From Acidovorax sp. NB1 (GTDB lineage Bacteria; Pseudomonadota; Gammaproteobacteria; Burkholderiales; Burkholderiaceae_C), in contig NZ_BJHU01000035.1 of the NCBI RefSeq assembly GCF_005405905.1, forward strand, positions 62,001 through 126,000: a stretch of DNA of 64,000 nt, read 5' to 3'. The stretch's first letter is position 1, and every line of letters starts with the position of its first letter. This document shows, piece after piece, positions 1 through 64,000 of this stretch. Below the pieces are notes generated by a model, which was given only the letters and a program-made list of their open reading frames with translations, was not told the DNA's origin and did no database searches. The position numbers and the translations under genes are program-made.

Positions 1-713
1 GCACTCAGCGGCAGGGTCTGCAGGGTTTCGACAAACCCCGTCAGCACGGTGAGCGGTGTGCGGATCTCGTGCGACACATTGGCCACAAAGTCGCGGCGCA
101 TGGCATCGGCCTGTTCCAGCGCCGTGACATCGCGCGAAAGCAGCAAGGTGCGCCCATCGCCATAGGGGTGCAGGTGCACCGAGATGCGCACCGGCCGTGA
201 CGGCGTGCTCAAGCGCCCTTCCAGCACCACGTCGCTGGAGAAATCCTTGGCGGCAAAGTAGGCCGTGAACTCGGGGTTGCGCAGCAGGTTGCCAATGGAC
301 TGCATCACATCGCGCTGGGCATCAAAACCAAACTGGCTCGCCGCCATCTGGTTACACCACTCTATGCGGCCCTGCGCATCGAGCAGCACCACGCCATTGG
401 GAGATGCCTGCAGCGCCGCCAGAATCTCTTGCAGCCGGTCCTGGCTGTCACGGACCAGCGCCTCCTGCTTGCGCAGCAGGCGCCGGGCACGGTCTGCCGC
501 CTCGCCCCAGATGCCACGCATCGCGGGCACATCGGCCAGATCGCCGGTGCGCAACCAGCGCAGCACGCGCACGCCGCGCAGCAGGTCCCAGACAAACCAG
601 GCCCAGCCCGCCAGCGCTGCCCCCAAGGCAGCACCCCAGGGGCCTGCCTCCCACCAGCCCAGTCCTCCGCCTGCAATTTGCCAGACCAGGAAATACGTTA
701 TTCGCCACAGCAT
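1..713 (-). CDS. phoR: Phosphate regulon sensor histidine kinase PhoR (partial, 3' end outside window)
   Basis: PhoR is the inner-membrane kinase that phosphorylates PhoB when phosphate is low. Reading leftward from ATG 713, the visible 237 residues show a hydrophobic N-terminal segment (about residues 3-45) with no large periplasmic loop, as in PhoR. A PAS-like region with the pattern NGVVLLDAQGRIEWCN follows, then the start of the HisKA domain with the phospho-acceptor motif VSHEIRTPL, about 20 residues before the window edge. An in-frame stop lies just upstream of the chosen ATG, so the start is well bounded. The gene lies 87 bp downstream of phoB. The catalytic ATPase domain is off the window. 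Confidence 0.93.
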   Translation of the reverse strand, partial: MLWRITYFLVWQIAGGGLGWWEAGPWGAALGAALAGWAWFVWDLLRGVRVLRWLRTGDLADVPAMRGIWGEAADRARRLLRKQEALVRDSQDRLQEILAALQASPNGVVLLDAQGRIEWCNQMAASQFGFDAQRDVMQSIGNLLRNPEFTAYFAAKDFSSDVVLEGRLSTPSRPVRISVHLHPYGDGRTLLLSRDVTALEQADAMRRDFVANVSHEIRTPLTVLTGFVETLQTLPLS

Positions 714-800
714 GCGCTCAGCAAAGCCTTCTCAAAAAGCCAGGGGCGCAACGCGTGCGCCCCATTCAATACCCAAACACCGGGCTGGTAAGCCCTGCCC

Positions 801-1508
801 TCAAGCCTGGAGTTGCACCTGCGGCTGCGCCGTGAGCCGGTAGCCCGCACCGCGCACGGTTTCCACCATCACAGAGGCCGCCCCCAGCGCCTCGCGCAGG
901 CGCTTGACATGCACGTCCACCGTGCGCTCCTCGATGAAGACATGGTCACCCCACACCTTGTCGAGCAGCTGCGAGCGGCTGTGCACGCGCTCGGCATGCT
1001 TCATCAAAAAGTGCAGCAGCTTGAATTCGGTCGGGCCCACCTTGAGGGGCTGTGCCTGGAACGACACACGGTAGGTCGCGGCATCCAGCACCAGCTCGCC
1101 AATGGTCACGCTGTCGCTCACCTGCTCGGGTGCGCGGCGGCGCAACACGGCCCGGATACGGGCCAGCAGCTCTTGCGTGGAAAACGGCTTGGTGATGTAG
1201 TCGTCAGCGCCCGCATCCAGGCCCGCCACCTTGTCCGGCTCGTCGCCCCGGGCGGTGAGCATGAGGATGGGGATGGGTTTGGTGCGGCTGTCCGCACGCC
1301 ATTTGCGGGCCAGCGACAGGCCGCTCTGGCCAGGCAGCATCCAGTCGAGCAGGATGACATCCGGCAGCACGGCGTCCAGCTCACGCTGGGCGGAGTCGCC
1401 GTCTTCCGCCCAGAAAGGCTGGAAACCGTTGTGGCGCAGATTGACGGCAATCAGCTCGGCAATCGCGGGTTCGTCCTCCACGATGAGGACGCGTGGGAGC
1501 TTTCTCAT
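801..1508 (-). CDS. phoB: Phosphate regulon response regulator PhoB
   Basis: PhoB is the cytoplasmic OmpR-family activator that binds Pho boxes after phosphorylation by PhoR. The 235-residue protein has an N-terminal receiver domain (residues about 5-120) with acidic pair E11/D12, phospho-acceptor Asp55 in LLDWMLPG and Lys107 in ITKPFS. The C-terminal winged helix includes the motif RTVDVHVKRLREAL. Length is normal for the family. It lies between phoU (20 bp upstream) and phoR, completing a pst-phoU-phoB-phoR order typical of beta-proteobacteria. Candidate binding sites for it are annotated at 6.1, 6.2 and 11.2 kb. Confidence 0.97.
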   Translation of the reverse strand: MRKLPRVLIVEDEPAIAELIAVNLRHNGFQPFWAEDGDSAQRELDAVLPDVILLDWMLPGQSGLSLARKWRADSRTKPIPILMLTARGDEPDKVAGLDAGADDYITKPFSTQELLARIRAVLRRRAPEQVSDSVTIGELVLDAATYRVSFQAQPLKVGPTEFKLLHFLMKHAERVHSRSQLLDKVWGDHVFIEERTVDVHVKRLREALGAASVMVETVRGAGYRLTAQPQVQLQA

Positions 1509-1528
1509 AGGTGTGCCAAAGCCCTTTC

Positions 1529-2230
1529 TTACAGCACGGCCGACTCGATCTCGTCGAGGGCAGTGTGGCGCACATCCTTGCCCTTGACCAGATAGATGAT
1601 CAGCTCGGCCACGTTCTTGGAATGGTCTCCGATGCGCTCGATCGCCTTGGCCAGGAACAAGAGGTCCAGGCTGGGCGAGATGGTGCGGGGGTCTTCCATC
1701 ATGTAGGTGATTAGCTTGCGCACGAAGCCGTCGAACTCCTTGTCGATGAGGTCGTCTTCCTTGAGGATTGCGACGGCGGCCTTCACGTCCAGGCGCGCAA
1801 ACGCGTCCAGCGTCTTGCGCAGCAGGCCCGATGCCAGCTCGGCCGCGGTGCGCAGGTCGCTAGACGGCAGCGAGCGCGGTGCGCCGCTCTCGATGATGGA
1901 GCGCACCATGCGGGCCATCTTGTTGGCCTCGTCGCCCATGCGCTCCAGGTTGGCCGTGGCCTTGGAGAAGGCCAGCAGCAGGCGCAGGTCGCGCGCGGTA
2001 GGCTGGCGGCGGGCAATGATGGAAGACAGCTCCTGGTCGATCTCGACCTCCATCGCATTGATGCGGGTCTCCATCGAGGCGACTGTCTCCACCGCCTCCA
2101 GGCTGAACTGGGACAGGGCGTAGACCGCCTGGCGGATCTGCGACTCCACGAGGCCGCCCATCTCCATGACGCGGGCGGAGACGCTGTTGAGTTCGCTGTC
2201 GAACTGCGAGGAAAGATGTTTATCGGGCAT
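1529..2230 (-). CDS. phoU: Phosphate transport system accessory protein PhoU
   Basis: PhoU is a cytoplasmic helical protein that couples the Pst transporter to PhoR and keeps the Pho response off when phosphate is plentiful. The 233 residues contain two PhoU helical repeats with the acidic/basic signatures near 'ERMGDEANKMARM' and 'ERIGDHSKNVAE'. ATG 2230 is preceded by a GGAG ribosome-binding site. The gene follows pstB after 12 bp, so it is surely in the pst operon. Confidence 0.97.
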   Translation of the reverse strand: MPDKHLSSQFDSELNSVSARVMEMGGLVESQIRQAVYALSQFSLEAVETVASMETRINAMEVEIDQELSSIIARRQPTARDLRLLLAFSKATANLERMGDEANKMARMVRSIIESGAPRSLPSSDLRTAAELASGLLRKTLDAFARLDVKAAVAILKEDDLIDKEFDGFVRKLITYMMEDPRTISPSLDLLFLAKAIERIGDHSKNVAELIIYLVKGKDVRHTALDEIESAVL

Positions 2231-2242
2231 CTCGTTGTCTCC

Positions 2243-3025
2243 TTAGCCGAAACGGCCGGTGATGTAGTCTTCGGTTTCCTTGCGCTCGGGCTTGAAGAAG
2301 ATCTGCTCGGTGGCACCGAACTCGATCATCTCCCCGAGGTACATGTAGGCGGTGTAGTCGCTGCAGCGTGCAGCCTGCTGCATGTTGTGGGTCACGATGG
2401 CAATGGTGTAGTCGTGCTTGAGCTCGTCGATCAGCTCTTCGATCTTGGCGGTAGACAATGGGTCCAGCGCCGAGGTGGGCTCGTCGAGCAGCAGCACCGA
2501 AGGCTTCACGGCCACGCTGCGGGCAATGCACAGGCGCTGCTGCTGGCCGCCGGACAGCGACAGGCCGCTCTGGTGCAGCTTGTCCTTCACCTCGGTCCAG
2601 AGCGCGGCCTTGGACAACGCCCATTCCACGCGGTCGTCCATTTCGCTCTTGCTCAGCGACTCGTAGAGCTTCACACCGAAGGCGATGTTGTCGTAGATGG
2701 ACATGGGGAATGGCGTGGGCTTCTGGAACACCATGCCGATGCGGGCGCGCAGCAGGTTGATGTCCTGCTTGGCGTCCAGGATGTCCTGGCCATAGAAGTT
2801 GATGGAGCCCTCGGCACGCTGGCCGGGGTAGAGGCTGTACATGCGGTTGAGCGTGCGCAGCAGCGTGGACTTGCCGCAGCCAGAAGGGCCGATGAAGGCC
2901 GTGACCTTGTGCTCGGCGATGTCGAGGCTCACGTTGCGCAGGCCTTGGAACTTGCCGTAGAAAAAACTCAGGTTGCGCAGTTCCAGCGCGTTCTTGCTGG
3001 CAGTGGCGGTAGCAGTGGCGTTCAT
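2243..3025 (-). CDS. pstB: Phosphate ABC transporter ATP-binding protein PstB
   Basis: PstB is the ATPase of the high-affinity phosphate importer. The protein (260 residues from ATG 3025) has Walker [10 protein letters not shown], the Q-loop, ABC signature LSGGQQQRL and Walker [13 protein letters not shown]. The frame is open to a TTG six bases earlier, but ATG 3025 with an upstream AGGA is preferred. It follows pstA by 57 bp and precedes phoU by 12 bp. Confidence 0.97.
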
Positions 3026-3082
3026 TGTCAAATCCTGAAAATGGAGACTGTCTGGTTGTGTCTGCGTACGTTGGCGGCCCGG

Positions 3083-3964
3083 TCAGGCACGGCTCTTTTC
3101 GCGCAGGAAGACCCGCGCCACGACGTTGAGAATCAGCACCGAGAGTGTGATGAGCAGTGCGCCGCCCCAGGCGAGACGCACCCAGTTTTCATAGGGGCTC
3201 AGCGCAAACTGGAAGATCACCACGGGCAGGTTGGCCATGGGCGCATTCATGTTGGTGCTGAAGAACTGGTTGTTGAGCGCCGTGAACAGCAAGGGCGCGG
3301 TCTCGCCGCTGATGCGGGCCACAGCCAGCAGCAGACCGGTCATCACGCCGCTGCGGGCCGCGCGCAGGGTGACCATGGTGGACACCTTCCAGCGCGGCGC
3401 GCCCAGGGCAAAGGCCGCTTCGCGCAGGCTGCCGGGCACCAGGCGCAGCATGTTCTCGGTGGTGCGCACGACCACGGGCACGGCGATCAGCGACAGCGCC
3501 AAGCTGCCGGCCCAGCCGGAGAAGTTGCCCACCGTGGCCACGGCGATCGCATAGACGAACAGCCCCAGCACGATGGACGGCGCCGACAGCATGATGTCGG
3601 TCACGAAGCGGGTCAGCTCTGCGGTCTTGCTCTGGCCGCTGTATTCGGCCAGGTACACACCCGCCAGCACGCCGATGGGTGTGGACACCAGCACGGTGAA
3701 ACCCACCATCATCAGGCTGCCCACGATGGCGTTGGCCAGGCCACCGCCCTCGGAGCCGGGGGCCGGCGTGGACTGGGTGAACATGTTCCAGTCCAGTGCG
3801 GCGAAGCCGTTGGACAGCAGCACGCTCAGGATCCAGAGCAGCACAAACAGACCCAGCACCATGGCGCCCAGCGACAGGGTCAGACCGATGGCGTTGGAGC
3901 GCTGGCGCTTCTTGTAGAGTTGTTGATTGAATTCCATGGAGCTTGTCTCGTTGGAGGGTTTCAT
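3083..3964 (-). CDS. pstA: Phosphate ABC transporter permease PstA
   Basis: PstA is one of two inner-membrane permeases of the phosphate importer. The 293 residues show about six hydrophobic segments and the binding-protein-dependent transport motif region EAAFALGAPRWKVSTMVTLRAA, which contacts PstB. A second in-frame ATG at 3937 (MEFNQQ...) is an alternative start; neither has a strong ribosome-binding site. The start codon is only 7 bp from the pstC stop, so translational coupling is likely. Confidence 0.95.
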   Translation of the reverse strand: MKPSNETSSMEFNQQLYKKRQRSNAIGLTLSLGAMVLGLFVLLWILSVLLSNGFAALDWNMFTQSTPAPGSEGGGLANAIVGSLMMVGFTVLVSTPIGVLAGVYLAEYSGQSKTAELTRFVTDIMLSAPSIVLGLFVYAIAVATVGNFSGWAGSLALSLIAVPVVVRTTENMLRLVPGSLREAAFALGAPRWKVSTMVTLRAARSGVMTGLLLAVARISGETAPLLFTALNNQFFSTNMNAPMANLPVVIFQFALSPYENWVRLAWGGALLITLSVLILNVVARVFLREKSRA

Positions 3965-3971
3965 GGCGGGC

Positions 3972-4991
3972 TCAGAGGCCCTTGGCCTTCTCGGCGCGCA
4001 GCAGCATGATCTTGGCCGCCGACAGCACCACGAAGGTGATCACGAAGAGCAGGAAGCCCAGGGCGAACAGCGTGGACAAATGGAAGTCGGCAGCCTCGCC
4101 GAATTCGTTGGCCAGCGTGGAGGCGATGGACGTGCCTGGCGAGAACAGCGAGGTGGGCATGCGGTTGGCATTGCCGATCACGAACGTCACCGCCATGGTC
4201 TCGCCCAAAGCGCGCCCCAGGCCCAGCATGACGCCACCGATCACGCCCTTTTGTGTGTAGGGCAGCACCACGCGGCGCACCACTTCCCACGTCGTGCAGC
4301 CCAGCCCATAGGCCGACTCACGCAGGATGGGCGGCACGATCTCGAACACATCGCGCATCACGGCGGCCACAAAAGGCAACACCATGAAGGCCAGCACGAT
4401 GCCCGCCGCCAGGATGCCAAAGCCGTTGGTGCTGCCACCGAACAGGAAGCCCACCAGCGGCATGGAGCCCAGCAGCTTTTGCACCGGCATCTGGAAGTAG
4501 TCTGCAAACAGCGGCGCGAAAACGAACAGGCCGAACATGCCGTAGATGATGGACGGCACCGCCGCCAGCAGCTCCACAGCGGTGCCGAGCGGGCGCCGCA
4601 GCCACACGGGGCAGGTTTCGGTCAGGAACAGCGCGATACCGAAGGCAAGCGGCACGGCGATCAGCAGCGCGATGCCTGCGCTGGCCAGGGTGCCCACGAT
4701 GGCGATGGCTGCACCGAATTCTTCGTTGACGATGTCCCACTCCACGCGCCAGATGAACTGGGCGCCAAACTTGTGAAAAGCGGGCCAGGCGTAGATGAAA
4801 AGCGAGACGATGATGCCGAGCAACGCGGCCAGCACCAACAGGGACAGACTCTGGGTCAGCCGATGGAAAAATATGTCCTGAAGTCGCTGCCGCTTGGCAA
4901 TCGACACCATCGACTTAGTGGGGGCGCCCGTCACTTTGACAGACGCGGGTTGTGAACTCATGGTGGTTCCCACGCTCATGTTGACTCCCAT
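3972..4991 (-). CDS. pstC: Phosphate ABC transporter permease PstC
   Basis: PstC is the partner permease of PstA. The 339-residue sequence has a cytoplasmic N-terminal extension, then about six membrane segments. The transport-signature loop [21 protein letters not shown] sits near residue 240. It lies between the pstS-pstC stem-loop and pstA. The N-terminus may begin at a later methionine because there are several near the start (positions 1, 5 and 10). Confidence 0.95.
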
Positions 4992-5016
4992 CTGGCTTCT
5001 GGAGGCCCCACAAACC

Positions 5017-5053
5017 AGCGCCCATCGGCCAGCCAGGCCGACCGATGGGCGCT
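5017..5053 (-). terminator. Stem-loop between pstS and pstC
   Basis: A perfect 12-bp inverted repeat (5017-5028 pairing with 5042-5053, arm AGCGCCCATCGG) with a 13-nt loop sits in the 79-bp gap after pstS. There is no clear T-run. It is better read as a 3' stabiliser or partial attenuator that raises pstS mRNA over the distal pst genes than as a full terminator. Such unequal expression is usual for periplasmic binding proteins. Confidence 0.6.
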
Positions 5054-5070
5054 ATTTTGGAGCAGACTGC

Positions 5071-6093
5071 TTACTTCTTGATTTGCGACCACGCCTTGGA
5101 ACGGATCTCAGCGGTCAGGCTGTCGGGCAGGGGCACATAGTCCAGTTCTGCGGCCATGCCCTTGCCGTTCTTGAATGCCCAGTCAAAGAACTTCAGAACT
5201 TCAGCCGATTGCGCCTTGTCGGCAGGGTCCTTGTACATGAGGATGAAAGAGGCGGTGCTGACCGGCCAGCTGTTGGCACCCTTGGCGTTCACCATCGAGA
5301 TACCCATGCCAGGCACGCTGAACCAGTCGGCGCTGGCAGCAGCGGCGGCAAACGTGGCGTCATCAGGGCTCACATACTTGCCATCGGCGTTCTGCAGTTG
5401 CAGGAACGTCATGTTGTTCTTCTTGACGTAGGCGTATTCAACATAACCAACAGCGCCCTTTACGCGGGTCACGTTGGCGGCCACGCCTTCGTTGCCCTTG
5501 CCACCCACCGAAGAGGCTGCGGGCCACTTCACGGCCGCGCCCTTGCCCACTGAATCCGCCCATTCTTTACTGACAGCGGACAGGTAGTCGGTCCAGTTGA
5601 AGGTGGTGCCGGAACCATCTGCGCGGTGGACCACGGTGATGTTCTGGTCAGGCAGGGTCTTGCCGGGGTTCAGCGCGGAGAGCTTGGCATCATTCCACTT
5701 GGAAATCTTGCCGAGGAAGATTTCTGCCAGCACCGGGCCCGTTACACGCAGTTCGCCGGGCTTGAAACCGTCCAGGTTGATCACAGGCACCGTGCCACCA
5801 ATGATGGCGGGAAACTGAACCATACCGTCCTTGTCCAAGTCAGCGCCGGACACTGGAGCGTCCGTGGCACCAAAAACAACGGTCTTGGCACGGATCTGGC
5901 GGATGCCGCCGGAAGATCCGATGGACTGATAGTTGAGCCCCGTGCCCGTTTCCTTCTTGTAAGCTTCTGCCCACTTGGCGTACATGGGGAACGGAAAGGT
6001 TGCGCCCGCACCGGTGATATCCGCTGCGAAGGCACTGCCGACGGCCAACGAGGCCAAGGCTACAGCAACGGTTTTGAGAAATGCGCGTTTCAT
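5071..6093 (-). CDS. pstS: Periplasmic phosphate-binding protein PstS
   Basis: PstS captures phosphate in the periplasm and delivers it to PstCAB. The 340 residues begin with a Sec signal peptide (Lys/Arg start, hydrophobic core, SAFA-AD cleavage near residue 23). The conserved phosphate-binding segments GAGATFPFPMY, SIGSSGGIRQI and RADGSGTTFNWTDYL follow. It is the first gene of the operon and has a convincing Pho box and -10 immediately upstream (6135-6168). Confidence 0.98.
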   Translation of the reverse strand: MKRAFLKTVAVALASLAVGSAFAADITGAGATFPFPMYAKWAEAYKKETGTGLNYQSIGSSGGIRQIRAKTVVFGATDAPVSGADLDKDGMVQFPAIIGGTVPVINLDGFKPGELRVTGPVLAEIFLGKISKWNDAKLSALNPGKTLPDQNITVVHRADGSGTTFNWTDYLSAVSKEWADSVGKGAAVKWPAASSVGGKGNEGVAANVTRVKGAVGYVEYAYVKKNNMTFLQLQNADGKYVSPDDATFAAAAASADWFSVPGMGISMVNAKGANSWPVSTASFILMYKDPADKAQSAEVLKFFDWAFKNGKGMAAELDYVPLPDSLTAEIRSKAWSQIKK

Positions 6094-6134
6094 TATTCAG
6101 TACCTTTTGGCTAGGGTTAACAGGAACAGGCTGA

Positions 6135-6168
6135 ACTCTAGGCGCGCAAGATGACAATTCAGTGACAC
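6135..6168 (-). promoter_or_regulatory. Pho box and -10 of the pst operon
   Basis: Read on the minus strand, TGTCACTGAATTGTCAT gives two TGTCA(C/T) half-sites 11 bp apart (6151-6167), the exact PhoB repeat period. Exactly 10 bp downstream is TAGAGT (6135-6140), a good -10. This is the known architecture of PhoB-activated promoters, where the Pho box replaces the -35. The pstS ATG is at 6093. Confidence 0.85.
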
Positions 6169-6221
6169 AAATACCCTTCCTGCGCTCACTGCCATACATG
6201 TGAACGCATGCCCCCAAAAGA

Positions 6222-6254
6222 AGTCACCCATTCGTCACAAACAGGGAACATACT
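6222..6254 (+). promoter_or_regulatory. Candidate Pho box and -10 upstream of ppx
   Basis: On the plus strand AGTCAC (6222-6227) and CGTCAC (6233-6238) are direct repeats with an 11-bp period. CATACT (6249-6254) is a -10-like hexamer exactly 10 bp after the second half-site. The layout matches the pst promoter on the other strand but the half-sites deviate more from CTGTCAT. It would leave an untranslated leader of about 100 nt containing a small GC-rich hairpin (CCCCTC 6271-6276 with GAGGGG 6289-6294). Confidence 0.5.
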
Positions 6255-6358
6255 TCTGAGGTTTTACGAGCCCCTCCTCCGACTGGCAGAGGGGTTGCAG
6301 CCCCAGCACCTCTGAAAGCTCGCGGTACGATGCCGCACGACGCTTTCACCAGAATCAC

Positions 6359-7837
6359 ATGCAGAACGGCACACGCCTCGCCGCGGTAGACCTCGGCTCC
6401 AACAGCTTTCGCCTGGAAATCGGGCGCTACGAGTTCGGTCACGTACAACGGGTGGAATACCTCAAGGAGACCGTGCGCCAGGGCAACGGGCTGGACGAAG
6501 ATCGAAACCTGACACGGGACGCCATGGAGCGCGGCTGGGCCTGTCTGGCACGGTTTGGCGAACGGTTGGCAGGTTTCCCACGCGCCCAGGTTCGGGCAGT
6601 GGCCACCCAAACCCTGCGAGAAGCCCGCAACCGCGAAGAATTTCTGTCACGCGGCAGCGAAGTGCTGGGCTACCCCATCGACGTGGTGTCCGGCCCCGAA
6701 GAAGCCCGCCTGATCTACCAGGGCGTGGCTCGGCTTCTGCCGCAATCAGATGAAAGGCGGCTGGTCGTTGATATCGGGGGGCGCTCCACCGAGTTCATCC
6801 TGGGTCAGCAATTCACCCCACACGCGGTCGCGTCGTTTCGCGTCGGCAGCGTGGCGTGGTCACAGCGCTACTTTGCCCGCGGCGAATTCACCGCCCAGGC
6901 CTTCCTGGCAGCAGAAATTGCGGCCAAAGCGGTGCTGGACGAGGCGCTGACGACCTTCCGCCCCGATGCATGGGAGGTCGCCTATGGCTCTTCGGGCACA
7001 GCAGGCGCAGTGGGGGATGTCCTTGCAGCCGCAGGCGGCCCAGAAGGCCTCATCACGCGCGATGGCCTGAGCTGGCTCCATGACCGCATTCTGCGTGCAC
7101 AAAATGCAGACCGCTTGCGCCTGGAAGGGCTCAAAGAAGAGCGACGCGCGGTCATTGGCGGCGGAATCAGTGTGTTGCGCGCCATTTTTGATTTGCTGGA
7201 AATCAACGAAATGCAGGTGGCGCAAGGCGCCCTGCGCCAAGGCGCGCTCTACGACCTGCTGGACCGCGAGCAGCCCCAAACCGATCTTCGCACCACCACC
7301 GTAAACGGGCTCATGCAGCGCTTTGGCGTAGACATGGAGCATGCGGAACGGGTGGCACGCACAGCCTGCACGCTGTTTGACCAAGCAGCCCCCCTGGACA
7401 GCGAGCGGGCATCGCGCAAACTGGACTGGGCGGCCCGACTGCACGAGATAGGCTGCCTCATTTCGCACAGCGACTCTCACCGCCACGGCGCCTACATCCT
7501 TGACAACACCGATGCCGCTGGCTTTGCCGTGCCTGAACTGCACCGGCTCGGCGTGCTGGTGCAAGGGCAACGGGGCAAGGTCCGCAAGCTGGGCGTTGAG
7601 CTGGACGACTCTACTTTTGTGCTTCAACTACTGAGCTTGCGGCTTGCCGTAGCCCTGTGCCACGCGCGCCGCGACCCAGACACAGCAGGACTGGCATTGC
7701 ATCGCGATGGACAACGCTTTCACGTCCGTACGCGGTCCGGCTGGGCCACCGCCTACCCGCAGTCAGCACATCTGCTGCGCGAGGAAACACAAGCCTGGCA
7801 GAAAACGCCGTGGGAGCTGGCCCTTGACCTGCCATGA
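6359..7837 (+). CDS. ppx: Exopolyphosphatase (Ppx/GppA family)
   Basis: Releases orthophosphate from the ends of polyphosphate; the family also hydrolyses pppGpp. The 492 residues contain the actin-like fold signatures: phosphate-1 motif AAVDLGSNSFRLEIG near the N-terminus and phosphate-2 motif VVDIGGRSTEFILG near residue 138, then a C-terminal HD-like helical domain. It is divergent from pstS and converges on the sixA/ppk/lipid block. A possible Pho-controlled promoter lies upstream. Whether it prefers polyphosphate or pppGpp cannot be told from sequence, but its neighbours favour polyphosphate. Confidence 0.93.
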   Translation: MQNGTRLAAVDLGSNSFRLEIGRYEFGHVQRVEYLKETVRQGNGLDEDRNLTRDAMERGWACLARFGERLAGFPRAQVRAVATQTLREARNREEFLSRGSEVLGYPIDVVSGPEEARLIYQGVARLLPQSDERRLVVDIGGRSTEFILGQQFTPHAVASFRVGSVAWSQRYFARGEFTAQAFLAAEIAAKAVLDEALTTFRPDAWEVAYGSSGTAGAVGDVLAAAGGPEGLITRDGLSWLHDRILRAQNADRLRLEGLKEERRAVIGGGISVLRAIFDLLEINEMQVAQGALRQGALYDLLDREQPQTDLRTTTVNGLMQRFGVDMEHAERVARTACTLFDQAAPLDSERASRKLDWAARLHEIGCLISHSDSHRHGAYILDNTDAAGFAVPELHRLGVLVQGQRGKVRKLGVELDDSTFVLQLLSLRLAVALCHARRDPDTAGLALHRDGQRFHVRTRSGWATAYPQSAHLLREETQAWQKTPWELALDLP

Positions 7838-7854
7838 ACATCAGCAATAAACTA

Positions 7855-7869
7855 TATAAACTGTTTATA
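7855..7869. promoter_or_regulatory. Perfect AT-rich palindrome upstream of the Lys/Ala-rich gene
   Basis: TATAAACTGTTTATA is a perfect inverted repeat (7-bp arms, 1-bp centre) in a short AT-rich island between ppx and the gene at 7889. A TATAAA-like -10 lies inside it. This would suit an operator for a dimeric regulator, perhaps the product of the downstream gene itself, but no regulator is identified. Confidence 0.35.
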
Positions 7870-7888
7870 CCGTTTAATTTTTATTGCC

Positions 7889-8386
7889 ATGACCAACGCT
7901 TCCGCCGCGCCCAGCACCCCCGCCTCCCCGACGGCATCCACACCGACACCGGCCGCACCGGCAGCAAAAGCTGCCAAACCCGCAGCAACCACGGCATCCA
8001 AGCCTGCAAAAAAGATCGCAGCAAAGAAGCCAGCTGCAGCCAAAAAGCCTGCTACGCCCAAGACTGCAGCGCCAGCAGCCCCCAAGCCGGCCAAGGACGT
8101 CAAAGTCAAGAAACCCAAACTGGTGCGCGACAGCTTCACCATCCCCAAGGATGAGTACGCAGTAATCGAAACGCTCAAGCAGCGCGCAGCCACCTTGGCC
8201 CAGCCGGTCAAGAAAAGCGAGTTGCTGCGCGCAGGCCTCAAGGTACTGGCGGGCCTGTCTGACAGCGCACTGCGCAGTGCTTTGCAGGCCGTGCCCTCCA
8301 TCAAGACTGGGCGTCCCAAAGCAGAGGCCGTAGTGGCTCCCACTGCGGCACCGGCAGCAAAGGCCGGCTCGAAATCACGCAAATAA
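7889..8386 (+). CDS. Lys/Ala/Pro-rich basic protein with conserved C-terminal segment
   Basis: A 165-residue protein of unknown function. Residues about 1-75 are low complexity, made of Ala, Lys, Pro and Thr in repeats such as KPAAAKKPATPK, resembling histone-H1-like bacterial tails that bind nucleic acid. Residues about 80-150 form a more ordered part (RDSFTIPKDEYAVIETLKQRA, KKSELLRAGLKVLAGLSD) with a helical, ribbon-helix-helix-like look. A nucleoid or DNA-binding role is inference. It has its own AT-rich upstream region with a perfect palindrome, so it is probably transcribed separately from ppx. Confidence 0.7.
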   Translation: MTNASAAPSTPASPTASTPTPAAPAAKAAKPAATTASKPAKKIAAKKPAAAKKPATPKTAAPAAPKPAKDVKVKKPKLVRDSFTIPKDEYAVIETLKQRAATLAQPVKKSELLRAGLKVLAGLSDSALRSALQAVPSIKTGRPKAEAVVAPTAAPAAKAGSKSRK

Positions 8387-8467
8387 GGCAAAGCCGCTAG
8401 CGGAACCGGGCGATGGAGGGCGAAGGCATGCCACCCCGCCTGCGCTCAGTTTTCCGCACCAATTGCA

Positions 8468-8932
8468 CTACAGGAACTCCGGCGACTGCACGGTCAGCAG
8501 CACAGTCTGGCTTTGGTCCAACCTCTGGCGCTGGCGCAGCCACCACACAGCGCCCTTGCGAACGGCACATTCCGTCGCCTGAAGCTCCAGCAACTGAGCA
8601 ATGGTCTGGCCCAGCACAGGCTGGTGCCCAACGATCAGCACGGCACCCTTGGAGCGGGGCCACTGGGCCAGCTCCAACAGATCCTCAACGTTCCCGCCCG
8701 GAAGCAGTTCTGCCCGCATCTTGAACTTGCGCCCCAGGGCATTGGCCGTCTGCTCGGTTCGCCGCGCCGGGCTGGCCAACACGCGCAAGCCTTCGGGCAA
8801 CTGGCGGTCCAGCCATGCGGCCATGCGAGCGGCCTGCTTTTCCCCCCGTGAAGTCAGCGCCCGCGCCAGATCATCGCTGCCGTCCGCAGCCTCTTCAGCT
8901 TCCGCATGACGCCACAGGATCAGGTCCATCAT
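8468..8932 (-). CDS. sixA: Phosphohistidine phosphatase SixA
   Basis: Histidine phosphatase-superfamily protein of 154 residues, the usual SixA length. It has the N-terminal catalytic RHA motif (Arg8-His9) and the second catalytic His in VGHQP (His103). SixA removes phosphate from phosphohistidine on HPt domains or on the nitrogen phosphotransferase system. The start overlaps the ppk stop (ATGA), so it is translated with ppk. Confidence 0.88.
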   Translation of the reverse strand: MMDLILWRHAEAEEAADGSDDLARALTSRGEKQAARMAAWLDRQLPEGLRVLASPARRTEQTANALGRKFKMRAELLPGGNVEDLLELAQWPRSKGAVLIVGHQPVLGQTIAQLLELQATECAVRKGAVWWLRQRQRLDQSQTVLLTVQSPEFL

Positions 8933-11124
8933 GCCGTCCTTTGCTCGATCCGGGAAATGGCCGCAGCGGGCCCATAGCGCACCATCAAGGCATCCTGCGC
9001 ACCCAATCCAACACCCGGTCGAGGCGCACGGTCGTAGGCGCCCCGCGCGTTCAATGTCCAGGCATCCCTGTCATCGTGCAGGTAGGCCACCAGGCATTCA
9101 TCCACGATCTGCTGGCGCAGGCCAGGGTCCGTCACGGGCCAGGCCAGCTCAACGCGACGCATCATGTTTCGGTTCATCCAGTCGGCACTGGAGAGGTACA
9201 AGTCCTCCTCCCCATCCGCCCGAAAGTAGAAAACGCGTGTGTGCTCCAGAAAACGGCCGATCACCGAGCGAACACGGATGTTGTCCGTGACGCCCGGCAC
9301 CTGCGCCGCCAGCATGCAGGCTCCGCGTACGATGAGGTCAATGCGCGCACCGCGCTGCCCCGCCAGAATGAGAGCGCGAATCAGCGTCTCATCGGTGAGG
9401 GCATTCATCTTGGCAACGATCCGCGCATCCTCGCCACGGCCCGCCGCCAGCCCAACCTGCTCAATCTTCTCGACCATGCGGCGGTGCAGGTGGAAGGGCG
9501 CCAGCATGAGCTTGCGCAGTTTGGGCGGGCGGTTCTGGCTGGCCAGGTGGTTGAACACGCCATCCATGTCCGCCGTGGTTTCCTCATCGGCGGTCAGGTA
9601 GCTCAGATCGGTATACAGACGGGCTGTGCGCACGTTGTAGTTGCCTGTGGAGAGATGCCCGTAGCGCCGCAACTGTCGCCCTTCCCTGCGCGTGACCAGC
9701 AGCATCTTGGCGTGCGTCTTGAGACCCACCACGCCATACACCACCTGCGCGCCAATCGACTCCAGCGCCTCAGCCCAGTTGATGTTGGCCTCTTCATCAA
9801 AACGCGCCTTGAGTTCCACAACCGCCATCACCTCTTTACCCCGACGCACGGCCTCGGACAGCAGGTCCATCAGCTCGGAGTCAGCGCCAGTGCGGTAGAT
9901 GGTCTGCTTGATAACCAACACCTGAGGATCGTTCACAGCTTCGCGCAAGAAGGCCAGCAGGCCATCGAAACTCTCAAAGGGCTGATGAATCAGCACATCC
10001 CGCTGGCGCAACTGGTCCATGATGGACGCACCCGGCTGCAACTGGCGGGGCCACGATGAACTCCAAGCCGGGAACAACAATGCAGGGTCGTTGACCAGGT
10101 CCACCAGCTGCGTCAGCCGTACCAGATTCACCGGGCCGTGCACACGGTACAAGGCCGCAGCCGGAAGGCCAAACTGCTCCAGAAGGAAGTCAGACAGGAA
10201 CTTCGAGCAACCAGCCGACACCTCCAACCGTACCGCTTGACCGTAGTGGCGGTGCTGCAGTCCTTGACGCAGGGCGGTGCGCAGGTTGCGCACGTCTTCC
10301 TCATCCAGTGCCAGATCAGAGTGGCGCGTGACGCGAAATTGCGAGAACTCAGTCACCTCACGGCCCGGAAAGAGGTCCTCAAGGTGCGCGCGGATGATGC
10401 TCGACAGACTGACGAAAAGCGCCTCCTTGGGTGCTACCTTGGCTGGCATGCGGATCAAACGTGGCAGCGCGCGAGGCACTTTAACGATAGCGATTTCATT
10501 CTCACGGCCAAAAGCGTCCCGCCCTTTAAGACGAACGATAAAGTTCAATGACTTGTTGGCAACCTGCGGGAACGGGTGCGCCGGATCCAGCCCCACAGGA
10601 ATCAGCAAGGGACGGACTTCGCGCACAAAGTAGTCGTGCACCCAGCGCTTTTGCTCAGACGACCGATCACCATGGCCAACGATGCGGATGCCATGCTGGG
10701 CAAATGCGGGCACCAGGTCGTCGTTGTACAGGCTGTACTGGCGCTCCACCAGATCGTGGACCTTGGCAGACAGCGCCTCAAATGAGCCCACGGTATAGAG
10801 CCCCTTGGTCTCACCTTTCTTGGCCGCCGTGATGTGGGGCGCTGCGCGCACTTCGAAGAACTCGTCCAGGTTGGACGAAACGATACACAGATAACGCAGA
10901 CGCTCCAGCAGGGGAACGTCCGTGCGTACCGCCCAATCGAAGACCCGTTCGTTGAAAGCCAAAATGCTGTGATCGCGGTCCAGAAACACGGATGGAGACG
11001 CACCGTGACCGACCGCCTCCGGGACATGCCCCGAATCAGGAAATGATGCCGGGGACGTGTCAACCACAGAGTCTGAACGCTCGCGCTGCACAGACACAGC
11101 GGCATTGGGAAGCAAAGGCAACAT
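8929..11124 (-). CDS. ppk1: Polyphosphate kinase 1
   Basis: Polymerises the gamma-phosphate of ATP into polyphosphate. The 731 residues include the N-terminal domain beginning at FLDRDHSILAFNERV, the catalytic histidine region LKTHAKMLLVTRREG and the C-terminal phospholipase-D-like segments HLSTGNYNVRTARLYTD and SSADWMNRNMMRRVE. The first 45 residues are weakly conserved, so a later start is possible; no strong ribosome-binding site is seen. It sits between the lipid-remodelling operon and sixA, and a candidate Pho box lies just upstream. Confidence 0.96.
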   Translation of the reverse strand: MLPLLPNAAVSVQRERSDSVVDTSPASFPDSGHVPEAVGHGASPSVFLDRDHSILAFNERVFDWAVRTDVPLLERLRYLCIVSSNLDEFFEVRAAPHITAAKKGETKGLYTVGSFEALSAKVHDLVERQYSLYNDDLVPAFAQHGIRIVGHGDRSSEQKRWVHDYFVREVRPLLIPVGLDPAHPFPQVANKSLNFIVRLKGRDAFGRENEIAIVKVPRALPRLIRMPAKVAPKEALFVSLSSIIRAHLEDLFPGREVTEFSQFRVTRHSDLALDEEDVRNLRTALRQGLQHRHYGQAVRLEVSAGCSKFLSDFLLEQFGLPAAALYRVHGPVNLVRLTQLVDLVNDPALLFPAWSSSWPRQLQPGASIMDQLRQRDVLIHQPFESFDGLLAFLREAVNDPQVLVIKQTIYRTGADSELMDLLSEAVRRGKEVMAVVELKARFDEEANINWAEALESIGAQVVYGVVGLKTHAKMLLVTRREGRQLRRYGHLSTGNYNVRTARLYTDLSYLTADEETTADMDGVFNHLASQNRPPKLRKLMLAPFHLHRRMVEKIEQVGLAAGRGEDARIVAKMNALTDETLIRALILAGQRGARIDLIVRGACMLAAQVPGVTDNIRVRSVIGRFLEHTRVFYFRADGEEDLYLSSADWMNRNMMRRVELAWPVTDPGLRQQIVDECLVAYLHDDRDAWTLNARGAYDRAPRPGVGLGAQDALMVRYGPAAAISRIEQRTA

Positions 11125-11158
11125 GGATACGCAGACGCGGCAAATACAGGATGCCCCC

Positions 11159-11204
11159 AGTATTTAACGACCAGATGTCAATGATGTGACAGACTTTGTG
11201 ACAA
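11159..11204 (-). promoter_or_regulatory. Candidate Pho box and -10 upstream of ppk
   Basis: On the minus strand there are three half-site-like elements: TGTCAC, TGTCAC, and TGACAT. The last two are 11 bp apart (11191-11175). AATACT (11159-11164) lies exactly 10 bp downstream, matching the pst promoter geometry. The sites lie within the last codons of the glycosyltransferase gene. The predicted start of transcription would be about 27 nt before the ppk ATG. Confidence 0.5.
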
Positions 11205-12255
11205 CCGAAGAACCCGTCACACCCGCACGGCGGACTGGCACAAGGTATTGCTGAAACAGTTGTGCCGCATGGGTCCAGGTGAAATCCAGCGCGCGGCTGC
11301 GCGCCTCGGAGCGCGGGATCGCCAGTGCCTGCTGACTGGCTGTCAGCAAGTTGTCGTCCAGCACACCACCACGGGCAACGCCACGCTGGTGAGCGCCAAG
11401 CACCTCCATGGGGCCGTCCACAGGAAAAGCCGCTACCGGGGTCCCGCAAGCCATCGCCTCCAGCATCACCAGTCCAAACGTTTCCGAACAACTGGGGAAT
11501 ACAAAAACATCAGCAGCCGCGTACACCTGCGCAAGAGCTGCGCGGTCCAGAATGCCGAGCCAACGTACCTGCGGATATTTCGCCTTGAGCCGGGCTTCCA
11601 GCGGCCCGACACCGCACACCACCTTGGTGCCGGGCATGTCCAATTGCAGGAACGCCTCGATGTTCTTTTCGTAAGAAATCCGACCGACATACAAAGATAC
11701 GGGGTGAGCCAAAGCACCCGTCAGCGGGCTTGGGCAAGCCACACCATGGAAAGGAAAAGCTTGTGTGTCCACACCGTGGGTCCACTGGCGCAGGTTGCGA
11801 AAACCTCGCTGCTCCAGCATCTGCAGAACCCCATGCGTAGGCACCATCACCCCAGACGACGGCCGGTGGAAATGCTTGAACAACGCGTAACCCCACGACA
11901 AGGGGACACGCAGGGCCGCGTGGAGGATTTCTGGAAACTTAGTGTGAAAGGCTGTCGTGAAGGCCAACCTGCGCTGCAGGCAATAGCGCCGCCCCGCCCA
12001 GCCCAAAGGCCCCTCGGTGGCCAGATGAATGGCATCGGGCTGCAGGGCATCCAGCATCTTGGCCACCAATCGGCCTGGACGCACAGCCAGATCAATGCCG
12101 GCATAGCCCGGGCAGGGTCGGGTGGCGAAGTGTCCTGGATGCACCACTGTCACCTCGTGCCCCATGCCCTCCAGCTCCCGCACCAGCTCCAGCAACGTAG
12201 TGACCACCCCATTGACCTGAGGCAACCAGGCGTCTGTCAGCAAGGCGATCTTCAT
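11164..12255 (-). CDS. GT4 glycosyltransferase, likely diacylglycerol glycosyltransferase (Agt-like)
   Basis: A 363-residue GT-B fold, family GT4 enzyme. The N-terminus has the nucleotide/acceptor pattern ALLTDAWLPQVNGVV, and the C-terminal domain has the donor-binding E-x7-E motif in ETFGLVMLE near residue 275. The frame is open further upstream, but ATG 12255 overlaps the stop of the preceding metallophosphoesterase gene (ATGA), which fixes the start. In alpha- and gamma-proteobacteria a GT4 enzyme next to PlcP makes glycolipids from diacylglycerol under phosphate starvation. The same role here is inferred from context and was not tested by sequence search. Confidence 0.82.
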   Translation of the reverse strand: MKIALLTDAWLPQVNGVVTTLLELVRELEGMGHEVTVVHPGHFATRPCPGYAGIDLAVRPGRLVAKMLDALQPDAIHLATEGPLGWAGRRYCLQRRLAFTTAFHTKFPEILHAALRVPLSWGYALFKHFHRPSSGVMVPTHGVLQMLEQRGFRNLRQWTHGVDTQAFPFHGVACPSPLTGALAHPVSLYVGRISYEKNIEAFLQLDMPGTKVVCGVGPLEARLKAKYPQVRWLGILDRAALAQVYAAADVFVFPSCSETFGLVMLEAMACGTPVAAFPVDGPMEVLGAHQRGVARGGVLDDNLLTASQQALAIPRSEARSRALDFTWTHAAQLFQQYLVPVRRAGVTGSSVVTKSVTSLTSGR

Positions 12256-13124
12256 GCGGGCACTCCGGCTTTGACGGGGGAAGCCTGGGGTACAGGCACA
12301 GCAGGCCACTGCAGAAGCTCCAGACGGCCGTCCAGATGCTCTACCAGCGCTGTGTGGCTTTCCACCCAATCGCCGTCATTGCAATAAAGCGTGCCGCCAA
12401 TTTCGCGCATCTCGGCCCGATGAATATGGCCGCACACCACCCCATCGTGGCCACGGCGGCGCGCTTCAGTAGCCACAGCTACCTCGAAATCGGTCACATA
12501 GTTGAGGGCCTTCTTCACTTTGCCTTTGAGGTAAGCCGACAACGACCAGTAAGGCAAGCCCATGCGAGCGCGCAGGGTGTTGAGGTGGCGATTGAGCTTA
12601 AGCGTGAACTCGTACAGGTTGTCCCCCAGGTATGCGAGCCACTTGGCGCACTCGATGACACCATCAAAGTGATCTCCGTGTGTCACCCAGAGGCTGCGGC
12701 CATCGGCCGTGGTGTGCACTGCATCCGCCACGACTTCGATCCCTCCAAACGAGTGGCCCACAAAGGCCCGCGCAAATTCGTCATGGTTGCCAGGTACGAA
12801 CACCACCCGGCATCCCTTGCGCGCGCGGCGCAACAGCTTTTGCACCACATCGTTGTGGGCCTGCGGCCAGAACCATTTGCGCCGCAACTGCCAGCCATCC
12901 ACGATGTCCCCGACAAGATAAAGATGATCGCTGGGGTGGTGCTTGAGAAAATCCAGCAAGGCAATGGCCTGGCAACCGGGTGTACCCAGGTGCAGATCAG
13001 AGATAAAGACCGCCCGGTACCGGCGCGGCCCGCCTGCGTGCATGTGGGCGTCGGGCTCGGCGTCATCAGGCCCCAGGGGCTCGTGCAGCCAGGGGCCCAA
13101 TGCGTCGAACGCGGCACGCATCAA
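12252..13124 (-). CDS. PlcP/LpxH-like metallophosphoesterase (putative phospholipase C type)
   Basis: Calcineurin-like phosphoesterase of 290 residues with the full metal-binding set: D43-L-H45 in ISDLHLG, GDIVDGW (72-78), GNHDE (112-116), THGDHFD and GHIHRAE. By homology it would be called UDP-2,3-diacylglucosamine diphosphatase (LpxH), and that remains possible because no other LpxH is in the window. However, the position between an OlsB-type acyltransferase and a GT4 glycosyltransferase matches PlcP, which cleaves phospholipid head groups to give diacylglycerol during phosphate starvation. Both junctions are 4-bp ATGA overlaps, showing one translational unit. Confidence 0.82.
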   Translation of the reverse strand: MMRAAFDALGPWLHEPLGPDDAEPDAHMHAGGPRRYRAVFISDLHLGTPGCQAIALLDFLKHHPSDHLYLVGDIVDGWQLRRKWFWPQAHNDVVQKLLRRARKGCRVVFVPGNHDEFARAFVGHSFGGIEVVADAVHTTADGRSLWVTHGDHFDGVIECAKWLAYLGDNLYEFTLKLNRHLNTLRARMGLPYWSLSAYLKGKVKKALNYVTDFEVAVATEARRRGHDGVVCGHIHRAEMREIGGTLYCNDGDWVESHTALVEHLDGRLELLQWPAVPVPQASPVKAGVPA

Positions 13125-13957
13125 GCCCCCAGGAAGTGCTTGCGATAGCGGGGATGCAGGTCTGCCAGGCGCATCAGCATGGGGAGGTCTGCTGTGTTGA
13201 AATCAGGGTCCCAAGCCGGGGCTCCCAATACCCGCGCGCCCAAACGGAGATAGCCTTTGATCAAGGCAGGAGGCTCCACGGCGATAGAGCCATCCAGATG
13301 CTCCACGGGGAGGGGCAAGCGCGGCAACACGTGGTATTCAATGGCAGCAAGATGGGTCTTGCGCACTTGCTGCCAGATGCTGGCCGCAGCGTCACCGCTG
13401 ACCACCCCGTTGTGGAGCATGGGAATGCTGGCGCAGCCGATCATGGTATCGAGCAGGTTGCGCACCATAAAGTCCGCCAGTGCACTCCACAGCGCCATGA
13501 TCACACCGCCATGGCGGTGTTCGGGATGCACGCAGCTACGGCCCAGTTCCACCATGCGGGGGCGCAAAGTGCGCAGCCTCGTCAGATCGAATTCCGTATC
13601 ACTGTAGGTACCACCCACCCGTTTGGCCTGCGCAGGCGTAAGCACCCGATAAGTCCCAATGACTTGCTGGCTCTGGGCATCGCGCACCAGCAGGTGCTCG
13701 CAGTAGTCGTCAAACAGGTCCACATCGTGGCCGACAATGGGGGTCGTCAATCGAGCGCCCATTTCAGCAGCGAAAACGTCGAACCGGAGACGCTGTGCCT
13801 CACGAACCTCATCCTGATGTCGTGCCCACGCCACCTGAATGGCGCCACGTTCCTGGGCTGGTTTTTCTGCGCCAGGCACAACAACCTGCCGATGTGAAGC
13901 GCCTGCGCCAACAGCATCAACAGCGGGGGACAAGGTCAGGCGGGACAAATCATTCAT
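13121..13957 (-). CDS. OlsB-type GNAT N-acyltransferase (ornithine lipid synthesis)
   Basis: A 278-residue acyltransferase of the OlsB / 'putative hemolysin' COG3176 group. The signature EAQRLRFDVFAAEMGARL and the downstream VELGRSCVHPEHRHGG match the acyl-carrier-protein-dependent enzymes that N-acylate ornithine to lyso-ornithine lipid. The second enzyme (OlsA, an O-acyltransferase) is not in the window. It is the first gene of a three-gene overlapping operon with the PlcP-like and GT4 genes. The substrate is inferred from family; other amino-acid acyl donors or acceptors are possible. Confidence 0.78.
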   Translation of the reverse strand: MNDLSRLTLSPAVDAVGAGASHRQVVVPGAEKPAQERGAIQVAWARHQDEVREAQRLRFDVFAAEMGARLTTPIVGHDVDLFDDYCEHLLVRDAQSQQVIGTYRVLTPAQAKRVGGTYSDTEFDLTRLRTLRPRMVELGRSCVHPEHRHGGVIMALWSALADFMVRNLLDTMIGCASIPMLHNGVVSGDAAASIWQQVRKTHLAAIEYHVLPRLPLPVEHLDGSIAVEPPALIKGYLRLGARVLGAPAWDPDFNTADLPMLMRLADLHPRYRKHFLGA

Positions 13958-14056
13958 GGTGCAGCGTCTCTTTCTTTGAGGACGGGACCGACTGAAAGCG
14001 CCGGCCGCTCAGGGAATCCGTTTCCCTGGCCGGGAGTGTGGAATTGGTGCGTGACG

Positions 14057-14090
14057 CCAACGTGTCTGTGACATGTCATCGCCATGACAA
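14057..14090 (-). promoter_or_regulatory. Cluster of PhoB-like half-sites upstream of the lipid operon
   Basis: On the minus strand TGTCAT (14089-14084) and TGACAT (14078-14073) are 11 bp apart. TGTCAC follows at 14073-14068, and a further GTCAC lies at about 14056. The half-sites resemble those at ppk. No -10 is seen at the expected 10-bp distance, so this is weaker than the other three sites. The site lies between divergent genes and is nearly palindromic, so it could also act on the GGDEF-EAL gene. Confidence 0.35.
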
Positions 14091-14156
14091 ACGAGCTCTT
14101 TGGAACCAGCTCCACGCGGCCTTTGGGCCTGCATAATTGGTTCAGGAAACCGCACT

Positions 14157-17108
14157 GTGTCCGCACTGCCCCCGCCCCCTTCCCGTCGCTCCCTGACTGC
14201 TTTTGTGGCCGTTTTTGCACTGGCGGCAGTCTGTGCGGGAACCTTGATCTGGACCATCGAGCGCCAGGAACAGGCCCAACAACGCACCCAGGCGGCAGAC
14301 ATTGCGGGGGATCATGTTCAGGCACTGCAAAGGGCCATAGAACTGGCGCTTTCGGCCAACAACGCACTCGTAGCGCTGGTGCGGCAAGGGCAAGGCAATG
14401 TCACCCAGTTTGAAGAGGTGGGCACGCAAATGCTGCCGTTCTATCCCGGCATCGCCGCCATGGGCCTCTCTCCCGATGGGGTTGTGCGGCAGGTCGTCCC
14501 CCGGCAAGGTAACGAAAACCTCATAGGGTTTGACCAACTCAAAGACCCCCGGCAAAGCGCCGAGTCGATCCGGGCCCGAGACACTGGCTTGCTCACGCTG
14601 GCCGGTCCGATCGAACTTGTGCAGGGGGGACTCGGGGTGGTGGGTCGCCAGCCGGTGTACCTGGACGATGACCAGGGGCGCCGCCGCTTCTGGGGATTCA
14701 CTTACGTCACGATCCGTCTGCCCGATGTGTTGGCCGCTACCCGGCTGCTCCAGCTCACAGAACGCGGCTATCACTATCGCTTGTGGCGTGTACGGCCTGA
14801 CACGGGAGAGGAGCAGATCATCACGGCCTCAGCGCCGCCGCCGGGAAGCGATGCAGAGGGCCGCTCGTTGACTCTCCCCAACGGGCAATGGACGCTGAGC
14901 CTTGCGCCTGCCAATGGCTGGGGTTCACCAGCTGTACTGGCACTGCGTTGCGCACTAGGTCTCCTGTTTGCGCTGCTCATGGCATACCTGGCACGCCTGC
15001 TTGTGGTGCTGAAAGCGCACGAACGCGGGCTGGCCTTCCAGGTAGCCCAGCGCACCTCCGAAATCCAGGCCACCCAGCAGCACCTGCAGGCCACCATCGA
15101 CGCCATTCCCGATCCCTTGTTCGAGCTTGACCTGGATGGCCGCTATTGCAGCGTGCACAGCCAGCGTGCTGAGCTGCTGGCAGCCCCTGCTGAGCAGTTG
15201 ATAGGGCGCAGCGTGACTGAGGTTTTGCCCGCATTGGCGGCGCTGTCGGTGATGGACATATTGAAGGAAGCCCAGACCCAGGGCTGGTCCACCGGACGGC
15301 AAATTGTGCTGGACCTGCAGGGTCTCGGCATCACTTGGTTCGAACTCTCGGCCGCCCGCAAACCGGGCTCGCCGGGCGCCACGCCCCACTTCATACTGCT
15401 GTCGCGGGACATCACTGAACGCAAACGGTCTCAGGAACAGCTGCAGTTGACGGCCCAAGTGTTCGACCAGAGCAGTGAAGCCATCGTGATTGCGGACGCA
15501 TCCCACACCATCGTGCGCATCAACCGTGCCTTCACACGGATCACGGGTTACTCAGAATCCGAGGCCGTAGGCCAGTCCGTGCGCCTGCTCACTTCGGCCC
15601 AATCTGCCCAGGACTTCAACGCCGATGCCGTCTATGCCCGCCTCACCCAGGCGGGGCACTGGGAAGGCGAAGCATGGGGCCGCCGCAAGGACGGCTCCAC
15701 CTATCCGCAATGGCTGTCCGTGAGCGGCGTACGCGATGGCAACGGCTGCATGACACATTCGATCACGCTGTTTCGAGACATCACCGTACAGCGCGAGGCG
15801 CAAGACCGCATCCAGCGCCTCGCACATTTCGACCCCTTGACCGACCTGCCCAACCGGGCCCTGTTGGCCGAACGGGCCCGGCGCCACATTGCCGACCTGC
15901 AAGCCCAGGGGGGCACGCTGGCAATGCTGTTCCTGGATCTGGATCACTTCAAGAATGTGAATGATTCGTTGGGCCATCGCGTAGGCGACATCCTGCTTGT
16001 GGCCGTAGCCCGCCGCCTGCAGTCATTGCTAGGCCCCCAGGACACCGTCTCACGCCTGGGGGGCGATGAGTTTCTGCTGTTGCTGCCCTCGGCCTCTGCA
16101 GCCCACGCGGCCGAAGTAGCCACCCGGTTGCTAACGGCGGTAGCACAACCTTTTCAGATTGACCCCTACGAACTCACCACCACCTTGTCCGTGGGCATCG
16201 CCATGTATCCGGCCGATGGCGATTCGTTTGACACGCTTTACCAGCGTGCGGATGCCGCCATGTACCGCGCCAAACAAAGTGGGCGCAACCGGTACGGTTT
16301 CTTCACTGCCGATTTGGAGGCAAGAACGGCCCGCGCGCTGCAGATCGAAAATGCGCTGCGCCGCGCCCTGGAGCGCAACCAGTTCGAACTGCACTACCAG
16401 CCCCAGGTGTCACTCACCACGCGCCAGGTGGTCGGCGCCGAAGCGTTGCTGCGCTGGCGCCACCCAGAACTGGGCATGGTGTCACCAGCAGAATTCATTC
16501 CTGTAGCCGAGAGCAGCGGCATGATCGTGGCCATTGGCGAGTGGGTGCTTCACACAGCCGTGCACGATGCCAAACGTTGGCTGGACATGCAATTGCCGTT
16601 ACGGGCGCTCTCGGTCAATTTATCAGCGGTGCAGTTCCGCCACCCACAACTGCCAGAAATGGTGACACGCTGCCTGCAACAGGCCGGGTTGCCCGCACGC
16701 CGACTTGAGCTGGAACTGACGGAAGGCGCTGCGGTGGACGACCCTGCCGCCGCCCTGGCCATGATGGACCAGCTGCACGACCGCGGCGTGCGCCTGTCGA
16801 TGGACGACTTTGGCACTGGCTATTCCTCCCTGAGCTATCTCAAACGCTTCCAGATCTACAAACTGAAGATCGACCAGTCATTTGTGCGTGACCTTGATGA
16901 CGATGCCAATGACCGTGCCATCGTCAGCGCCATCATCCGCATGGCTCAGGCACTTGGCATGCAGACCACGGCCGAGGGCGTGGAGACCGATGGCCAACTC
17001 GAATTCCTGCGGGCCCAAGGCTGCGACGAAGGCCAGGGCTATCTCTTCAGCCGCCCTCTGCCCGCAGACGAGTTCGAAGCCTACCTGCGCCAGCATCTGG
17101 GCGGCTGA
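14157..17108 (+). CDS. Membrane CHASE-PAS-PAS-GGDEF-EAL cyclic-di-GMP protein
   Basis: A large sensor that can make and/or degrade cyclic-di-GMP at the inner membrane. From GTG 14157 (preceded by AGGAA) it has 983 residues. The layout is a first membrane helix (about residues 12-32), a periplasmic CHASE-like domain (to about 265), a second helix (about 270-290), two PAS domains, GGDEF with intact RLGGDEF, and EAL with intact EALLRW, ELTEG, DDFGTGYSSL and AEGVE motifs. The inhibitory RxxD site before GGDEF reads GPQD, so the arginine is missing. The frame stays open to a TTG at 14100 that lacks a good ribosome-binding site. A related gene follows 124 bp downstream. Confidence 0.92.
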   Translation: MSALPPPPSRRSLTAFVAVFALAAVCAGTLIWTIERQEQAQQRTQAADIAGDHVQALQRAIELALSANNALVALVRQGQGNVTQFEEVGTQMLPFYPGIAAMGLSPDGVVRQVVPRQGNENLIGFDQLKDPRQSAESIRARDTGLLTLAGPIELVQGGLGVVGRQPVYLDDDQGRRRFWGFTYVTIRLPDVLAATRLLQLTERGYHYRLWRVRPDTGEEQIITASAPPPGSDAEGRSLTLPNGQWTLSLAPANGWGSPAVLALRCALGLLFALLMAYLARLLVVLKAHERGLAFQVAQRTSEIQATQQHLQATIDAIPDPLFELDLDGRYCSVHSQRAELLAAPAEQLIGRSVTEVLPALAALSVMDILKEAQTQGWSTGRQIVLDLQGLGITWFELSAARKPGSPGATPHFILLSRDITERKRSQEQLQLTAQVFDQSSEAIVIADASHTIVRINRAFTRITGYSESEAVGQSVRLLTSAQSAQDFNADAVYARLTQAGHWEGEAWGRRKDGSTYPQWLSVSGVRDGNGCMTHSITLFRDITVQREAQDRIQRLAHFDPLTDLPNRALLAERARRHIADLQAQGGTLAMLFLDLDHFKNVNDSLGHRVGDILLVAVARRLQSLLGPQDTVSRLGGDEFLLLLPSASAAHAAEVATRLLTAVAQPFQIDPYELTTTLSVGIAMYPADGDSFDTLYQRADAAMYRAKQSGRNRYGFFTADLEARTARALQIENALRRALERNQFELHYQPQVSLTTRQVVGAEALLRWRHPELGMVSPAEFIPVAESSGMIVAIGEWVLHTAVHDAKRWLDMQLPLRALSVNLSAVQFRHPQLPEMVTRCLQQAGLPARRLELELTEGAAVDDPAAALAMMDQLHDRGVRLSMDDFGTGYSSLSYLKRFQIYKLKIDQSFVRDLDDDANDRAIVSAIIRMAQALGMQTTAEGVETDGQLEFLRAQGCDEGQGYLFSRPLPADEFEAYLRQHLGG

Positions 17109-17232
17109 CTACACCGGTCAGCGCACCCTTGCCCCTGCGGCATACCCGCAGTAGGGTTGTAAGCTGGCGCTGCTACACTTTGGCACAATTTTTTTGAGGC
17201 CATGTCTGGCCCTGCCGCCCGCACTGGTCTTT

Positions 17233-19485
17233 ATGTCCCCGCTGTACAGCACTCCGGAATTGCAGCGTCCTGGAGTTGCCACCGATCCCCCACTGCATCG
17301 CACACTGCGTGAACAACAGATCCTGCTCGACAGCGCGGGAGTGGGTATTGTTTTCCTGCGCCAACGCAGCGTGGTCCGCTGCAATCAGCGGTATGCAGAG
17401 ATTTTTGGCTATGCCAGCTCCGCACGCTTGGTAGGGATCAACACAGAGGCTTTCTACCCAGACCGGGACGCGTTCCGGGAGCTGGGGCGCATGGCCTACC
17501 CAGTGCTGGCCCAGGGGCAATCTTTTCGGGTAGAGCGTCAGCTGCGCCGCCGTGATGGCACCCTTTTCTGGGGCAGTCTCACGGGCAGGCTTATCAATCC
17601 GCACGACACTACCGAGGGGTCTATCTGGATCCTGGACGACATTGATGAGCAAAAACGTGCCCAGGCCGCACTGAGCGCTGCGGAGCGCGAGAAACAGTTG
17701 CTGTTCGACAGCGCCATGGTGGGCATTGTTTTTCTGCGTGACCGGCACCTGACCCGTTGCAACGATCACTTCGAGCAGATGTTGGGCTTTCAACCTGGCG
17801 AACTCATGGGCAGTTCCTCACGCCGCTGGTATGCCAGCGACGAGGCCTGGGAAGAAGTGGGCCACCGCTGCTATCCCTTCCTGGCCTCCGGTCAGTCCTA
17901 CGAAGGCGAGGTGGAGCTTTGCCGCAAGGATGGCACCCCCGTGATCTGCGAAGTTCGCAGCAAGTCCATCGACCCGGCCGACCCATCGCAAGGATCCATC
18001 TGGATCACGATGGACATCACCGAACGCAAGCAGGCCCAGGCCGCACTGTCCCGTGCGCATGAAGAACTGGAACAGCAGGTCCAGGACCGCACACGCGAGT
18101 TGCGCGAAACGGTGGACAACCTGCACCGTGAGATCAGCGACCGCAAGGCTGACCAGGAACGCATCTACTGGCTGGCCCACTACGACGCCCTCACCGGCCT
18201 GCCCAATCGCGCGCTGCTGGCCGAGCGGGCGCAGCGGGCCATCCAGGTGGCCCAGGAGAAGGGCACGCCGCTGGCCGTGATTTTCCTGGACCTGGACCAT
18301 TTCAAGCATGTGAACGATTCGCTGGGACACCGCGTGGGCGATGCCCTGCTGGTCGAAATCGCCAAAAGATTGCGGGCCGTGGTGCGTGACAAGGACACCG
18401 TGGCGCGCCTGGGCGGGGATGAGTTCATTTTGCTGCTGCCGGGCGCCAATGCCCATGGCGCAGCCCGGGTGGCAAGCAAGCTGCAAGAAGCATCACGCCA
18501 GCATTACCAAATTGATCACCACGAACTGACCATGGCCCCATCCATGGGCGTGGCATTGTTCCCGCAAGATGGCAGCGACTTCGACACGCTGACCCAGTCA
18601 GCCGACGTGGCCATGTACCGCGCCAAGCTTGACGGCCGCAACACCTTCCGCTTCTTCACCCCTGAAATGCAGGCCCAGTCGGTGCGCGCATTGCAGCTGG
18701 AAAATGCCCTGCGCCGCGCCTTGGAGCGCGACCAGTTCCGATTGCACTACCAGCCCCAGATGAGCCTGGCGACGGGCAATGTCCGCAGTGTGGAGGCCTT
18801 GCTGCGCTGGCAGCACCCACAACTGGGGCAGGTCTCGCCCGCAGAGTTCATCCCCATCGCCGAAGACAGCGGGCAAATCCTGCAGATTGGGGAGTGGGTG
18901 CTGCGCACGGCACTGGCACAACTCAAGGCTTGGCGCTCTTGCGGCTTCCCTGGGCTCACGATGGCGGTGAATCTCTCCGCCATCCAGTTCCGTCAGCCCC
19001 AGTTGCCCGAACTGGTCAGCCGCATGCTGACGGAATTCGACCTCCCACCCGACTCGCTGGAGCTGGAATTGACCGAAGGTGTGGCCGTGGATGACCCGCA
19101 TGCTGCTGTGGCCACCATGGACCAGTTGCATGCCAGAGGTGTGCGCATGTCCATGGATGACTTTGGCACTGGCTACTCGTCACTGAGCCAGCTCAAGCGG
19201 TTCCAGATTTTCAAGCTCAAGATCGACCAGTCGTTCGTGCGCGATCTGGGCAACGACAGCAACGACCGCGCCATCGTGAGCGCCATTATCCGCATGGCCC
19301 AAGCGCTGGGCATCCGCACCACGGCCGAGGGGGTCGAGACGGAATGCCAGCTGGAGTTTCTGCATGAGCAAGGGTGCGATGAAGCCCAGGGCTACCACTT
19401 CAGCACGCCGCTGCCCGCCGCAGACCTGGAGGTGTTCATGCGCCAGCACCTGCACCGGGACTCCCCTGCGGACGCTCTGGCCTGA
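17233..19485 (+). CDS. Cytoplasmic PAS-PAS-GGDEF-EAL cyclic-di-GMP protein
   Basis: A 750-residue protein from ATG 17233; an in-frame TTG at 17194 is an alternative. It has two very similar PAS domains (both contain GIVFLR and a C-terminal PAC motif ending in IWI.DDI/MDI), a short coiled coil, then GGDEF and EAL domains. The GGDEF motif RLGGDEF is preceded by an intact inhibitory RDKD site. EAL residues (EALLRW, ELTEG, DDFGTGYSSL, AEGVE) are intact. No membrane segment is seen. It is strongly alike to the upstream gene across GGDEF-EAL, suggesting an old tandem duplication with different sensor ends. Confidence 0.92.
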   Translation: MSPLYSTPELQRPGVATDPPLHRTLREQQILLDSAGVGIVFLRQRSVVRCNQRYAEIFGYASSARLVGINTEAFYPDRDAFRELGRMAYPVLAQGQSFRVERQLRRRDGTLFWGSLTGRLINPHDTTEGSIWILDDIDEQKRAQAALSAAEREKQLLFDSAMVGIVFLRDRHLTRCNDHFEQMLGFQPGELMGSSSRRWYASDEAWEEVGHRCYPFLASGQSYEGEVELCRKDGTPVICEVRSKSIDPADPSQGSIWITMDITERKQAQAALSRAHEELEQQVQDRTRELRETVDNLHREISDRKADQERIYWLAHYDALTGLPNRALLAERAQRAIQVAQEKGTPLAVIFLDLDHFKHVNDSLGHRVGDALLVEIAKRLRAVVRDKDTVARLGGDEFILLLPGANAHGAARVASKLQEASRQHYQIDHHELTMAPSMGVALFPQDGSDFDTLTQSADVAMYRAKLDGRNTFRFFTPEMQAQSVRALQLENALRRALERDQFRLHYQPQMSLATGNVRSVEALLRWQHPQLGQVSPAEFIPIAEDSGQILQIGEWVLRTALAQLKAWRSCGFPGLTMAVNLSAIQFRQPQLPELVSRMLTEFDLPPDSLELELTEGVAVDDPHAAVATMDQLHARGVRMSMDDFGTGYSSLSQLKRFQIFKLKIDQSFVRDLGNDSNDRAIVSAIIRMAQALGIRTTAEGVETECQLEFLHEQGCDEAQGYHFSTPLPAADLEVFMRQHLHRDSPADALA

Positions 19486-19528
19486 GTCCCCGGCCTCTTG
19501 CGGGCTGGGCGATGGCCCCGTCCCCCTG

Positions 19529-20074
19529 TCAGTCCAGCAACAGCTTCTGAAAAAACTGCGCCGACCCCATCTGGGGGGCCAGCACGTAGGCAGCAAACCC
19601 TTCGCGCTCATAGGCCTGGATTGCCGCCCGATTGCCAGACAGGACCTCCAGCGTGAGCTTGCAGGCACCGCGCTCCCGAGCCAGGGTTTCGACCTTCTGC
19701 AGCATCCGCTGCGCAATCCGGTGGCCGCGCCAAACGGGTGCCACCACCACATCGTGCACATTGACCAAGGGCTTGCAGGCAAAAGTGGAGAACCCTTCGA
19801 AGCAGTTGACCAACCCCACGGCCACCCCGGCATTGAGCGAAGAGTGCTGCCCCTCCTCTTCCATCCAGGCCATGACACTGAACGCCTGGGGTTGCCGTTG
19901 GCGCAGCGCCTGGACCAGCCCCTGCTTGACCTCAGCCTCCAGTGGCTTGCCACCGCCCGCCACGTCCCGAGCGTAGCCGTCCATCAAATCCACCAGCGCG
20001 GCGGCTTCTCGGGGATTGGCATAGTCCACCATGCGCACGGAGATGGGGAGCATGGAGTCGGTGACCGGTGTCAT
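19529..20074 (-). CDS. GNAT family N-acetyltransferase
   Basis: A 181-residue single-domain acetyltransferase. The acetyl-CoA-binding motif A is visible as VVVAPVWRGHRIAQRML (V-x-P-x-x-R-G-x-G/R-x-A), followed by LEVLSGNRAAIQAYEREGF, typical of GNAT folds. The substrate is unknown. ATG 20074 has an AGGAG ribosome-binding site 6 nt upstream. It lies 70 bp downstream of glmM on the same strand. Confidence 0.85.
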   Translation of the reverse strand: MTPVTDSMLPISVRMVDYANPREAAALVDLMDGYARDVAGGGKPLEAEVKQGLVQALRQRQPQAFSVMAWMEEEGQHSSLNAGVAVGLVNCFEGFSTFACKPLVNVHDVVVAPVWRGHRIAQRMLQKVETLARERGACKLTLEVLSGNRAAIQAYEREGFAAYVLAPQMGSAQFFQKLLLD

Positions 20075-20144
20075 GAACTACTCCTGCGAATTGAAGCGGT
20101 AGAAGATCCTCTCCCGCAGAAGGCTGCATAGAGGCGCCAGAGGC

Positions 20145-21479
20145 TCAGCCCGCGCGGGCCGCATCGGCCAGCCGCTGAGCGCAGGAACTGGCCATTTGTG
20201 CGTCCTGGGCCTCCACCATCACGCGCAGCAAAGGCTCCGTGCCACTGGCGCGGATAAGCACGCGGCCCGAAGCACCCAGATCGCGCTCCACTGCCTGTGT
20301 CGTCTCCGCCAGCAGGCGGTTGGACTTCCAGTCCTGGCCTGGGGCCAGACGCACATTGAGCAACACTTGGGGATAGAGAGTGACGTCGCCGAGCAATTGG
20401 GCCAGGGTCTGCCCACTGCGCACGCAGGCTTGAAGCACCTGCAAAGCGCTCACCAGGCCATCGCCCGTGGTGTGGCGGTCCAATGCCAACAAGTGTCCAG
20501 AGCCTTCCCCGCCAAGCACCCAATGGTGGCGCGCCAATTCCTCAAGGACATAGCGGTCACCCACCTTGGCCCGCACAAACTTCACCCCCCGGGACTGCAG
20601 CGCCACCTCCACCGCCATGTTGGTCATCAAGGTGCCCACAACACCGGGCACATGCTCGTCACGCCCCATGCGGTCGGAAGCCATCAGGTACAGCAGCTCA
20701 TCGCCGTTGTACAGGCGCCCCGTGGCATCCACGATCTGCAAGCGGTCGGCATCGCCATCCAGCGCAATGCCGTAGTCGGCCCGGTTGGCGCGCACCGCGC
20801 GTACCAGGGCATCCGGGTGGGTGGCACCCACCTCGTGGTTGATGTTCAAGCCATCAGGAGCGCACCCGATAGACAAGACCTCAGCCCCCAGTTCATGGAA
20901 CACCTTGGGAGCCACCTGGTAGGCAGCGCCATGGGCAGCGTCCACCACGATCTTCAGCCCCTTCAGGGTCAGGTCCTGCGGAAAGGTGCTCTTGCAGAAT
21001 TCGATATAGCGCCCCGCAGCATCGTCCAGTCGCCGCGCCTTGCCCAGGCTGGCCGAGTCGGCCCACACTGGGGGTTGAGCCAAAGCCTCCTCCACAGCGA
21101 GTTCCCAGGCGTCAGACAGCTTGGTGCCTTGCGCACTGAAAAATTTGATGCCGTTGTCAGGGTAGGGATTGTGGCTCGCACTGATGACCACTCCCAGGCT
21201 GGCCCGCTGCGCGCGGGTCAGGTAGGCCACACCGGGCGTCGGCAGCGGCCCGAGCAGCACCACATCCACGCCTGCCGAATTGAAGCCAGACTCCAACGCG
21301 CTCTCCAGCATGTAGCCAGAAATACGGGTGTCCTTGCCGATCAGAACTGTGGGACGCTCTTCTGTCCGGCGCAACACCCGACCCACAGCATGCGCCAGGC
21401 GCAGTACAAAATCCGGCGTGATAGGCGGCTGCCCCACCGTGCCACGAATGCCATCGGTTCCAAAATACTGGCGCGTCAT
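20145..21479 (-). CDS. glmM: Phosphoglucosamine mutase GlmM
   Basis: Converts glucosamine-6-phosphate to glucosamine-1-phosphate for UDP-GlcNAc, peptidoglycan and lipid A. It has the start [11 protein letters not shown], the catalytic-serine motif [17 protein letters not shown] near residue 100, the metal-binding DGDADRL and the phosphate-binding [12 protein letters not shown] near the C-terminus. ATG 21479 (444 residues) is preferred over ATG 21488 because GGAG lies nine nt before it but directly abuts the earlier ATG. It sits in the conserved ftsH-folP-glmM order. Confidence 0.97.
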
Positions 21480-21581
21480 GTGCTGCATCTCCTCGTATTG
21501 ATCTCTGTATTGGCGGGATGGTTTTCCATCCCACTCTTTCTCTTAACTACCCCTAGGCCGGATACCTAACGCTGACCACTG

Positions 21582-22412
21582 TCAGCCTTCGCAGCGCATG
21601 GCCGACCACACGGCCAGTGCAGCAACCGTCTCCCTCACATCATGCACACGCACCACCGAAGCGCCCCGGTCCACCGCCAACACAGCAGCGGCCACACTGG
21701 GCACCATGCGCTGGTCCACCTCCAGACCGGTCACTACGCCCAAGGACGACTTGCGCGACCAGCCTGCCAGCAATGGGTAACCTGCCATCAACAGTACATC
21801 CTGCCGGGCCAGCAAGGCAAAGTTCTGCTCCAAGGTTTTACCAAAGCCAATGCCCGGGTCCAACAGAATTTGCTCTTTTTTGGCCCCTTGGGCGAGCAGG
21901 TCCTGCGCTTGATGCTCCAAAAACGATAGCACTTGTGGTACTACATCCTCCGCCATGGGCGCCACCTGCATGGTCTGCGGATCACGGTGCATGTGCATCA
22001 GACACACGCCACACTGGGGATGAGAGGCCACCACCGTCAAGGCCCCCGGCTGCCGCAAAGCCCATATGTCATTGACGATATCTGCCCCCAGGTCCAGCAC
22101 AGCCTGCATCACGGCAGGCTTGTAGGTATCTACCGAGATCGGGACCCCCAGCGCCACCGCCTCACGCACCAACGGCACCACACGGGCCAGTTCCTCGTCC
22201 AGAGGCACTGCCGGGCTGCCCGGGCGGGTGGACTCACCTCCTATGTCCAGAATGTCGGCGCCATCCCTGAGCAATCGCTCGCAGTGCCGCAACGCTGCCA
22301 GCGTGGAAGCATGGCGCCCGCCATCGGAGAACGAATCAGGGGTCACATTGACGATACCCATGACTTTGGGTTGCTCCAAGTCAATGCGAAAACGAGAGGT
22401 TTGCCAAAACAT
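21582..22412 (-). CDS. folP: Dihydropteroate synthase FolP
   Basis: Joins p-aminobenzoate to the pterin pyrophosphate in folate synthesis and is the sulfonamide target. The 276 residues carry the two signature regions MGIVNVTPDSFSDGG near residue 18 and DILDIGGESTRPG, plus DPGIGFGKT. It follows ftsH after an intrinsic terminator, so it probably has its own promoter in the 140-bp gap, and it precedes glmM by 93 bp. Confidence 0.97.
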   Translation of the reverse strand: MFWQTSRFRIDLEQPKVMGIVNVTPDSFSDGGRHASTLAALRHCERLLRDGADILDIGGESTRPGSPAVPLDEELARVVPLVREAVALGVPISVDTYKPAVMQAVLDLGADIVNDIWALRQPGALTVVASHPQCGVCLMHMHRDPQTMQVAPMAEDVVPQVLSFLEHQAQDLLAQGAKKEQILLDPGIGFGKTLEQNFALLARQDVLLMAGYPLLAGWSRKSSLGVVTGLEVDQRMVPSVAAAVLAVDRGASVVRVHDVRETVAALAVWSAMRCEG

Positions 22413-22511
22413 GATTCGCTAAGAAGAACCCGGCGCAACAGAGGCCACGGAAATTGAAATGCCGGCGGCGGTCACACCTGCAGGAGGATCGCGCAGCAAA
22501 CAACCAATATG

Positions 22512-22535
22512 AAAAACGGGGCACAAGGCCCCGTT
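22512..22535 (-). terminator. Intrinsic terminator after ftsH
   Basis: On the minus strand a stem with arm AACGGGG and partner CCCCGTT, loop about 8 nt, is followed by a short T-run. It lies 20 nt past the ftsH stop and should separate ftsH from folP transcription at least in part. Confidence 0.7.
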
Positions 22536-22555
22536 GCTGGAACAGCAGTGAACGC

Positions 22556-24475
22556 TCAAGCTACCGTCGGTGCGGTTCCCGCAGCAACTGCTGGTGTGCC
22601 ACCGCTGGAGCTGTCCCCCCCAGAAGGAGGCGTACGTGGCGTCCAGTCCTTGGGAGGACGCGGCTCCTTGCCCGCCATGATGTCGTCCAGTTGCTCCGCA
22701 TCAATGGTTTCCCATTCCAGCAGCGCCTTGGCCATGGCATGCATCTTGTCGCTGTTTTCTTCGATCAGGCGACGTGCCAGGTTGTATTGCTCATCGATGA
22801 TGCGACGCACTTCGCTATCGACCTTCTCCATGGTCTGTTCGCTCATGTTCGTCGTCTTGGTGACCGAACGGCCCAGAAAGACTTCACCTTCATTCTCGGC
22901 ATAGACCATCGGTCCCAGGGCCGTGGTCATGCCATACCGGGTCACCATGTCCCGCGCGATGTGCGTGGCACGCTCAAAGTCGTTGCTGGCGCCAGTGGTC
23001 ATCTGGTTCATGAACACTTCTTCAGCAATCCGGCCGCCGAACAGCATGCTGATTTGGTTGAGCATGTACTCGCGGTCGTAGCTGTAGCGGTCCTGCTCGG
23101 GCAGGCTCATGGTCACGCCCAGGGCACGGCCGCGGGGGATGATGGTGACCTTGTGCACCGGATCGCACTTGGGCAGCAGCTTGCCAATCAGGGCGTGGCC
23201 GGCCTCGTGATACGCCGTGTTGCGGCGCTCTTCCTCGGGCATGACCATGCTCTTGCGCTCGGGGCCCATAAGGATCTTGTCCTTGGCCTTCTCGAAGTCC
23301 TGCATCTCCACGGTGCGAGCATTGCGGCGCGCAGCCATCAGGGCGGCTTCGTTGCACAGGTTGGCCAGGTCGGCACCGCTCATGCCGGGCGTGCCGCGCG
23401 CGATGATCGCGGGGGCCACGTCCTGGCCGATCGGGATCTTGCGCATGTGCACGTTCAGGATTTGCTCACGGCCACGGATGTCGGGCAGCGTCACATAGAC
23501 TTGGCGGTCGAAACGGCCGGGGCGCAGCAGGGCAGCGTCCAGAATGTCGGGGCGGTTGGTGGCAGCCACCACGATCACACCCAGGTTGGTCTCGAAACCG
23601 TCCATCTCGACCAACATCTGGTTCAGGGTCTGCTCGCGCTCGTCGTTGCCACCGCCCAGGCCGGCGCCGCGCTGGCGGCCCACGGCGTCAATTTCATCGA
23701 TGAAGATGATGCAGGGGGCGTTCTTCTTGGCGTTGTCGAACATGTCGCGCACACGGGCCGCGCCCACGCCGACAAACATTTCCACGAAGTCCGAGCCCGA
23801 GATGCTGAAGAACGGAACCTTGGCTTCGCCAGCAATGGACTTGGCCAGCAGGGTCTTGCCGGTGCCGGGTGGGCCGACCAGCAACAGGCCACGCGGGATA
23901 CGACCGCCGAGCTTCTGGAATTTCTGCGGGTCCTTCAGGAAGTCCACGACTTCCTTGACTTCTTCCTTGGCCTCGTCGCAGCCTGCCACATCAGCGAAGG
24001 TGACCTGGTTGTTGTTCTCGTCGAGCATGCGCGCCTTGCTTTTGCCGAAGCTGAAGGCGCCGCCCTTGCCACCGCCCTGCATCTGGCGCATGAAGTACAC
24101 CCACACACCGATGAGCAGCAGCATGGGGCCCCAGCTGACCAGCAGGGTCATGAGCAAGGAACCTTCCTCGCGGGGCTTCACGTCGAACTTGACGTTGTGG
24201 TTGAGCAAATCACCCACCAAACCCCGGTCCAGCACAGAGGCGTTGGTGCGGATCTTGCGGTCATCGGTGGTGATCGCCACGATTTCACCGCCACTCAAGC
24301 CCTCGGGGATGGTCGCGCTCTTGATGCGGTTGTTCCGGACTTCGTCAAGAAATTCGGAATAGCCGATGTGCCCGGCACTGGCGCCAGTGCGGGTGTCAAA
24401 CTGTTTGAACACCGTGAACAGCACCATGGCGATAACCAGCCATACGGCAATTTTTGAAAACCACTGATTGTTCAA
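22556..24475 (-). CDS. ftsH: ATP-dependent zinc metalloprotease FtsH
   Basis: Membrane-bound AAA+ protease that degrades unassembled membrane proteins and regulators such as LpxC. From TTG 24475 the protein is 639 residues: membrane helix 1 (about 5-25), periplasmic region, helix 2 (about 105-125), Walker A GPPGTGKT (201-208), Walker [12 protein letters not shown], second-region arginines and zinc motif HEAGH. The TTG start is chosen because [11 protein letters not shown] is the conserved N-terminus and a GGAG site lies just upstream. The tail is low-complexity Pro/Thr/Gly. rlmE lies 173 bp upstream on the same strand. Confidence 0.97.
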
Positions 24476-24648
24476 GCGGGGCTCCAGTTGCAGGGAACAG
24501 AAAACGGACACACTGCCGTCACGGCGTATGTGTGGCCCATTTTAGGTCTTTCAAGCCGCGGGACCACTCTTATTCCCACTCACGGCCATGGAATCAGCGC
24601 GGGCTTTACTGCCATATTTCAAGCATTCTTGACCAGAGGCAAGCTCTC

Positions 24649-25311
24649 TCAGGCCGCCTTCCTGAGCCCCATGCCCACCAGAAAGGTTTCAGACGACTTG
24701 TCGCGCGAAGCCTTGGGTTTGAGCGGTTTGACCACCTTGAAAGTCTGCTTGAAAAGGGTCACCAGGTCACTGTAGCCACTGCCATGGAACAGCTTGACGA
24801 CCAGTGCTCCTTCTGGTTTCAAATGGTTGCAAGCAAAATCCACAGCCAACTCAACCAGGTGGGCAATGCGGGCGGCATCGGCTGACTCGATGCCCGACAG
24901 ATTGGGCGCCATATCAGACACCACCACATCCACCACGCGACCGTCGAGCGCCTGCTCCAGGCGTTCGAGTACCTCGGCCTCGCGAAAATCGCCGTTGAGG
25001 TAAGTTACGCCCTCAATGGGCTCCATGGGCAGGATGTCGAGTGCGATGATCGCGCCGTTGAGTTGCCCCGCCGCCGCCCCAGAGGGTGACAGGCGTCGGC
25101 GCAGGTATTGGCTCCAGGCACCCGGGGTCGAGCCCAGGTCTACCACGGTGTACCCCGGTTTGATGAGGCCCAGCTGCTCGTCAATCTCCTTGAGTTTGTA
25201 GGCTGCACGTGCGCGGTATCCCTCTTTTTGGGCCAATTTGACGTAGGTGTCGTTGACGTGGTCGTTCAACCACGCCTTGTTGACCTTCTTGCTCTGAGTT
25301 TTGACTTTCAT
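24649..25311 (-). CDS. rlmE: 23S rRNA (uridine-2'-O)-methyltransferase RlmE (FtsJ)
   Basis: Methylates U2552 of 23S rRNA in late 50S assembly. The 220 residues show the SAM-binding motif [17 protein letters not shown] near residue 57 and catalytic K-D-K-E positions, including [12 protein letters not shown] and VVKLFHGSG. It lies directly upstream of ftsH, as in E. coli, and is divergent from yhbY across only 33 bp, so the two ribosome-assembly genes share a tight promoter region. Confidence 0.96.
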
Positions 25312-25344
25312 TACTTTTTTCTTTCAGCCTCGATAATACGGCCC

Positions 25345-25818
25345 ATGCCCCAAATTCAACTGACTCCCGCCGAGCGCCGGGAACAACGCGCCAATGCCCA
25401 CCACCTGGACCCCGTGGTCCTGATCGGCGGCGATGGCCTAACTCCTGCCGTGAAGAAAGAGGTGGATGCCGCCCTCAATGCCCACGGGCTCATCAAGGTC
25501 CGCGTCTTTGGCGATGACCGCGCCGCCCGCGAGTTGATGTACCAGGAACTCGCAGCCGAACTCAATGCAGCCCCCGTGCAGCACATTGGCAAACTGCTGG
25601 TGCTCTGGCGCCCCATGCCTGCCAAAGCCAAAACCGTGGATGAAGACCGCATGCCGGGCCCACGCGATGTCAAGGTGCTCAAGTTCAGCAAACAGGGCGG
25701 CCAACGCCCAGAAATCAAGCAATTGCGCGTGCTGGGCAACCAGCGCCTGACCTCAGGGGGCCAGATCAAACGCGCCAAGCCCAAGCAGAAATCCATCAAG
25801 AAGCGCCAGGCAGACTGA
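25345..25818 (+). CDS. yhbY: YhbY/CRS1 RNA-binding ribosome-assembly protein
   Basis: A 157-residue protein with an N-terminal CRM domain (about residues 5-95: LTPAERREQRANAHHLDPVVLIGGDGLT..., then KVRVFGDDRAARELM) that binds pre-50S particles. It has an extra basic C-terminal tail (KPKQKSIKKRQ) longer than E. coli YhbY. The open frame extends far upstream antisense to rlmE, but ATG 25345 fits the family start. Its stop overlaps the next gene's ATG (TGATG). Confidence 0.92.
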   Translation: MPQIQLTPAERREQRANAHHLDPVVLIGGDGLTPAVKKEVDAALNAHGLIKVRVFGDDRAARELMYQELAAELNAAPVQHIGKLLVLWRPMPAKAKTVDEDRMPGPRDVKVLKFSKQGGQRPEIKQLRVLGNQRLTSGGQIKRAKPKQKSIKKRQAD

Positions 25819-26585
25819 TGAATCCAGCGGCAGCATCTGCAGCCCCGGTCGGCTCGGCGCCTGTCCGCCACATTCTCTGCATGAAATGGGGCACGAAGTA
25901 TGGCCCCGAGTACGTCAACCGGCTTTACGCCATGGTGCGGCGACATCTGAGCGGCGACTTCCGCTTTGTCTGCCTGACGGACGACGACAAAGGCATCCGC
26001 AGTGAGGTGCAATGCCTGCCCATCCCGCCGCTGGATCTGCCACCCGGCATTCCCGAGCGGGGCTGGACCAAGCTGGCGACCTTCAGCAGGGACCTGCACG
26101 GCTTGCGTGGCACGGCGCTGTTTCTCGACGTGGACGTGGTGATCACCGGATCGCTGGATGATTTTTTCACCCAGCCCGGCGAATTCCTGATCATCCATGA
26201 CTACAAGCGCCCCTGGCGCATCACGGGCAACTCATCGGTGTATCGGTTCGAATTGAGCGCACACCCCGAAGTGCTGGAGCACTTTCGCGGGCATTTCGCC
26301 GAAATTCGCACGCAGTTCCGCAACGAACAAGCCTACCTGTCAGATTTTCTGCACCGGCAGGGCAAGTTGCAGTACTGGCCTGCCGCTTGGTGCCCGAGCT
26401 TCAAATACCACGGCATCCCGCCCTGGCCCACCAACTACTGGCGTGCGCCCTTTGTACCGCCTGGTGCGCGCATTGTGATTTTTCACGGGGAATGCAACCC
26501 CCCTGACGCGCTGGCCGGACGACGCAACCGCCGTTTCCGCTACATCCGACCCGCCGCCTGGGTGGCAGAGCACTGGCACGAGTAA
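25818..26585 (+). CDS. Putative glycosyltransferase-like protein
   Basis: A 255-residue protein without a signal peptide. The segment GTALFLDVDVVITGSLDDFF near residue 100 looks like the DxD metal/nucleotide-sugar site of GT-A glycosyltransferases (GT8/GT32-like), and HILCMKWGTKYGPEYVNRLY resembles their first strand-helix. The donor and acceptor are unknown. It is translationally coupled to yhbY (TGATG) yet has no obvious functional link with it. Confidence 0.6.
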   Translation: MNPAAASAAPVGSAPVRHILCMKWGTKYGPEYVNRLYAMVRRHLSGDFRFVCLTDDDKGIRSEVQCLPIPPLDLPPGIPERGWTKLATFSRDLHGLRGTALFLDVDVVITGSLDDFFTQPGEFLIIHDYKRPWRITGNSSVYRFELSAHPEVLEHFRGHFAEIRTQFRNEQAYLSDFLHRQGKLQYWPAAWCPSFKYHGIPPWPTNYWRAPFVPPGARIVIFHGECNPPDALAGRRNRRFRYIRPAAWVAEHWHE

Positions 26586-26645
26586 GCGACACGCAGCCGC
26601 CCACCGGCATACGGGACTCAGCGCCAATCCCTGAATACAGCCCTC

Positions 26646-27104
26646 TCAGCCATCCGACTTGGGGACGGCTCCATCCGGGCGCAAGGTGTGCCACAGCACC
26701 GTCAGCGCGCAACCCCATTGCAGCAGGTACAGCAACGACCCCACGCTGTGCCACAAACGCAAATCCTGGCGGGCCACGATGCGGGGCGCGACACCATACT
26801 GGTTGAGCAAAGCCAGCAGCAGGCCTCCCAGTATGAAAAGCATAGCAGCCTGTGCCCATGGATATTGCGACACAGCGTTTTTTGGTCTGGAAATCAGCAG
26901 CAATACCAAGCAGCACGCCACTGCCACCCAGGTCTGGGCAGCAAAAAGCCGGGCTGCCATGTTGCCAGCCACAGAGGGGGACGGCAGATACGCGAACAAC
27001 AGAGGCACCACCAGAAAGCCGATCGTGGTCAGGCTCCCCCACCAGAGGGCGGCCACCAAGGCGGGAAGACGGCGATGCATGCGTTGTGCGGCCTTGATGC
27101 TCAC
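26646..27104 (-). CDS. DUF4149-family membrane protein
   Basis: A 152-residue inner-membrane protein with about four hydrophobic segments and the start [25 protein letters not shown], matching DUF4149 proteins found next to greA in this family. GTG 27104 overlaps the greA stop (GTGA), fixing the start. Codons for residues about 72-91 carry a copy of the dispersed palindromic element (26832-26889). Function unknown. Confidence 0.8.
26832..26889 (+). repeat. Dispersed palindromic element copy (inside DUF4149 gene)
   Basis: The pattern ATAGCAGCCTGTGCCCATGG...CACAGCG then TTTTTTGG follows the layout of the other copies though its arms have decayed. Read on the gene strand it encodes [10 protein letters not shown]. 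Confidence 0.5.
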
Positions 27105-27577
27105 AGGTAGCTGACGGCTACCACTTCATAGCGGCGGATGCCACCAGGGGCCTGAACCTCTGCGGTATCACCCTCTTCCTTGCCGATCAACGCGCGCGCG
27201 ATGGGGCTGGAGATATTGATCAGGCCTTGCTTTAGATCGGCCTCGTCCTCACCCACGATCTGGTACTTCACGGAGTCACCGGAATCCTCGTCTTCCAGCT
27301 CCACCGTGGCACCAAACACCACCTTGCCGCCGCCGTCCACAGCGCTCGGGTCGATGACCTGGGCCACGGACAGCTTGCCTTCAATCTCCTGAATGCGGCC
27401 TTCAATAAAGCCCTGGCGGTCCTTGGCCGCGTCGTAGTCGGCGTTTTCGCTCAGATCGCCCTGAGCGCGCGCTTCAGCGATGGCCGTGATCACGGCGGGC
27501 CGTTCCACAGTCTTGAGGCGGTGCAGCTCTTCCTTGAGCTTTTCAGCGCCGCGCTTGGTAATCGGAATAGTGGCCAT
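27101..27577 (-). CDS. greA: Transcription elongation factor GreA
   Basis: Rescues backtracked RNA polymerase by stimulating transcript cleavage. The 158 residues begin [14 protein letters not shown], the usual start, and contain the coiled-coil tip acidic motif (NADYDAAKD), then the FKBP-like C-terminal domain ending [14 protein letters not shown]. The frame is open to 27679 but the extension is not conserved. It lies downstream of the carAB terminator. Confidence 0.96.
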
Positions 27578-27683
27578 TTTGTTGAGACTCCACAAATCAA
27601 AACGGTGAAAGCGCAAAGCACTTCCACCGGTCAGCCGCCATGCCACACCCTGGGCAAGCCAGGCCATGTGAAAAGGCAATCTA

Positions 27684-27719
27684 CAAAAGGAAACCGCCGC
27701 ACGTTGCCGCGCGGCGGTG
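27684..27719 (-). terminator. Terminator downstream of carB
   Basis: On the minus strand a GC-rich stem (CCGCCGC pairing with GCGGCGG, loop about 10 nt) is followed by TTTCCTTTTG. It lies between the carB stop and the greA start and should end the carAB message. Confidence 0.65.
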
Positions 27720-27777
27720 TTGGTTCAGTTGCGATTATGCCGTGTTTGCGGCGGCAAAAGCCACCACAAAAACCCGG

Positions 27778-31022
<3,245 letters not shown>

Positions 31023-31023
<1 letters not shown>

Positions 31024-32186
31024 TATTTCTTCTCCATCAGCGCGGTGAAGCGGTCAAACAGGTAGGCGATGTCGTGCGGGCCGGGCGATGCCTCGGGGTG
31101 GCCCTGGAAGCAGAACGCAGGCTTGTCGGTGCGCTCCAGGCCTTGCAGCGTGCCGTCGAACAGGCTGATGTGCGTGGGGCGCAGCGTGGCGGGCAGCGAG
31201 GCCATGTCCACGGCAAAACCGTGGTTCTGGCTGGTGATGCTCACGCGGCCGTTGTCGAGATCTTTCACCGGGTGGTTGGCACCATGGTGACTGTTGTCCA
31301 TCTTGAAGGTCTTGGCGCCGCTGGCCAAGGCCATGATCTGGTGGCCCAGGCAGATGCCGAAGGTGGGCACGCCCGCTTCAACGATCTGGCGGGTGGCTTC
31401 GATGGCGTAGTCGCAGGGCTCTGGGTCGCCAGGGCCATTGGACAGGAACACGCCGTCCGGCTTCATGGCCAGCACGTCGGCTGCAGGCGTCTTGGCAGGC
31501 ACCACGGTGAGCTTGCAGCCACGCTCGGCCAGCATGCGCAGGATGTTCTTCTTGACGCCAAAGTCATACGCCACCACATGGAAACGCGGCGCAGCCTGTG
31601 TGCCATAGCCTTCACCCAGCTTCCACTCGGTCTGGTCCCAGGTGTAGGTCGCAGGGGTGGTCACCACCTGGGCCAGGTCCAGGCCCTTCATGCTGGGCGC
31701 AGCCTTGGCAGCCGCCAGAGCTTCGTCAATGCGGGCCTGCGTCACAGCTTCACCAGCTGCCAGGCCCAGGATGGCGCCGTTCTGCGCACCTTTGTCACGC
31801 AGCAGGCGGGTGAGCTTGCGGGTGTCGATGTTGGCAATGGCCACCGTCTTTTCGCGCACGAGGTACTGCGAAAGCGTTTCGGTGGATCGGAAGTTGCTGG
31901 CCAGAAGGGGCAGGTCTTTGATGATCAGGCCTGCAGCATGGACCTTGTCGGCCTCGATGTCTTCCGCATTGACGCCGTAATTGCCGATGTGCGGATACGT
32001 CAGGGTGACGATCTGCTGGCAGTAGCTGGGGTCGGTGAGGATTTCCTGGTAGCCGGTGATGGCGGTGTTGAACACCACTTCGCCGACCGTGGTGCCAGTG
32101 GCACCGATCGAGTTACCGATAAAGACCGTGCCGTCTGCGAGCGCCAGGATGGCGGGCGGGAAGTTTCCCTTGAGAGACAAAAGCAC
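31023..32186 (-). CDS. carA: Carbamoyl-phosphate synthase small subunit
   Basis: Glutamine amidotransferase subunit supplying ammonia to CarB. From GTG 32186 the protein is 387 residues, with the class-I triad cysteine in FGICLGHQ and His/Glu in [13 protein letters not shown] is preferred to the upstream open frame because [19 protein letters not shown] is the conserved N-terminus and GGAG lies just before it. A TATAAT promoter lies about 140 bp upstream. Confidence 0.97.
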
Positions 32187-32226
32187 TGGGTTCTCCGGAT
32201 GGTTACGGTCGCCCGGCGCCTGCAGA

Positions 32227-32252
32227 CCATTCGCACACTCGAAGTGCGATGG
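32227..32252 (-). other. Hairpin in the carAB leader
   Basis: In the untranslated leader, CCAT-CGCAC and GTGCGAATGG form a 9-bp stem with one bulge and a 7-nt loop. There is no T-run, so it is not a simple terminator. It may have a regulatory or mRNA-stability role for carAB, which is usually controlled by pyrimidines and arginine; this is inference. Confidence 0.35.
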
Positions 32253-32325
32253 TGCCAATGGCTGCTCTCAGATGGGTTGTTGCTTTGGGTGCGGTCGGGC
32301 GACGCTGTTGCGAGAAAAGCTCCCG

Positions 32326-32356
32326 ATTATACCCTTGGCCCCGGCCTTCACATCAA
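32326..32356 (-). promoter_or_regulatory. Sigma70-like promoter for carAB
   Basis: A perfect TATAAT (32331-32326 on the minus strand) is followed by a GC-rich discriminator; the best -35 is TTGATG (32356-32351) with a long 19-bp spacer. The leader to the carA GTG would be about 130 nt. Confidence 0.55.
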
Positions 32357-32402
32357 ATGCACGTCTTGCATAACCTTGTTACGTAAGCAAACGTTCCCAG
32401 TG

Positions 32403-32430
32403 TTGCGGGCGGTGCCACCCCACCTAGACT
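32403..32430 (+). promoter_or_regulatory. Candidate promoter for the secreted protein gene
   Basis: TTGCGG (32403-32408), a 16-bp spacer and TAGACT (32425-32430) lie 38 bp before the ATG at 32468. Two positions of each hexamer deviate from consensus. Confidence 0.35.
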
Positions 32431-32467
32431 GCGCCGCTGATCTTCACCCAACCAAGGACACGCATCC

Positions 32468-33283
32468 ATGCGCCCCTTCGCCCGCCTTCTGCCTGTTGCC
32501 CTTGCCTGCAGCTTTGCTGCCATGGCAGCCCACGCCATCGAATTGGCCAAGTACCCCCAGGTTTTTGTAGCTCCACAGGGGGTGGAAGTGGTGCTGGCCC
32601 CCACGGCCGATGGCAAGCAGGCGTTGGTGCGCGTGAGCGGCATCAATGACCCCATCGATCAGGTGGTGTTCTTGAGCACCCGCGAATCCCAGGGCTCGAC
32701 GCGCGAGGTCTACACCACCCGCATCGACGGCCGCAGCTATGGCTTGCTGCACAAACAAAACCACGCGTACCGTGGTGGCGACCAGTATGTGGTGTATCTG
32801 CCCGGCCAGCGGGATGGGGTTTCGCTGGCTTTCAGCGACGACAAAAGCAAGGCATTCAAACTGGCCGACCTGCAAGCCAGCTACGAGCGCCAGCAAAAAC
32901 AGGGGGTGCAGGAGAAGCTGGGCCGCTTTGACCGCAACAAGCGACTGGCAGGCGCCCAGACAGAACTCGCCAAGATGGATCAGGCGGCCAGCGCTTCTTG
33001 TGGCACCCCCGTGAAGACCACGGTGGACTGGACCGGCATCGATGACGAAAAGCTGCAGACCCTCAGCATCCCCAGCTTCTGCGGCGTGGTGGCCTCCGAG
33101 ATCGACAGCGCCTGCCGCAACAGCCCCCAGTTCAAGCCAATGGCTGCAGGCCTGGGCCAGATCCAGTGCCACTTTGGCCCCCGGCTCAAGATCCGGGTGG
33201 AAAGCCAGCAAGTGGTCTTCAGCACCGAAAAGGACGCGCCCAACCAGGAAGAATTCGTGCGCCAGTTCCTGCGCAACCAATAA
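32468..33283 (+). CDS. Hypothetical secreted protein
   Basis: A 271-residue protein with a clear Sec signal peptide (MRPF then a hydrophobic stretch ending AAHA near residue 23), so periplasmic. The middle includes a charged, probably coiled segment (ASYERQQKQGVQEKLGRFDRNKRL). The C-terminal third has four cysteines (SCGTP, SFCGV, SACRN, IQCHF) likely to form two disulfides. I do not recognise a domain. It is divergent from carA and not obviously in an operon. Confidence 0.75.
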   Translation: MRPFARLLPVALACSFAAMAAHAIELAKYPQVFVAPQGVEVVLAPTADGKQALVRVSGINDPIDQVVFLSTRESQGSTREVYTTRIDGRSYGLLHKQNHAYRGGDQYVVYLPGQRDGVSLAFSDDKSKAFKLADLQASYERQQKQGVQEKLGRFDRNKRLAGAQTELAKMDQAASASCGTPVKTTVDWTGIDDEKLQTLSIPSFCGVVASEIDSACRNSPQFKPMAAGLGQIQCHFGPRLKIRVESQQVVFSTEKDAPNQEEFVRQFLRNQ

Positions 33284-33365
33284 CGAACGCCTGCTTCACA
33301 CCAAGGCCTTTGCCTAGCGCCCGGCGGACACCCTTGAGTGGTCCGCCTGAGCGGCCGTGCAAGGC

Positions 33366-34139
33366 TCAGCGGCCAGCGCCGCTGGCGTGCAGGCAGATGG
33401 CCGCCGCCGCCGCCACGTTCAGCGACTCCTCACCCCCCGGCTGGGCGATGCGGATGCGCTGGGCGGCCCTCTCCTCCAAAGCGGACGAAACACCCTGCCC
33501 TTCATGCCCCATGACCCAGGCGCAGGGCCAAGGCAAAGCAGCGCGGTGCAAATAGTCGCCAGCGTGCGAGCTGGTCACCAAGAGGGGCACCTTGAGCGCC
33601 TGGACATCCTCCAGCCCCACGCCCTCGATCAAATCCAGCGCAAAGTGCGCGCCCATGCCAGCACGCAAGACCTTGGGTGACCACAGGGCCGCACTGCCCT
33701 TGATGGCCACCACCTGCCGAAACCCGAACGCCGAGGCGCTGCGCAGGATGGAACCCACATTGCCCGCGTCCTGCACCCGGTCAAGCACCACGGTCGCCGC
33801 ATCAGGCCGCAACGCGGCAGAGGCTGGCAAGTCCAGAATGAAACCCATGCGCGCCGGGGACTCCAGCCCGCTGATGTCCGCAAACAGTGCGTCGGCCAAT
33901 ACTATTGTTTTGATAGCACTTTGGGCATACTCATCGCGCGCAAGAGGCCAAAAAGACTCTGAAAAAACTGCCACCGAGGCACGCAGCCCCCGCGCCAGCG
34001 CGGCGCGGCAGAGGTGGTCCCCCTCCAGCCACACGCGGCCCTGCTTGCGGTAGGCCGTAGTGTCCTGGGCCAGGCGGCGCAAGTCCTTGACGAAGGTGTT
34101 GTCCCGGGAGTGGATGGCAATCGCAGACGAAGAAGTCAT
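33366..34139 (-). CDS. SpoU/TrmH-family RNA 2'-O-methyltransferase
   Basis: A 257-residue protein with an N-terminal RNA-substrate-binding region and a SPOUT knot. The three SpoU motifs are present: VVLDRVQDAGNVGSILRSA, WVMGHEGQGVSS and IAQPGGEESLNVAAAAAI. The target nucleotide (rRNA or tRNA) cannot be assigned. It follows rnhB by 21 bp at the end of the long lipid A cluster. Codons for residues about 62-80 carry a copy of the dispersed palindromic element (33902-33955). Confidence 0.88.
   Translation of the reverse strand: MTSSSAIAIHSRDNTFVKDLRRLAQDTTAYRKQGRVWLEGDHLCRAALARGLRASVAVFSESFWPLARDEYAQSAIKTIVLADALFADISGLESPARMGFILDLPASAALRPDAATVVLDRVQDAGNVGSILRSASAFGFRQVVAIKGSAALWSPKVLRAGMGAHFALDLIEGVGLEDVQALKVPLLVTSSHAGDYLHRAALPWPCAWVMGHEGQGVSSALEERAAQRIRIAQPGGEESLNVAAAAAICLHASGAGR
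33902..33955 (+). repeat. Dispersed palindromic element copy (inside SpoU methyltransferase gene)
   Basis: CTATTGTTTTGATAGC followed about 20 bp later by GCGCGCAAGAGGCCAAAAA; the last part is identical with the copy at 50020-50039. On the gene strand it encodes EYAQSAIKTIV. Confidence 0.65.
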
Positions 34140-34160
34140 CGGTAGTCTCTTGCAGGCCGC

Positions 34161-34787
34161 TCAGGACGGCAGGCTCTGGGCCACCGGTGCAAACGAGCGC
34201 CGGTGGTGAATGCAAGCGCCATGCTCGCGCAAGGCCGCCAGGTGCACGGCGGTGCCGTAGCCCTTGTGCCCCGCAAAGCCATATTGGGGAAACTCGTCAT
34301 GCACCTGCACACACCAGCGGTCCCGGTGCACCTTGGCCAGAATGGACGCTGCCGAGATCGCGGGGACCAGCGCATCGCCTTTGACGATGGCTTCTGCAGG
34401 CACATCCAGCACGGGCAGCCGGTTGCCATCCACCAGCACCATCACAGGCTTGAGGCGCAAGCCCATCACGGCGCGCCGCATGGCCAGCAACGTGGCCTGC
34501 AGGATGTTGAGCCGGTCAATCTCTTCGACACTGGCTTCGGCAATACAAAAACAAAGTGCCTTGGCACGGATTTCGTCGTACAGCTTCTCGCGCCGCGCTG
34601 GCGTGAGCTTCTTGGAATCGGCCAGGCCCGCAATGGGATGCAGGTCGTCCAGGATGACAGCGGCAGCCACCACCGGCCCCGCCAGGGGGCCCCGGCCCGC
34701 TTCGTCCACACCGGCCACCAGACCAGGAGGGTGCCACGGCAGGCAAGCCTGCTCAGGCTGCGGGAGAGAGGATTTTCTGGATCGCAT
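34161..34787 (-). CDS. rnhB: Ribonuclease HII
   Basis: Cuts RNA in RNA-DNA hybrids and removes single ribonucleotides from DNA. It contains [17 protein letters not shown] with the catalytic Asp-Glu, and later LVDGNRLP and [11 protein letters not shown]. From ATG 34787 it has 208 residues, normal for the family; that start overlaps the end of lpxB by 35 bp. A longer frame to 34838 is open but not needed. Confidence 0.93.
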
Positions 34788-35916
34788 CGGCAGCCAGTTG
34801 GGGGGTATTGCGCTGCAGGCTTTCGTGCAACGCCACAAAGCGCTGCTCCAGCAGCGCTATTTTTTCGGGGTTGTTACGCCGCGCGTCCAGCCACTCCATC
34901 GAGGCAGCGCACAGTGCTTGTGGTGTGGCGGCATCCTGGATCAGTTCGGGCACCACAAACTCGCGGCACAGGATGTTGGGCAAGCCGACCCAGGGCTGCA
35001 GCTGCTTGCGGCGCATGAGCCACCAGCTCAGCGGGTGCATGTGGTAACCGATAACCATGGGGCGCTTGAACAGCGCGGCTTCGAGCGTGGCGGTGCCACT
35101 GGCAATCAGCGTGGCATCGCAGGCAGCCAGCACCGCGTGGGACTGCCCCGTGATGATCTGCAGAACATCGCCCACGCCACAGGCCTGGGCGATCTGCTCG
35201 ATGCGGCCGCGCAGCGCCGGGACGGCGGGCACTATCAATTTAATAGCTGGCCGGGCTTGCCGAATCAGCGCAGCAGCCTCAAAAAAGGGGCGGGCGATGT
35301 ACTGAATCTCCGACGACCGGCTGCCAGGCAGGATGGCCAGCACCTCGTCACCATCCTGCAGGCCCAGCTGCGCGCGGGCCGCTGCACGGTCGGGCACCAT
35401 GGGGATCACCCCCGCCAGGGGATGGCCCACATAGGTGGCGGCAATGCCGTGCTGCGCGAGCAACTCCGGCTCGAAGGGGAAGATACACAGCACATGGTCT
35501 GCACTGCGGCGGATTTTTTCGACCCGATCAGCGCGCCAGGCCCAGATGGAAGGGCATACGAAGTGCACCGTCTTGACGCCAGCGGCACGCAGATCGGCCT
35601 CCAGCCCCAGGTTGAAGTCGGGGGCGTCCACGCCGATGAACACATCGGGGCGGTCCTTGAGCAGACGCTCGCGCAGCTGCTTGCGGATGCCCAGCAGTTC
35701 GCGCAGACGGCGCAGCACTTCCATGCTGTAGCCGTGCACGGCCAGTTTGTCGCTGGGCCACCAGGCAGTGAAGCCCCGGCGCACCATCTGCGGGCCACCA
35801 ATCCCGCAGGACTGCAACCCTGGCCAATGGGCCTGCATGCCATCGATCAGCAGACCCGCGAGCAAATCGCCCGACGTCTCGCCCGCCACCATGGCGATGC
35901 GGGGGGAAACACTCAT
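34753..35916 (-). CDS. lpxB: Lipid-A-disaccharide synthase LpxB
   Basis: Condenses UDP-2,3-diacylglucosamine with lipid X to form the lipid A disaccharide at the inner membrane. From ATG 35916 (AGGGG 5 nt upstream) the 387 residues begin with [13 protein letters not shown] and include [15 protein letters not shown] and [10 protein letters not shown]. The segment for residues about 210-229 carries a copy of the dispersed repeat (35232-35289). It follows lpxA by 9 bp. Confidence 0.96.
35232..35289 (+). repeat. Dispersed palindromic element copy (inside lpxB)
   Basis: CTATCAATTTAATAG palindrome then GGGCTTGCC...AATCAGCGCAGCAGCCTC and an A-run. On the gene strand it encodes [10 protein letters not shown]. 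Confidence 0.55.
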
Positions 35917-35925
35917 CACCGCCCC

Positions 35926-36714
35926 TCAGCGCGCAATGCCGCGCGTGGAGGCGTCGAGGAACGCCAGCACCAGTGCGACATCGGAAGCCGCCTCGGGGTG
36001 AGAGGCTGGCAAGTCGGCCATGGCAGCGCGCGCAGCCTCCAGCGTCAGCCCCTGGCGGTACAGCGCACGGTGCACCTGCTTGATGCCCGCCACACGTTCG
36101 GCCGAGAAACCCCGGCGGCGCAGCCCTTCCAGGTTCAGCCCCCGCACGGAGAGCGGGTTGCCATCGACCATCATGAACGGCGGCACATCCTGCGAGACCG
36201 CGCTGGAGAACCCGATCATGGCGTGCGCCCCCACCTTCACGAACTGGTGAATGCCTGTGAGCCCGCCCACCGTGACCCAATCTCCGATCAGCACATGACC
36301 GGCCAGTGTGGTGTTGTTGGCCATGGTCGTGTGATTGCCCACATGGCAGTCGTGTGCGATGTGGGTGTAGGCCATGATCCAGTTGTCGTCGCCGATGCTG
36401 GTCTTGCCGCCTGCGCCCGGAACGCCCCGGTTGAAAGTACAGAACTCGCGCACCGTGTTGCGGTCGCCGATGACAAGCTCGGTGTCTTCGCCCCTGTACT
36501 TCTTGTCCTGCGGATCCGCCCCCAGAGAGGCAAACTGGAAAATCCGGTTGTCCTTGCCGATGGTGGTCCGGCCCTGGATCACGCAATGAGGGCCCACGGA
36601 ACTGCCAGGGCCGATCACGACCTGCGCACCGATCACCGCATAGGGCCCCACCGTGACAGAGGGGTCGATGCGGGCACCCGCCTCAACAATGGCAGTGGGA
36701 TGAATGTTGCTCAC
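35926..36714 (-). CDS. lpxA: UDP-N-acetylglucosamine acyltransferase LpxA
   Basis: First step of lipid A synthesis. The 262-residue protein (GTG 36714, N-terminus [16 protein letters not shown]) is a left-handed beta helix built of hexapeptide repeats, with the catalytic-His region [13 protein letters not shown]... and a helical C-terminus. GTG is preferred because upstream residues are not conserved. Length matches E. coli LpxA. Confidence 0.96.
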
Positions 36715-36734
36715 GATCCGATGGTCTGAGTCGG

Positions 36735-37175
36735 TCAGCCCACGCTGCGCATGGTGCACATGAGTTCGGCCTCGCAGGCCACCTCGTCACCCACGCTGGC
36801 CACACCCTTGAACTTCCAGATGCCGCCGCGAACGCGGTCGATGGTGATGGTCAGGATCAGCTGGTCACCCGGCTCCACCGGGCGCTTGAAGCGTGCGCCA
36901 TCGATGCCAACAAAGTAGTAGATGTTGTTTTCATCGGGCACTTTGCCCATGGCATCAAAAGCCAACAACCCGGCCGCCTGGGCCAGCGCTTCGAGGATCA
37001 GCACGCCGGGCATCACGGGGCGCCCTGGGAAATGCCCGCCGAAATAAGGCTCGTTGAAGGTGACGTTCTTGATCGCCTTGATGCGGGTGTTGCTCTCAAG
37101 CTCAATCACCTTGTCCACCAGCAGGAAGGGGTAGCGGTGCGGCAGTTGCTTGAGAATTGCGTGGATATCCATCAT
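36735..37175 (-). CDS. fabZ: 3-hydroxyacyl-ACP dehydratase FabZ
   Basis: Hot-dog fold dehydratase of fatty-acid elongation, 146 residues. It shows [13 protein letters not shown] at the N-terminus and the catalytic His/Glu segments [19 protein letters not shown]. It lies between lpxD and lpxA, the usual arrangement that couples fatty acid and lipid A synthesis. ATG 37172 is an equally good start. Confidence 0.97.
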
Positions 37176-37191
37176 CGAGTTGTTCTTCCGT

Positions 37192-38175
37192 TCATGCTGC
37201 TTTCAATGCCTGCTCCAGCGCCTTGATGCGCTCGCGCAGACTGTGCAATTGTTTGAGTGTCGCAGCGTTCTTTTCCCAGCGCGCATTGTCGTCGATGGGA
37301 AACATGCCCGTGTACTGGCCGGGCTGGGTCAGGGAGCGGGTGACGACCGTGGCCGCCGAGATATGCACGTTGTCGGCTAGCTCCAGGTGCCCCAGCACAA
37401 TCGCGCCTCCGCCCACAGTGCAATGCGCTCCGATGGTGGCGCTGCCGGCAATGCCCACACACCCGGCCATCGCAGCATGTTTGCCGATGTGCACGTTGTG
37501 CCCCACCTGGATCAGGTTGTCGAGCTTCACGCCGTCTTCGATCACGGTGTCCTGCAGCGCGCCGCGGTCGATACAGGTGTTGGCGCCGATTTCAACATCA
37601 TCACCAATGCGCACCGCGCCCAGTTGCTCGATCTTGACCCATTGCCCGTTTTCGGGCGCGAAGCCAAACCCATCGGCGCCAATCACCACGCCAGAATGCA
37701 CGATGCAACGCGCGCCCACGTGGCAGTCCTCGCCCACGGTGACCCGCGACTTGAGCACAGTGCCCGCCCCCACATGCGCACCGCGCTCGACCACGCACAG
37801 CGGGCCGATGCTCGCTGTGGGATGCACCTGGGCCGTGGGGTCCACCACCGCACTGGGGTGTATGCCAGCTGGCCGCGCAGGCGCATTGCGCTGCCGCCAC
37901 AGCTGGGTGGCACGCGCAAAATAGACATAGGGGTTGTCTGCAACGATGCAGGCACCCCGCGCCAATGCCGCCTCACGCAGGGCAGGCGCCACAATGACAC
38001 AGGCCGCCCGGGAGGCGGCCAGTTGCTGTTGGTAGCGCGGGTTGCTCAGGAAACTGAGGTCCCCCGGGCCTGCAACCTCCAGTGGCGCGATGCGGGCAAT
38101 GGCGGTGTCACGCGCCCCTCCCTCCAGCGAACCACCGAGCGCATCAACAATGTGCCCGAGAAGCAAGCTGCTCAC
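37192..38175 (-). CDS. lpxD: UDP-3-O-acylglucosamine N-acyltransferase LpxD
   Basis: Adds the second acyl chain in lipid A synthesis. The protein starts at GTG 38175 and has 327 residues: an N-terminal substrate-binding domain, a hexapeptide-repeat beta helix ([21 protein letters not shown]...) with the catalytic histidine near residue 240, and a C-terminal helix ([15 protein letters not shown]). Confidence 0.96.
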
Positions 38176-38199
38176 GCGCCACCTGTCCAGCGCTGCGGC

Positions 38200-38721
38200 T
38201 TACTTGGCGCCAGCAGCGGCATTCAGCGCCTTGATCACCTTGTCGGTGATGTCATGCTTGGGGTTGATGTAGACGGCCTCTTGCAGGATCACGTCGTACT
38301 TCTCGGCTTCTGCCACTTGCTTGACCACCTTGTTGGCACGTTCCAGCACCTGGGACAGCTCTTCGTTCTTGCGGGCGCTCAGGTCTTCCTGGAACTCGCG
38401 GCGCTTGCGCTGGAAGTCTCGGTCTTGGTCCACCAGCTGGCGCTGGCGCGTCGTGCGCTGGCTCTCGGCCATGGTGGGGGCTTCGCGTTCGAACTTGTCG
38501 GTGGCGGTCTTCAGGGTGTTGCCCAAATCAACGAGTTCTTTCTCGCGGCGGGAGAACTCCTGCTCCAGCTTGGCCTGTGCAGCCTTGGCAGTGCTGGCTT
38601 CGCGGAAGATGCGATCGGTGTTGACAAAACCGGCTTTGAATTCCTGCGCCTGCGCAGGGGCTGCGACGGCAACAACGCCAAGCAGCAGGGCCACAGAAAG
38701 ATGGCGAGAAAAGGATTTCAT
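38200..38721 (-). CDS. skp: Periplasmic chaperone Skp/OmpH
   Basis: A 173-residue OmpH-family chaperone for outer-membrane proteins. It has a signal peptide (MKSFSRHLSVALLLGVVAVAAPAQA), then a long coiled-coil region (about residues 45-125, rich in Glu/Lys/Arg) typical of Skp tentacles. The start codon overlaps the bamA stop (TAATG). Confidence 0.94.
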   Translation of the reverse strand: MKSFSRHLSVALLLGVVAVAAPAQAQEFKAGFVNTDRIFREASTAKAAQAKLEQEFSRREKELVDLGNTLKTATDKFEREAPTMAESQRTTRQRQLVDQDRDFQRKRREFQEDLSARKNEELSQVLERANKVVKQVAEAEKYDVILQEAVYINPKHDITDKVIKALNAAAGAK

Positions 38722-41018
38722 TAGAAAGACGTTCCGATCTGGAATTGCAATTTTTGGATTTTATCGCCAGCAAACTTGCGCACCGGCTGCGCAAACGCTA
38801 AACGCAGCGGGCCGAGCGGGGAAATCCAGCTCAAACCCAGGCCCACGGAGGCACGCATGTCACTGAAGGTGACTTTCTCGTTTTCTCCGTACACATTACC
38901 CACGTCCACAAAAGTAAAGACGCGCAGGGTCCGGTCGTTACCTGCACCTGGGAAGGGAGCAATCAGCTCCGCATTCAGGGTCACTTTTTTCGGGCCACCC
39001 AGCGAAGCGCCCGTCACATCGCGCGGGCCCAGTGTGCCTTGGTCAAAGCCACGCACGGAGCCCAGGCCACCCGAGTAGAAGTTCTTGAACACGGGGAAGG
39101 GGCGGCCATTCATGCCCTTGCCAATGCCCGCTTCGCCGTTGAAGGCCACGGTAAAGCGCTTGTTGAGCGGGATGTACTGCTGGTACTGGTAATTGGCCCG
39201 CACATAACGCGCATCCCCGGCCACCGACCACTCGGAGTTCAGGCGCTGGTAGCGACCCGAATTGGGCGCCAGGGCGCTGTCCCGGTCGTCGCGCGACCAA
39301 CCCACCGTCAGGGGAATGGAAGTGCTGGTGTAGCCAAACTTGTCGGCGTAGTACAGGTAGGTGGCGGGAATGTTGGTGCCCGGCTTGATCTGGGTTTGCT
39401 CCAGACCACCACCAAAAAACACCGTATCTGTTTCACTGAACGGCACGCCGAAACGCACCGAGGTCCCCGTCGTGACCAGCTGGTAGTTGCCGCCCTGGTC
39501 TTCATAGGGCTTGTCGGTACGGTAGTACACGTCCAGCGTGCGCGAGATGCCGTCGGCAGTGAAGTAGGGATTGGTCGTGCTGAACACCAGCGTGCGGCGG
39601 TACTTGCTGGTGTTGACATCAATCCCCAGGTAATTGCCGGAGCCGAAAATGTTTTCCTGCTTGATACCAAACGACAGCGATGCCTTTTCAGCGCTGGAAA
39701 AGCCCACACCCATCTGCAGCGAGCCAGTGGGCTTCTCGGCCACATTGATCACCAGATCCACCTGGTCCGGCGCGCCCGGCACTTCCTGGGTTTCGACATT
39801 CACTTCCGTGAAGAAGCCCAGGCGGTCCACGCGGTCGCGCGACAGGCGAATCTTGTCGCCGTCGTACCACGAGGCTTCGTACTGACGGAACTCACGGCGG
39901 ATCACTTCGTCCCGCGTGCGGTTGTTGCCGCTCACGTTGATGCGACGCACATATGCTCGGCGCGATGGCTCGGCCTGCACCACCAGAAGGGCGCGGTTGT
40001 TTTCGCGATCGATTTCCGGCACGGCCTCGACCCGGGCGAATGCAAAACCGAAACGCGCAAAGTACTCGGAGAATGCCTTGGTGGTCTCGGTCACCTGATC
40101 GGCGTTGTAGGGCTCGCCAGGGCGGATGGTCACCAGGGACTTGAACTCGTCCTCGCGGTCCAGATAGTTGCCTTCCAGCTTCACCCCCGACACCACAAAC
40201 CGCTCGCCCTCGGTGATGTTGACGGTGATGGAAATATCCTGCTTGTCGGGCGAGATCGCCACCTGCGTGGAATCCACACGGAATTCCAAGTAGCCGCGCT
40301 GCAGGTAGTACGAGCGCAGTGTTTCAAGGTCGGCATTGAGCTTGGCGCGCGAATAGCGGTCCGACTTGGTGTACCAGCTGAGCCAGCCGCCCGTGTCCTG
40401 GTCAAACAGCCCCTTGAGCGTGGATTCGCTGAAGGCCTTGTTGCCTACCAGGCGCACTTCCTTGATGCGCGCGGGCTCGCCCTCAACCACCGTGAAGGTC
40501 AGGTTCACACGGTTGCGCTCGATGGGCGTCACTGTCGTCACCACTTCGGCACCGTACAGGCTCTTATTGATGTACTGGCGCTTGAGTTCCTGCTCGGCCC
40601 GATCGGCCAGGGCCTTGTCATAAGGGCGGCCCTCTGCCAGGCCTACATCGCGCATGGCCTTCTTGAGCGCATCCTTGTCAAACTCGCGGGCCCCCGCAAA
40701 GTCCACATCGGCAATGGTGGGGCGTTCTTCGACCACCACCACCAGCACGTTGCCGTTGGCCTCCAGGCGAACGTCCTTGAACAGGCCCAGACCAAAAAGA
40801 GCACGAATGGCCGCAGCGCCCTTTTCATCGTTGTAGTCATCACCCACCCGCAGGGGCATGGAGGCAAACACCGTGCCGGGCTCCACACGCTGCAGACCTT
40901 CCACTCGGATGTCCTGCACCTTGAAAGGCTCCAGAGCCCATGCCGCATTGGCGGCAAAAACCATGGCTGCAACGGCCGATGCGGTACGCACGCCCAGGCG
41001 ATTGATGTGTTTTTTCAT
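38721..41018 (-). CDS. bamA: Outer membrane protein assembly factor BamA
   Basis: Core of the beta-barrel assembly machine in the outer membrane. The 765 residues comprise a signal peptide (cleavage near AAWA-LEPF), five POTRA domains (about 25-420) and a 16-strand Omp85 barrel. The conserved VRGFDQGTLGPRD motif is present and the protein ends in Phe (FQIGTSF), the barrel-insertion signal. It lies between rseP and skp as usual. Confidence 0.97.
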   Translation of the reverse strand: MKKHINRLGVRTASAVAAMVFAANAAWALEPFKVQDIRVEGLQRVEPGTVFASMPLRVGDDYNDEKGAAAIRALFGLGLFKDVRLEANGNVLVVVVEERPTIADVDFAGAREFDKDALKKAMRDVGLAEGRPYDKALADRAEQELKRQYINKSLYGAEVVTTVTPIERNRVNLTFTVVEGEPARIKEVRLVGNKAFSESTLKGLFDQDTGGWLSWYTKSDRYSRAKLNADLETLRSYYLQRGYLEFRVDSTQVAISPDKQDISITVNITEGERFVVSGVKLEGNYLDREDEFKSLVTIRPGEPYNADQVTETTKAFSEYFARFGFAFARVEAVPEIDRENNRALLVVQAEPSRRAYVRRINVSGNNRTRDEVIRREFRQYEASWYDGDKIRLSRDRVDRLGFFTEVNVETQEVPGAPDQVDLVINVAEKPTGSLQMGVGFSSAEKASLSFGIKQENIFGSGNYLGIDVNTSKYRRTLVFSTTNPYFTADGISRTLDVYYRTDKPYEDQGGNYQLVTTGTSVRFGVPFSETDTVFFGGGLEQTQIKPGTNIPATYLYYADKFGYTSTSIPLTVGWSRDDRDSALAPNSGRYQRLNSEWSVAGDARYVRANYQYQQYIPLNKRFTVAFNGEAGIGKGMNGRPFPVFKNFYSGGLGSVRGFDQGTLGPRDVTGASLGGPKKVTLNAELIAPFPGAGNDRTLRVFTFVDVGNVYGENEKVTFSDMRASVGLGLSWISPLGPLRLAFAQPVRKFAGDKIQKLQFQIGTSF

Positions 41019-41063
41019 GAATGAAGCTGGAGCCGCGATTGCAGAACAATCTGCGGCAAAAGG

Positions 41064-42428
41064 TTAGCCAAAGAGCCGGGTGATATCGTTGAACAGGGCT
41101 ATGGACATCATGAGAAGCAGGACCGCAACGCCTCCACGTTGCAGACGCTCCATCCATGCGTCCGACACTCCCCTGCCCGTGACACCCTCCCAAAGATAAT
41201 ACATCAGGTGCCCACCGTCCAAGACAGGCAGCGGCAGCAGGTTCAACACCCCCAGACTCACGCTGATCAGGGCAAGAAACACCAGGTACTGGGTCAGTCC
41301 CATGCTGGCCGAACGTCCTGCGTAATCGGCAATCGTCAAGGGGCCGCTCAGATTCTTGAGAGATGCCTCTCCGATGACCATGCGCCCCATCATGCGCAAG
41401 GTCAGCACCGACACATCCCAGGTCTTGACCGCCCCAGCCCAGGCGCCTTCGAACAGACCGTATTCCACAGTCACAAACTCGGGGGGCGTGCCCACAAAGG
41501 CACCAATGCGCCCCACCGTGGCGCCCTGCTCCTGCTTGGCTTCGGGCAGCACATCCAGTGTGAGCAGCTGCCCCGCACGGTCAATGCGCCAGGCCTGCGA
41601 CAGGGGCTCGTTGCCGCGCAAGGACTGGCGGATCAACTCGCGCAGTTGCTGCCCGTCCACCACATCGGCCGCCCCCAGCTTGAGCACCACATCGCCCTGG
41701 CGCAGGCCAGCGCGGGCTGCAGCGCCATCGGGCATGACCTCACCCAGTACCGGGCGTGTCCACGGGCCCAGAATCCCGATCTTGCGGAACAGCTGGGCAT
41801 CGGCCTCGCGGCTGTCGATGCCCGACATGTCCAGCAGGATCTCCCGGTGTGCAGCGCCTGCTTGCGGCTTCACATCCACGCGCACGTTCTGCCCTTCGAG
41901 CGCACCACGCGTTAGCAGCCAGCGCAGGTCCTCGAACGAACGGACGGGCTCCATCTCCTCCGCACCCAGCGCCGCACGCTCCACCAGCTCGCCCCCCAGC
42001 AGGCCCGCCTTGTGCGCGACCGATCCGGCCACCGGGCTGGCCAGCAGGGCGCGAGGCTCCTCCACGCCATTCCAGTTCACGATGGAGTACAGCAGCACGG
42101 CGAGCAGCAGGTTGGCCACAGGTCCCGCCGCCACGATGGCGGCACGGGAGCGCAAAGGCTGGGTGTTGAAGGCCAGGTGGCGCTCTTCGGCGGGCACCGG
42201 CGCCTCACGCTCGTCCAGCATGCGCACATAGCCGCCCAGCGGGAATGCACCCACCACAAACTCTGTGGGAGACCCCTTGGGTTGCCAGCGCAGCAGGGGC
42301 TGGCCAAAGCCCACCGAGAAACGCAACACCTTCACACCGCACGCCACGGCCACCCGGTAGTGCCCGTACTCATGCACCGCAATCAGAAGACCGAGGGCCA
42401 CGATGAAAGCAACAATGGTCAGCAGCAT
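41064..42428 (-). CDS. rseP: Site-2 intramembrane protease RseP
   Basis: Zinc metalloprotease that cuts anti-sigma factor RseA within the membrane during envelope stress. The 454 residues have the zinc motif HEYGH in the first membrane helix, two PDZ regions in the middle (including VLGEVMPDGAAARAGLRQGDVVL) and a C-terminal helix with LNLLPLPVLDGGHL. It sits between dxr and bamA. Confidence 0.96.
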   Translation of the reverse strand: MLLTIVAFIVALGLLIAVHEYGHYRVAVACGVKVLRFSVGFGQPLLRWQPKGSPTEFVVGAFPLGGYVRMLDEREAPVPAEERHLAFNTQPLRSRAAIVAAGPVANLLLAVLLYSIVNWNGVEEPRALLASPVAGSVAHKAGLLGGELVERAALGAEEMEPVRSFEDLRWLLTRGALEGQNVRVDVKPQAGAAHREILLDMSGIDSREADAQLFRKIGILGPWTRPVLGEVMPDGAAARAGLRQGDVVLKLGAADVVDGQQLRELIRQSLRGNEPLSQAWRIDRAGQLLTLDVLPEAKQEQGATVGRIGAFVGTPPEFVTVEYGLFEGAWAGAVKTWDVSVLTLRMMGRMVIGEASLKNLSGPLTIADYAGRSASMGLTQYLVFLALISVSLGVLNLLPLPVLDGGHLMYYLWEGVTGRGVSDAWMERLQRGGVAVLLLMMSIALFNDITRLFG

Positions 42429-42454
42429 GGCGAAGATTCCGTAGGTCGGGGTGC

Positions 42455-43636
42455 TCAGGCCGCCAGTCGGCCTGCAGCATGCTCAGCGGCGCTGCGGGCC
42501 TGGGCGTCCAGATCCAGCAGGGCTTCGAGCGAATCCGGCTTGGAGGGCATCACGGCCTCCAAAGTTGCAAGGTTGACAGCATGGATATGGTCAAACCGCA
42601 AACGCCCGGACAAAAAGGCTCCCACGGCCACCTCATTCGCGGCATTCAGCACGGCGGTCGTGCCCTCGGCCGCCTTCAGCGCCTGCCAGGACAGGTGCAG
42701 GCCGGGGAAGCGGATGGGATCCGCCTCCTCGAATGCCAGCGCGCTCAATGTCGAAAAGTCCAGCTTGCTGGCGCCGCTGGCAATGCGTTCGGGCCAGGCC
42801 AGGCCACAGGCGATAGGCACACGCATGTCCGGCGTGCCCAACTGGGCAAGGATGGATGCATCCCTGAACTGCACCATGGAGTGGATGATCTGCTGCGGGT
42901 GGATCACCACCTTGATCTGGTCCGGATGCAGGTCGAACAACCAGCGCGCCTCGATCACCTCCAGCGCCTTGTTCATCATGGTGGCCGAATCGACCGATAT
43001 CTTGCGGCCCATCGAGAAGTTGGGGTGGGCACAGGCCTGGGCCGGAGTAATTTCTGCCAGGGTCGCAGGATCGCGCTGGCGGAATGGGCCCCCGGATGCC
43101 GTGAGCAGGATGCTGTCCACCCGGTCGGGCCAGGTGGAAGCGTCTTCAGGCAGGCACTGGAAGATCGCGGAATGCTCGCTGTCAATGGGCAACAGCGTGG
43201 CGCCCCCCTGGTGCACCGTCTGCATGAACAAGCCGCCCCCCACCACCAGCGCCTCTTTGTTGGCCAGCAAAAGCCGCTTGCCCGCCCGGGCAGCGGCCAA
43301 GCACGGTGCCAGGCCCGCAGCCCCCACGATGGCGGCCATCACGGCATCGACATCGGGATGCGATGCTATATTTTCAATAGCATCATTCTCAATCAGGACA
43401 AGCGTAGGCAGGTTATTTTCTTTGATTTTTTCAGCCAACTGATGCGCATGGGGCGTGCTGGCCATCACCGCATAGTGGGGCCGGAACTGCGCGCACTGGG
43501 CCAGCAGCAAATCCACCTGGGTGGCCGCGCTCAGGGCAAACACCTCGAAACGATCCGGGTGGCGGGCCACCACATCGAGGGTGCTGGTGCCGATGGAGCC
43601 GGTGGAGCCGAGAACGGTGATTTTTTGTTTCATCAT
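42455..43636 (-). CDS. dxr: 1-deoxy-D-xylulose 5-phosphate reductoisomerase
   Basis: Second enzyme of the MEP isoprenoid pathway. The 393 residues start MMKQKITVLGSTGSIGTSTLDVV with the NADPH-binding pattern and include NKEALVVGG and the metal site segment SEHSAIFQCL. ATG 43636 overlaps the cdsA stop (ATGA). Around residues 69-91 the DNA is unusually AT-rich and carries a long copy of the dispersed palindrome (43362-43430), giving IENDAIENIAS where the surrounding protein is conserved. Confidence 0.96.
   Translation of the reverse strand: MMKQKITVLGSTGSIGTSTLDVVARHPDRFEVFALSAATQVDLLLAQCAQFRPHYAVMASTPHAHQLAEKIKENNLPTLVLIENDAIENIASHPDVDAVMAAIVGAAGLAPCLAAARAGKRLLLANKEALVVGGGLFMQTVHQGGATLLPIDSEHSAIFQCLPEDASTWPDRVDSILLTASGGPFRQRDPATLAEITPAQACAHPNFSMGRKISVDSATMMNKALEVIEARWLFDLHPDQIKVVIHPQQIIHSMVQFRDASILAQLGTPDMRVPIACGLAWPERIASGASKLDFSTLSALAFEEADPIRFPGLHLSWQALKAAEGTTAVLNAANEVAVGAFLSGRLRFDHIHAVNLATLEAVMPSKPDSLEALLDLDAQARSAAEHAAGRLAA
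43362..43430 (+). repeat. Dispersed palindromic element copy (inside dxr)
   Basis: GATGCTAT and ATAGCATC (8-bp arms, 7-nt loop) then GGACAAGCG...GGC and a T-rich tail, in locally AT-rich DNA. On the gene strand it encodes IENDAIENI. Confidence 0.6.
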
Positions 43637-44487
43637 GGGGTCGTGAGGCGCGTGAGCATCATGGCCAGGGGCAAGGTGGGCAGCAGGGCGTCCACGCGGT
43701 CGAGCACGCCGCCGTGCCCGGGCAGCAATCCGCTGCTGTCCTTGACCCCTGCGCTGCGCTTGATGAGCGACTCCACAAGGTCGCCGGACACGCTCATGGC
43801 GACCATGAACAGCGCCGCGACCACCAGCAGCCACCAGCCCTGCTGCGCCATGCGGCTGTAGAAGCTGGGCACGGCCGCTTGCCAGTGGGCATCGGCCGCC
43901 ACCCAGACAAACGCCATCACGACCACGCCTGCCAGCCCGCCCCACACGCCTTCCCAGCTCTTGCCCGGACTGATGGAAGGGGCCAGCTTGCCCTTGGTAA
44001 AGCGCAGACCAAAAGCACGGCCCGCAAAGTAGGCAAAGATGTCTGCCACCCATACCAGCAGCAGCACCGACAGCAAAAAGTTAATGCCCACATTGCGCGC
44101 CTGCACCACAGCCAGCCACGCCAGCCACAAGGCCAGCACCCCGGCGACCAGGCGCACCATTGCCGGAATACGGGGCCAGCCCGGCACCCCGGCCTGAAGC
44201 AGCCAGGCAGCAGCCAGCACCCAGAGCCCGCCGCCCACCACCCACAGCGCCGTCAGCGGGCGATCCACCCAGCCCAGCGCCCAGGAGCCTGCACACAATG
44301 CCGTGCAGACAGCCCCCACAGCCACGGCACCCGCCTGGCCCAGGCCGCTCAGGCGGCCCCACTCCCACGCGCCTGCGGCCATGAGCACAAGCACTACCAG
44401 GGTGAACGGCACGGTGGAGGGGTAAAAAAGCGCTGGCAGCAGGATGGCCAGCAGAACCAGGGCGGTGATGACACGCTGTTTGAGCAT
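43633..44487 (-). CDS. cdsA: Phosphatidate cytidylyltransferase CdsA
   Basis: Makes CDP-diacylglycerol for all phospholipids. The 284 residues are largely hydrophobic with about eight membrane helices. The C-terminal signature appears as KRSAGVKDSSGLLPGHGGVLDRVDALLP. It lies between uppS and dxr with an ATGA overlap at its 3' end. Confidence 0.96.
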   Translation of the reverse strand: MLKQRVITALVLLAILLPALFYPSTVPFTLVVLVLMAAGAWEWGRLSGLGQAGAVAVGAVCTALCAGSWALGWVDRPLTALWVVGGGLWVLAAAWLLQAGVPGWPRIPAMVRLVAGVLALWLAWLAVVQARNVGINFLLSVLLLVWVADIFAYFAGRAFGLRFTKGKLAPSISPGKSWEGVWGGLAGVVVMAFVWVAADAHWQAAVPSFYSRMAQQGWWLLVVAALFMVAMSVSGDLVESLIKRSAGVKDSSGLLPGHGGVLDRVDALLPTLPLAMMLTRLTTP

Positions 44488-44514
44488 GGGGCCTTTCAGA
44501 ACTTGCTGGGGTTC

Positions 44515-45246
44515 TCAGCCCGGCATCGGATCAGGGTGCGCGGACAGGATTTGTTCGGAGGTTTTGCCAAAGCGGCGCTCGCGGCTGCTGAAGGCGGCAA
44601 TCGCCTCATCCAGTGCCGACTCATCAAAATCCGGCCACAGCCGGTCGCTGAAGACAAATTCTGCATATGCAGACTGCCACAGCAAAAAGTTGCTGATCCG
44701 CATTTCGCCACCAGTGCGGATCACCAGGTCCGGGTCGGGCACATGGGACATGCCCATCGCGCCATGCAGACTGGCTTCGGTGATGGCTTCGCCGCGCGCG
44801 GCAAGCGACGCTGCCGCCTGGGCAATGTCCCAGCGGCCGCCGTAGTTGAAACACACGTTGAGCACCAGGCGCGTGTTGTCCGCCGTGGCCGCCTCTGCAT
44901 GGGCCAGGCCGTCACGCACCTTCTGAGAAAGGCCGGCGCGCTCGCCCACGAAATACAGACGGACGCCGTCTTTCTTGAGCTGCGGCACTTCGCGCCCCAG
45001 CGCCAACGCCAGCAGCTCCATGAGGCCGGACACCTCGTCCGCAGGGCGGTTCCAGTTTTCGGAAGAGAACGCAAAGACGGTCAGCACCGCCACGCCACGC
45101 TCGGCGCAGGCGCGCACACAGCGGCGCAGCGAATCCACCCCTTGCTTATGGCCTGCCAGGCGCGGCAGGAAGCGGCGCTTGGCCCAACGGCCATTGCCAT
45201 CCATGACGATGGCGATGTGGTGTGGCACCACCGGAGTTACAGACAT
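44515..45246 (-). CDS. uppS: Undecaprenyl diphosphate synthase UppS
   Basis: Builds the C55 lipid carrier for cell-wall and LPS sugars. From ATG 45246 it has 243 residues with HHIAIVMDGNGRWAKRR near the N-terminus and the C-terminal substrate motif PDLVIRTGGEMRISNFLLWQ. A TTG at 45258 is an alternative start. It follows frr closely. Confidence 0.96.
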   Translation of the reverse strand: MSVTPVVPHHIAIVMDGNGRWAKRRFLPRLAGHKQGVDSLRRCVRACAERGVAVLTVFAFSSENWNRPADEVSGLMELLALALGREVPQLKKDGVRLYFVGERAGLSQKVRDGLAHAEAATADNTRLVLNVCFNYGGRWDIAQAAASLAARGEAITEASLHGAMGMSHVPDPDLVIRTGGEMRISNFLLWQSAYAEFVFSDRLWPDFDESALDEAIAAFSSRERRFGKTSEQILSAHPDPMPG

Positions 45247-45269
45247 GGGAACGATCAAGCCCTGGGGGC

Positions 45270-45830
45270 TTAAACCGCCATGATTTCCTGCTCTTTGCCT
45301 GCCACCAGCGCATCGATCTCGGCGATGTGCTTGTCGGTGAACTTTTGCACGTCGGTTTCGGCGCGCTTCTGGTCGTCTTCGGAAGCGAGCTTGTCCTTGA
45401 CCAGCTTCTTGACGGATTCGTTGGCATCACGGCGCAGGTTGCGCACGGCGATCTTGGCGCTTTCGCCCTCGTTGCGAGCGAGCTTGGTCATTTCCTTGCG
45501 GCGCTCTTCGCTCATGGGGGGCATGGGCACGCGGATCAGGTCGCCCATGGAAGCCGGGTTCAGGCCCAGATCGCTTTCGCGGATGGCCTTTTCGATCTTG
45601 GCGCCCATGCCCTTTTCCCAGGGTTGCACGCTGATGGTGCGCGAATCGATGAGGGCCACGTTGGCCACCTGGCTCAGAGGCACGAGGGAGCCGTAGTACT
45701 CGACCTGCACCGTGTCGAGCAGCGCGGGGTTGGCGCGGCCGGTGCGGATCTTCTGCAGGTTGTTCTTGAAGGCCGTGATGGACTGGTCCATCTTGGTCTC
45801 TGTGGTTTTCTTGATGTCGGCAATCGTCAT
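45270..45830 (-). CDS. frr: Ribosome recycling factor
   Basis: Splits post-termination ribosomes together with EF-G. The 186 residues show the three-helix bundle sequence with the conserved [13 protein letters not shown] and [19 protein letters not shown] 45830 is the family start; the longer frame lacks conservation. pyrH lies 50 bp upstream. Confidence 0.97.
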
Positions 45831-45880
45831 GTTTTCTCCTCGGGACCGGCCTGCATCCGGTGCAGGCCCATCCATCGTCG

Positions 45881-46603
45881 TCAAGCGTAAACCAGCGTAC
45901 CTTCGTCTTCCCCCATCACCACGCGCTTCAGGGCGCCGTGCTTGATGATGGAGAACACCTTCACCGGCAGCTTCTGATCGCGGCACAAGGCAAACGCGGT
46001 CGCATCCATGATGCCCAGATTGCGGGACATGGCCTCGTCAAAACTCAGCTTGGTGTAGCGCGTGGCTGTGGGGTCCTTCTGGGGGTCGGCAGTATAAACG
46101 CCGTCCACCTTGGTGGCCTTGAGCACCAGCTCGGCCCCGATCTCTGCACCGCGCAACGCTGCGGCGGTGTCAGTGGTGAAGAAAGGATTGCCCGTGCCAG
46201 CGGCAAACACAACGACCTTGCCCTCTTCGAGGTACTGCAAGGCCTTGGGGCGCACATAGGGCTCAACCACCTGCTCGATGGCGATGGCGGACATCACGCG
46301 GGCCACGAGGCCCTGCTTGTCCATGGCATCGGCCAGGGCCAGCGCGTTCATCACGGTGGCCAGCATGCCCATGTAGTCGGCGGTGGCGCGGTCCATACCG
46401 ACCGAGCCGCCCGCGACACCACGGAAAATATTGCCCCCACCGATTACCACCGCCACCTGCACACCCAGGCGGGTGACTTCGGCAATCTCTTCCACCATGC
46501 GGACGATGGTGGCACGGTTGATGCCAAAGGCGTCATCCCCCATCAGCGCCTCACCAGACAGCTTGAGCAGGATGCGCTTGTGGGCTGGTGCAGCGTGGGA
46601 CAT
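45881..46603 (-). CDS. pyrH: Uridylate kinase PyrH
   Basis: Phosphorylates UMP to UDP; hexameric and allosterically controlled. The 240 residues (ATG 46603 with GGAG upstream) show [25 protein letters not shown] and [19 protein letters not shown], the amino-acid-kinase fold of bacterial UMP kinases. An upstream ATG at 46618 is less likely. Confidence 0.97.
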
Positions 46604-46669
46604 GGGTGATTTCTCCAAAGGCAGGTACGGCGGTAAAAAATGTGGGTGACGTGGCTGCAGTGCAGCCGA

Positions 46670-47599
46670 TCAGGCTGCAGCGGCCTTGGCAGCAGCCACT
46701 TGGGCAGCCACTTCGGCAGCGAAGTCGTCAGCCTTCTTCTCAATGCCTTCGCCCACAACGTACAAGGTGAAACCCTTCACGTTGGTGTTGGCAGCCTTGA
46801 GCATCTGGGCCACGGTTTGCTTGCCGTCGGCAGCCTTCACGAAGACCTGGTCGGCCAGCGAGACTTCCTTCAGGTACTTCTGCACGGCGCCGTCGATGCG
46901 CTTGGCCGTGATTTCGGCGCTTTGTGCAGGCTTGCCAGCAGCGACGAGTTCCTTGTTGGCTTCGTCAGCCTTGCCTTCTGCCACCGAGCGCTCTTTGGCG
47001 ATCAGGTCGGCAGGCACGTCGGCGCTGGTCAGGGCCACGGGCTTCATGGCGGCCACGTGCATGGCGACATCCTTGGCAGCGGCTGCATCACCGTCGAACT
47101 CGACGACCACACCGATGCGCGAACCGTGCAGGTAGGCAGCCAGGTTGGAACCGCTGAAGCGCTTGAAGCGGCGGAACGACATGTTCTCGCCGATCTTGCC
47201 GATCAGGCCCTTGCGCACGTCTTCCAGCGTGGGGCCGAAGCTGTCTTGCTCGTAGGCCAGGGCACCCAGGGCTTCGATATCGACAGGATTATGCTCGGCC
47301 ACCAGCTTGGCAGCGGCGCTGGCCATGGCGATGAAGCTGTCGTTCTTGGAGACGAAATCGGTTTCGCTGTTCACTTCGATCAAGGCACCCACGTTGCCGT
47401 TGATGAAGCTGGCGACCACGCCTTCAGCCGTCACGCGCGAGGCGGCCTTGCCAGCCTTGGTGCCCAGCTTGACGCGCAGCAGTTCTTCCGCCTTGGCCAT
47501 GTCGCCGTCGGCTTCCGTCAGCGCCTTCTTGCATTCCATCATGGGGGCATCGGTCTTGCCACGCAGTTCAGCGACCATGCTTGCGGTAATTGCAGCCAT
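46670..47599 (-). CDS. tsf: Elongation factor Ts
   Basis: Nucleotide-exchange factor for EF-Tu. The 309 residues begin [20 protein letters not shown] with the UBA-like domain and include the Ts signature EALRVKLG-like region and ETDFVSKN. It is placed downstream of rpsB behind a terminator-like hairpin, so its level may be tuned by read-through. Confidence 0.97.
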
Positions 47600-47642
47600 C
47601 TTTATTCCTTCAGTGTTCAGTTCAATCGATTGGATTCAGCCT

Positions 47643-47672
47643 AAAAAAAAGGGGGCTCACCAGGGGCCCCGC
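47643..47672 (-). terminator. Attenuating terminator between rpsB and tsf
   Basis: On the minus strand a GGGGC/GCCCC stem with a 9-nt loop is followed by eight T residues. It lies 32 bp after the rpsB stop and 44 bp before the tsf start. A partial terminator at this position is also known in E. coli. Confidence 0.75.
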
Positions 47673-47703
47673 TTTTCTTCGCGACGTATCGCGCAGCCGG
47701 GTA

Positions 47704-48456
47704 TCAGGCGGCGGCTTCTTGCACTTCCACGAACTCGTCCGAGCTTTCGGACGCAGCGGCCTTGACCACTTCGTTCACGGCGTTGGCGCGGCCTTCGATG
47801 ATCGCGTCAGCGATGCCACGGGCGTACAGCGTCACGGCCTTGGCCGAGTCGTCGTTGCCGGGGATCACGTAGTCGATGCCTTCGGGCGAGTGGTTGGTAT
47901 CCACCACACCGATCAGCGGAATGCCCAGCTTCTTGGCTTCAGCCACGGCGATCTTGTGGAAGCCCACGTCGATGATGAAGATGGCGTCGGGCAGAGCAGC
48001 CATGTCCTGGATGCCGCCGATGTCCTTTTCGAGCTTCTCGATTTCGCGGGAGAACGTCAGTTGCTCCTTCTTGCTCAGGCTGTCCAGACCAGCTTCTTGC
48101 TGGGCCTTCATGTCCTTCAGGCGCTTGATCGAGGTCTTCACGGTCTTGAAGTTCGTCAGCATGCCGCCCAGCCAGCGCTGGTCCACGAAGGGCACGCCAG
48201 CGCGCAGGGCTTCGGTGGACAGGATTTCACGGGCTTGGCGCTTCGTGCCGACCATCAGGATCGTGCCGCGGTTGGCTGCCAGTTGCTTGGCGAACTTTTG
48301 GGCTTCCTGGAACAGTGGCAGCGACTTTTCCAGGTTGATGATGTGAATCTTGTTGCGATGGCCGAAGATGTAGGGGGCCATCTTGGGGTTCCAGAAGCGG
48401 GTTTGGTGACCGAAGTGGACACCGGCTTCCAGCATTTCGCGCATGGTAACGGACAT
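47704..48456 (-). CDS. rpsB: 30S ribosomal protein S2
   Basis: The 250 residues show the S2 signatures: [25 protein letters not shown] at the start, and [32 protein letters not shown]. The 186-bp region upstream (to the amidase gene) has a TAGAAT -10-like hexamer at 48635-48630 and a long leader that could carry S2 autoregulation. First gene of the long cluster on the minus strand. Confidence 0.97.
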
Positions 48457-48642
48457 AAAAATACTCCAAAGGTTAGGTCTAAAATCAGCCCCAATATTTG
48501 CGATGCCGTGATCCTCACGAACACCGCAACACCTTGACAGGGCTGCTTTGCGATTGATCTTGCCGCAGCGGCCACGCCGGTTGTGCAAACCTTGCACTAC
48601 TGCGCTACTGCTCCCAGCAAAACCCAAAGATTCTAGCACACC

Positions 48643-49998
48643 ATGCTTCCTGATCTGATCGCCACCCGCGAGCAACTGCGGGACGGCGCCACCACCGCGC
48701 CCGCCGAACTGGAGCGCTGCATCTCCGCCGTCCAGGCCCCCGCCAACACCCACAGCTTTGTCCGGACCCTGTTCGACACAGCGCGCACCACAGTGGTGCA
48801 ATCCGATGCGGGCCGTTTGCCCCTGGCGGGGCTGGCGGTGTCGGTCAAAGACCTGTTCGACATTGCGGGTCAGGCCACGCCCGCAGGTTCCACCGTGCTG
48901 ACCGACGCACCCGCCGCTGCCCAGGACTGCCCTGCGGTCGCGCGCTTGCGGGCCGCCGGGGCCAGCCTGATTGGCCGCACGAACATGGTGGAGTTCGCCT
49001 TTTCGGGCGTGGGCGTGAACCCGCACCACGGCACACCCGCAGCCTGGGATGCCCGGTTTGGCGCCCTGCCAGGTGCACCGCGCGTGCCCGGCGGCTCATC
49101 CTCCGGCGCCGGGGTGTCGGTGGCCACCGGCGCGGCGTTCATCGGGCTGGGGTCGGACACCGGTGGCTCCATCCGCATTCCTGCGGCGCTCAACGGCATT
49201 GTGGGTTTCAAGAACACGGCCCGGCTGGTGCCCACTGCCGGCGCCGTCCCGCTGTCCACCACCCTGGACACCGCCTGCGCCATGACGCGTACCGTGCGCG
49301 ACGCCATCGTGGCGCACGAGGTACTGGCCGCTCGGCGCGTGACGCGCAGCCTGGCGCCGCTGTCGCAATACCGGCTGGCCGTGCCATCCACCCTCTTCCT
49401 CGACGGACTGGACACCACCGTAGCCCGCGCCTTTGAGCGCAGCGTGGAGGCCTTGCGCCAGGCAGGCGCCCACATCGACACCATCGCCCTGCCCGCCGTG
49501 CTGGAGCAACCCGCCTACGGCTTTGCCGCCCCCGAGGCCTACGCCTGGCACCGTGAGCTGCTGCAACGCACAGGCGACCGCTACGACCCTCGGGTGCGCA
49601 TGCGCATTGAAAAAGGCGCCACGCTGATGGCCTGGGAATACATCGACCTGCTGCAGGCACGCCAGCAATGGATTGCGCGCATGCTCGCCGACATGGAGCC
49701 CTACGACGCCTTGTTGTCCCCCACCGTGCCCATCGTGGCACCATTTGTGGCCGATGTCGCGCCCGCAGACGGTGCGGACAAGGCGCGGGACGCCGTCCGT
49801 GACGCAGAATTCTTCCGCGTGAACAACCTGCTGCTGCGCAACACCAGCGTGGTCAATCTGCTGGACGGCTGTGCGCTGTCGCTGCCCTGCCATGTGCAGG
49901 GGGAACTCCCGGTGGGCCTGATGGTCTGGCACGGGGCCTTGCGCGATGACGCGGTGCTCAACATCAGCCTGCAGATCGAACAAACACTGCAAAAATAA
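48643..49998 (+). CDS. Amidase (amidase signature family)
   Basis: A 451-residue amidase with the Ser-cisSer-Lys triad: Lys69 in VSVKDLFD, the cis-Ser in GGSSSGAG (about residue 153) and nucleophile Ser176 in SDTGGSIR. It may hydrolyse small amides; it is not GatA, since no gatB/gatC is nearby. It starts divergently from rpsB. The stop codon lies at the edge of a dispersed repeat. The DadA-like gene follows 55 bp on. Confidence 0.88.
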
Positions 49999-50040
49999 TA
50001 GCTACTTGCGCTTTACCAACGCGCGCAAGAGGCCAAAAAA
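49992..50040 (+). repeat. Dispersed palindromic element copy (intergenic)
   Basis: AAAATAATAGCTACTTGCGC...GCGCGCAAGAGGCCAAAAA between the amidase and DadA-like genes; the amidase stop codon lies at its edge. Confidence 0.65.
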
Positions 50041-50053
50041 ACATCCAAATTTC

Positions 50054-51286
50054 ATGAAGATTGCCATCGTGGGCGCCGGCATTGTCGGCGTCACCACTGC
50101 GTATGAACTGGCCCGTGACGGCCACGAGGTCACCGTGTATGACCAGCGCAGCGCCGCCGCCGAAGAGGCCAGCTTTGCCACGGCGGGCCTGCTGGCGCCC
50201 CTGCTGCTCAGCCCCTGGGCGCTGCCGGGCTTTGGGCAGACGCTGCGCCTGCTCGGCACCCAAGCCACCCTGCGCCTGGCCGGGGGCATCAACCAGAGCA
50301 ACCTGGCCTGGCTGTGGCGCTGGCGCGCTGCGGGCCAAACCCACAGCGCACCGGCCGCAGCCCTGGAGCGGCTGGCGCAATACAGCCAGGCGCGAGTGCA
50401 GGCCATCGCCAGCCAGCACGACCTGGACTACGAAGCCAGCGAAGGCCGGCTGGTGCTGCTGCGCACCGAACAAGAGCGCGCCGCCCTGCAGCCCGCGCTG
50501 CAGGTGCTGAGGGACCTGGGCATGGCGGCGCACGAGATCGATGCCGACGCAGCCCGCAAGATCGAGCCCGGCCTGTCCCCCGAGGCGCCGCTGGCGGGCG
50601 CCATCCACCTGCCCGGCGCCAGTGCGGGAAACTGCCGCCTTTTTGCGCAGCTGCTGCGCCAGGGCACCCAGGGTGCGGGCGTGCACTTTGCGTTCAACAC
50701 CCGCATCGACCGCATCCACAGCAGCCCCCTGGGCGTGCAAGTCCAGGGCGAGCCAGAGCCCCGCCGCTGCGATGCCGTGGTGCTGTGCGCGGGCATGGCG
50801 TCGGCTGCACTGCTGCCCGCACTGGGGCTGCGCCTGCCAATGACGGCGGTGCATGGCTACTCGGTCAGCGCGCCGCTGCGCGAAGCCACCCATGCACCGC
50901 GCGCCAGCGTGGTGGACATGGGCCAGCAGATCTCCATCACCCGCCTGGGCCAGCGCGTGCGCATTGCGGGCGGTGCCGAGCTGGCAGGCGCCAGCGCGGA
51001 GCACCATGCGCCCACGCTGCAGCGCCTGTACCGCACGCTGAACGACTGGTTCCCCGGTGGCGCCCAGCTGTCATCCAACCTGCAGATCTGGCGCGGCGCC
51101 CGCACCATGCTGCCCGATGGGGCCCCGGTGCTGGGCGCCAGCGGCGTGCCAGGCCTGTGGCTCAACACCGGCCACGGCGCAGGCGGCTGGGCCCTGGCCT
51201 GCGGCAGTGCGCGGGCGCTGGCCGACCTGATTGCGCAGCGCACACCCGAGGTGCCACTGGACGGACTGGGCATGCGCCGGTTCTAA
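50054..51286 (+). CDS. DadA-like FAD-dependent amino-acid oxidoreductase
   Basis: A 410-residue DAO-fold flavoprotein. The N-terminal dinucleotide site GAGIVGVTTAYELARDGHEV and the C-terminal GLWLNTGHGAGGWALACGSA match the D-amino-acid dehydrogenase small subunit. It would oxidise D-amino acids at the membrane and feed electrons to quinones. ATG 50054 is chosen because the glycine motif begins right after it; the upstream open frame is the tail of the amidase gene and a repeat. Confidence 0.86.
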   Translation: MKIAIVGAGIVGVTTAYELARDGHEVTVYDQRSAAAEEASFATAGLLAPLLLSPWALPGFGQTLRLLGTQATLRLAGGINQSNLAWLWRWRAAGQTHSAPAAALERLAQYSQARVQAIASQHDLDYEASEGRLVLLRTEQERAALQPALQVLRDLGMAAHEIDADAARKIEPGLSPEAPLAGAIHLPGASAGNCRLFAQLLRQGTQGAGVHFAFNTRIDRIHSSPLGVQVQGEPEPRRCDAVVLCAGMASAALLPALGLRLPMTAVHGYSVSAPLREATHAPRASVVDMGQQISITRLGQRVRIAGGAELAGASAEHHAPTLQRLYRTLNDWFPGGAQLSSNLQIWRGARTMLPDGAPVLGASGVPGLWLNTGHGAGGWALACGSARALADLIAQRTPEVPLDGLGMRRF

Positions 51287-51369
51287 CCCGCCACACGCTT
51301 TCGCGGACACGGACGGCGACGCACAATGGCAGGCGCACGGCATGGCGCCGTGCAGCACCTGCCACCACC

Positions 51370-52899
51370 ATGCACCGCATCACTGCCCACCAGCCCCACC
51401 CGCTGTTTCACACCGCCGCCACCCGCCGCATCGAGCAGGCAGCGGCCACCACCCTGCCTCCGCACACGCTGATGCAGCGCGCGGGCCTGGCCGTGGCACA
51501 ACTGGCCCAGGCCCTGGCGCCCCACGCGCGCACGGTGTGGATCGCCTGCGGCCCAGGCAACAACGGCGGCGACGGGCTGGAGGCCGCCATGCACCTGCGG
51601 CGCCAAGGCCGCAATGTGGTGGTGACCTGGCTGGGTCACCCCGACAAAGCCCCACCGGACGCCAAGGCATCGTGGCAGCGCGCCCAGGCTGCGGGCGTGG
51701 CATGGGCCGACGCGCCCCCCGCCGACCTGGGCCCGCAAGACCTGTGCATTGACGCACTGCTGGGCATTGGCGCTTCCTCGTCGCCCCAGAGCCCCATCCG
51801 TGTGCCCGATGCACGGCTGGTGGCCTGCCTGCACGCCCTGCAGCACAGCCCGGCACCCGTGCTGGCGGTGGACCTGCCCAGCGGGCTGGATGCCGACACA
51901 GGCCAGTTCGCGGCAGGTTTTGCGCCCCCGGCCGCGCCGCACCACCATCCCCACATGCCAAGCCCTGCGCGCCACACGCTGAGCCTGCTGACCCTCAAGC
52001 CCGGCCTGTTTACCGCCGCCGGGCGCGATGCCGCAGGCCAGGTGTGGTGGAACGACCTGGGCACCGACCCCGGGCATGAGGCGCCCACGGCCTGGCTCTG
52101 TGGCCCACCGCTGCCCGCCCACCGCACCCACGCCAGCCACAAGGGCAGCTATGGCGACGTGGCCGTGGTGGGTGGCGAGGGCCTGGCAGCACGCGGCATG
52201 GGCATGGCAGGGGCTGCGCTGCTGGCTGCGTCGGCCGCCCTGCACGGCGGTGCGGGGCGGGTGCTGGTGGCCCTGCTCGACAACGGCCAGCAGCAGCTCG
52301 ACCTGCAGCAGCCCGAGCTGATGTTCCGCCGGTTTGACGCCCTCGCACTCGAACAGCTCACCGTGGTCTGCGGCTGTGGCGGCGGCCAGGCCATCGCTCG
52401 CGTGCTGCCCGATGTCATCACCCGCGCAGCCCGCCTGGTGCTGGATGCCGATGCACTCAACACCATCGCCACCCAGGCCGCATTGCACGCGCTGGTGGTG
52501 GCGCGCGGCCAGCATGGGCAGCCCACGGTCATCACCCCCCACCCTCTGGAAGCCGCGCGCCTGCTGGGCCTCACCACCGCCGAAGTCCAGGCCGACCGGC
52601 TGGGCGCTGCCCAGCAGTTGGCAGCCCAGTTCAACTGCGTGGCCGTACTCAAGGGCTCGGGCACGGTGGTGGCGGCGCCCGACCGTGTGCCCGCCATCAA
52701 CCCCACAGGCAACGCACGGCTGGCCACGGCGGGCACCGGCGATGTGCTGGCGGGCATGGTGGGCGCGCACCTGGCCGCTGGTGCCAGCGCATTGCGTGCA
52801 GCGAGCGAAGCGGTGTACCAGCACGGACAAGCTGCCGATGCGTGGCCAGCAGGCCAGGCCCTGACCGCCAGTGCGCTCGCTCGGCGTGTGGGCGCGTGA
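51370..52899 (+). CDS. nnr: Bifunctional NAD(P)HX epimerase/dehydratase (Nnr)
   Basis: Repairs damaged NAD(P)H hydrates. The 509 residues are a fusion: N-terminal YjeF_N epimerase (about 1-210; WIACGPGNNGGDGLEAA, VDLPSGLDADTG) and C-terminal ADP-dependent dehydratase (about 230-505; HKGSYGDVAVVGG, VITPHPLEAARLLG, ATAGTGDVLAGMVGA). ATG 51370 begins the homologous region; a much longer frame upstream overlaps the DadA-like gene and is not real. Confidence 0.93.
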   Translation: MHRITAHQPHPLFHTAATRRIEQAAATTLPPHTLMQRAGLAVAQLAQALAPHARTVWIACGPGNNGGDGLEAAMHLRRQGRNVVVTWLGHPDKAPPDAKASWQRAQAAGVAWADAPPADLGPQDLCIDALLGIGASSSPQSPIRVPDARLVACLHALQHSPAPVLAVDLPSGLDADTGQFAAGFAPPAAPHHHPHMPSPARHTLSLLTLKPGLFTAAGRDAAGQVWWNDLGTDPGHEAPTAWLCGPPLPAHRTHASHKGSYGDVAVVGGEGLAARGMGMAGAALLAASAALHGGAGRVLVALLDNGQQQLDLQQPELMFRRFDALALEQLTVVCGCGGGQAIARVLPDVITRAARLVLDADALNTIATQAALHALVVARGQHGQPTVITPHPLEAARLLGLTTAEVQADRLGAAQQLAAQFNCVAVLKGSGTVVAAPDRVPAINPTGNARLATAGTGDVLAGMVGAHLAAGASALRAASEAVYQHGQAADAWPAGQALTASALARRVGA

Positions 52900-52905
52900 T
52901 GCGCC

Positions 52906-53655
52906 TTATGCAATCAGCGTGACCTGCTTGAGCGGCTTGAGCACACTCGACGGCGTCATGCCAAAGGTCTGGCGAAACATGCGGCTGAAATGCGCCGAGT
53001 CCGCAAAGTCGCCGTGCAGCGCCGCATCCGTCAGGCGCGGGCTGACCGCCAACCCGGCCATGGCCAGCCGCACCTGCGACCACACGCGGTAGCTGCGCAG
53101 GCTCACGCCCATTTCGGCGCGGAACAAATGGTTGAAGCGCGAGGCCGACAGCTGCACCTCGGACGCCAGCCCCGCCCGCGCCAGGCGCCCCTGCTCCAGC
53201 TGCGGGCGGCGCAGGGCGTGCAGACTGCGGGCCACGCGCAGGTCCAACGGGGGCGCCGCCTGCAGCAGGTGGCGCTGAAGCAGGGTCGGTAGATCAAAGG
53301 CGCGCAGATGGCCCTCCATGGCCGCACGCGCCCCCACCGGCGCCGCCACATCCAGCAACACGCCACCCTGCTGCAGGAACACACTGCGCAGGCTGCGCGC
53401 CTCCGGCGAGTCGGGCTCCAGGTACACCAGCGCCACCACTTCACCGCAGGGGTCGAACAGATGCTCCACCCCGGCATCCACCAGCGCGCTGTGGCAGGTC
53501 TCCATCAGCCCTTCGCCCCAGTGCAGCGCAAACCGGCCCGAGAGCCCCATCAGCAGCACGGGCGACGCGTGGCAATGCCAGCCCGTGGCCGGGATTTCGC
53601 CCACGTACAGCGCGCGGTCAATGCCCAGCGTCAGGGTGTTCGTGCGCTGCGGCAT
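52906..53655 (-). CDS. AraC-family transcriptional regulator
   Basis: A 249-residue regulator with an N-terminal cupin-like sensing domain (about 1-130) and a C-terminal double helix-turn-helix (about 150-245), including AGLASEVQLSASRFNHLFRAEMG and DFADSAHFSRMFRQTFGMTPS. The effector is unknown. It converges on nnr (6 bp apart) and is divergent from the alpha/beta hydrolase gene, which is a plausible target. Confidence 0.88.
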   Translation of the reverse strand: MPQRTNTLTLGIDRALYVGEIPATGWHCHASPVLLMGLSGRFALHWGEGLMETCHSALVDAGVEHLFDPCGEVVALVYLEPDSPEARSLRSVFLQQGGVLLDVAAPVGARAAMEGHLRAFDLPTLLQRHLLQAAPPLDLRVARSLHALRRPQLEQGRLARAGLASEVQLSASRFNHLFRAEMGVSLRSYRVWSQVRLAMAGLAVSPRLTDAALHGDFADSAHFSRMFRQTFGMTPSSVLKPLKQVTLIA

Positions 53656-53759
53656 AGCCCAAACCTACAAGTCTTGCGGCACGGTTCTCGGTAGCCTTGC
53701 CCGGCCCCGGCGCGCCCTCGCAGCGCCCCGCATCCCATCGTTCTTTTGGAGACTGATTC

Positions 53760-54755
53760 TTGAAACGCATTGCCTTCTATTCTGTTGCCGCCGCTGTGGC
53801 CCTGGGCTGCGTAGGCCTCTACTGCGGCGCTCCTTCGCTGCTGAAGGAGCCCCTGCTCCACCTCAACCGCAGCCTCTCGGGCATGGAAGAAAAAACCACC
53901 ACCGCCGCGCTGCACACCATCCACTACCTGGACAGCGGTGCGCCATCCCAACCGGCGCCCGGTAACCCAGGCGCCACGCCCCTGGTGCTGCTGCACGGCA
54001 TATTTGCGGAGAAGGACCATTGGGTGGATTTTGCGCGCCCCCTCACCGGCCAGTACCGGGTGATTGCCCCAGACTTCCCCGGCTTTGGCGAGAGCACCCG
54101 GCTGGAAGACCAGCCCTATGACTACGCCGCCCACACCCAGCGCCTGGGCACGCTGCTGGACGTGCTGGGCATTGAGAAGGCCCACCTCGCGGGCAACTCC
54201 ATGGGCGGCACCATTGCCGCGCTGTTTGCACTGCAACACCCCGAGCGCGTGGCCAGCGTGGCTTTCATCGGCGCGCCCCATGGCATCCGCTCACCACAGC
54301 CCAGCACGATGGACCGCCTTATCGATGCCGGGCAGCGCCCGCTGGTGGCCCACGACGCCGCAGCCTTCGGCGCGATGATGGATCTTGTATTTGAGAAGCG
54401 TCCGTTCCTGCCGTATCCCATCCTGCACGCCACGGAGCAGGCAGCACTGCGCAATGCCCAATCCAACGCCCGCCTGTGGGATGCGCAGTTGAAAGACCGC
54501 TACCTGCTGGAGCAACGACTGGGCGGCCTGCAAAAGCCCCCCGTGCTCGTGTTGTGGGGCGACAAAGACCGCGTGTTTGACCGTTCGGGCCTACAGCCTT
54601 TGCAGAAGCTATTGCCCCAGGCGCAGCTGGAAGCCCTGCCCGGCATCGGCCATCTGCTCATGATGGAAGCGCCCGCCGACACGGCGCAGCGGTATGCGCG
54701 TTTTCTGGAGGGCCTTGCCCCGTCCAGCGCGCTGGCACCCCCGAAAATTCAATAA
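53760..54755 (+). CDS. Membrane-anchored alpha/beta hydrolase (lipase/esterase-like)
   Basis: A 331-residue protein starting at TTG 53760 with GGAG about 10 nt upstream. It has a hydrophobic N-terminal signal-anchor (MKRIAFYSVAAAVALGCVGLY), the oxyanion motif LLHGIFAEKDHW, nucleophile elbow GNSMGG (Ser), acid LVLWGDKD and catalytic His in PGIGHLLMMEAP. The substrate is likely an ester or lipid. It is divergent from an AraC regulator. Confidence 0.85.
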   Translation: MKRIAFYSVAAAVALGCVGLYCGAPSLLKEPLLHLNRSLSGMEEKTTTAALHTIHYLDSGAPSQPAPGNPGATPLVLLHGIFAEKDHWVDFARPLTGQYRVIAPDFPGFGESTRLEDQPYDYAAHTQRLGTLLDVLGIEKAHLAGNSMGGTIAALFALQHPERVASVAFIGAPHGIRSPQPSTMDRLIDAGQRPLVAHDAAAFGAMMDLVFEKRPFLPYPILHATEQAALRNAQSNARLWDAQLKDRYLLEQRLGGLQKPPVLVLWGDKDRVFDRSGLQPLQKLLPQAQLEALPGIGHLLMMEAPADTAQRYARFLEGLAPSSALAPPKIQ

Positions 54756-54803
54756 AAATAGCCGCCACCGCCCGTCCATCAAGCGGTAGCAGCTATCAAT
54801 TAG
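54753..54803 (+). repeat. Dispersed palindromic element copy (intergenic)
   Basis: AAAATAGCCGCCACCGC and GCGGTAGCAGCTAT are near-perfect arms of one long palindrome. It lies just after the alpha/beta hydrolase stop, which falls at its edge. Confidence 0.6.
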
Positions 54804-54848
54804 TGAGCATCCTGATTCAGCAATCAGCGCCCGGGGGTTCGCAGCCGA

Positions 54849-57182
54849 TCAGCCCCGGCGTGGTTTGCGCGCCTTGCCCTTGCTGGACTTGCCCGCCACC
54901 GCCTTCTTGACCGACGCCTTCAGCGACTGGATGGGCGAACGCGCCGCGCGCTCGCGGGTCAGGCCCGCCTTTTCCGTGGCCGACATCGCAGCACCCTTGT
55001 CTGCCTTGCGGCCACCCGCACGGCCACCAGCCTTGCGCGCACCGCCACCCGACCCGTCAGCGCCCACACCCTTGTCCTTGAGCGCACGGCCCAGCAGCTC
55101 TTCGCCTTCGCGCACCAGGCGGAAGTCGATCTTGCGGCCATCCAGGTCCACACGGCTCACCTGCACACGCACGCGGGCACCGATGGCGTAGCGGATGCCG
55201 GTGCGCTCGCCACGCAGCTCCTGGCGTGCCTCGTCGAACTTGAAGTATTCGCCGCCCAGCTCGGTGATGTGCACCAGGCCTTCGACGTACATCGCATCCA
55301 GCGTAACGAAGATGCCGAAGCTCGTCGCGGCGCTCACCACACCGCTGTATTCCTCGCCCAGGTGCTCGCGCATGTACTTGCACTTGAGCCAGGCTTCCAC
55401 ATCGCGGCTCGCCTCGTCGGCGCGGCGCTCGTTGGCGCTGCAGTGCAGGCCTGCGGCCTCCCAGGCCTGCGTATCGCGGCTGGGCGGCTTCACATCCTTG
55501 CGCGGTTTGGTGCCAGGTGCGGCCACACGCGCAGCCAGGCGCTTGGCCAGCTTGGCATGGGCCTCGCCCGGGGTGGGCAGCGCGGGCAGCTTGTACTGCG
55601 TCTTGTTCAGGATGGCCTTGATGACCCGGTGCACCAGCAGGTCGGGGTAGCGACGAATGGGGCTGGTGAAGTGGGTGTAGGCATCAAAGGCCAGCCCGAA
55701 GTGGCCGCTGTTGATGGGCGTGTAGATGGCCTGCTGCATGGAGCGCAGCAGCATGGTGTGGATCTGCTGCGCGTCGGGCCGCTCTTTGGTCGCTTCGGCA
55801 ATCGCCTGGAAGTCACCCGGCTTGGGGTCGTCGCCAATCGTCATGCCCACGGCCATGGCCTTGAGGTAGTTACGCAGGATCTCCTGCTTCTCGGGCGTGG
55901 GGCCTTCGTGCACGCGGAACAGGCCGGGTTGGCCGCCCTGGGCAATGAAGTCGGCGCTGCACACGTTGGCGGCCAGCATGGCCTCTTCGATGAGCTTGTG
56001 GGCGTCGTTGCGGGTGCGGGGCACGATCTTCTCGATGCGGCCGTTCTCGTCGCAGACGATCTGCGTCTCGGTTGTCTCGAAGTCCACCGCGCCGCGTGCC
56101 TGCCGTGCAATCAGCAGCGCACGGTACACGTCGTGCAGGTTGAGCAGGTCCTTCACGCGGTCCTTGCGCTTGCTGGCCTCGGGGCCGCGCGTATTGGCCA
56201 GGATCGCCGCCACCTCGGTGTAGGTGAAGCGTGCGTGGCTGTGCATCACGGCCGGGTAGAACTGGTACGCGTGCACTTCACCCTTGGCCGTGACCAGCAT
56301 GTCGCAGACCATGCACAGGCGCTCGACATCGGGGTTGAGCGAGCACAGGCCGTTGCTGAGCTTCTCGGGCAGCATGGGGATCACGCGGCGCGGGAAATAA
56401 ACGCTGGTAGCGCGGTCATAGGCGTCGATGTCGATGGCGCTGCCGGTCTCCACATAGTGGCTCACGTCGGCAATCGCCACCAGCAGGCGCCAGCCCTTGC
56501 TGCGGCCGACCTTGGCGGGCTCACAGTACACGGCATCGTCGAAGTCGCGCGCATCTTCGCCGTCAATGGTGACCAGGGGCACGTCGGTCAGGTCCACGCG
56601 GCGCTTCTTGTCCTGGGCGCGCACCTTGTCGGGCAGCTCCTTGGCCTGGGCCAGGCAATCGGCCGAGAACTCGTGGGGCACGCCGTACTTGCGCACCGCG
56701 ATCTCGATCTCCATGCCGGGGTCGTCCACTTCACCGAGCACCTCGGTGATGCGGCCCACGGGCTGGCCGAACAGTGCGGGCGGCTCGGTCAATTCGACAA
56801 CGACCACCTGGCCCGGCTTGGCCGCGCCGGTGGCGCCCTTGGGGATCAATACGTCCTGGCCATAGCGCTTGTCTTCCGGCGCCACGAGCCACACACCGCT
56901 TTCCTGCAGCAGTCGGCCAATGATGGGTTGCGGCGGGCGTTCGATGATCTCAACCACGCGGCCCTCGGGACGGCCACGGCGGTCCTGGCGCACGATGCGC
57001 ACGCGCACGCGGTCCTTGTGCAGCACGGCGCGCATTTCGTTGGGGGGAATAAAGATGTCGCCTTCGCCATCGTCGCGGATGACAAAACCGTGTCCATCAC
57101 GGTGCCCCTGCACGCTGCCTTCGATCTCCTGAGACAAATGCGCAACGGGTTGCGCGCCGGGGGTGGTTTTTTTGTTATACAA
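54849..57182 (-). CDS. rnr: Ribonuclease R
   Basis: 3'-5' exoribonuclease that degrades structured RNA and tmRNA-tagged messages. From TTG 57182 (AGGAAAG 7 nt upstream) the protein has 777 residues: cold-shock OB domains (starting near GSVQGHRDGHGFVIRDDGE), the RNB catalytic domain with DGEDARDFDDAVYC, an S1 domain (EEYSGVVSAATSFGIFVTL) and a Lys/Arg/Gly-rich tail. The frame reads on through the tRNA-Leu gene upstream, so the annotated start must be downstream of it; TTG 57137 is another option. Its promoter must lie in or beyond the opposite-strand tRNA. Confidence 0.93.
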   Translation of the reverse strand: MYNKKTTPGAQPVAHLSQEIEGSVQGHRDGHGFVIRDDGEGDIFIPPNEMRAVLHKDRVRVRIVRQDRRGRPEGRVVEIIERPPQPIIGRLLQESGVWLVAPEDKRYGQDVLIPKGATGAAKPGQVVVVELTEPPALFGQPVGRITEVLGEVDDPGMEIEIAVRKYGVPHEFSADCLAQAKELPDKVRAQDKKRRVDLTDVPLVTIDGEDARDFDDAVYCEPAKVGRSKGWRLLVAIADVSHYVETGSAIDIDAYDRATSVYFPRRVIPMLPEKLSNGLCSLNPDVERLCMVCDMLVTAKGEVHAYQFYPAVMHSHARFTYTEVAAILANTRGPEASKRKDRVKDLLNLHDVYRALLIARQARGAVDFETTETQIVCDENGRIEKIVPRTRNDAHKLIEEAMLAANVCSADFIAQGGQPGLFRVHEGPTPEKQEILRNYLKAMAVGMTIGDDPKPGDFQAIAEATKERPDAQQIHTMLLRSMQQAIYTPINSGHFGLAFDAYTHFTSPIRRYPDLLVHRVIKAILNKTQYKLPALPTPGEAHAKLAKRLAARVAAPGTKPRKDVKPPSRDTQAWEAAGLHCSANERRADEASRDVEAWLKCKYMREHLGEEYSGVVSAATSFGIFVTLDAMYVEGLVHITELGGEYFKFDEARQELRGERTGIRYAIGARVRVQVSRVDLDGRKIDFRLVREGEELLGRALKDKGVGADGSGGGARKAGGRAGGRKADKGAAMSATEKAGLTRERAARSPIQSLKASVKKAVAGKSSKGKARKPRRG
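57150..57181 (+). promoter_or_regulatory. Candidate promoter for the first tRNA-Leu
   Basis: TTGCGC (57150-57155) and TATACA (57176-57181) are separated by 20 bp; the spacing is longer than ideal. It lies antisense within the first codons of rnr. Confidence 0.35.
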
Positions 57183-57201
57183 TCTGAGTCTTTCCTGAAA
57201 T

Positions 57202-57286
<85 letters not shown>

Positions 57287-57322
57287 AGTTTAACGAGAAC
57301 CGGCGACGGTTTTCGAAATATC

Positions 57323-57356
57323 AAAGCCGCTGTACACACAGCGGCTTTTTTATTTT
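57323..57356 (+). terminator. Terminator after tRNA-Leu copy 1
   Basis: GCCGCTGT and ACAGCGGC form a perfect 8-bp stem with a 4-nt loop, followed by TTTTTTATTTT. A strong rho-independent terminator. Confidence 0.9.
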
Positions 57357-57531
57357 CCAAGCGTCCCTGCGTTGGCAAGCAGAACGCGAGTCGCTGGCGG
57401 ACCATGCCATGACAACCCATCGCAGCCTTTTGCATCTTGGACAACCAACCACTTTGCCGCAGGCACAAAAACGCTCTGCACACAATTTTCAAAAAAATGA
57501 GCAACTCGGCCAGAGCCCTCAAAAAACGCTC

Positions 57532-57537
57532 TATAAT
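57532..57537 (+). promoter_or_regulatory. -10 element of tRNA-Leu copy 2
   Basis: A perfect TATAAT 17 bp before the second tRNA, in an AT-rich stretch. The -35 region is weak. Confidence 0.55.
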
Positions 57538-57554
57538 TCAAAGCTGATCTGAAA

Positions 57555-57639
<85 letters not shown>

Positions 57640-57645
57640 AATACG

Positions 57646-57687
57646 AAGCCTGCAAGTTGCAAAACTTGCAGGCTTTTTCTTTGCCCG
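57646..57687 (+). terminator. Terminator after tRNA-Leu copy 2
   Basis: AGCCTGCAAGTT and AACTTGCAGGCT form a perfect 12-bp stem with a 4-nt loop, followed by TTTTTCTTT. Confidence 0.9.
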
Positions 57688-58008
57688 TCGCGCCGCAGAA
57701 GGCACGGATGAGCCTCGGCATCGGCTAGCTCAACTCGCAAGGCACCGATCACGCAGGATCGCCGGCTCTTGAGCCATCCCGGTGACAGCCACATTGCCTG
57801 CTCCGCCCCACGGTCTCCGCCAGTCATGTCGGTTTCGCAAAGATGGCAACCAGCCGTAACAGGCTCCCTATGGACACCCAATATCGCCCTTGTCTTACAG
57901 ACGGAACTGCGGCACCTTGCTGAAATCCTACGGAGTAGCCATTGAGGCTGCCTGGGCGGTCATTGCGACGCCCACCCTTTTTTGTCTCTTGATGACGAGG
58001 ATCTCATC
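57688..58008. other. Intergenic region without a recognised gene
   Basis: A stretch of about 320 bp between the tRNA terminator and the small ORF at 58009. I see no convincing coding frame, tRNA or repeat. Confidence 0.6.
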
Positions 58009-58194
58009 ATGAAACGCCATTTCCTCCCTCCTGGAGCACGCGCTGTAGCAGCTTTTCTGGGCACCGTGGTGCTGGCATTGTTGGCGGCTGTGACCGTGCT
58101 GATGCCGGACGTGGCCGTGCAGTCGGTGGATTCGATGCTGCACCTGCCTGCCGGGCTGGACGAGATTTTGTCCAGCGGCTTTGTGAGCCACTGA
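58009..58194 (+). CDS. Small single-span membrane or exported protein
   Basis: A 61-residue protein starting MKRHFLPPGARAVAAFLG with one hydrophobic helix (residues about 12-32: VAAFLGTVVLALLAAVTVL). It could be a membrane anchor or an uncleaved signal. A GAGG ribosome-binding site precedes ATG 58009. The frame is also open to a TTG at 57982. Function unknown; not clearly in an operon. Confidence 0.55.
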   Translation: MKRHFLPPGARAVAAFLGTVVLALLAAVTVLMPDVAVQSVDSMLHLPAGLDEILSSGFVSH

Positions 58195-58347
58195 GCCCGC
58201 CGAGGGCTTGATTAGCCTGGGTATCGCGCCCGACGCGCGGGCGCGTGGGTCAAAACAGCAACACCGTAGCAAAAACCATAGCATCAGAGTACCATTCGGC
58301 GCTGCACACCTTGATTTTTGGGTGGCATTCAGGAATGGAGGACGATC

Positions 58348-58725
58348 GTGACCCCACGTTTTCGAATCCCTGCAGACATTCTTCGCTCACTCTTCACTCC
58401 CCATGCTTGGGCAGCCCTGGCGCTGCTAGGGGGGCTGCTGGGTTGCTCCAGCCCCCGCGATGGCGCCCTGGAAGAGTTCTCGCGATGGCATGACAACGCG
58501 CATGCCCAGGCCCAGGCGGGCGCGCTCAGCTGGAGCGAGTTGTACAAACAAAGCTTTGACCGGCTCACGGCCCTGCCACCATCGCTGCAACAAGACACGC
58601 GGCTGGAAAACACGGTGCTGCTGCTGTCCATGGCGCGCAAGTTTGAAGCCAATGAGATCAGCGCCCAGCAATTTGCCGCAGAGCGCACTGACATCGAAAG
58701 CCAGCTCCAGGCGCGCCTGCGCTGA
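58348..58725 (+). CDS. Hypothetical lipoprotein
   Basis: A 125-residue protein from GTG 58348, preceded by a strong GGAGG 7 nt away. The N-terminus has a basic start, hydrophobic run and lipobox LLGC-SS, predicting a lipid-anchored protein. The mature part is helical and charged (FSRWHDNAHAQAQAGALSWSELY). It runs toward the Mla-type operon and converges with its lipoprotein gene 10 bp away. Confidence 0.7.
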   Translation: MTPRFRIPADILRSLFTPHAWAALALLGGLLGCSSPRDGALEEFSRWHDNAHAQAQAGALSWSELYKQSFDRLTALPPSLQQDTRLENTVLLLSMARKFEANEISAQQFAAERTDIESQLQARLR

Positions 58726-58735
58726 GGCGCACCGC

Positions 58736-59425
58736 TTACTTCACCGGGGCCGCGCCCTGCTCCACAATGCCCACGCGGCGGCGCAGTGCGGCCGCGGCTT
58801 CAGCATCCCCTGCTGCCTCGGCCCGCTGCGCCTGCAGTAGCAACCAGGCCAGCAGTGGCCTGCGCCAGCCTTGGGCGGATGCCGTGTCTGTTGCGGCGGC
58901 CATCACAGCGGGGCTGGCGCGCCCAGCCTGAAACAACACCCCGGCAGCCACCAGGCGCGAGAGCGGATCTTCGATGGCCGCCAGCGTGGCGGCGTCACCC
59001 GACGCAGCAACCTTGCGCTGTGCCTCGGGCAGCAAAGGCAGCTGTTGTGGCGACACCCGGCCTGCCAGGTAGTCGGCATACGCCCGCTCGGGCGCAGCGG
59101 CATCCGGGCGCAGCGCCTCAAACCGTTCACAGGGGCCCACCTCCAGGCTGGCCACCTGCGCTGCACAGCGCATCAGTTCCAGCCGTGCCAGCAGATCAGC
59201 ACGACCGGTGCGGGCCACTTCGGCGCGGGCCCGCTCCCATTCCAGTTGCTCGACACGCGCCTTGCCAGACAGATAGGCCTCGGTAGCCTTGGTGGCGGCC
59301 GCCTGGGCATTCATCTGCCAATCAGGCACAGGGGGCTTGCTGGAGCAGGCCGCCAGCAGCAAGGCGCAACCCATGGCGGCGAGCCGCTCTGGCGCCCACA
59401 GACGAGGAAAGGCATATCGCTTCAT
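58736..59425 (-). CDS. Lipoprotein of the Mla-type operon
   Basis: A 229-residue lipoprotein with lipobox LLAAC-SS near residue 25 and an Ala-rich helical remainder. It is translationally coupled to the MCE gene (ATGA overlap at 59422-59425). It takes the place where transport-auxiliary lipoproteins occur but does not resemble PqiC closely; a role in an outer-membrane lipid transport complex is inference. Confidence 0.72.
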   Translation of the reverse strand: MKRYAFPRLWAPERLAAMGCALLLAACSSKPPVPDWQMNAQAAATKATEAYLSGKARVEQLEWERARAEVARTGRADLLARLELMRCAAQVASLEVGPCERFEALRPDAAAPERAYADYLAGRVSPQQLPLLPEAQRKVAASGDAATLAAIEDPLSRLVAAGVLFQAGRASPAVMAAATDTASAQGWRRPLLAWLLLQAQRAEAAGDAEAAAALRRRVGIVEQGAAPVK

Positions 59426-60450
59426 GGCAGTTTCAGCTCCGTGTCGCGTGCAAAAGGCCATTTGCGGTTGATCTCGTTGACCAGGCTCTCCACCTTGCGC
59501 AGGTTGCTCTCCACCTCAGCGCGCAGGGCCCCTAGGTCGTTGGTGGCCTCGCGGGCGTTAGCGCCAACGGCCTGGGCTTCGACCAGCACGGCGTCCACCT
59601 TCTTGACGCTGGCACGGGTGTCGGCCAGCAGGCCGTTGAGCTGCGCCACGGTAGCGCGCACTTCGGGCACCAGCGCATCCTTGTTGCCCTCACTGCCCAG
59701 CACCTGCCGGTCGGCCCGCGCGGCCATGCCGTCCAGACGTGCCAGCAGCGTGTTGGTGCGCTCCAGCGTGGTGATGATTCTCTTAGCATCAGCCTCGTTG
59801 CCCATCAACACGCCCAGCGCGCCCCCGGGGCCATTGAGGCGGTCGGTGAGGGTTTTCACATTGGCCAGGCTGTTGCCCAGTGCAGCATCCGGGGCGGTCA
59901 GGGCATTGAGGTTGGTGAGCAGCTCGCGCGCCGTGGCCATGAGCTGCGGGATCTCTGCCGTGGCATCGCCACGCAGCACGGGGCGCACAGCGCCATCGGG
60001 CAGCGGGTCGTCGGTGAGGATGCCGGAATACGCCCGGATGTTGGTGCCGCCCACCAGCCCCCGCACCAGCGTGAACACGCTGGACGCACGCAGCCAGTGC
60101 GCGTCCTTGCGTGGCACATCGACCAGGATGCGGGCATTGCCACTGTCGGCCAGTTCGATGCGGCGCACCCGGCCGATGGGAAAGCCCGAGAAGGTCATGT
60201 CCATCCCCACCACCACGCCTTCCGAATCATCGGCCGTGAGGATCAGCGTCTGCGTGGGCTCGAACGCGCCACGTGCGTACAGCAGGTACAGGCCCGAGCC
60301 CACGATGAGCGCCAGCGTGAACAGCAGCAGCGCGGCAGCCTTCAGCTCCAGGTGGGCCACCGGGCGCAGGGTTTCGACCGGGGGGCCATCGGCCCCAGCG
60401 GGGGATACAGGCGGCGTGCCATGCGGTGGTTTGGGAGGGGTGTCGTTCAT
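59422..60450 (-). CDS. MCE/MlaD-family substrate-binding protein
   Basis: A 342-residue protein from ATG 60450 (GTG 60465 is an alternative) with one N-terminal membrane helix (about 40-62: LKAAALLLFTLALIVGSGLYLLYARG), an MCE domain (about 65-150; VGMDMTFSGFPIGRVRRIEL) and a long helical tail. MCE proteins bind lipids in the periplasm as part of ABC lipid transporters. It lies between the permease gene and the lipoprotein gene. Confidence 0.88.
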   Translation of the reverse strand: MNDTPPKPPHGTPPVSPAGADGPPVETLRPVAHLELKAAALLLFTLALIVGSGLYLLYARGAFEPTQTLILTADDSEGVVVGMDMTFSGFPIGRVRRIELADSGNARILVDVPRKDAHWLRASSVFTLVRGLVGGTNIRAYSGILTDDPLPDGAVRPVLRGDATAEIPQLMATARELLTNLNALTAPDAALGNSLANVKTLTDRLNGPGGALGVLMGNEADAKRIITTLERTNTLLARLDGMAARADRQVLGSEGNKDALVPEVRATVAQLNGLLADTRASVKKVDAVLVEAQAVGANAREATNDLGALRAEVESNLRKVESLVNEINRKWPFARDTELKLP

Positions 60451-60489
60451 GTCGTTGGGGTGCACAGGTGGGGCGACCGGCGCGGGCCG

Positions 60490-61290
60490 TCAGTAGTAGT
60501 TGCCCATGAGTGAGGCCACTTCGATCAGCAGCAGCACCGCAAACATGCGGGCGAGGCCACCCAGTTCCGAGTCGGGCTGGGTGCGCTCACCGCCGTCGTA
60601 CAGGCCTGCGGCCATGGGAATCAGCGCCACGGCCAGGCTGAAGAACAGGGTCTTGAGCACAAACACCATGGTCACACTGGGCGAGAACACCTGGCCAAAC
60701 ATGCGCGTGTAGCCGGCCAGCCCGGCCATGTTGAAACCATACACGCCCAGGTAGGCCAGCACCAGCGCCACCACGCAGGAAAGTGCGGCCAGGGTCACGC
60801 AGGCAAACACGCCCGCAATCACACGCGGCAGCAGCTCGATGCGCACGGGATCGGAGCCCTGGCTGCGCAGCGCGTCAAAGCGGCCTGTTTGCCGAAGGCG
60901 CGCCAGTTGCGAGCCGTTGGGGATGGTGCAGCGCATGGCCACAAACAGGGCCGCAGTGAGCGGGATCAGCTCCAGCACCAGCACACGGATCACCATCTCC
61001 AGCGCATAGCGCGACAGCCCATAGCTCAGCGCCGTGACCACCACGATGCGCGTGAGCACCAGACTGATGAGCGCCGCCAGCACCGTGAAGCCCAGCAGCA
61101 CGGGCGCCGTGTCCAGATACAGATGGCGGGCCAGGGCCCGGCGCGTGCCCTTGCCGTAGCTGGACGGCGACAACACCAGCACCAGCACCACCGCCCCCAG
61201 GTACAGGATGCGCCACCAGGCCACCGCCCAGCGCCGCGCCGTGTTCCACACACGTTCGGGCAGGGAGAGGCCGGGCAGGCGCGAGATCAT
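60490..61290 (-). CDS. MlaE-family lipid ABC transporter permease
   Basis: A 266-residue permease from ATG 61290 with about five membrane helices and the MlaE-type pattern (FVAMRCTIPNGSQLARLRQTGRFDAL, PRVIAGVFACVTLAALSCVV). It pairs with the downstream MCE gene. No MlaF-type ATPase is next to it; the ATPase must come from elsewhere or be shared. Confidence 0.85.
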   Translation of the reverse strand: MISRLPGLSLPERVWNTARRWAVAWWRILYLGAVVLVLVLSPSSYGKGTRRALARHLYLDTAPVLLGFTVLAALISLVLTRIVVVTALSYGLSRYALEMVIRVLVLELIPLTAALFVAMRCTIPNGSQLARLRQTGRFDALRSQGSDPVRIELLPRVIAGVFACVTLAALSCVVALVLAYLGVYGFNMAGLAGYTRMFGQVFSPSVTMVFVLKTLFFSLAVALIPMAAGLYDGGERTQPDSELGGLARMFAVLLLIEVASLMGNYY

Positions 61291-61390
61291 GGCCGGATCA
61301 TAGCGGCGGCCTGCAGGCAGGCGCATGGCACGACTGCAGGTACAGGGATACAAGCTTTTTGGGGCTCTCCCGCCTGATGGATATGCCTTT

Positions 61391-61415
61391 AAAGCTATCA
61401 AAAATATAGCAATTC
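61391..61415 (+). repeat. Dispersed palindromic element, short form
   Basis: AAAGCTATCAAAAATATAGCAATT contains GCTAT/ATAGC arms; only the first part of the element is present. Intergenic between the MlaE-type permease and the CadR-like regulator. Confidence 0.5.
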
Positions 61416-61436
61416 ATACCCACAGGAAACATGCCC

Positions 61437-61901
61437 TCACACATGGCGCTTGCCCAGGCCTGCCGGGGTGGGCAGGGCCGCCTGCTGCGCATCAGCGCGC
61501 TCGTGCAGGGCTTCGATGATGTGGCAGGTGGCGTCCGAGCCATCGCAGCGGCTGCGCAGCGCGAGCAGATCGGATTCCAGCGCCTGCAGCTCGGCCAGGC
61601 GGGTGCGCACATGCTGCAGGTGGGCATCCAGCGTGTCGCGCGCGGCGTCGCAGTCGGCCTTGCGGCCCCAGTCCAGCGCCAGCAGGGTGCGCACCTCGTC
61701 CAGCGACATGTCCATGGCCCGGCACAGGCGGATAAAGCGCAGCTGGTGCACGTCGGCGCCGCTGTACAGGCGGTAGCTGTTGCCCTCGCGCGCACCGGGC
61801 GGCAGCAGGCCCTCTTTTTCGTAGTAGCGGATGTTGGCGGCCGACACCCCGGACTGCTGGGCGGCCTCGCCGATGCGGAACTGCGCGGCATGTTGACTCA
61901 T
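61437..61901 (-). CDS. CadR-like MerR regulator (Cd/Pb-responsive)
   Basis: A 154-residue MerR-family activator from ATG 61901 with the DNA-binding start FRIGEAAQQSGVSAANIRYYE. The metal-site cysteines Cys84, Cys119 and Cys126 are spaced 35 and 7 residues apart, the same spacing as CadR, which senses cadmium and lead. It is divergent from a metal exporter, with a MerR-type promoter between them. Confidence 0.9.
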   Translation of the reverse strand: MSQHAAQFRIGEAAQQSGVSAANIRYYEKEGLLPPGAREGNSYRLYSGADVHQLRFIRLCRAMDMSLDEVRTLLALDWGRKADCDAARDTLDAHLQHVRTRLAELQALESDLLALRSRCDGSDATCHIIEALHERADAQQAALPTPAGLGKRHV

Positions 61902-61905
61902 GGGC

Positions 61906-61936
61906 TTGACCTTCAAGTGACTTCAAGGTTTCCAAT
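61906..61936 (+). promoter_or_regulatory. MerR-type promoter and operator of the CDF exporter
   Basis: TTGACC (61906-61911) and TCCAAT (61931-61936) are 19 bp apart, the over-long spacer typical of MerR-activated promoters. A dyad ACCTT...AAGGT (61909-61913 and 61925-61929) lies in the spacer. Confidence 0.7.
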
Positions 61937-61975
61937 CATGCCATCGACCTCGAAAACTGCCAGGAGAAGAAACCC

Positions 61976-62647
61976 ATGTCTGCCCATTGCAATCACGACC
62001 ACCATGATCACGGCGCCCCCGGCCACAGCCACGGCGCTCCCGCCGGGGCCGACCCGCGCTACCGCCGCATCCTGTGGATTGCGCTCCTCGTCAACGCCGC
62101 GATGTTTGTGCTGGAGCTGGGCGCGGGCGTCCGGTCGGGCTCGGCATCTCTGCTGGCCGATGCCATCGATTTTCTGGGCGATGCGGCCAACTACGGCCTG
62201 TCGCTGTGGGTGCTGGCCATGGCGCTGACCTGGCGCGCCCGTGCCGCCCTGGTCAAGGGCGCCAGCATGCTGGCCTTTGGCGTGTTTGTGATCGGCCGCG
62301 TGGCCTGGGGCGCATGGCAAGGCATCCCTCCCGAGCCCTTCACCATGGGCAGCGTGGGCCTGCTGGCGCTGGCCGCCAACCTGGGCGTGGCCGCGCTGCT
62401 GTATGCCTACCGCGAGGGCGACGCCAACATGCGCGGCGTGTGGCTGTGCACCCGCAACGATGCGTTGGGCAACCTGGCCGTGATGGGCGCGGCACTGGGC
62501 GTGCTGGGCACGGGCACCGTGTGGCCAGACCTCGTGGTGGCCGCCATCATGGCGGGCCTGGCCATCAGCGGGGGCTGGAGCGTGATACGCCACGCCCGGC
62601 AGGAGCTGGCCAGCACTGCCGCAGGTGCACAACTGCAGGGGCAATGA
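61976..62647 (+). CDS. Cation diffusion facilitator-like metal exporter
   Basis: A 223-residue inner-membrane transporter. It has a His-rich N-terminus (CNHDHHDHG, HSHG) and about six helices with LLADAIDFLGDAANYGLS near residue 60 and TRNDALGNLAVMGAA near 155, the metal-site positions of CDF proteins. The cytoplasmic C-terminal domain is short. The AGGAG ribosome-binding site is strong. Control by the divergent CadR-like regulator suggests cadmium, zinc or lead export. Confidence 0.86.
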   Translation: MSAHCNHDHHDHGAPGHSHGAPAGADPRYRRILWIALLVNAAMFVLELGAGVRSGSASLLADAIDFLGDAANYGLSLWVLAMALTWRARAALVKGASMLAFGVFVIGRVAWGAWQGIPPEPFTMGSVGLLALAANLGVAALLYAYREGDANMRGVWLCTRNDALGNLAVMGAALGVLGTGTVWPDLVVAAIMAGLAISGGWSVIRHARQELASTAAGAQLQGQ

Positions 62648-62650
62648 ACC

Positions 62651-63562
62651 ATGCGCGTGCACCTGTCCACCCCCTTGAATGCGCCGCCCGACTGGGTGGC
62701 AGCGCAGCTGCAAAGCACCGCCGTGTTCCGCCACATCACGGCGCCGCTGGTGCGCTTCAAGCGCCCCGGCGGCGCGCCCTGGCCCACCCACTGGTCCCCC
62801 GGCAACCTGCGCGTGCAGATGTGGCTGCTGGGCCTGCTGCCCATGGGCCCACAAACCGTACGCATTTCCATCGAGGCGCCTGCACAGGCCGGCGGCTGGC
62901 CCACGCTGCGCGACAACGGCGAAGGCATGCTGATGCGGCGCTGGGACCACCGCATCACCCTGCAGGCGCTGCCCGATGGCCGCACGCTGTACACCGACGA
63001 CATCGAGGTCGTGGCCCGCCACCTGCCCTGGCTGATGACACCGCTCAGCGCAGCCTTTGCCTGGGTGTTCTACCGGCACCGCCAAAGGCGCTGGCGCCAG
63101 TTGGCAGCACAGCGGGGCACCGACGCCGCAGTGCAGCCCTGGCGCAAGCAGCTGGCGTTTGACCACCTGCTCGCCGCCTTCGCCCGCGACGCGGGTGCCC
63201 CACCGGCCACACGTTGGCACTGGTTGGAGGCGGCCCATGTGCTGGGGCAGACCACGCTGTCACTGCACTGGCGATCGCACACCGCCATGCTGCGCTATGC
63301 CCTGCAGCTGCGCGACCAGCGCGAGGCGGCGGGCCAGCTGCTGCGGCTGGCGCTGGTGCCGCTGGGGCATGCGCTGGCGCGGCTGCCCATGGGTAACATC
63401 GGCCGCGCGCATGTCAGCGCCTTTGCGCCCATGGCACCCCGGCCGGAGATCACCCAGCTGATCGACGAAGCGCTGGCCGCCACGGCGGGCCCTGAAACTT
63501 TGAATGGAAAATGGCCTTTGCGCCCGACCAGCATGCCCAAGCCGCTATCAAATGATGAGTAA
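62651..63562 (+). CDS. Fusion of SRPBCC-like domain and DUF3703
   Basis: A 303-residue protein starting 3 bp after the CDF stop. Residues about 1-150 look like a SRPBCC/START-type lipid- or ligand-binding fold. Residues about 165-285 match DUF3703 (WLEAAHVLGQ, HTAMLRYALQLRDQREAAGQLLRLA, MGNIGRAHVSAFAPM), a small protein normally encoded separately near metal-resistance genes. Its role in metal stress is unknown. The tail around 63540 has a repeat-like CTATCAAATG. Confidence 0.72.
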   Translation: MRVHLSTPLNAPPDWVAAQLQSTAVFRHITAPLVRFKRPGGAPWPTHWSPGNLRVQMWLLGLLPMGPQTVRISIEAPAQAGGWPTLRDNGEGMLMRRWDHRITLQALPDGRTLYTDDIEVVARHLPWLMTPLSAAFAWVFYRHRQRRWRQLAAQRGTDAAVQPWRKQLAFDHLLAAFARDAGAPPATRWHWLEAAHVLGQTTLSLHWRSHTAMLRYALQLRDQREAAGQLLRLALVPLGHALARLPMGNIGRAHVSAFAPMAPRPEITQLIDEALAATAGPETLNGKWPLRPTSMPKPLSNDE

Positions 63563-63701
63563 ACGCATGCCACAACACGGCCTCTATCCCACGCCAGCCA
63601 GCGCCCGGCACAGCGCCAGAACTTGACGCGCGACAAGCCAGGCATGGGGCTTGCGTGCTCCAATTCGGCGCACGCCCTCCCCCAGCCTTCCTTCGCCGAA
63701 C

Positions 63702-64000
63702 ATGTCCAGCTCCCCCGCAGCCCCTGCCCCGTCCACCCACAGCACGGCAACCGCCACGCCAGTGGTGGTGCCCCACAGCCTCACGGAAGACGCCGTGGCC
63801 ATCTTCACCGGGGTGTTGCTGATTTCGGTGGGGGTGGCGTTTTTCACGAGCGCCGGGCTGCTCACCGGGGGTACGGCAGGGCTGGCGTTTTTGCTGCACT
63901 ACGCCACGGGCATCGGCTTCGGCAAGATCTTCTTTGTGCTCAACCTGCCGTTTTACTGGCTGGCGCTGCGCAAGCTGGGACGGGCGTTCACCGTCAAGAC
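63702..64000 (+). CDS. YitT-family membrane protein (partial, 3' end outside window)
   Basis: The first 99 codons of a YitT/DUF161-like protein. A Pro/Ser/Thr-rich cytoplasmic tail (about 1-25) is followed by membrane helices with AIFTGVLLISVGVAFF and GLLTGGTAGLAFLLHYATG. Function of the family is unknown. Confidence 0.8.
   Translation, partial: MSSSPAAPAPSTHSTATATPVVVPHSLTEDAVAIFTGVLLISVGVAFFTSAGLLTGGTAGLAFLLHYATGIGFGKIFFVLNLPFYWLALRKLGRAFTVK

Follow-up and report, generated by a model that had tools for sequence, protein, structure and literature searches.

A conserved olsB-plcP-agt operon in Acidovorax sp. NB1 and its relatives, likely a PhoB-controlled membrane-remodelling unit

Several described systems contain parts of the locus considered here. 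In Pseudomonas aeruginosa, the plcP-agt operon (PA3219-PA3218) encodes PlcP and Agt in the order also seen in Acidovorax, with 56% and 50% identity to the Acidovorax proteins, respectively. This operon is described as having a Pho box and is connected with MGDG under phosphate stress (PMC8528852). Ornithine lipid is made in P. aeruginosa from a separate olsBA operon (PMC9804370). A plasmid copy from P. aeruginosa differs from the Acidovorax locus in that no olsB or ppk is annotated in a 12.7-kb stretch. S. meliloti PlcP, the product of the gene that we take to be SMc00171, is 51.6% identical to the Acidovorax phosphoesterase. Its gene adjoins an acyl-homoserine-lactone synthase and, unlike in Acidovorax, no agt, olsB or ppk is annotated in a 12.8-kb stretch, the gene table of which is incomplete.

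In marine bacteria, plcP gene-neighbourhood types 1-6 are distinguished, of which type 2 is plcP-agt, the same pair as in Acidovorax (PMC4796936). As partners of plcP, the section 'Genomic context of plcP' of that paper names btaAB and glycosyltransferases and no ornithine-lipid synthase. In Pseudomonas putida BIRD-1, PlcP, OlsA and OlsB are all reported to increase under low phosphate, depending on PhoBR (PMC5082522); there, olsA-olsB (PPUBIRD1_0974, 0975) and plcP (PPUBIRD1_1390) are given as separate loci, whereas olsB and plcP are linked in Acidovorax. In A. baumannii, the main text describes olsB as Pho-controlled and olsA as unlinked and not Pho-controlled, which offers a precedent for an Acidovorax olsB with an unlinked partner; the terms plcP, glycosyltransferase and operon are absent from that main text (PMC11828411).

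The window analysed here is a stretch of 64,000 nt from Acidovorax sp. NB1, and all coordinates are positions in it. Three open reading frames lie on the minus strand in the order olsB-plcP-agt (13957 to 11164), as a sequence-only reading had proposed. The first, olsB (13121..13957), encodes a predicted OlsB-type N-acyltransferase of 278 aa for step 1 of ornithine (or other amino-acid) lipid synthesis. The second, plcP (12252..13121), encodes a putative intracellular phospholipase C of the metallophosphoesterase family, which would convert phospholipid to diacylglycerol. The third, agt (11164..12255), encodes a GT4 glycosyltransferase predicted to turn diacylglycerol into glycosyl-diacylglycerol. 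That reading had placed 4-bp ATGA overlaps at both junctions. This holds for plcP/agt; the olsB/plcP junction, CTTGATGCG, is a 1-bp TGATG overlap with the ATG start, and becomes 4 bp only if a TTG start is used.

The olsB-plcP-agt operon is real, but its supposed limit of three genes is probably too narrow. Downstream on the same strand, ppk (8929..11124), encoding polyphosphate kinase 1 (TIGR03705, 861 bits), follows agt after a gap of 39 nt when the longest reading frame is used, and overlaps sixA (8468..8932) by a 4-bp ATGA. The latter encodes a phosphohistidine phosphatase (TIGR00249, 75.5 bits against a cut-off of 74.5). The unit probably continues by read-through into ppk-sixA, with ppk as a fourth gene that also has a Pho-box-like site of its own. 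The location beside polyphosphate and Pst genes was read correctly: in addition to ppk and sixA, the neighbours are ppx and, at 801..6093 on the minus strand, genes for a PhoB-like response regulator, phoU, pstB, pstA, pstC and pstS.

The OlsB protein matches PF13444 (E 3e-35) and two NCBIfam OlsB models (E 2.6e-45 and 4e-44) with 155 and 151 bits, below the curated cut-offs of 350 and 320. There is no second OlsB homologue in the genome (searched to E 1), and a PDB sequence search with OlsB gave no match up to E 1. Since the operon holds no OlsA, an unlinked partner would be required to complete an ornithine lipid. A candidate is located after pyrC, not linked to the operon (E 3.5e-36 to an OlsA model, 125 of 300 bits). 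Its homologues occur in 94 of the 97 OlsB-bearing and 18 of the 23 OlsB-less family genomes (p 0.006). Because these homologues are nearly universal, the co-occurrence is weak as proof of OlsA, and their presence in OlsB-less genomes means that the candidate may be a general acyltransferase. The proposal that the locus replaces phospholipids with both glycolipids and ornithine lipids is supported by the PlcP and Agt identities; its ornithine-lipid part depends on a gene outside the operon.

The missing OlsA, together with the scores under the ornithine model cut-offs, leaves some room for a different product, namely another N-acyl amino-acid lipid (lysine, glutamine or a lyso form). A. baumannii OlsB is indeed described as making both ornithine and lysine lipids (PMC11828411). 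We nevertheless regard such a product as unlikely, since the OlsB models score far above those for glycine GlsB (24.5 bits), OlsF (43.1) and acyl-homoserine-lactone synthesis (about 22). OlsA-type genes also adjoin olsB in two relatives, G061 and G080, although they too score below the OlsA cut-offs; in G061 (locus L230) the gene for the OlsA homologue immediately precedes olsB in the same orientation. Ornithine lipid remains the preferred product.

Many relatives have the same arrangement, which forms a conserved operon. Of the 80 nearest named loci, 42, mostly of Comamonadaceae, have olsB-plcP-agt-ppk in this order, and carriers include Acidovorax, Rhodoferax, Polaromonas, Limnohabitans and kin. 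In the family sample (120 genomes examined), 81 genomes have both olsB and plcP, and in 33 of these olsB precedes plcP in the same orientation at a distance of no more than 300 bp; the pairing is more than chance. Partial forms occur as well; Curvibacter lanceolatus and Limnohabitans sp. 15K, for instance, have no agt next to plcP. The idea that olsB-plcP outlasts agt is true for the 80 nearest named loci, where 19 lack agt and five uncut stretches have plcP-agt without olsB. The wider family shows the opposite: among its 87 plcP loci, 15 have plcP-agt without olsB and 7 have olsB-plcP without agt, which means that overall olsB cannot be called the stabler partner.

These counts also bear on the view that olsB, plcP and agt are neighbours by history, near ppk, with neither joint regulation nor joint function. 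No olsB, agt or ppk was found within the stretch covered in 31 of the 87 family plcP loci, another eight have ppk but neither olsB nor agt, and a Mitsuaria plasmid has plcP-ppk1 only. Yet the genes overlap, their order is kept in more than half of the named loci, and an OlsF-like synthase stands beside plcP in other families. A purely historical association is accordingly highly improbable, and a functional unit is the better account.

Among genomes from other families of the class, 36 have both plcP and an ornithine-lipid synthase; in 9 of them the two genes are no more than 1.5 kb apart, where about 0.06 would be expected. The synthase is OlsF-like in eight of the nine, with the gene upstream of, downstream of or divergent from plcP, and OlsB-OlsA in one (G152). 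The joined forms seen are OlsB in the window, OlsA-OlsB in G061, OlsB-OlsA in G152 and the bifunctional OlsF type in eight genomes. Tentatively, and at slightly under even confidence, we suggest that aminolipid synthesis has repeatedly been coupled physically to PlcP, as a design with more than one origin in several families, in which phospholipid is swapped for aminolipid as one regulated step and the Agt/glycolipid branch is an exchangeable second outlet. The parts are known and the operon is conserved; no description of the recurrent coupling, that is, of aminolipid synthase-plcP linkage, was found in the openly accessible main texts searched. Gene adjacency is not stated in the accessible portions of papers covering both OlsF and PlcP. 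Searches on ornithine lipid in Comamonadaceae, on lipid remodeling in Burkholderiales with glycolipid and phosphorus, and on LpxH2 in Ralstonia found no paper, and that on ornithine lipid in Acidovorax gave only a Burkholderia overview.

The phosphoesterase had been called PlcP/LpxH-like, and comparison with references of both kinds assigns it to PlcP. In a tree of 76 rows it groups with PlcP of S. meliloti and of P. aeruginosa, and all 21 LpxH rows are on one side of a branch with support of 100/100. The metallophosphoesterase motif set comprises DxH, GD, GNHD and GHxH. All four are intact, judged by the alignment and by invariant columns, and the window protein reads GNHDE where the same genome's own LpxH reads GNRD. 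That separate LpxH, encoded elsewhere, is above the NCBI curated cut-offs, as is one in 19 of 21 genomes searched. Both the tree and this second gene favour the original proposal, which grouping with true LpxH in a genome lacking any other LpxH would have overturned. A PDB sequence search with PlcP gave weak matches only (E 0.037). The alternative that the protein is an LpxH, whether a second or the true one, in a cluster for lipopolysaccharide synthesis can practically be dismissed. Plasmid records do call relatives UDP-2,3-diacylglucosamine diphosphatase, and there is weak similarity to the LpxH models (37.6 bits for TIGR01854, cut-off 190.35; 45.6 for PRK05340, cut-off 134), but the scores far below these cut-offs, the tree, the motif and the second gene lead to rejection of LpxH.

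The glycosyltransferase contains PF13439 and PF00534 and is 49.6% identical to P. aeruginosa Agt1 over 335 aa. It thus resembles a characterised Agt over most of its length and adjoins plcP, as expected for a PlcP plus GT4 glycolipid pair. No other match was found in the genome at E 1e-10. Genomes with olsB-plcP and without agt more often have another glycosyltransferase elsewhere, only 32-40% identical.

Pho-box-like sites were scored over 14 positions against the consensus YTGTCATN4YTGTCAT. One, TTGTCATGGCGATGACAT (14073..14090, minus strand), ends 115 nt upstream of the start codon of olsB and has two mismatches; among 100 shuffles of the upstream region that holds it, none reached its score, and a similar site occurs at -133 to -143 in five named Acidovorax loci (L149-L153). 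Another, CTGTCACATCATTGACAT (11175..11192, minus strand), lies within the 3' end of agt, upstream of ppk, where at least 11 positions agree in 40 of 57 named loci (an uncontrolled count). With a third before pstS (6151..6168, minus strand), these are three of the four best in the window. The window as a whole has no excess of such sites (11 against 9.45 expected, and 6 against 4.2 in another count); the sites were therefore judged by their position and by enrichment in relatives alone. For named relatives, 65 regions upstream of olsB were compared with 65 inner stretches: at least 11 positions agree in 18 of the former and 1 of the latter, and at least 10 in 34 and 12, respectively; the other 31 upstream regions fall under 10. 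In the family sample (rows L020 and L128 left out), at least 10 positions agree in 17 of 32 olsB-led and 26 of 53 plcP-led regions, as compared to none of 20 LpxH upstream regions. Sense and antisense counts are 26 vs. 7 for the plcP-led regions and 17 vs. 15, without strand preference, for the olsB-led ones, perhaps because the site is nearly palindromic. These patterns point to a moderate enrichment before olsB.

Given the identities, gene order, conservation and Pho-box-like sites, olsB-plcP-agt is likely a PhoB-controlled membrane-remodelling unit. Under phosphate scarcity, PhoB would activate the promoter before olsB. PlcP would cut the phospholipid head group, giving diacylglycerol and releasing phosphate-bearing head groups, and Agt would add a sugar (glucose, by likeness to Agt1) to form a phosphorus-free glycolipid. 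In parallel, OlsB would acylate ornithine, and an unlinked OlsA-type O-acyltransferase, possibly the candidate after pyrC, would complete the ornithine lipid. The transcript probably runs on into ppk-sixA, and the second Pho site would raise polyphosphate kinase.

The literature found on phosphate-driven membrane swapping concerns marine bacteria, methanotrophs, rhizobia and pseudomonads. In Acidovorax and its kin, the two branches leading to phosphorus-free lipids would form one Pho-linked unit, probably with polyphosphate synthesis included. The balance of aminolipid versus glycolipid would be testable within one operon, and gene order would predict which genomes swap to aminolipids, glycolipids or both.

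The putative lipid-remodelling genes lie one after another on the minus strand: olsB (ORF 13121-13957), plcP (12252-13121) and the glycosyltransferase gene agt (11164-12255). Of the two 4-bp ATGA overlaps claimed in the sequence-only reading, the one at plcP/agt stands; olsB and plcP overlap by 1 bp (TGATG). ppk (8929-11124, minus) begins 39 nt after agt and shares a 4-bp overlap with sixA. Farther along, beyond ppk-sixA, pstS, pstC, pstA, pstB, phoU and a gene for a PhoB-like response regulator follow on the minus strand, and ppx, on the plus strand, separates the ppk-sixA side from the pst genes. No terminator-like match falls between genes in 8300-14400; the two found there lie within ppk and agt, a count below that of shuffles. 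An alanine/lysine-rich ORF of 165 aa (7889-8386), without a Pfam or NCBIfam match, is located between ppx and sixA. A CHASE-PAS-GGDEF-EAL protein (14100-17108) is encoded divergently from olsB, its start being near a Pho-box-like site.

By sequence comparison, the window phosphoesterase is PlcP, not LpxH. LpxH models, whose cut-offs are 134 and 190.35, give it 45.6 and 37.6 bits, and the separate LpxH that the sequence-only reading had suggested looking for is present on another contig of the same genome, over both cut-offs. LpxH over cut-off was found in 19 of the 21 genomes searched (its own, relatives and members of the same order). In a tree of 76 of 77 rows, with the own genome's LpxH present twice, a branch supported at 100/100 sets all 21 LpxH rows apart from the window protein; nothing but this split is taken from the tree, given the program's warnings about long branches and unusual composition. 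The sub-cut-off scores, the split and the separate gene make an LpxH identity very unlikely. The protein is 51.6% identical to PlcP of S. meliloti (a named record, the gene having an acyl-homoserine-lactone synthase and a LuxR regulator as neighbours) and 56% to PlcP of P. aeruginosa (from the plcP-agt pair of a named record), whereas its identity to the LpxH of the same genome is 30% over 124 residues; this bears out the proposed PlcP type. We take the two reference loci to be the characterised SMc00171 and PA3219-PA3218, judging by their neighbours and by PMC8528852. The closest plcP genes among the named matches listed, which may omit records very near the window, are from an Acidovorax MAG (94%), A. 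kalamii (93%) and A. radicis (90%).

The P. aeruginosa plcP-agt locus carries the same enzyme pair as the window, the window's GT4 protein being 49.6% identical to P. aeruginosa Agt1 over 335 residues. Agt1 uses UDP-glucose to form MGDG, according to passages of PMC8528852. No second agt match was detected in the window's genome at E 1e-10. Where olsB-plcP lacks an adjacent agt (L161, L163, L167, L178, L182, L183, L188, L198, L201, L206, L208-L211, L213, L214, L218, L221 and L227), a glycosyltransferase match (E 1e-20) occurs elsewhere in 17 of 19 genomes, 16 at 32-40% identity and one at 47%; among agt-bearing genomes, 14 of 42 have a second match (p = 6e-5, not corrected for kinship).

The window OlsB matches OlsB models at E 2.6e-45 and 4e-44, under cut-off, and no other OlsB homologue was seen in the genome at E up to 1. 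The genome has five PlsC-type genes, four of which entered the NCBIfam scan (L004 was left out). The best OlsA match among them is the gene after pyrC (L005; E 3.5e-36, under cut-off). It is a candidate OlsA partner only, since its homologues (E 1e-20), present in 112 of 120 family genomes, also occur in 18 of the 23 without OlsB, three of these 23 having been placed there by elimination. G061 has an OlsA-like gene immediately upstream of olsB-plcP-agt-ppk, and G080 has one divergent from olsB; in G024 and G115, by coordinates, no more than 0.5 kb separates such a gene from an olsB-like one.

The unit is conserved among relatives. Among the 120 family genomes, 87 have plcP, 97 olsB and 81 both (p = 2e-7), olsB standing just upstream of plcP in 33. 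Both olsB and agt are adjacent to plcP at 26 of the 87 plcP loci, and at 21 of these the stretch includes ppk as well; of the pair, olsB alone is present at 7 loci and agt alone at 15, while 8 loci have only ppk and 31 none of the three, several stretches being short or cut. The best 80 named loci, biased to near kin because they were ranked by likeness to the window, show olsB-plcP-agt-ppk in 42, olsB-plcP-ppk without agt in 12, olsB-plcP without agt or ppk in 7, olsB-plcP-agt without ppk in 6, and other or cut arrangements in 13. Their titles point mostly to Comamonadaceae genera or to unclassified beta/Burkholderiales MAGs, and one MAG supplies two of the loci. On a Mitsuaria sp. 7 plasmid (L069, 4965-8031), plcP is followed directly by ppk1, with neither agt nor olsB annotated in the stretch. 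A stretch with plcP, agt, azoR3 and cyaB is deposited on the P. aeruginosa plasmid pPALO11 (L068); it looks like a chromosomal region.

Pho regulation of the unit is predicted from sites resembling YTGTCATN4YTGTCAT. The window has four at two mismatches: three precede pstS, ppk and olsB and share their strand, and one is within agt on the opposite strand. Over the whole window, there is no excess in site number. Among 65 olsB upstream regions of named relatives (those with room among 67 loci with olsB before plcP), 18 agree with the motif at 11 or more of its 14 positions, vs. 1 of the 65 inner stretches used as control (p = 2e-5); for 10 or more positions, the counts are 34 vs. 12 (p = 1e-4). 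The ppk site (11175-11192, inside the agt end) is stronger in relatives than the olsB site, at least 11 of 14 positions matching in 40/57 vs. 18/65, the stretches being 300 vs. 220 bp and the ppk set without control. In the family sample, which overlaps the named relatives in some genomes, at least 10 of 14 match in 17/32 olsB-led and 26/53 plcP-led regions vs. 0/20 LpxH upstream regions; taken one by one, 11/32 and 16/53 regions outscore shuffles of themselves at the 5% level, two misplaced rows being excluded. No strand preference was seen in the olsB-led regions of this sample.

Beyond the family, a class-wide sample of 229 genomes contains plcP in 65 (E 1e-20), an OlsF-model match in 59 (E 1e-10; the model picks up some OlsB too) and both in 37 (p = 7e-11). 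With the window's genome excluded, the two lie within 1.5 kb in 9 of 36, vs. about 0.06 expected (p = 5e-18, from a simple model of uniform placement in genomes of 3 Mb); in the remaining 27 they are farther apart or on different contigs. The nine close pairs are spread over eight families. An OlsF-like gene is directly upstream of plcP on the same strand in G179 and G331, downstream of plcP-agt in G258 and divergent from plcP in G205, G243, G203, G326 (cut by a contig end) and G198; G152 has olsB-olsA-plcP. Two of the eight OlsF-like matches (G179, G205) exceed the curated cut-off; a second scan put the matched stretch of G179 over it, and both the G331 protein and the matched stretch of G258 under it. 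agt is adjacent in G331 and G258, G205 has plcP-agt, and in G179 a 40% glycosyltransferase lies about 0.8 kb on; the stretches of G243, G198, G203, G326 and G152 showed no agt.

The enzymes and the pathway are already known, and the conserved olsB-plcP-agt(-ppk) unit was not found described in the literature searched. The lipid products of the unit are predicted from sequence. What is most likely to be new is that aminolipid synthases are coupled with plcP via different enzymes in different families.
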